This document shows, in pieces, positions 1-20,126 of a stretch of DNA of 20,126 bases (its first letter is position 1; each line of letters starts with the position of its first letter). This stretch comes from a virus. Below the pieces are notes generated by a model, which saw nothing but the letters and a program-made list of their open reading frames with translations, was not told the DNA's origin and did not search any database. The translations under genes and the position numbers were made by a program. The stretch is from IMG/VR virus record IMGVR_UViG_3300025141_001019, positions 1 to 20,126 of that record; one strand, 5' to 3'.

Positions 1-1105
1 ACATCTTTTTTATCTCCGGTATTAGATGCCTTTCATCATCAGTGAAGTCTATAATTATAGAGTCATGTACGCAAAATGCAATATGTGATTTATAATTTTC
101 AAGAAATTGATCAATTTTGATTAATTGTCTCAGCAAGACATCGTTAAAGGTGCTTTGGATTATGTAGGATATGCTGAAGTGCTCTGTAGCGGGTATAACG
201 CGATTATACCGCGTTCTAACTGTGTTTCCGTCCCAGTACTCCTTTTTGACCTTGGAGCGGTTGTAGAGGCTCTCAGCCTTTCTGTCGCGGGCGCCCGGGT
301 TGTACAGCCAAGAGAAGATCTTCTTTTTAGCCTCGTCGCGAGTGCAATTGTTGAATACGTTTTTTGCGTTCCAATCGTGTATATCTTCATCGGGCTGTTC
401 TTCTCCGCATAATGCAAGAAGAGTCCTCAACTCAGCACCATTGTAATCTAGTTCTACAAACCAGTCGTTTGTCGGCTCAACAATTGTGCGAAAATCTTTC
501 TCCATTGTTAGAAGAGGGAACGTGCCGGGAATATTAATTAGTCTCCCGGTTTTTGATCCGAAAATATTATATTTACAATAAGGATCGTATTTCTTATACT
601 TTATAAAAGCCGATTTTCCTCTTTTCGAAATTATTTTGGACCTACCGTTTGCTATATTAATGTTCAATTTTCGATGCCCGATGTCGGTCATGACTTTTGT
701 TAAGTCAAGCAAAAAATCATAATTTTCTGGCTTTTCGTGTGTGTTCACAACATGCTCGGTAACCTGATTCATCAAGTCGAAATATTCCAATAAAAAATCT
801 TTTGGAACTAGGTCGAAAAAACAATGGTCACTTAACGAGATTCGACCTAATTTAAAAGATTTATAAAATGCTCTTAATTTTCTAAGAGATTTATCAAATT
901 CATCTCTAATGTGATCCGGGCAAACGAGTTCAGGCGCTTTGCCACTACAATACAATTTGGCATATTGAATATCATTTCTGCCTTTCAGGAATTGTGTGTA
1001 CTTCCAAGCAGCAGACAAATCGTCAGGAATAGAATCAAATAGAAGATCACCATCGTAGTAAATTCCAATACAACTCCCCTTGTCATCTAAAGGTTGAAAA
1101 ATCAT
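1..1105 (-). CDS. Family A (Pol I-type) DNA polymerase, 3' end cut off by the window
   Basis: The frame stays open for 368 codons from ATG at 1105 to the window edge, with no stop. An AGAGG ribosome site (1111-1115) lies 5 nt before the ATG, and the upstream gene ends 13 nt away. I translated the frame by hand. It shows the family A palm and fingers signatures in order: TGRL at 186-189; motif A ELDYNGAELR with catalytic-type D220 and E225; DIH just after it; an O-helix motif B with R256, K260, F264 and Y268 at the exact R-x3-K-x3-F-x3-Y spacing; Q317 in the QSTFND segment (compare QGTAAD in Pol I); and motif C VHDS with H347 and D348. The expected role is template-directed DNA synthesis for phage replication or repair. 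About 185 residues precede TGRL. They show no recognisable exonuclease motifs and leave too little room for the usual 3'-5' exonuclease plus thumb. Family assignment is firm; the role is inferred. Confidence 0.9.
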   Translation of the reverse strand, partial: MIFQPLDDKGSCIGIYYDGDLLFDSIPDDLSAAWKYTQFLKGRNDIQYAKLYCSGKAPELVCPDHIRDEFDKSLRKLRAFYKSFKLGRISLSDHCFFDLVPKDFLLEYFDLMNQVTEHVVNTHEKPENYDFLLDLTKVMTDIGHRKLNINIANGRSKIISKRGKSAFIKYKKYDPYCKYNIFGSKTGRLINIPGTFPLLTMEKDFRTIVEPTNDWFVELDYNGAELRTLLALCGEEQPDEDIHDWNAKNVFNNCTRDEAKKKIFSWLYNPGARDRKAESLYNRSKVKKEYWDGNTVRTRYNRVIPATEHFSISYIIQSTFNDVLLRQLIKIDQFLENYKSHIAFCVHDSIIIDFTDDERHLIPEIKKM

Positions 1106-1118
1106 TTATGCCTCTTTA

Positions 1119-2555
1119 TTATAAGTCGTATGGATCCTCGCCCAAATCAGTGCCATTGTAACTTTCGTCTTCATGGTGATCATAATCATATCCGGCTGGG
1201 CCGTTGACGCCTGAAGCTGTGGATTGTACGTCTGCAAGATTGGACATGGGGAAACTCATTGGTTTTATTGTAGCATCTTTTTGCTCGTCTATCAAGTCTA
1301 ATCTTTTTCTAATGTCTGTCAACGATCCAGCTTTCAAACGGTTTGCAGATAAGCGACTTTCTAAATATAGAAGTGCGTGTGATATATGTTTTTCCGCGGC
1401 CATTTGAGATGCGTGTAGCGCCATTTGATCAACTTCTGCGGCTGTGAATTTGTTTTCTTCTTCCATATTTCTAACCATGGTGTACAATTTTAAAAAATAT
1501 AATTCATCCTTGCGCGAAAGTATGATGGCTCTCGAAGTCGGTGTCATTTTTTCTACTCTAGATATAGTCGAACCATTTTTACAAGTTGTGTAGCCTCCAT
1601 GGTATGGTTTGAATCTGTGGTGTTCGTAGTACAAATTTAGTATATATCTTTTGAATAGCTGGTAGCCACGATTGTGAGCATGTTGGTAGTTCATGGCAAA
1701 CATATTGCTGACGCTACTAGCCGCAACAGAGTTCTGAGCGTTACGGATAGCCTTCTGCATTACATCTGAATTAACATTTGCATATAAGCGCCATGGCACA
1801 AACTTATCGACATAAAACCCATGCTGGTAAGCCGCCTTCAAAAAGAATTGATAATTTCTGCTACTAATAAACAAGTCATATTTTTGTTCATCAGACGAAT
1901 TGTCCAAATCTGCAATGTCGACAACTAAACCCGATACATGTGGCACACAATATCGTGATCTCATCCAGCCACTCAGGGTAATTGGCATTGTGTTTGTTAG
2001 TTTTTTAAAAAATATCATTAACTGATCAACAAATTTATCAAAATTAGTAAGAACAAGTCTTTTTTCTATAATCGAGTCGATTCTTCGCAAGTGTCGATGT
2101 ATAAAAACTTGTCCAATGTGCTTTTGCCAGTCAGCGTATATAGGGGCATAACTCTGCAACCCTTTATAAGCACGGGGATTGGACAAATACGGATGATCCG
2201 AATCAATTTTGCCACACAGCAAGCCTTTTTTAAATTCTGCCACAAAGGCTTCAAAAGAATCCGCAACAAAATTTACTGCCATGGCGGGCCGAGAGGTGTC
2301 AATAGAGCTTTTAATTTTTTTAAATTTTGAAGTTATAGTGCCTGGGTAGTCTTGTGTCAAACATATTGGTATATGGTTTCTATCAACTTTCCCGTAAAGT
2401 ATCATCTCTCCAAAATGATAATCTTGTAGTGCTAACTTATCATCGTCAATGCCTATAACTGTATCATGCGCATGAGCTTTGTACTTGTTTCTGTAAAAAT
2501 AGTTCCAGTGGCCGCTGGCCCTGTTTTTTCCTAAAAAAGCCCTATAAAGTCGCAT
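1119..2555 (-). CDS. Unknown protein, probably a virion structural protein
   Basis: This is a 478-residue soluble protein with no signal peptide or membrane segment. The ATG at 2555 follows AAGGGG by 8 nt, which supports the start. I do not recognise an enzyme fold. The central segment (about 195-265) includes SGLVVDIADL and VPWRLYANV. I associate this pattern, from memory only, with large myovirus proteins annotated as structural. The segment at about 340-420 is charged and helical. The C-terminus (about 455-478) is an acidic, His/Tyr-rich tail ending in EDPYDL. The gene follows the giant hub gene after 89 bp and precedes the polymerase gene by 13 nt, so it is probably on the same late transcript. 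It could be a baseplate component or a virion-packaged protein. A DNA-replication partner of the polymerase cannot be excluded. The coding call is strong; the function is weak. Confidence 0.6.
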   Translation of the reverse strand: MRLYRAFLGKNRASGHWNYFYRNKYKAHAHDTVIGIDDDKLALQDYHFGEMILYGKVDRNHIPICLTQDYPGTITSKFKKIKSSIDTSRPAMAVNFVADSFEAFVAEFKKGLLCGKIDSDHPYLSNPRAYKGLQSYAPIYADWQKHIGQVFIHRHLRRIDSIIEKRLVLTNFDKFVDQLMIFFKKLTNTMPITLSGWMRSRYCVPHVSGLVVDIADLDNSSDEQKYDLFISSRNYQFFLKAAYQHGFYVDKFVPWRLYANVNSDVMQKAIRNAQNSVAASSVSNMFAMNYQHAHNRGYQLFKRYILNLYYEHHRFKPYHGGYTTCKNGSTISRVEKMTPTSRAIILSRKDELYFLKLYTMVRNMEEENKFTAAEVDQMALHASQMAAEKHISHALLYLESRLSANRLKAGSLTDIRKRLDLIDEQKDATIKPMSFPMSNLADVQSTASGVNGPAGYDYDHHEDESYNGTDLGEDPYDL

Positions 2556-2590
2556 GTCTAAAACCCCTTGTTAATGGTAAATAGTGGTCC

Positions 2591-2629
2591 AATGAATATT
2601 ATCCGCAGCCACAGCCACCTGGATTCATT
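2591..2629 (-). other. Intergenic inverted repeat between hub gene and 478-residue gene
   Basis: In the 89-bp gap (2556-2644) the heptamer AATGAAT at 2591-2597 is matched by ATTCATT at 2623-2629. The 25-nt interval between them is GC-rich and contains a GGCTG/TGGCTG duplication. The arms could pair in the RNA. No T-run follows on the transcribed strand, so this is not a convincing intrinsic terminator. It may be an mRNA processing or stabilising hairpin, or chance. Confidence 0.25.
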
Positions 2630-2644
2630 CCATATCTTCCCGAG

Positions 2645-5600
2645 TCATTCCTCGACCGAGTGACCGAACATGTTCGCCATGCGCTCGCGATTCCAGCCCG
2701 GGATGGGTTCGGAGTCGTAGTAGTCCTCATTAAACCGGACGTGTGAAGGTGCTGCCTCGCTGATTGACGAAGCCACGGCTGCCGCACCTTGTCCAGCGCC
2801 GGGAGTGGTTATGAATTCTGCGGCCCGGGCACAGGTTTCAACGAACGGATCATCGCCGGCCGTATCAAGCCTAGCAATTGGTGATCCGTTTTGTGTAAAT
2901 GTGCAATGCAACGTTGTGCTGAACGTTCCTGCGGCTATGGAGCTTTCTACCTTGGTGATCATATAATAGCCACCTATGCCCATCAAAAATGCCATTGATT
3001 TCTCATCGGCTGGGGATCCCATCTGCGGAGACATTCCGCTTGGATCAATGTATACCATCTGGCCAGGGAAGAGTCTGGCATTTCCAAACAATTCAACATC
3101 AGCATTATATATATCCTTAAACTGTCTGAATTGTGTGTCTGCGCCTGATTTATCGGTAGCGGCCCAGCGGCCTTCGCGCATATATTTTGCATCAATTCTA
3201 GAGAATTTGATTGATTTTACAATTCCCTTGTCTGACCCGATTCTAAAATGTGGAATTCCTTTTTTCTGGTCATCTACAAACTTGCCCTTCAAATCGCTAG
3301 ACACCATTCCTTCCGCATAAAAGACAAAAAAGGTAGTGGTCTTAGAGGAGGGAATATATCCCGATCTCGCATTTTCTGTTTTCAATATTGGAAGCTGCTT
3401 TTTAAATTTTGACTCTGCCCCCAACAGATCTAAATATAGTCTATTTTTTGGTAGGTAAGTTGCCAACTTAATCTCATTATACTGCTTCATGATCCAGCCT
3501 TGTATTGCATTCTGGCTTGTATTGCTGTCCCAAGAATTGCCGGCAAGTTTTGATTCGTCTACCGATACTTGTGCACCGGTGGCACTGATATTGTTGACTC
3601 TAACCTTCAGTCCAGGCATTGAGGCAAAACAACTAGTTTGTGAATCTTCCAAAACATCAACCACCATTCCCTTTATGACTTCTCTGATGAAATCGACAAG
3701 GGCATAAGATTTAAGCTTTCTTTTAATTACATTTTGCATCCACCACTGCAAAAAATACGTGTACGATATCGGTATATCAGCTAAATTAATTTGAAGCTTT
3801 TTTCCAGTTTCTGGCTCGACAAGATTAAGGGGACCTAAGACAACAGAAATGCTATCCAAAAGGGCTGCATATGCCTCTTGTCCACCACGCTCTTCGTGAG
3901 ATTCAAGTACAATTTGAAACGCTGCATAAATAATATCGCCCAAATAGAAATAAAATATAGGGTGACCCGATGCGTCGGAAAGACCGGTCTCACCCTCTGC
4001 CAGATCGGTACCAGTGCCAGCCCAGGCTAAAATTTGGTTTACCGTTGTTTCTCCGTCTATAGTATGAACATTTGTATCTGCGGATCCCTTGGTGCCCACT
4101 GATCTGGCACCTAGTTGAAATCCGTCCATTTTGTGGCCATCATCGGTTGTATACTCGGATGCAACTTGTATTGATACGAGCGCATTTGTGTGAATATCGC
4201 CGGCGTTTCCCTGATCGGCACCAGCGGTGACAGCGAGCCTCTTCATTCTCATGCCACCATCGGTCCAAGCCGCGTCCTGAGATTGGAGCCACTCTCCTTT
4301 ATTGTTATACCAGCCTTGAGCTGAGGTTCTGTAGTAGTTTGTGTCATCGTCGGGGTCTTCACTTCTCAGCCTTGCGGTAATATTATACGTCATCTGTGTA
4401 TTGGTGCCTGTGGGAGCATACGGGGCAACGGAGCCATAACCTTGACCTTTCTGGTGTCCAGGAGACACCATCCCGTCTTTATCGGTTCTTGCGGCGACGG
4501 AGTAATCGCCGGCAGCAGTATCCTTTCCTGCACCAAAGGGGCCTAGGCCTTTCCATTTTAAAATGTCTTCGACGGTAACATTTAATTTTAAAAGAGTTGG
4601 ATGCGTTATCGTTGGCATTTTTGTCGGATCCCAGGTCTCGCTACCATCGGCATTTTTGATGGCTTGGGGGCCGTCAGAATCATAAATATTTGCATACTGT
4701 TTTACGCCACCAAATTGCAACCATTGAAAAAGCGCAGCATAGGCTTCGGTCATATCGTTTTCGTCTTCTTCTTGCTGCTCTTTTCTTAATTCTTTATAGC
4801 TCTCTTCGTCATCAGGGCAGGCTTTCCTGAACTCCGCTAGCGTGTCTTCTCTTTCTTTTCGCCTCTTTACTCTCCTGGATGTCATCAATATGTCAGCTTT
4901 TGAATCGCTTAAAATACCATAAATGCTCCCAATGTAGTCAATCTTTAATTCGACGGTATTATCTTCTCGGATGTCCCACTCATGTTGAGTCGGAGTTAAG
5001 TAAAACGAGGTATAAGAATTTTTTACCGCCTCGACCTCTGCTGGTGTAAACCAACCTTTTGCAACATAGTGGCTCGCATCGTCTGGGAAGGCCCACCCGA
5101 CAACTGCTTTAATTTTAAAATTAATCGGTGTTGCTGCAGTTTCGGGGTTTTCTATCTTCTCATACTTCGTCATCGTAATTAAATCAATGTATCTAAATTC
5201 ATAATTTTTTTTATTGTTCGGATTAATTGCTATCCTATCTCTTAAGATGTCATTAAAATCGTGAAAAAATAATCTCATGCTGGCCGAAATATCTCTTCTG
5301 GAGGAGTACGGATTTTTCCCAAAAAATCCCCAATCAAACGATATAATTCCTGCGCCGACACCTCTAGAACCATTGTCACTAAACATCGCTTTTGTGATAC
5401 TCGTAAGGCCGTCGCCGGAAGTAGTCTTGGCTACCTTGTTCGCACTCAAGGCAGAAGATACAATATTATTAAAGAATGGAATTTCTAATTCAACAGCTGT
5501 ACCTCCAGAGCCTCCTTTTGCATATGAGTACGGGTAAACCTTATACAGGCGAACCATGGGCAGAAGCTTGGATAATTGCGCCGGTGTCATACCGTCAAAG

Positions 5601-7648
5601 CCATATGAATTTTTAGTTTCCCCGTCCCAGGGACCGGAGAATAGCGGATTGTATGTCAATCGATTCATGATTTGTCCAGGCTCGCCATGGACCATATAAA
5701 TTCCGCCGTTGCCAGCTACTCTACCCCCCCTCAGCGTATATGGGGACATGTAAGAGCCGTATGTAGCTTCTCGGCGGTTCTGGAAGTCTGTGCCATGGGA
5801 CTTCGCGGAGCCGGGCGGCTCGTTGGATAACCTATTCATGTTAAATGCCGCCAATTGCCCCATTCGATTTAACAAATAGCACTGGTCTTGAAAGCGCGCT
5901 TTTGCAATTTTTGCTGCAGCATCGGCGTCTGGGATGTCTTGGTTGTCTTTGACGGACAAGGTGGCGTCTTTTGATGCAGAATATGTTTGAGCAACTTCAG
6001 CGGCGTTCTCGGCCTCACGTAAAGCTTTTTCTGCTTTTTCTTTGTCGTCTGTTTGGAAAGCGCCTGCATTACTTTCGACAGATTGGGCTGCGGCTCGGCT
6101 TTGCTCGCCAAGCTCCTTATATAGTGGGCCTTCGCCATAAGATATTGATGGATTGTCCTCGGTGGTGCCGATCATTGCCTCAATATAGGCGCGCTCCATG
6201 CGGCCGCGCTTCTCAAAATATTCTTGTTGGTCGATCAAGTAACCTATCTGCCAATCAATACTTGCAATTATATTGCATAATATCTTTTCTAACTTGGTAA
6301 ACGAGTCGACCTTTGAAGCACTGCCACCAGTAGCAGCGTCTTGAATATCATCGTAACTATTGTCGCTAAATAAATTTTCCCAAGCAGCCTTAAGAGCAGG
6401 ATTGTTCTCTGTATCAATAAATGTGTCATCTTTCGGGTCGCGAGGGGGCCCTGGAAACCAAGCATAATGGCCATCTGAAGATTTTTGCGACTGTGCCTTT
6501 CTGATTGACACGTCGTTAGAAAGATCCACTCCAGCGTCTGCAATCGAATTAACATCGACTACACAATTCTTTGAGCTAAAAAGCTTGGCATAGGCGCCGG
6601 TTTCGGAGTCTCCAGATATCATGCCATATTGTTTCATACCCCGAACGACACCGGCAAACTCGACCGAAACCTTCGTCAGTTCATCGTATTGTTTATTGAC
6701 AATTTTGGCTATTATCTCGCTTGGCGTTTTACCCGCTCCGTTAATGCCGCTTTGGGAATTGATAAATCTTTCGCCATCTGTGGCACCTCCAGCCTCTTTT
6801 GTAGCCCATTCCTCATTGGCCATTTTTTGACGAGATGCATCGATGATCCATAAGGCCTTGGCACCTTGTTCGCGTGACTCGTTAGCGCCAGCAGTACCGA
6901 TAGAACCTACACCACCTTCAGCGGCGGTGCCAGTCCAACAGTCGTATTCCACATTCCCCTTGACGGTCAGATCGTATTTAAAGTATGTTTCATCATATCC
7001 ATCGACCGTGGTTGTGCCGGATCCAAGAAATTTGCTTTTTCCAGCTTTCACAGCATCCCAAAATTTTGATAGATCTGAATCGCCAGCAAAAATTCCCTGG
7101 TATCTTCCTTTAAAGTACTCGAAATAATCGCTTGCTAATCTGGTGTCTCGCCAGACGGGGGAGAAGGAGGGCGCCCCCAAGGCTGGTGCGGGCCTCACGG
7201 TGGTGGTCAGTGCGAGCCTATCGTAACCTATGTTAGTGCCTGAAAATCCAGTTACATCTGCTGAATTAATTTTCGCGTTGCCGCGGCGATCATTGTTGTC
7301 GCCATATTTGTAGTTACTGTTGGTCACCTTCGCTAAAATGTGCTCGGTTTTGCCATTGCTGCGCTTCAGTCTCCATGCTGTGGTTCTTTGAACAACAATT
7401 GGATCATAATTACTGGATCCAAACTGATCTGCAATTTGTACTCCAAAGGGTCTGTTTTTTGCCGCCTTCAGTTCATCAGATGCGTAAAACATTGACATGC
7501 CACACCATGGCAAGTCGACAGATTTTGTGGATCCGCCATTGCTGTTTTTGCGTAGGAACAAAACATCAAGCGCAGGCGCCTTTTGAGTGGCGCGGTGCGA
7601 GTTCATCATGCCATAATATGTAAGAAGTGCTACAACTTTACCAGCCAT
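2645..7648 (-). CDS. Giant baseplate hub-like virion protein (1667 aa)
   Basis: The ATG at 7648 is preceded by a textbook AGGAGG (7659-7664) with a 10-nt spacer, so the start is secure. The site overlaps the end of the LysM gene. The N-terminal part is Gly/Ser-rich and globular. Around 500-620 lies a charged helical, possibly coiled-coil stretch rich in KAEKALREAEN-type sequence. The segment near 690-760 includes LPMVRLYKVYPYSY, and a highly basic/acidic helix lies at about 920-975. The C-terminal part (about 1480-1590), with ELFGNARLFPGQMVYIDP followed by GIGGYYMITKVESSI, resembles the end of hub proteins that join tube and baseplate. It has no clear lysozyme, peptidase or needle domain and no transmembrane segment. 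It is several times longer than T4 gp27 (391 aa). Its position after the tape measure, tube cap and LysM genes fits the baseplate hub. The coding call is certain; the hub call is inference, and a large structural or tail-fibre-linked protein is the alternative. Confidence 0.6.
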   Translation of the reverse strand: MAGKVVALLTYYGMMNSHRATQKAPALDVLFLRKNSNGGSTKSVDLPWCGMSMFYASDELKAAKNRPFGVQIADQFGSSNYDPIVVQRTTAWRLKRSNGKTEHILAKVTNSNYKYGDNNDRRGNAKINSADVTGFSGTNIGYDRLALTTTVRPAPALGAPSFSPVWRDTRLASDYFEYFKGRYQGIFAGDSDLSKFWDAVKAGKSKFLGSGTTTVDGYDETYFKYDLTVKGNVEYDCWTGTAAEGGVGSIGTAGANESREQGAKALWIIDASRQKMANEEWATKEAGGATDGERFINSQSGINGAGKTPSEIIAKIVNKQYDELTKVSVEFAGVVRGMKQYGMISGDSETGAYAKLFSSKNCVVDVNSIADAGVDLSNDVSIRKAQSQKSSDGHYAWFPGPPRDPKDDTFIDTENNPALKAAWENLFSDNSYDDIQDAATGGSASKVDSFTKLEKILCNIIASIDWQIGYLIDQQEYFEKRGRMERAYIEAMIGTTEDNPSISYGEGPLYKELGEQSRAAAQSVESNAGAFQTDDKEKAEKALREAENAAEVAQTYSASKDATLSVKDNQDIPDADAAAKIAKARFQDQCYLLNRMGQLAAFNMNRLSNEPPGSAKSHGTDFQNRREATYGSYMSPYTLRGGRVAGNGGIYMVHGEPGQIMNRLTYNPLFSGPWDGETKNSYGFDGMTPAQLSKLLPMVRLYKVYPYSYAKGGSGGTAVELEIPFFNNIVSSALSANKVAKTTSGDGLTSITKAMFSDNGSRGVGAGIISFDWGFFGKNPYSSRRDISASMRLFFHDFNDILRDRIAINPNNKKNYEFRYIDLITMTKYEKIENPETAATPINFKIKAVVGWAFPDDASHYVAKGWFTPAEVEAVKNSYTSFYLTPTQHEWDIREDNTVELKIDYIGSIYGILSDSKADILMTSRRVKRRKEREDTLAEFRKACPDDEESYKELRKEQQEEDENDMTEAYAALFQWLQFGGVKQYANIYDSDGPQAIKNADGSETWDPTKMPTITHPTLLKLNVTVEDILKWKGLGPFGAGKDTAAGDYSVAARTDKDGMVSPGHQKGQGYGSVAPYAPTGTNTQMTYNITARLRSEDPDDDTNYYRTSAQGWYNNKGEWLQSQDAAWTDGGMRMKRLAVTAGADQGNAGDIHTNALVSIQVASEYTTDDGHKMDGFQLGARSVGTKGSADTNVHTIDGETTVNQILAWAGTGTDLAEGETGLSDASGHPIFYFYLGDIIYAAFQIVLESHEERGGQEAYAALLDSISVVLGPLNLVEPETGKKLQINLADIPISYTYFLQWWMQNVIKRKLKSYALVDFIREVIKGMVVDVLEDSQTSCFASMPGLKVRVNNISATGAQVSVDESKLAGNSWDSNTSQNAIQGWIMKQYNEIKLATYLPKNRLYLDLLGAESKFKKQLPILKTENARSGYIPSSKTTTFFVFYAEGMVSSDLKGKFVDDQKKGIPHFRIGSDKGIVKSIKFSRIDAKYMREGRWAATDKSGADTQFRQFKDIYNADVELFGNARLFPGQMVYIDPSGMSPQMGSPADEKSMAFLMGIGGYYMITKVESSIAAGTFSTTLHCTFTQNGSPIARLDTAGDDPFVETCARAAEFITTPGAGQGAAAVASSISEAAPSHVRFNEDYYDSEPIPGWNRERMANMFGHSVEE

Positions 7649-7658
7649 GTTTAAAAAA

Positions 7659-7664
7659 CCTCCT
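7659..7664 (-). promoter_or_regulatory. Strong Shine-Dalgarno for the giant hub gene
   Basis: AGGAGG on the minus strand lies 10 nt before the ATG at 7648. It sits just after the LysM gene stop codon (7669-7671), so termination of one gene and initiation of the next are adjacent. This fixes the hub start. Confidence 0.8.
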
Positions 7665-7668
7665 CATT

Positions 7669-7998
7669 TTATCCTCGCACTATGGATAGGGCGCGTTCTA
7701 AGGGATAGGGAATATAAATTAAATTGCCGGCTTTGACATGGAACTCCGTTGGAGCAAAATTGTATCTCGCAATCACCCACCAAAATTCAGCATTTCCGTA
7801 ATGCCGATCGGCTAGTTTCCAATATCTATCGCCCGGGCGCCATATGTGCTTTTTCTTTGCAATTGTTGCTCTCGTTGCTGATGTTATCGGTGGTATTATT
7901 GGAGTCGTGTATTGCATCACAGACCTTACGGAGCGCTCGGAACGCAGCTCATAATAGTGCGAATCTGTATTAGTAATTACTTCAGAATATCTCGACAT
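7669..7998 (-). CDS. Small LysM-domain baseplate protein
   Basis: This is a 109-residue protein. The ATG at 7998 has AAGGA 8 nt upstream. A single LysM-type module occupies about residues 49-97: HIWRPGDRYWKLADRHYG, then a WWVIARYN helix, then AGNLIYIPYP. This is the pattern seen in phage baseplate LysM proteins such as the P2 gpX family and the LysM part of T4 gp53. It has no signal peptide, so it acts in the virion and not in the envelope during synthesis. In such phages the module helps build the hub/wedge junction and may touch peptidoglycan. The N-terminal 45 residues are a non-conserved arm rich in Thr, Ile and Pro. The gene lies between the tube-cap-like gene (16-bp gap) and the giant hub gene, the usual place for this family. 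LysM call strong; exact T4 counterpart uncertain. Confidence 0.82.
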   Translation of the reverse strand: MSRYSEVITNTDSHYYELRSERSVRSVMQYTTPIIPPITSATRATIAKKKHIWRPGDRYWKLADRHYGNAEFWWVIARYNFAPTEFHVKAGNLIYIPYPLERALSIVRG

Positions 7999-8013
7999 TT
8001 AAATTATCCTTTA

Positions 8014-9135
8014 TTAATTTGTACCCGGCTCATAAACAAGGCCAATCGAACCGCCATAATCGGTCCAATCGTCTCGATCATATTCAAAATCAGCTACGAA
8101 GTTGGCATCACCGAGTTGATGCGCATAAGCAACTGTTTCTTCAGGATTGTTCATAAAATACTCTCTTACGTTGCCGAGATAAGAGTTGGGGTCGGAATAG
8201 TCGGGTTCTGAAGCTTCAACTTGCCCCAGGCCAGTGCCCTGCTTATCAACTTCTGCGCCAGAGTCGGCGTCGAGCGTCTGATTTTGCTCAGCTGAAATGG
8301 CTCCATGGTCGCCTCCCGCTTCCAGTGGGTCGGCATTCTCAGCCCCAGCTGTTGCTTCTCCGGTGGCCCAGCCTCGGGTAATGGTTTTTGCTGTTTCTGA
8401 CGTTTGGGTGCCTCCGACGCCATATGGGAACTGTTGTGGTCCAAGCCATGTGCCACGATTATTTGCGTCATAGCCAACTTTATGTTGGTGCAGAACGCCA
8501 AAATCGAAGGACACCTCAATTAATTTTGGATATATTGTTGCTTTAAATTCGTCATATATACCAGCATCAAACTGGGGTGTGATTGTAAGCCCCCTAATAA
8601 CGCCTAATAGGCCGCCGCTTTTAGCATCTGCGGTGTTCCCCTCGTTAATCATATGATTGTGTTGCCAATGATCTGCAATTAAGTTTCCTAATTTTATCTG
8701 CACTAACGGCGGAGAGGTCATTGTGGTACCAATTTCATAGGGGGTTGTATAAGCCGGATAAGTGTATTTTGCCAGATACCCAATATTTTCTAAATTATCC
8801 ATCGCCTCCCACAAAGTAGAAGCTACAACTTGAAATGATATTGATATTGTGCGCGCGGTGCTTTTAAAAGTATACACAGGATCATTACGACCAAACATCT
8901 TTTCTTCTCCCCAGTCGGAATTGTAATTATCACTATAAGACATAATAAAGCCTTTAAAATTGATTGTCTGACTTGCGTTATATGAATATACGCTCAAATA
9001 TAATTGCTTAGATGCAGCATAGCCCGTCGATTGATCAAAAAACTCTGTTTGCGTAAAAGTGTTCGATGATGCATTTGAGTCTTGTACAACCTCAACATCC
9101 TCAACAGCAGTCGGATTCGTATCTTTAACAACCAT
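8014..9135 (-). CDS. Probable baseplate tail-tube cap/initiator protein (gp48/gp54-like)
   Basis: This is a 373-residue protein. The ATG at 9135 has AAGGAG 5 nt upstream. Residues about 40-240 form a beta-rich domain with FKGFIMSYSDNYNSDWG, then FGRNDPVYTFKSTARTISIS and a helix (ASTLWEAMDNLENIGYLAKY). I recognise this arrangement from phage baseplate proteins with a tube-like fold that cap the hub and start tube polymerisation (T4 gp48 and gp54 are the reference cases). Residues about 250-373 form an acidic, Gly/Ala/Asp-rich tail that looks flexible. The gene lies directly downstream of the tape measure and upstream of LysM and hub, which fits the order of baseplate genes in contractile-tail phages. 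The similarity is structural-pattern level only. It could instead be another baseplate subunit at the tube junction. Confidence 0.6.
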   Translation of the reverse strand: MVVKDTNPTAVEDVEVVQDSNASSNTFTQTEFFDQSTGYAASKQLYLSVYSYNASQTINFKGFIMSYSDNYNSDWGEEKMFGRNDPVYTFKSTARTISISFQVVASTLWEAMDNLENIGYLAKYTYPAYTTPYEIGTTMTSPPLVQIKLGNLIADHWQHNHMINEGNTADAKSGGLLGVIRGLTITPQFDAGIYDEFKATIYPKLIEVSFDFGVLHQHKVGYDANNRGTWLGPQQFPYGVGGTQTSETAKTITRGWATGEATAGAENADPLEAGGDHGAISAEQNQTLDADSGAEVDKQGTGLGQVEASEPDYSDPNSYLGNVREYFMNNPEETVAYAHQLGDANFVADFEYDRDDWTDYGGSIGLVYEPGTN

Positions 9136-9201
9136 TTTTTCTCCTTATTCTACACTAATAATACTTAGTTGTGAAACAAATTATTTAATCGTCTAACTGT
9201 T

Positions 9202-12200
9202 TTACCCAAGGCTCTTGGCCATGACCGTCTTCACAACTTTGCCCAAAACTTTCTTGTCGAGTTCGACCGTGACATTGATATTTATCGGCTTTCCGCCGGT
9301 TGCGCCGGCCATGGCGGCACCCATGCCGGGAGCGCCTGCACCTCCAGTGGCGCCAAAAATACCATCAATCAGCCCCGTAAGACCACTGGTCGATGACAAG
9401 GGTTCCGAAAGCATAACAGCGTCGTCTAAGACTTTTTGAAATCTAATGATTTTTTCTTCTGGAATTTCCTCAACTGCTCGGGCAATTTGCTTGATTCCAT
9501 CGGCTAGATTGCTAACTGTCTCTTCTTCAAGCGACTTAATTGTTTTAATCATCTTTATGAGTAGTTCGGCTGCAGCTGTATTGATGTCTATGTCAACATC
9601 AAGCTCAATCTCTCCATCATAGTCATCAGCCAAGCTGGCCAGCTCTTTCACCGCAGAAGTGAAATTTGGAAGATTTCCCTCACTCATCTTGCCTAAGCCC
9701 AGCAACATGTCGCCTAGGGCCTCTAGATCATCGGTCTTGATTACCGCGACAGCAAGACCGATCGAACCTAAGCCGAGGGCTACACTAGCAAGTCCGGCGC
9801 CGGCTAATATTAGACCTGGGCCGGCGAACCCAAGCTCGGCAAGGGAGGAGACCAGATCTGGCAACGTCTCCATTACATCAGTTATGACCTCACCTACGGC
9901 TGTAATTCCCGCGACTAAAGCATCAATAATGCCCAATACTGTGTCACTAATTATGCTAGCTAACTCTATAAATGTTTCTGACATGATGCCAGCAACTTGT
10001 ATCACACGATCAAAAAGGCCCAGAAGCGTATCGGCAACTATCTCAACTATCGGCTCAATTGCCTTCAATAATATCGCAAGACCTTCCGCCAAGATTTTGA
10101 CCGCATATGCTGCGATATACATTGCTGCTGCCGCGGCCAACATAACAGCGACCGCTATCCAGCCGATCGGTCCAAGGCCCCCGATTGTCGAGATCAGAGC
10201 AATCAAAATAACACCCATAACAGCCAACGCTATTACAACGCCTATTATTTGCCCAGGAGAAAGCTGCGCAAAGGCTTCAGCCATTAACGCAACGCCGGCT
10301 GCAGCTATATAAACAGCTATACCGACCGAAAGAACAACAAGTGCCATGGCCAACATTGCTGGAACAAGTTTTGTTACATTCTTAACAGATTTTTTGCTCA
10401 TTTTACTTATTGCATAAATACCGGCAGCAACTATGAACAAACCAATATATAAAGGTGGTGAAGATTTCTTAACAAATAACACCCAATAAAGCAATCCAAA
10501 AATGATAACCACTGCGGCAATTCCTGCCACAAGCTTCCAGCTGGATCTGTTAGAGGCTTCCATTCCAACAGCTGCGGCGCCGGTGCCAACGCCGGCTGCA
10601 GTGCCGGCGGTGCCGGTGGCGAAGAACTTGGCGGCCATTGGCCCAAGGGTGGCCGCCAGCTGCAGCCCTTGGATCCCAATAAGTACGAACATCAATATGT
10701 CTGCAGCGCCGGCGAGTTTATCGAGGCCGTCGTTCATCTCCTCGATGACCGGCTGGATATTGTCCATTGCTTCACCAAAGTTCTCCGCGCCAGACATAGC
10801 AGTAATTACAGCTTGATTTGCTTTTTCCTGACTCAGGATCGCCGCGTCTTGGACGGTTTTCATCTTCTTGGCTTCTTCTTTTTGTGCGACAATTTCTTCA
10901 GTACTTTGAGCAACGCCGCCGGCCATATCTTCATAATTACCATTCATCATTAATGCTAAATCACTAACGTCTGACAGACCCATTGATTCTGCAATTGCCT
11001 GCCTCTGATAATAAGCCATGGAGTCATATGACATGCCGGCTTGATCTAGGGAGTTTCTCATCATATCAAATCGCTCGGCCGGGTTTGTTGCCTCCATCAT
11101 GTCCATCGCACTGATAAAGTCGCCCCCAAGCATAGCATTTAATTTACCAGTTGATTCGGCGGCGCCTTCAAATGTATCAAACTGTTTTGTCATGCCTAGA
11201 ATTTTATCTACTTCCATTCCAGATGCCCGGGAGCGCATTTCAAGATCTTTAAACACTGTATTTGCCCGATTTCCAAAAACCGCCAATTGAGGTTCTAATT
11301 TAACAAAATCAGCCATCACCTTTTTGGGATCACCTATGGCGCGCCCAAATTTAAGCATCTCCTCAGAGGCTTTAACAGCCTCCTGGGTGCTCATGCCTTG
11401 AATTCTCTGCATGTTTTGTATCGCCTGGGCACTGTCCTCATATGCAACGCCAAGCTCGCCTGCAATTGCAACTTGCTCAATCATAGCATCTGTTTCTTCT
11501 TTAGTGGCTATGTTTAAAGTTGTCACGCTTCCATGCAATGCCCTGGTCGCATCTGCAACCTCATCATGCGAGGCGCCATATTCATTCAAAGCCTCAATGT
11601 TTGTGTACATGGAGTCTTTGAGATAATCTTGGCCGCCGGCTAACTTTAGAATCTCTTTGTGTGTCGCATCAGATTTCAGGCCATAGGCGACCAATTGCTT
11701 GGCTTGTTGGACCAGGATTTCGACGGCTTTCTGAGCAAGCCCTGCCAAAGCCATTTGTGCCATCTTCGCTCTTCCAGCTGCGGTGCCTAAAGCTTTAAAG
11801 CCGGCCACCGTTGCCTTAAGGCTGTTCTGCACTTTTTTCTGTTCTTTTACTGCATCCTCTGTGAATCCCAAAAAGGCAAACAAACCCTTATTTGCGTAGT
11901 CCGTCTGTTCTGCATGGTCCTCTATCGCTTCGGTGGTGTCCTTTAGCGCTTTCTCAAGGGCTACTTCCTGCGCGACTAAATTTTCGGTTACCTTACCATT
12001 CTCGTCTAGCAACCCTTCAACCTTGGTTAGGCTTTGAATATACGCAGCTTGCTCCTTCGTCAGCGCCTTGCCAGCGTCTATCGCGCTCTGCTGAGCCTCA
12101 ATAAGCCTCTTTACATTTACAAGTCGGCGTTCTTCGACTTCTGCAGTCTTGTCGCCCTCAGCTTGCAATTGCTTGAGCTGCTCAATTAAGGCGGCTGCTT

Positions 12201-12231
12201 TTGCTGCTTGTGCTTCGTAATCTTTTGCCAT
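9202..12231 (-). CDS. Tail tape measure protein
   Basis: This is a 1009-residue protein. The ATG at 12231 has AGGA 8 nt upstream, 10 nt after the previous stop. Residues 1-110 are a charged coiled coil rich in Ala, Glu and Gln, and residues 125-500 are long amphipathic helices. Residues about 510-830 hold many hydrophobic helices (for example 568-587, 594-609, 622-650, 661-681 and 690-708), typical of tape measures that insert in the host inner membrane during DNA ejection. The C-terminus is Gly/Ala-rich and ends in a basic amphipathic stretch including ININVTVELDKKVLGKVV. Tape measures set tail length inside the tube, at roughly 0.15 nm per residue. This would predict a tail near 150 nm if the whole chain spans it. 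Its position after tube and assembly genes and before baseplate genes is canonical (compare T4 gp29). Confidence 0.92.
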   Translation of the reverse strand: MAKDYEAQAAKAAALIEQLKQLQAEGDKTAEVEERRLVNVKRLIEAQQSAIDAGKALTKEQAAYIQSLTKVEGLLDENGKVTENLVAQEVALEKALKDTTEAIEDHAEQTDYANKGLFAFLGFTEDAVKEQKKVQNSLKATVAGFKALGTAAGRAKMAQMALAGLAQKAVEILVQQAKQLVAYGLKSDATHKEILKLAGGQDYLKDSMYTNIEALNEYGASHDEVADATRALHGSVTTLNIATKEETDAMIEQVAIAGELGVAYEDSAQAIQNMQRIQGMSTQEAVKASEEMLKFGRAIGDPKKVMADFVKLEPQLAVFGNRANTVFKDLEMRSRASGMEVDKILGMTKQFDTFEGAAESTGKLNAMLGGDFISAMDMMEATNPAERFDMMRNSLDQAGMSYDSMAYYQRQAIAESMGLSDVSDLALMMNGNYEDMAGGVAQSTEEIVAQKEEAKKMKTVQDAAILSQEKANQAVITAMSGAENFGEAMDNIQPVIEEMNDGLDKLAGAADILMFVLIGIQGLQLAATLGPMAAKFFATGTAGTAAGVGTGAAAVGMEASNRSSWKLVAGIAAVVIIFGLLYWVLFVKKSSPPLYIGLFIVAAGIYAISKMSKKSVKNVTKLVPAMLAMALVVLSVGIAVYIAAAGVALMAEAFAQLSPGQIIGVVIALAVMGVILIALISTIGGLGPIGWIAVAVMLAAAAAMYIAAYAVKILAEGLAILLKAIEPIVEIVADTLLGLFDRVIQVAGIMSETFIELASIISDTVLGIIDALVAGITAVGEVITDVMETLPDLVSSLAELGFAGPGLILAGAGLASVALGLGSIGLAVAVIKTDDLEALGDMLLGLGKMSEGNLPNFTSAVKELASLADDYDGEIELDVDIDINTAAAELLIKMIKTIKSLEEETVSNLADGIKQIARAVEEIPEEKIIRFQKVLDDAVMLSEPLSSTSGLTGLIDGIFGATGGAGAPGMGAAMAGATGGKPININVTVELDKKVLGKVVKTVMAKSLG

Positions 12232-12241
12232 CTAAATAATC

Positions 12242-12592
12242 CTACTTAAACGGCCATTTCAGACCCGTTGCTTTTGTAAATTTGCTAATCGCTCTTTTTA
12301 ACATGCTTCCACTGGCATGTGTCCTAGGGTCGCTTAAACCGTGCTTTTTGTACGCATCAATATATCGCTTCTCTCTTCCCAACGCGCTCGCAAAAGCTTT
12401 AATTTCATGAGGCTTGCCTCGTACCTTAACTGGCAAAAATAAATCTTGACCATACATTCGTCTTAAAATTAATTTGGTGATATTTCCAAATATTCTTAAA
12501 AAGCTCTCATCTAACTGATTTTGACGTAATTTTTCAAAATCAATTACCATTTCGGTAATTTTGTCTTCTTGTAATAAATCTTTTTCTTGCAT
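12242..12592 (-). CDS. Small conserved-looking protein between assembly genes and tape measure
   Basis: This is a 116-residue protein. The ATG at 12592 has AGAGGG about 7 nt upstream. It is helical and basic, with no membrane segment. An N-terminal acidic helix (1-30) is followed by a stretch with FLRIFGNITKLILRRMYG (about 31-48), then GKPHEIKAFASALGREKRYIDAY-type sequence (about 59-82), and a C-terminus ending in TGLKWPFK. I associate this pattern (GREKRY, a HGL/DP turn and a terminal aromatic-PF-basic end) with small unnamed proteins next to tape measure genes in T4-like marine phages, but from memory only. Placement immediately before the tape measure (10-bp gap) suggests a tail assembly factor or chaperone. 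No catalytic motif is visible and the function is unknown. Confidence 0.7.
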   Translation of the reverse strand: MQEKDLLQEDKITEMVIDFEKLRQNQLDESFLRIFGNITKLILRRMYGQDLFLPVKVRGKPHEIKAFASALGREKRYIDAYKKHGLSDPRTHASGSMLKRAISKFTKATGLKWPFK

Positions 12593-12631
12593 ACAAGTGC
12601 CCTCTAATAGGTAATTAGTTGATTAAATGAA

Positions 12632-12662
12632 ATGAGCCATGACAAAAATCGTCTTGGCTCAT
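12632..12662 (-). other. Intergenic stem-loop 5 nt after a stop codon
   Basis: The 8-nt arms ATGAGCCA and TGGCTCAT pair perfectly. Inside them GAC/GTC can pair past one A-A mismatch, leaving the loop GATTTTT. The structure lies between the stop of the short overlapping-frame gene (12667-12669) and the 116-residue gene. No U-tract follows on the transcribed strand, so it looks more like an mRNA-processing, stability or pausing hairpin than an intrinsic terminator. Confidence 0.5.
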
Positions 12663-12666
12663 ATTA

Positions 12667-12918
12667 CTACTTAGTATATTTATTAGCTTCAGCTCTCGCA
12701 GATGGCGGCATGCGGGACATTCCTTGTCGTGATAGCTCATGTGAATTGCTACTATTTCCGCTTCTTGCCTCTTCTATCTTTTCATTTTCCTTCTTGAGCT
12801 GCTCAGCCAAGCGCTCAGTGAACCAGTTTCTCAAGCCAACCGGTAGGTTGTAGGCCTCTATAAAGCTCCAACCACCAACATATTTTAAATAGAAAAACTG
12901 TTCATAAACAGCCTCCAT
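12667..12918 (-). CDS. Short tail-assembly protein, probably also made as a frameshift extension of the gene upstream
   Basis: From ATG at 12918 the product is 83 residues. The same frame is open upstream to 12999, overlapping the end of the preceding gene by 74 nt. The natural-looking protein sequence begins at about FFGLSDKYMEA (before the ATG) and continues through EQFFYLKYVGGWSFIEAYNLP and LRNWFTERLAEQLKKENEK to a low-complexity Ser/Arg/Ala tail. The part encoded before 12943 (RRNWRFRLQR-type) looks like out-of-frame translation. The ATG lies 7 nt after the upstream stop, with only a weak AAGTGA as ribosome site, so reinitiation or a frameshift is needed to explain efficient synthesis. 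Aromatic-rich short proteins at this place, between tube and tape measure, are often the second half of a tail assembly chaperone pair. Coding is likely; the mode of expression is inferred. Confidence 0.7.
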   Translation of the reverse strand: MEAVYEQFFYLKYVGGWSFIEAYNLPVGLRNWFTERLAEQLKKENEKIEEARSGNSSNSHELSRQGMSRMPPSARAEANKYTK

Positions 12919-12925
12919 ATATTTA

Positions 12926-13801
12926 TCACTTAGGCCAAAAAAATTCCGTTGTAAACGGAACCTCCAATTGCGCCTCAAAGCCGCACTCCTCACATTCAAA
13001 TTCTTGCATCAAATCAAGTGTTGGGTTGAGCGCCTTATATGCTTTTCTCAAATATCTCGCATCAGAAGCTGGCATATTGTTAATTAAGTATTCAATTGAC
13101 CTTCTTGTCTTGTCACCATTTGCAGAAACGATTGTATACCTGAATTGGGCAGTTGCATTCTTCTCTGGTTTTTTATTTTTCTTTGTTTGAGTTGCAGCGT
13201 TGATAATCTGCTGTTCGTCGCGGCCGGTCAAAAGACGAACTTCAACCTGGACCTGGGTTTTTGGGAGCGTGACAAGAAACGTTCCATTATCGGTGCGTAC
13301 TATGTCATATTCGTCCGTGTCGTCACCATGATATATTTTTGCATCAAACAAGTCAAACTCGTTTTCCTGCTTTTCGCCGCATGCAGTGCAAGCCAATTGA
13401 GTTTTATACATATTGCCGTAGCCAGTAATTCTTGCGGAAACAAGCATTGCACTTTTATCTCCAACCAGTACTGTGTCTAGTTTAATTCTTTTGTCAGCAA
13501 CGATGTTAGACAAAAACCTGTCCAGCGCAATACCCTTCTTCAATAATGTCCTTGATGTCAGGATATCTTCATCTTTCGCCGTCATATGGCGAATTTCAAT
13601 ATGCTCTTGCATGTAAAGAGGGTGGTTTTCGGGATAGTATATCCCTTTTGATGGCAGTTCAACGAATTCTGTTGGAACCACAAATGATAATGGCGCGATC
13701 GCGCCGGCTTGATCCATTGCGGGAGTAGTTGGAGGAGGAGGTTCGGCAGCTGCATGCTGTCTTCGGGAACCGGTTCTGTCCTCATTATTTCTTTTCGGCA
13801 A
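12926..13801 (-). CDS. gp26: gp26-type baseplate/tail assembly protein with CxxC pairs, TTG start
   Basis: This is a 291-residue product. It starts with TTG at 13801, which has AGAGAGG (13808-13814) 6 nt upstream. No ATG precedes it before an in-frame stop about 8 codons upstream, and the next ATG (residue 29) has no ribosome site. Residues 1-35 are a polar, Pro-rich arm. From about 38 comes FVELPSKGIYYPE, then IEIRHMTAKDEDILTSRTLL, then a domain to about 260. I recognise this as the T4_baseplate (T4 gp26) family of distant T4-like phages. Two CxxC pairs, C138/C141 and C270/C273, could bind one zinc ion. The chain ends in TEFFWPK. It lies between tail tube and tape measure, the usual site of tail assembly chaperones. 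The baseplate-hub name comes from T4, and a chaperone role is an equally good reading here. The last codons hold a hairpin and seven-T run. Confidence 0.75.
   Translation of the reverse strand: MPKRNNEDRTGSRRQHAAAEPPPPTTPAMDQAGAIAPLSFVVPTEFVELPSKGIYYPENHPLYMQEHIEIRHMTAKDEDILTSRTLLKKGIALDRFLSNIVADKRIKLDTVLVGDKSAMLVSARITGYGNMYKTQLACTACGEKQENEFDLFDAKIYHGDDTDEYDIVRTDNGTFLVTLPKTQVQVEVRLLTGRDEQQIINAATQTKKNKKPEKNATAQFRYTIVSANGDKTRRSIEYLINNMPASDARYLRKAYKALNPTLDLMQEFECEECGFEAQLEVPFTTEFFWPK
12937..12965 (-). promoter_or_regulatory. Candidate programmed frameshift site (GGAGG, hairpin, seven-T run)
   Basis: Reading 5'-3' on the coding strand: GGAGG (12965-12961); then the perfect hairpin TTCCGTT-TAC-AACGGAA (12960-12944); then seven T (12943-12937); then GGCC. 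The zero frame reads GAA TTT TTT TGG CCT AAG TGA. Slipping +1 with tRNA-Phe on TTT re-pairs perfectly and continues GGC CTA AGT into the 12667 frame; -2 slippage gives the same frame with an extra Phe. The same element has the shape of a short intrinsic terminator, but it lies inside a coding end. Confidence 0.55.
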
Positions 13802-13807
13802 ATTACA

Positions 13808-13814
13808 CCTCTCT
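13808..13814 (-). promoter_or_regulatory. Ribosome binding site deciding a TTG start
   Basis: AGAGAGG on the minus strand stands 6 nt before TTG at 13801-13799. The frame upstream is closed by a stop within about 8 codons and offers no ATG or GTG start. The first internal ATG, 28 codons in, has no purine-rich site. The TTG start is therefore preferred. Confidence 0.6.
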
Positions 13815-13847
13815 GTTTTAAATGCCTATTGTTTAAATTGTTCTTTA

Positions 13848-14453
13848 TTATTCTTCGACCATGGCCGGGTCCCAAACGGTGTCCGAGACGGTGTCGCCCA
13901 GGTAGGTTGCGCTGGCGCCAGATGTGCCCTTCAGCGTTGCAAAATCGTAACGAAGCTCAATCTCAATTAGTGTAAAATCTTCGCTGTCGTAGTCTAAATC
14001 GCCAAACTTCATATCTTTAATCCAGGCGCCATTTAATGTCCATGTCTCAATTGGCGCGGCATCTGAGTCAATTTGTGTAATTACAACATCTCCTAAAGCG
14101 CTGACCGACCTTCCTTTAGAGATGGTTGTAAATTGAGCAGCATCCGGGCCAGAGGGAATATTATATCCAGAACTCGCGATAACATTAGCAAACGACGTTG
14201 CAATGTCTGGTGCTACTGGGTCAACAAGAGTGACGGAAACTGTATTCCATTCTACTTTACCCGGGTAGTAAAAAGTGTGATTCAAAAATTTATGTGGTGT
14301 TTCGCTTACAGTAAACGAAGGTTTGCTAACTTTTTTACAAAACCACACGGTGCCGCCTAGGCCCGTAAATTGCAGATGAAACTTATAAGCTCTTTTTGGA
14401 TCACGCGCAGCGGTAGTGGCGTCCCCATCTTTGTAATCTGTCCAGAATGGCAT
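13848..14453 (-). CDS. gp19: Tail tube protein (gp19 family)
   Basis: This is a 201-residue protein. The ATG at 14453 has AGGAG 10 nt upstream, 55 bp after the sheath stop. It forms the rigid inner tube through which DNA leaves the head. The sequence is beta-rich: AYKFHLQFTGLGG strand, KKVSKPSFTVSETPHKFLN with the conserved KP-F turn, YYPGKVEWNTVSVTLVDP, and near the C-terminus WTLNGAWIKDMKFGDLDYDSEDFTLIEIELRYDFA, which matches the closing strands of gp19-like tubes. It is somewhat longer than T4 gp19 (163 aa), mostly through a C-terminal tail (about 180-201) ending in VWDPAMVEE. Directly following the sheath gene is the standard order. The assignment is confident by both pattern and place. 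Confidence 0.9.
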   Translation of the reverse strand: MPFWTDYKDGDATTAARDPKRAYKFHLQFTGLGGTVWFCKKVSKPSFTVSETPHKFLNHTFYYPGKVEWNTVSVTLVDPVAPDIATSFANVIASSGYNIPSGPDAAQFTTISKGRSVSALGDVVITQIDSDAAPIETWTLNGAWIKDMKFGDLDYDSEDFTLIEIELRYDFATLKGTSGASATYLGDTVSDTVWDPAMVEE

Positions 14454-14508
14454 TTAACTAATTCTCCTGTTCATAAATATATAGTAACTTGATTGATTAA
14501 TCTTAGTA

Positions 14509-17500
14509 TTAATCATCGAAAGATGCTCCAGTACTTGCGACAACAAAGTCGATTGCAATAAACTCAATCGTTCTTGCTGGCTTAATCATAATCTTTGCGT
14601 ACAAAACGTTTTGATCAACAAGATCAGGAGTTGTAGTAGACTCGTCTAGAATCAAACGATACTCGGTGATACCAAATCTGGCCTGAACGCTTCTCAAGAA
14701 TGGATTAACCAAGCCCTTGAAGCGGTTCCATGTGGATTGGACATTTTGGTCAAAAAGAACCTTAGTTGATAGCCTGGAGACCTCCTTCTTTAGGAATATC
14801 ATTAGTCGACGGACATTAATCCGATCCAATGCTGAGCTTCTTGCCTGCAAGGTTTTCTGTCCGAAAATCACAATCCCTTCTGATGGGAAACTTGCAATTG
14901 GATTAATCCTTGCGTCATATAGCTTGTCTCTTTCCTTCGAAGTCAACCTCTCGCGAACACCAACAACTGCCAACCCAGCAGAACCTTCAGTGAGGCCTCC
15001 GCGGTTGAACCCAGCAGGAGCAAACCAGACTTCTGACTTTCTCTGAGAGCTAGCGAATGTACCCAGTGCAACTACGGATGGTGGCATCCACATGGACTGA
15101 CCTGTTCGACTATCGTTGGTTCGGACCCATGGATAATAAGCGCAGCCATAGCTACTGTCAATATTCCTATTTCTTAGATTCTGAATTACATCATCTACAG
15201 ATCCTCGACGCGAAGCTTCGGTCGTAGTGTTTTCAGTAGATGGAACATACCCACCATCGAGATCGACAATTGCTAATGCGTCACCTCGACTCTCACAAGT
15301 TGCGATAGCGTGGTCAACCAACGTATTATCCGTAAGGCCGGGCATCGACAGAAGGTTCATCTCAACGAATTCTGGATCTGCGCATGTGTCAATAGCGCGC
15401 TTAATTGAATAGTATGCATAGCTATTGTACTCAGTTCCAGAAGAGAGGCCAGTATTTCTAAATGGTTCGGACTCTGTAATATCCAGGCCATCTGCACCAC
15501 CATAAAATGGAACAGTAAACTTATTATATCCCATATCGAGGACACGGCTGTAGCTGGCGCTATTTGCGGAAAGACTTTCAGCGCGAGAGCCAGATTCATA
15601 GACCAGCATGTCTCCCAAGCCACTCTCATGGCGAAGATCATCCAAAGAGAATATCCAGGAGTACTCTGTCAGGCCATCGCTTGAAGTATTGAAAGTATCA
15701 AACGCAGAACAAACGGGTCGACAGTGATCTGGAATGCTTGGATCGTATTCTAGAGACGTAGCTGTCTTCGTGGTCTGGAATCCAAAGTAAGCATTTACTG
15801 GATCGGTCATATGACCATCGGAAGAAGACGCTCTTAGTGGCACAGCGGGGAACTCGATGTTACCAGTAATTGCCAAGTTTCCAACGTTGACGAAAAGATC
15901 ACCAATATCTGCCTGACCGTGCTTAGCGGTCTCACTACCACCACCGCCGGGGATATCTCCAGCAAATTTAGCAAAAATGTTGAAACCCTTGTTGGCTCCC
16001 GATCCGCCAGCACGATCGCCGCCAGCTCCCTGAAACACTGAATCTACTCCGCTTCCAGCAGAACCACTCTGGAAGGAGAAAGATCCATATCTAATTGGAC
16101 CATGGGCTCCATATGGCAACAGTGCGTTGTTTATAGCACCAGTGTCAACATCTTCATTCATCACGACGCGCAAGAATTTAGACTGGTTTGGATACTTTCC
16201 ATATTGTCTAAGCCTCTTGTCAACATCGCTCCATTGTACATACATATCGCCAATTCTGCGGGCGATATAGTTTGGAGATGTGGGGTCCAAATTAAGATTT
16301 GAGAATCGCTCAACTTGTCTTACCGCATTGTCAGTATCTTCGATTCTTCGAAGCTCAACTGTAAAGGATCCATATGGATCAATGTCAGGTCTTTCTGACT
16401 TTCTAATTCCACTAATTGAAACCTTAAGATTTTTCTGCAACCACTCTCCATGGCTCAATCCAACAAACTTGAAAAGCTTTTGCATATCTTCGGGAGCATA
16501 AGAGGACACGTTTGCAGTGTCAAGATGCTGGGAAATAAACCAGCCAGTCTCACAGTCCTGGAACGCTCTCTTTTGCAGACCGTGGTGATTACTACCGCTA
16601 CCAATTCCAGTAATCCAGCCGTGAGAGGCACCGTCGTTAGTTGCTGTAATGTCATTCTTTGCCAGCACCTTTCTTAGAGCGTTATCATACGTCTCGCCAA
16701 GCCAGTATTTCTCTACCTGGGCGGTTCTCGTAACTGTTGTATTTGTCAAAATTGGGTTTGTGTTAAAGACTTTGCGAATATAAATATCGGAGGTATCATC
16801 AAAGTTGAAGGAGGCTAACTTTACAGTGTTTCCAGAGGAGTCTTTAATAATTGCCTTGAATTCGTGATTTGCGCCTTCGTTATTCAGCAAGATGCCAGAC
16901 CCTGAAAGAGCAAGGCTGTGGTCAGTCCCAGAGGCCTCTTCGGAGTGTAAGTGTAGGGTGTCACTACCGCTAAGCTCAATTGAGCCCTCCTGCAGATACC
17001 AGACTGCAGCCAGGGTACCAGACATTTGTCGAGTGCTCTGTAGGCCGTCCTGTCCTGCTCTTTGAACTGGGCTTGAACCTGATTCAATAATAAACAATCC
17101 ATAAGCACCACCATTAGAGGCGCGCGCACTGTTGTGAGCAGCGGTAGTTTTCCAACCAGCTTTTCCGGCGCCGCCAGACGTTGTTTCATTTGGGTGATAT
17201 CCGCCCATTAGGCGAACCATTGTGACCGGTCCGACGCCAGCCCTCAAGTAAGCTTGGGCTGCATATGCTGCGTAAGTGGGGCCCACATAATTACCCTGTC
17301 TCCAAACATCGCCGCTTCCACCGCCGGGAATTGGCATACCGAAAACATCGACAAACTCTGAAAACGAAGAAACTCGTACCGGGCGGAGACCTGGGCCACG
17401 CTCAGTCCTTCCGATGATGACGGGGCCGGTACCACCGGGCTGTCTTGGTACAAAAGAATTATCGATTTCGTTTACGAATATTCCTGGGGATACAAACTTA

Positions 17501-17517
17501 AATTTTTTAACTGACAT
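14509..17517 (-). CDS. gp18: Contractile tail sheath protein, enlarged
   Basis: This is a 1002-residue protein. The ATG at 17517 has AAGGAG 10 nt upstream. The N-terminus (FVSPGIFVNEIDNS, then VIIGRTERGPGLRPVRVSSFSEFVDVFG) and the C-terminus (about 890-1002, including RRLMIFLKKEVSRLSTKVLFDQN, TWNRFKGLVNPFL and PARTIEFIAIDFVV) are hallmark T4-like sheath segments. The C-terminal domain lines the tube, and the terminal strand completes a neighbour's sheet. The sheath contracts to drive the tube into the cell. T4 gp18 has 659 residues. The extra length lies in the middle: a Ser/Gly/His-rich segment at about 120-250, then YIRKVFNTNP, and Gly-rich loops at about 490-560. These probably form surface-exposed domains. 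The gene follows the tail terminator after a 127-bp gap and precedes the tube. Very confident. Confidence 0.96.
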   Translation of the reverse strand: MSVKKFKFVSPGIFVNEIDNSFVPRQPGGTGPVIIGRTERGPGLRPVRVSSFSEFVDVFGMPIPGGGSGDVWRQGNYVGPTYAAYAAQAYLRAGVGPVTMVRLMGGYHPNETTSGGAGKAGWKTTAAHNSARASNGGAYGLFIIESGSSPVQRAGQDGLQSTRQMSGTLAAVWYLQEGSIELSGSDTLHLHSEEASGTDHSLALSGSGILLNNEGANHEFKAIIKDSSGNTVKLASFNFDDTSDIYIRKVFNTNPILTNTTVTRTAQVEKYWLGETYDNALRKVLAKNDITATNDGASHGWITGIGSGSNHHGLQKRAFQDCETGWFISQHLDTANVSSYAPEDMQKLFKFVGLSHGEWLQKNLKVSISGIRKSERPDIDPYGSFTVELRRIEDTDNAVRQVERFSNLNLDPTSPNYIARRIGDMYVQWSDVDKRLRQYGKYPNQSKFLRVVMNEDVDTGAINNALLPYGAHGPIRYGSFSFQSGSAGSGVDSVFQGAGGDRAGGSGANKGFNIFAKFAGDIPGGGGSETAKHGQADIGDLFVNVGNLAITGNIEFPAVPLRASSSDGHMTDPVNAYFGFQTTKTATSLEYDPSIPDHCRPVCSAFDTFNTSSDGLTEYSWIFSLDDLRHESGLGDMLVYESGSRAESLSANSASYSRVLDMGYNKFTVPFYGGADGLDITESEPFRNTGLSSGTEYNSYAYYSIKRAIDTCADPEFVEMNLLSMPGLTDNTLVDHAIATCESRGDALAIVDLDGGYVPSTENTTTEASRRGSVDDVIQNLRNRNIDSSYGCAYYPWVRTNDSRTGQSMWMPPSVVALGTFASSQRKSEVWFAPAGFNRGGLTEGSAGLAVVGVRERLTSKERDKLYDARINPIASFPSEGIVIFGQKTLQARSSALDRINVRRLMIFLKKEVSRLSTKVLFDQNVQSTWNRFKGLVNPFLRSVQARFGITEYRLILDESTTTPDLVDQNVLYAKIMIKPARTIEFIAIDFVVASTGASFDD

Positions 17518-17644
17518 ACTTGGTATTCTCCTTAAGAGCCATATTGCTAGATATCGTTCTCATAAACATTTATTATGACTTTTCATGTAGTAAATAGTTA
17601 GTTTCGTTTCTAAAGTCCCACAACATTTTAAAAATTAAATAATG
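17518..17644 (-). promoter_or_regulatory. Largest intergenic gap, possible promoter/leader of sheath and tube genes
   Basis: This 127-bp AT-rich gap is the longest in the window and precedes the genes for the most abundant tail proteins. On the transcribed strand it holds CATAAT (17577-17572), a 5/6 match to a -10 box, with no good -35 box. It also holds the sheath ribosome site AAGGAG. No exact T4 late-promoter box TATAAATA is present. A local promoter or processing leader is plausible from position more than from sequence. Confidence 0.25.
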
Positions 17645-18616
17645 CTATAATTTAAAAAATCGGTCCTTTTTGGCTGCCGGTGGAAATCCGCCAGTATCTG
17701 GGTGTTCGTCTTGGGACATTACCCGCTCTCTGGGTAGTCTCACCTTTACGGCATTTTCGCGAACGACGACTTTCGGAGTCTCCTGATTATCGCCTTCGCC
17801 AATTAGATGTCCAAGCACCCGAATATCGAAACTACTCTCAAAAGCCCTCTCCTCTTCGCCTAAATCTGCTATATTATTATTAGATCCGAACTCTTTCGGC
17901 AGAAATCCCTCAAATCTGTGTCCCTCGTTATACATAATAAATTGATTGATCTGGCCAGTCTTAACCAAGAACGGCGTCAACATCTCATTGATTTGCTGTT
18001 GATATTCTGCTTTCAAGGTGATCGAATAGTTTAAATTGACATAAACAGGCAAAGGTATGCTAATTGTTTCGTAAACAATTAAATTATTGTTTCTTGGATA
18101 ATATAGTTGGCCATGGCCAACAGATCCACTGGCAAAGGCGCCAGCAGATACGTCATCAGTATTGTTTGTATCTCGACCACCGCCGCGTAATTTCGCACCT
18201 TCGTTGGCAGCAAATAATGACGTTTTTTCTTGTTGTACTCTTCGCGCCACGGTAATAGTGCCGCCGCGAGGATCGTTTACTGGAAATAAATTGGCGGTCA
18301 ACTTTCCGTGCATTGTTGAGTCTTTTGTTACAGAAGTCCTTTGCACAGTGATGAGAGGCAATTTAAGGTTTCCGTTGCCATCTCTTATCTCCTTGTCGTT
18401 CTTGATTTGGTATGCGCGCTCAGCAGATACCCAAATTACGGGAATTCTTTTTCTACCCTTGTTCGTCGTTGAGTATATTCTCAGCTCCTCATATAGCCAA
18501 TTGTACATTGCCTGATCTATCGTTTCCAGTGAAGATGGCTGAACCACAAACTCCCGCTCCTGTTGGGCTGAGGAAGTGTTAAAGTAACTTGGTGGTGCTA
18601 AAAATTCAACTGGCAT
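17645..18616 (-). CDS. gp15: Tail terminator / tail completion protein (gp15-like)
   Basis: From ATG at 18616 the product is 323 residues. A TTG directly before it could add one residue, but the GAGGG site lies 8 nt from the ATG, a better distance. The start overlaps the end of the neck gene by 11 nt, suggesting translational coupling. Pattern match to T4 gp15 (272 aa), which caps tube and sheath and joins tail to neck: a helical start with AMYNWLYEELRIYS, then KRIPVIWVSAERAYQ (compare RVPITYASKEHF in T4), KLPLITVQR, and in the second half ISIPLPVYVNLNYSITLKAEYQQ followed by NEMLTPFL, matching the T4 helix that follows its ELSIFTRY strand. A polar Gly/Asn loop at about 135-175 is extra, and the last 40 residues are basic and Pro-rich. 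Context after neck genes and before the sheath supports the call. Confidence 0.8.
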   Translation of the reverse strand: MPVEFLAPPSYFNTSSAQQEREFVVQPSSLETIDQAMYNWLYEELRIYSTTNKGRKRIPVIWVSAERAYQIKNDKEIRDGNGNLKLPLITVQRTSVTKDSTMHGKLTANLFPVNDPRGGTITVARRVQQEKTSLFAANEGAKLRGGGRDTNNTDDVSAGAFASGSVGHGQLYYPRNNNLIVYETISIPLPVYVNLNYSITLKAEYQQQINEMLTPFLVKTGQINQFIMYNEGHRFEGFLPKEFGSNNNIADLGEEERAFESSFDIRVLGHLIGEGDNQETPKVVVRENAVKVRLPRERVMSQDEHPDTGGFPPAAKKDRFFKL

Positions 18617-19094
18617 CAAAAAGACCCTCTCTCGCTCTTACGCATCTGGCGGTGATCTCGACGCGATGGTCGATTTGGCCAAACATTTGTCTAGACTCCG
18701 CCAGCGTTACGATCTCATAATGTATGTCCCCATATAGAATGAAATCGCCTTCTCGCACAAATAGATCCTGGTCTTCTGTTAGCCTTCTTTTATGAAAATG
18801 CACGTTAATGGCGACCTCTTTATCCAAAGCTACATTGCTAGTAAATTTCGTTTTGATTCCTTCGAATTCAACCAGCGCATATACACGTACAGGAGGTAAA
18901 AACGTTTTTTCAATTGCCTCTCCATAAAGAGGATGAAAATTTGTTCGATCAATATCAATTGGATAATAAACAATTTGTTGTCCAATTACACGCTCAATTA
19001 ATTCGTCATTTACCTGTTTGACAAGGTCGCGCTCCTTCTTTCCTAAGAAAAGCGGGGGCGGTGGAGTTTCTGGCTGTTTCCAATCGTCAGACAT
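18606..19094 (-). CDS. gp14: Neck protein (gp14-like)
   Basis: This is a 162-residue protein. The ATG at 19094 is preceded by GTAGGG about 7 nt upstream, a site that overlaps the last codon and stop of the previous gene. It begins with a Pro-rich arm (7-15), then KKERDLVKQVNDELIERVIG helix and YYPID (43-47). The rest follows the T4 gp14 plan in order: LYGEAIEKTF, RVYALVEFEGIK, a long beta region with KEVAINVHFHKRRL, then EGDFILYG and the FGQIDHRVEITARC end. T4 gp14 is 256 residues, so this is a shorter form. The protein would join the gp13-like protein to seal the filled head and dock the tail. The family match is by eye; neck function is well supported by neighbours. Confidence 0.78.
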   Translation of the reverse strand: MSDDWKQPETPPPPLFLGKKERDLVKQVNDELIERVIGQQIVYYPIDIDRTNFHPLYGEAIEKTFLPPVRVYALVEFEGIKTKFTSNVALDKEVAINVHFHKRRLTEDQDLFVREGDFILYGDIHYEIVTLAESRQMFGQIDHRVEITARCVRAREGLFDAS

Positions 19095-19098
19095 TTAT

Positions 19099-20126
19099 TT
19101 ACCCTACAAATATCGGCAACGGAGATTCCTTAAGAATCTTATTTGTCGCCTCAACAAGCTCTGCATCACCTTTAATAAGGTCAGTATACTCAAGAACATC
19201 AAGGACTTCTTTGAGTTCTGTTCGCAACTTATCCTGCTCGTCTTTTCCTTCGGTTATTAGCGCGGGGCCGTTTAATGTTACAGATTCACCTGGAATTGGG
19301 ACTGTAGAAAACTTGCTCCTAATCTGACCAAGCGTCTCTTTTGTGAGAGCTAATGCAAACCTTCGGATCCATTGTTTTCCAATTGCATTTATATTTTCAT
19401 ATGGTACGTTATCAAACGGCAGTGTATTCATATTGTTAACACCAGCAGTTCCAATGGTTGACTCGTTTGAATACTCGTCCCAAACATCAGTTTGAACTGT
19501 GAATTCAACCCAAAAATATTCTGGAGCATGTGAGTCTGGAACCGGGTACAACCTTAATTTATTATTTCTAAGATCATACGAATAGTGAGATATTCTTGTG
19601 TATATTGAATCTTCATAGGCCATGGCTTGCATTTTATTTTGCCATGATGGTATTAATTCAAATGTAGAATCATCAGAGTACTGGCCATATGTATTTAAAT
19701 TACCAACAACACCAATTCCACCATAATATCCATAAAATCTCCACATAGCTTGCGGCGTTTTATAATAAACTTTTCTAACTAAAATCTTTTTATAACCATT
19801 GTCGTTGCCATCTGTCAACAATCCAGCGAATGGCACACTTCCTTTGCCGGCAGCATCAGAATTATTAACCGATGCAGAAACAATTAAATCTTGCAAATTA
19901 TATTCTTGCTGAGACTTGACTGTTTCAATCGATGCAGAATAAAATGGCTGGGTACCTCCGACTCCCGCCTCATCAGAAAGGCCATCGGCAACTCGACGAG
20001 CGTATGCAAATTCGAATCTTGGATATTTTAAGTTTACACCTTCGGGGCCTGTAACTACATTTCCACGATGATCAAATGTTCCTGTCGTATTTCCAAGAGC
20101 ATCAGACAAGATGTTTTTTGATTGAT
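19099..20126 (-). CDS. gp13: Neck / head completion protein (gp13-like), 5' end cut off by the window
   Basis: The frame has its stop at 19099-19101 and remains open to the right edge, giving at least 341 residues. The first possible start inside the window is TTG at 20109, but no ribosome site precedes it. The codons before it (reading QSKNI) look like natural protein sequence, so the true start probably lies beyond 20126. Features are PRFEFAYARRVADGLSDEAGVGG, QEYNLQDLI, NNKLRLYPVPD, and a C-terminal helix and loop IGKQWIRRFALALTKETLGQIRSK, then FSTVPIPGESVTLNGPALI and a charged helix. The VPIPG-VTLNG-LI signature is one I associate with neck proteins of T4-like and other large marine myoviruses; T4 gp13 has 309 residues. 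It is followed by the gp14-like gene with only 4 nt between, as in T4. Good confidence in the neck role. Confidence 0.75.
   Translation of the reverse strand, partial: QSKNILSDALGNTTGTFDHRGNVVTGPEGVNLKYPRFEFAYARRVADGLSDEAGVGGTQPFYSASIETVKSQQEYNLQDLIVSASVNNSDAAGKGSVPFAGLLTDGNDNGYKKILVRKVYYKTPQAMWRFYGYYGGIGVVGNLNTYGQYSDDSTFELIPSWQNKMQAMAYEDSIYTRISHYSYDLRNNKLRLYPVPDSHAPEYFWVEFTVQTDVWDEYSNESTIGTAGVNNMNTLPFDNVPYENINAIGKQWIRRFALALTKETLGQIRSKFSTVPIPGESVTLNGPALITEGKDEQDKLRTELKEVLDVLEYTDLIKGDAELVEATNKILKESPLPIFVG

Follow-up and report, generated by a model that had tools for sequence, protein, structure and literature searches.

The window analysed here, a whole 20,126-base IMG/VR virus record, carries on its minus strand two frames, A and B, that share 74 nt (12926-12999). 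A is of the gp26 type, and B is +1 relative to it (Table 1). The question raised by this locus was whether B is a gene of its own or the end of a longer form of A, reached by a programmed frameshift. The initial annotation had inclined to the latter and saw in the two frames a T4-like counterpart of the lambda G/GT pair. The lambda G/GT frameshift itself is -1; P2 E/E' and Mu have tail-gene frameshifts of this type too, and for Mu a -2 shift has been reported.

Table 1. Features of the A/B junction and its neighbours, in coordinates of the window
Feature	Position	Strand	Remarks
gp19-like tail tube gene	13848-14453		5' neighbour of the A/B pair
A, gp26-type short form	12926..13801	minus	291 codons; called from a TTG at 13801; stop TGA 12928-12926
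GGAGG, Shine-Dalgarno-like element	12961..12965 (12965-12961)	minus
5' hairpin TTCCGTT-TAC-AACGGAA	12944..12960	minus	adjoins the slip codons
Parts of the hairpin	arm TTCCGTT 12960-12954; loop TAC 12953-12951; arm AACGGAA 12950-12944	minus	perfect 7 bp
Slip site T7	12937..12943	minus	TTT TTT and one T
B, second frame (+1)	12667..12936	minus	89 codons from GGC plus a stop codon; a small helical domain in the long form
Predicted +1 product A+B	12670..13801	minus	377 residues
116-aa protein	12242-12592	minus	between the A/B pair and the presumed tape measure gene

The final codons of A are GAA TTT TTT TGG CCT AAG TGA, and its 3' end reads GGAGG-TTCCGTT-TAC-AACGGAA-TTTTTTT-GGCCTAAG-TGA. The T7 run, the GGAGG and the 7-bp hairpin described earlier were found base for base on the minus strand, and the coordinates, the overlap and the predicted fusion were likewise correct. 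Reading +1 past TTT TTT would join 288 residues of A to 89 of B, 377 in all, at ...TEFF-GLSDKYMEAVYEQ; the predicted product was translated with TGGC read as G.

A is preceded at its TTG start (13801) by AGAGAGGTG, and its N-terminus, counted from this TTG, was conserved in loci L001 and L002. It matched PF12322 (T4_baseplate) with an E-value of 1.1e-9 and 38.8 bits, above the curated cut-off of 24.5, and phrog_150 with an E-value of 7.9e-14. The structures of A and B were predicted separately, that of B with a pLDDT of 80.6.

On the minus strand, the gp19-like tube gene is followed by the A/B pair (13801-12667); then come an ORF of 116 codons and a frame of 1009 codons, the latter presumed from its position to encode the tape measure protein. 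Searches of Pfam and PHROG gave no family match for the 1009-codon frame and none for the 116-aa protein. A tape measure annotation is carried by the large gene that comes next in immuto, LIS04 and SP-15. The layout is thus that of a G/GT-type locus, with two overlapping frames flanked by the tail tube gene on one side and the presumed tape measure gene on the other. Directly 3' of the B stop is an inverted repeat, ATGAGCCA...TGGCTCAT (12628-12661, minus strand), and L001 and L002 have a comparable repeat after B.

A first set of 102 junctions, the window included, was collected by alignment-based scans of IMG/VR and GTDB contigs and from phage records. The canonical site TT[T/C][T/C]TTT, with the +1-frame domain running from the slip, was present in 96 of them: 82 had TTTTTTTGGCCT, six another TTTTTTTGG, one T8, four TTTCTTTGGCCT and three TTCTTTTGG. 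Four further junctions (L005, L008, L009 and L011) showed a variant site in a +1 layout; the remaining two (L010 and L013) use -1.

In the junction alignment the entropy of the slip columns was 0-0.25 bit, and the slip hexamer and the next T were nearly invariant, though the homologues were mostly 43-55% identical in protein. Third-position variation followed the zero frame up to the slip and the +1 frame after it. B was conserved from GL onward in the relatives and started exactly at the slip, where its sensible sequence had been said to begin. The T-run and the overlap were kept while third positions varied; the hairpin and the GGAGG were kept in the near clade, and the block from GGAGG to GGCCTAAG was almost identical in two near relatives (95% and 71% protein identity). 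Sequencing error was ruled out, about 190 junctions having come from independent metagenomes and isolates.

If B were instead made alone from ATG 12918, by termination and re-initiation at the overlapping stop, the locus would encode two separate proteins. This could in principle happen in the window itself, which shares with 39 homologues an in-frame ATG 8-10 nt past the zero-frame stop. However, 51 of 93 loci had no ATG within the first 18 codons of B, 34 of the 93 had no ATG, GTG or TTG there, and in 14 no start codon was present even as far back as the previous stop. A slippery sequence conserved next to a second frame that in many relatives lacks its own start is what a G/GT-type pair shows. 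At the position of this ATG, members of the +1 clade encoded M in 38 cases, I in 25 and one of nine other residues (N, A, R, S and T among these) in the rest. The invariant G1 and L2 of B stand ahead of the ATG, and so does the predicted start of its first helix, at residue 4. Homologues with a gap between the frames and a good ribosome-binding site were looked for and none was seen: an SD-like tetramer preceded the ATG in 0 of the 39 loci having it, and no Shine-Dalgarno (SD) sequence was found before ATG 12918-12916, in agreement with the weak ribosome site noted there earlier. Since about half of the loci lack the ATG, re-initiation fails as a general explanation, and we regard it as very unlikely. 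The slip conservation, the start of B at the slip and the ATG-less loci all support the original suggestion of a T4-like counterpart of the G/GT pair.

The direction of the slip had been left open between +1 and -2. On the window's T7, TTT also re-pairs perfectly at -2, the shift reported for Mu, and the variant sites were informative here. At TTT CTT TGG the second codon would re-pair +1 on TTT, as in prfB; at TTC TTT TGG and TTC TTT CGT (L008) the second codon TTT would do so on TTT or TTC, and at TTT CTA (L005) TTT on TTC. Re-pairing at +1, as TTT or TTC, was perfect at every variant site listed, whereas a -2 shift would give mismatches at TTT CTT TGG, TTC TTT TGG, TTC TTT CGT (L008) and TTT CTA (L005). 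This makes -2 highly improbable. Slippage of the RNA polymerase on T7, giving a mixed pool of mRNA, would be suited by the long homopolymer present in most members, and a nascent RNA hairpin can likewise stimulate such slippage (PMC5009743). Seven loci with an interrupted T-run (TTTCTTT in four, TTCTTTT in three) nevertheless kept the +1 arrangement unchanged, and the selected 5' hairpin and SD-like element described below suit ribosomes; programmed transcriptional slippage is thus extremely unlikely. Because the variant sites mismatch at -2 and a broken T-run should defeat the polymerase, we favour a +1 ribosomal slip at the T-run.

The sequence 5' of the slip was compared with synonymous shuffles that preserved the protein and drew codons according to each gene's usage, in 94 distinct homologues. 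The 18 nt just 5' of the slip had a mean folding energy of -4.5 kcal/mol, compared with about -1.05 in the shuffles (mean z about -3), whereas upstream control windows gave z values centred near 0. The 3' end of the predicted stem was mostly 2-5 nt ahead of the slip. Positions -13:-5, -12:-6, -16:-5 and -13:-8 paired more often than in column shuffles. Where codon -4 was Leu, codon -2 was Ala in 30 loci and Thr, which gives a C-A mismatch, in one; where codon -4 was Phe, codon -2 was Thr in 19 and Ala in 14. This Leu-Ala/Phe-Thr covariation had a p value of 1.6e-6, inflated by shared ancestry.

At codon -7, GAG was used 58 times and GAA 3 times, compared with 737 and 1215 in the gene bodies, and the GGAGG duplex reached -10.7 kcal/mol, compared with -6.1 in the synonymous shuffles. 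The hairpin and the GGAGG are selected beyond the coding constraint. About 9 of the 94 clade members had no hairpin or a weak one, as did L006 and L012, two +1 phages that are more distant, so the hairpin is not essential everywhere. The linear spacing from GGAGG to the second TTT is 20 nt; extrusion of the hairpin would be needed to make it short.

The arrangement resembles prfB (RF2), where a +1 slip occurs at CTT T, onto TTT, with a 5' SD-like element at short spacing. Four relatives carry CTT T, the prfB slip codon and the next T. Unlike in prfB, the A-site codon here is the sense codon TGG, not a stop, and 20 nt, including a hairpin, separate the SD from the slip codon. In synthetic constructs a 5' stem-loop can stimulate +1 shifting, and in the bypassing of T4 gene 60 a 5' stem-loop works as a motor; how 5' hairpin stimulators work has been called mysterious (all PMC5009743).

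In T4 genes 25 and 38, shortening of the SD distance by a hairpin is documented (PMC3014915), and in these split ribosome-binding sites, as is proposed here, an intervening hairpin brings the SD to a working distance. The split site of gene 25 sits at the homologous place, the 3' end of gene 26; its origin has been placed within the close T-even phages (PMC3014915). Unlike the signal described here, that of gene 25 serves initiation and not frameshifting, and the register of its hairpin differs. The last 45 nt of T4 gene 26 (L106 6429-5803, minus strand) contain the gene 25 site as GAGG and CTCAAAG-AGTT-CTTTGAG, and this site overlaps the place that corresponds by homology to the relatives' slip site. 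It may be a remnant put to new use, or the overlap may be coincidental.

The PF12322 frame also ended at a slip sequence in other phages of the wider family. This was T TTT TTC in PA5oct, Atu_ph07, 121Q, Munch, GAP32, K64-1, Vibrio 2.275, XbC2, SCTP-2 and Phosso and T TTT TTT in CM1, and in all of these the small domain continued in the -1 frame. In loci of the cyanophage S-RIM8 type, TTTTTTC was kept in 80 of 80, and the -1 frame, where complete, had about 55-66 codons. Jumbo phages and cyanophage-type loci are thus predicted to join the same two domains by a -1 shift at T TTT TTC. The 5' hairpin was absent from the -1 cyanophage clade by the same folding test. This clade (L128-L207) has a GAGGG-like sequence about 10 nt before TTTTTTC, a dnaX-like SD spacing, but the residues encoded there account for most of this sequence (z about -0.5).

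The 45-aa 'baseplate hub assembly catalyst' annotated in S-RIM8 is only the Met-started tail of the -1 frame. The ORFs annotated behind gp26 as 'gp51' in S-RIM8, SP15_046 and immuto35A_232 are such truncated, Met-started pieces of the shifted frame, and in Listeria LIS04 nothing is annotated in this region. The regions concerned are L108 4115-4252, L011 4755-4874, L007 4833-4943 and L009 4708-4939.

In two bacterial genomes, PF12322 and DUF6760 were found in one 255-codon ORF (L209 859-1623 and L210 859-1623), preceded by a gp19-like tube gene in the manner of a contractile injection system. By its domain content this ORF would be a natural A+B fusion made without a shift. DUF6760 matched some members of the B domain weakly and looks like the unnamed B domain; it was present in 3 of 396 Bacteroidota genomes.

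Both T4 gp26 and T4 gp51 matched PF12322. Compared by hhalign, the gp51 family aligned all through the cyanophage fusion, the slip point included (97.8%, E 1.1e-12), whereas the alignment of T4 gp26 with the same fusion stopped at the slip (97.4%). A thus shares homology with gp26 and with the N-terminal region of gp51, and the B domain of the relatives matches the C-terminus of gp51: the latter aligned with cyanophage B at 94.7% (5.8e-8), and window-clade B with cyanophage B at 96.3% (1.6e-9). The profile of window-clade B gave no significant match directly to T4 gp51, so the cyanophage bridge is needed for the link. Through this bridge, window-clade B is related to the C-terminal part of gp51. 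Among 44 members of B, six matched phrog_634, 'baseplate hub assembly catalyst', with a best E-value of 4.7e-4.

T4 differs in that gp26 and gp51 are encoded by two genes on opposite strands, with no frameshift. The comparisons suggest that T4 makes both forms from separate genes, A from 26 and A+B from 51. In a midpoint-rooted tree of the A domain, which had some long branches, gp26 and gp51 grouped as sisters (99/94) next to the cyanophage -1 clade (100/99). On this tree the -1 label must have changed at least twice. In the T4 line, a single frameshifted gene was apparently duplicated and so divided between two genes; the reverse order is less likely.

A review describes the G/GT-type frameshift as widely conserved 'except T4' (PMC5009743), and for gp26 and gp51 a role as chaperone or cofactor has been no more than proposed (PMC9024508). 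Like lambda G/GT, P2 E/E' and Mu, the present locus has a short form and a predicted frameshifted long form between tail tube and presumed tape measure, and, as in lambda G/GT, the C-terminal extension is small and in a shifted frame. It differs from lambda in that its proteins belong to PF12322 (T4 gp26/gp51), for which no kinship with lambda G was detected in sequence, and that the predicted shift is +1 (-1 in relatives) with a 5' SD-hairpin signal. Comparison of A and B with the PDB by sequence and fold gave nothing significant; HK97 gp13 (2ob9), a known tail chaperone, was the second fold match of A, with an E-value of 1.1. A match of B to DNA polymerase III theta (E 0.03) was weak and was judged to be chance. 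From its position, its architecture and its T4 kinship, the A/B pair likely works like the G/GT tail chaperone; we do not claim that it belongs to the lambda protein family.

On the comparisons above, it is highly probable that the locus encodes a lambda G/GT-like pair of short and long tail chaperones produced by a +1 frameshift with an unusual 5' SD-hairpin stimulator, the T4 forms of which are the products of genes 26 and 51. We infer that in vivo most ribosomes would stop after the 291-residue A, and that with some efficiency a fraction at GAA TTT TTT TGG would undergo a +1 slip of the peptidyl-tRNA in the T-run, from TTT to TTT (from CTT to TTT, as in prfB, in some relatives), and read on in the second frame to give the 377-residue A+B. 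The GGAGG and the slip-abutting hairpin would promote the slip from the 5' side: the hairpin would fold on leaving the ribosome and pull the mRNA forward, and the spacing from SD to P site would be cut from 20 to about 3 nt, the spacing in prfB. A would act on the tape measure protein and B would recruit the tail tube or hub, as lambda gpG and gpGT do.

A search of the open literature, with subscription papers outside its scope, found no prior report of this frameshift. We lean slightly towards a history in which a selected 5' SD and hairpin drives the +1 shift, with the hairpin drawing the mRNA forward until the SD is at the prfB spacing, and in which gp26 and gp51 descend from a single frameshifted gene whose shift changed between -1 and +1 in the course of evolution and which was duplicated in the T4 line.

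The junctions provide many natural +1 sites that come with a selected 5' hairpin, and numerous genome annotations would be corrected. The T4-like relatives examined (marine, cyanophage and jumbo) are predicted to frameshift, by +1 or by -1, and the data suggest that T4 is an exception to the chaperone frameshift only because its gene was split. This would give a testable function to gp26 and gp51, two T4 proteins long studied yet poorly understood.
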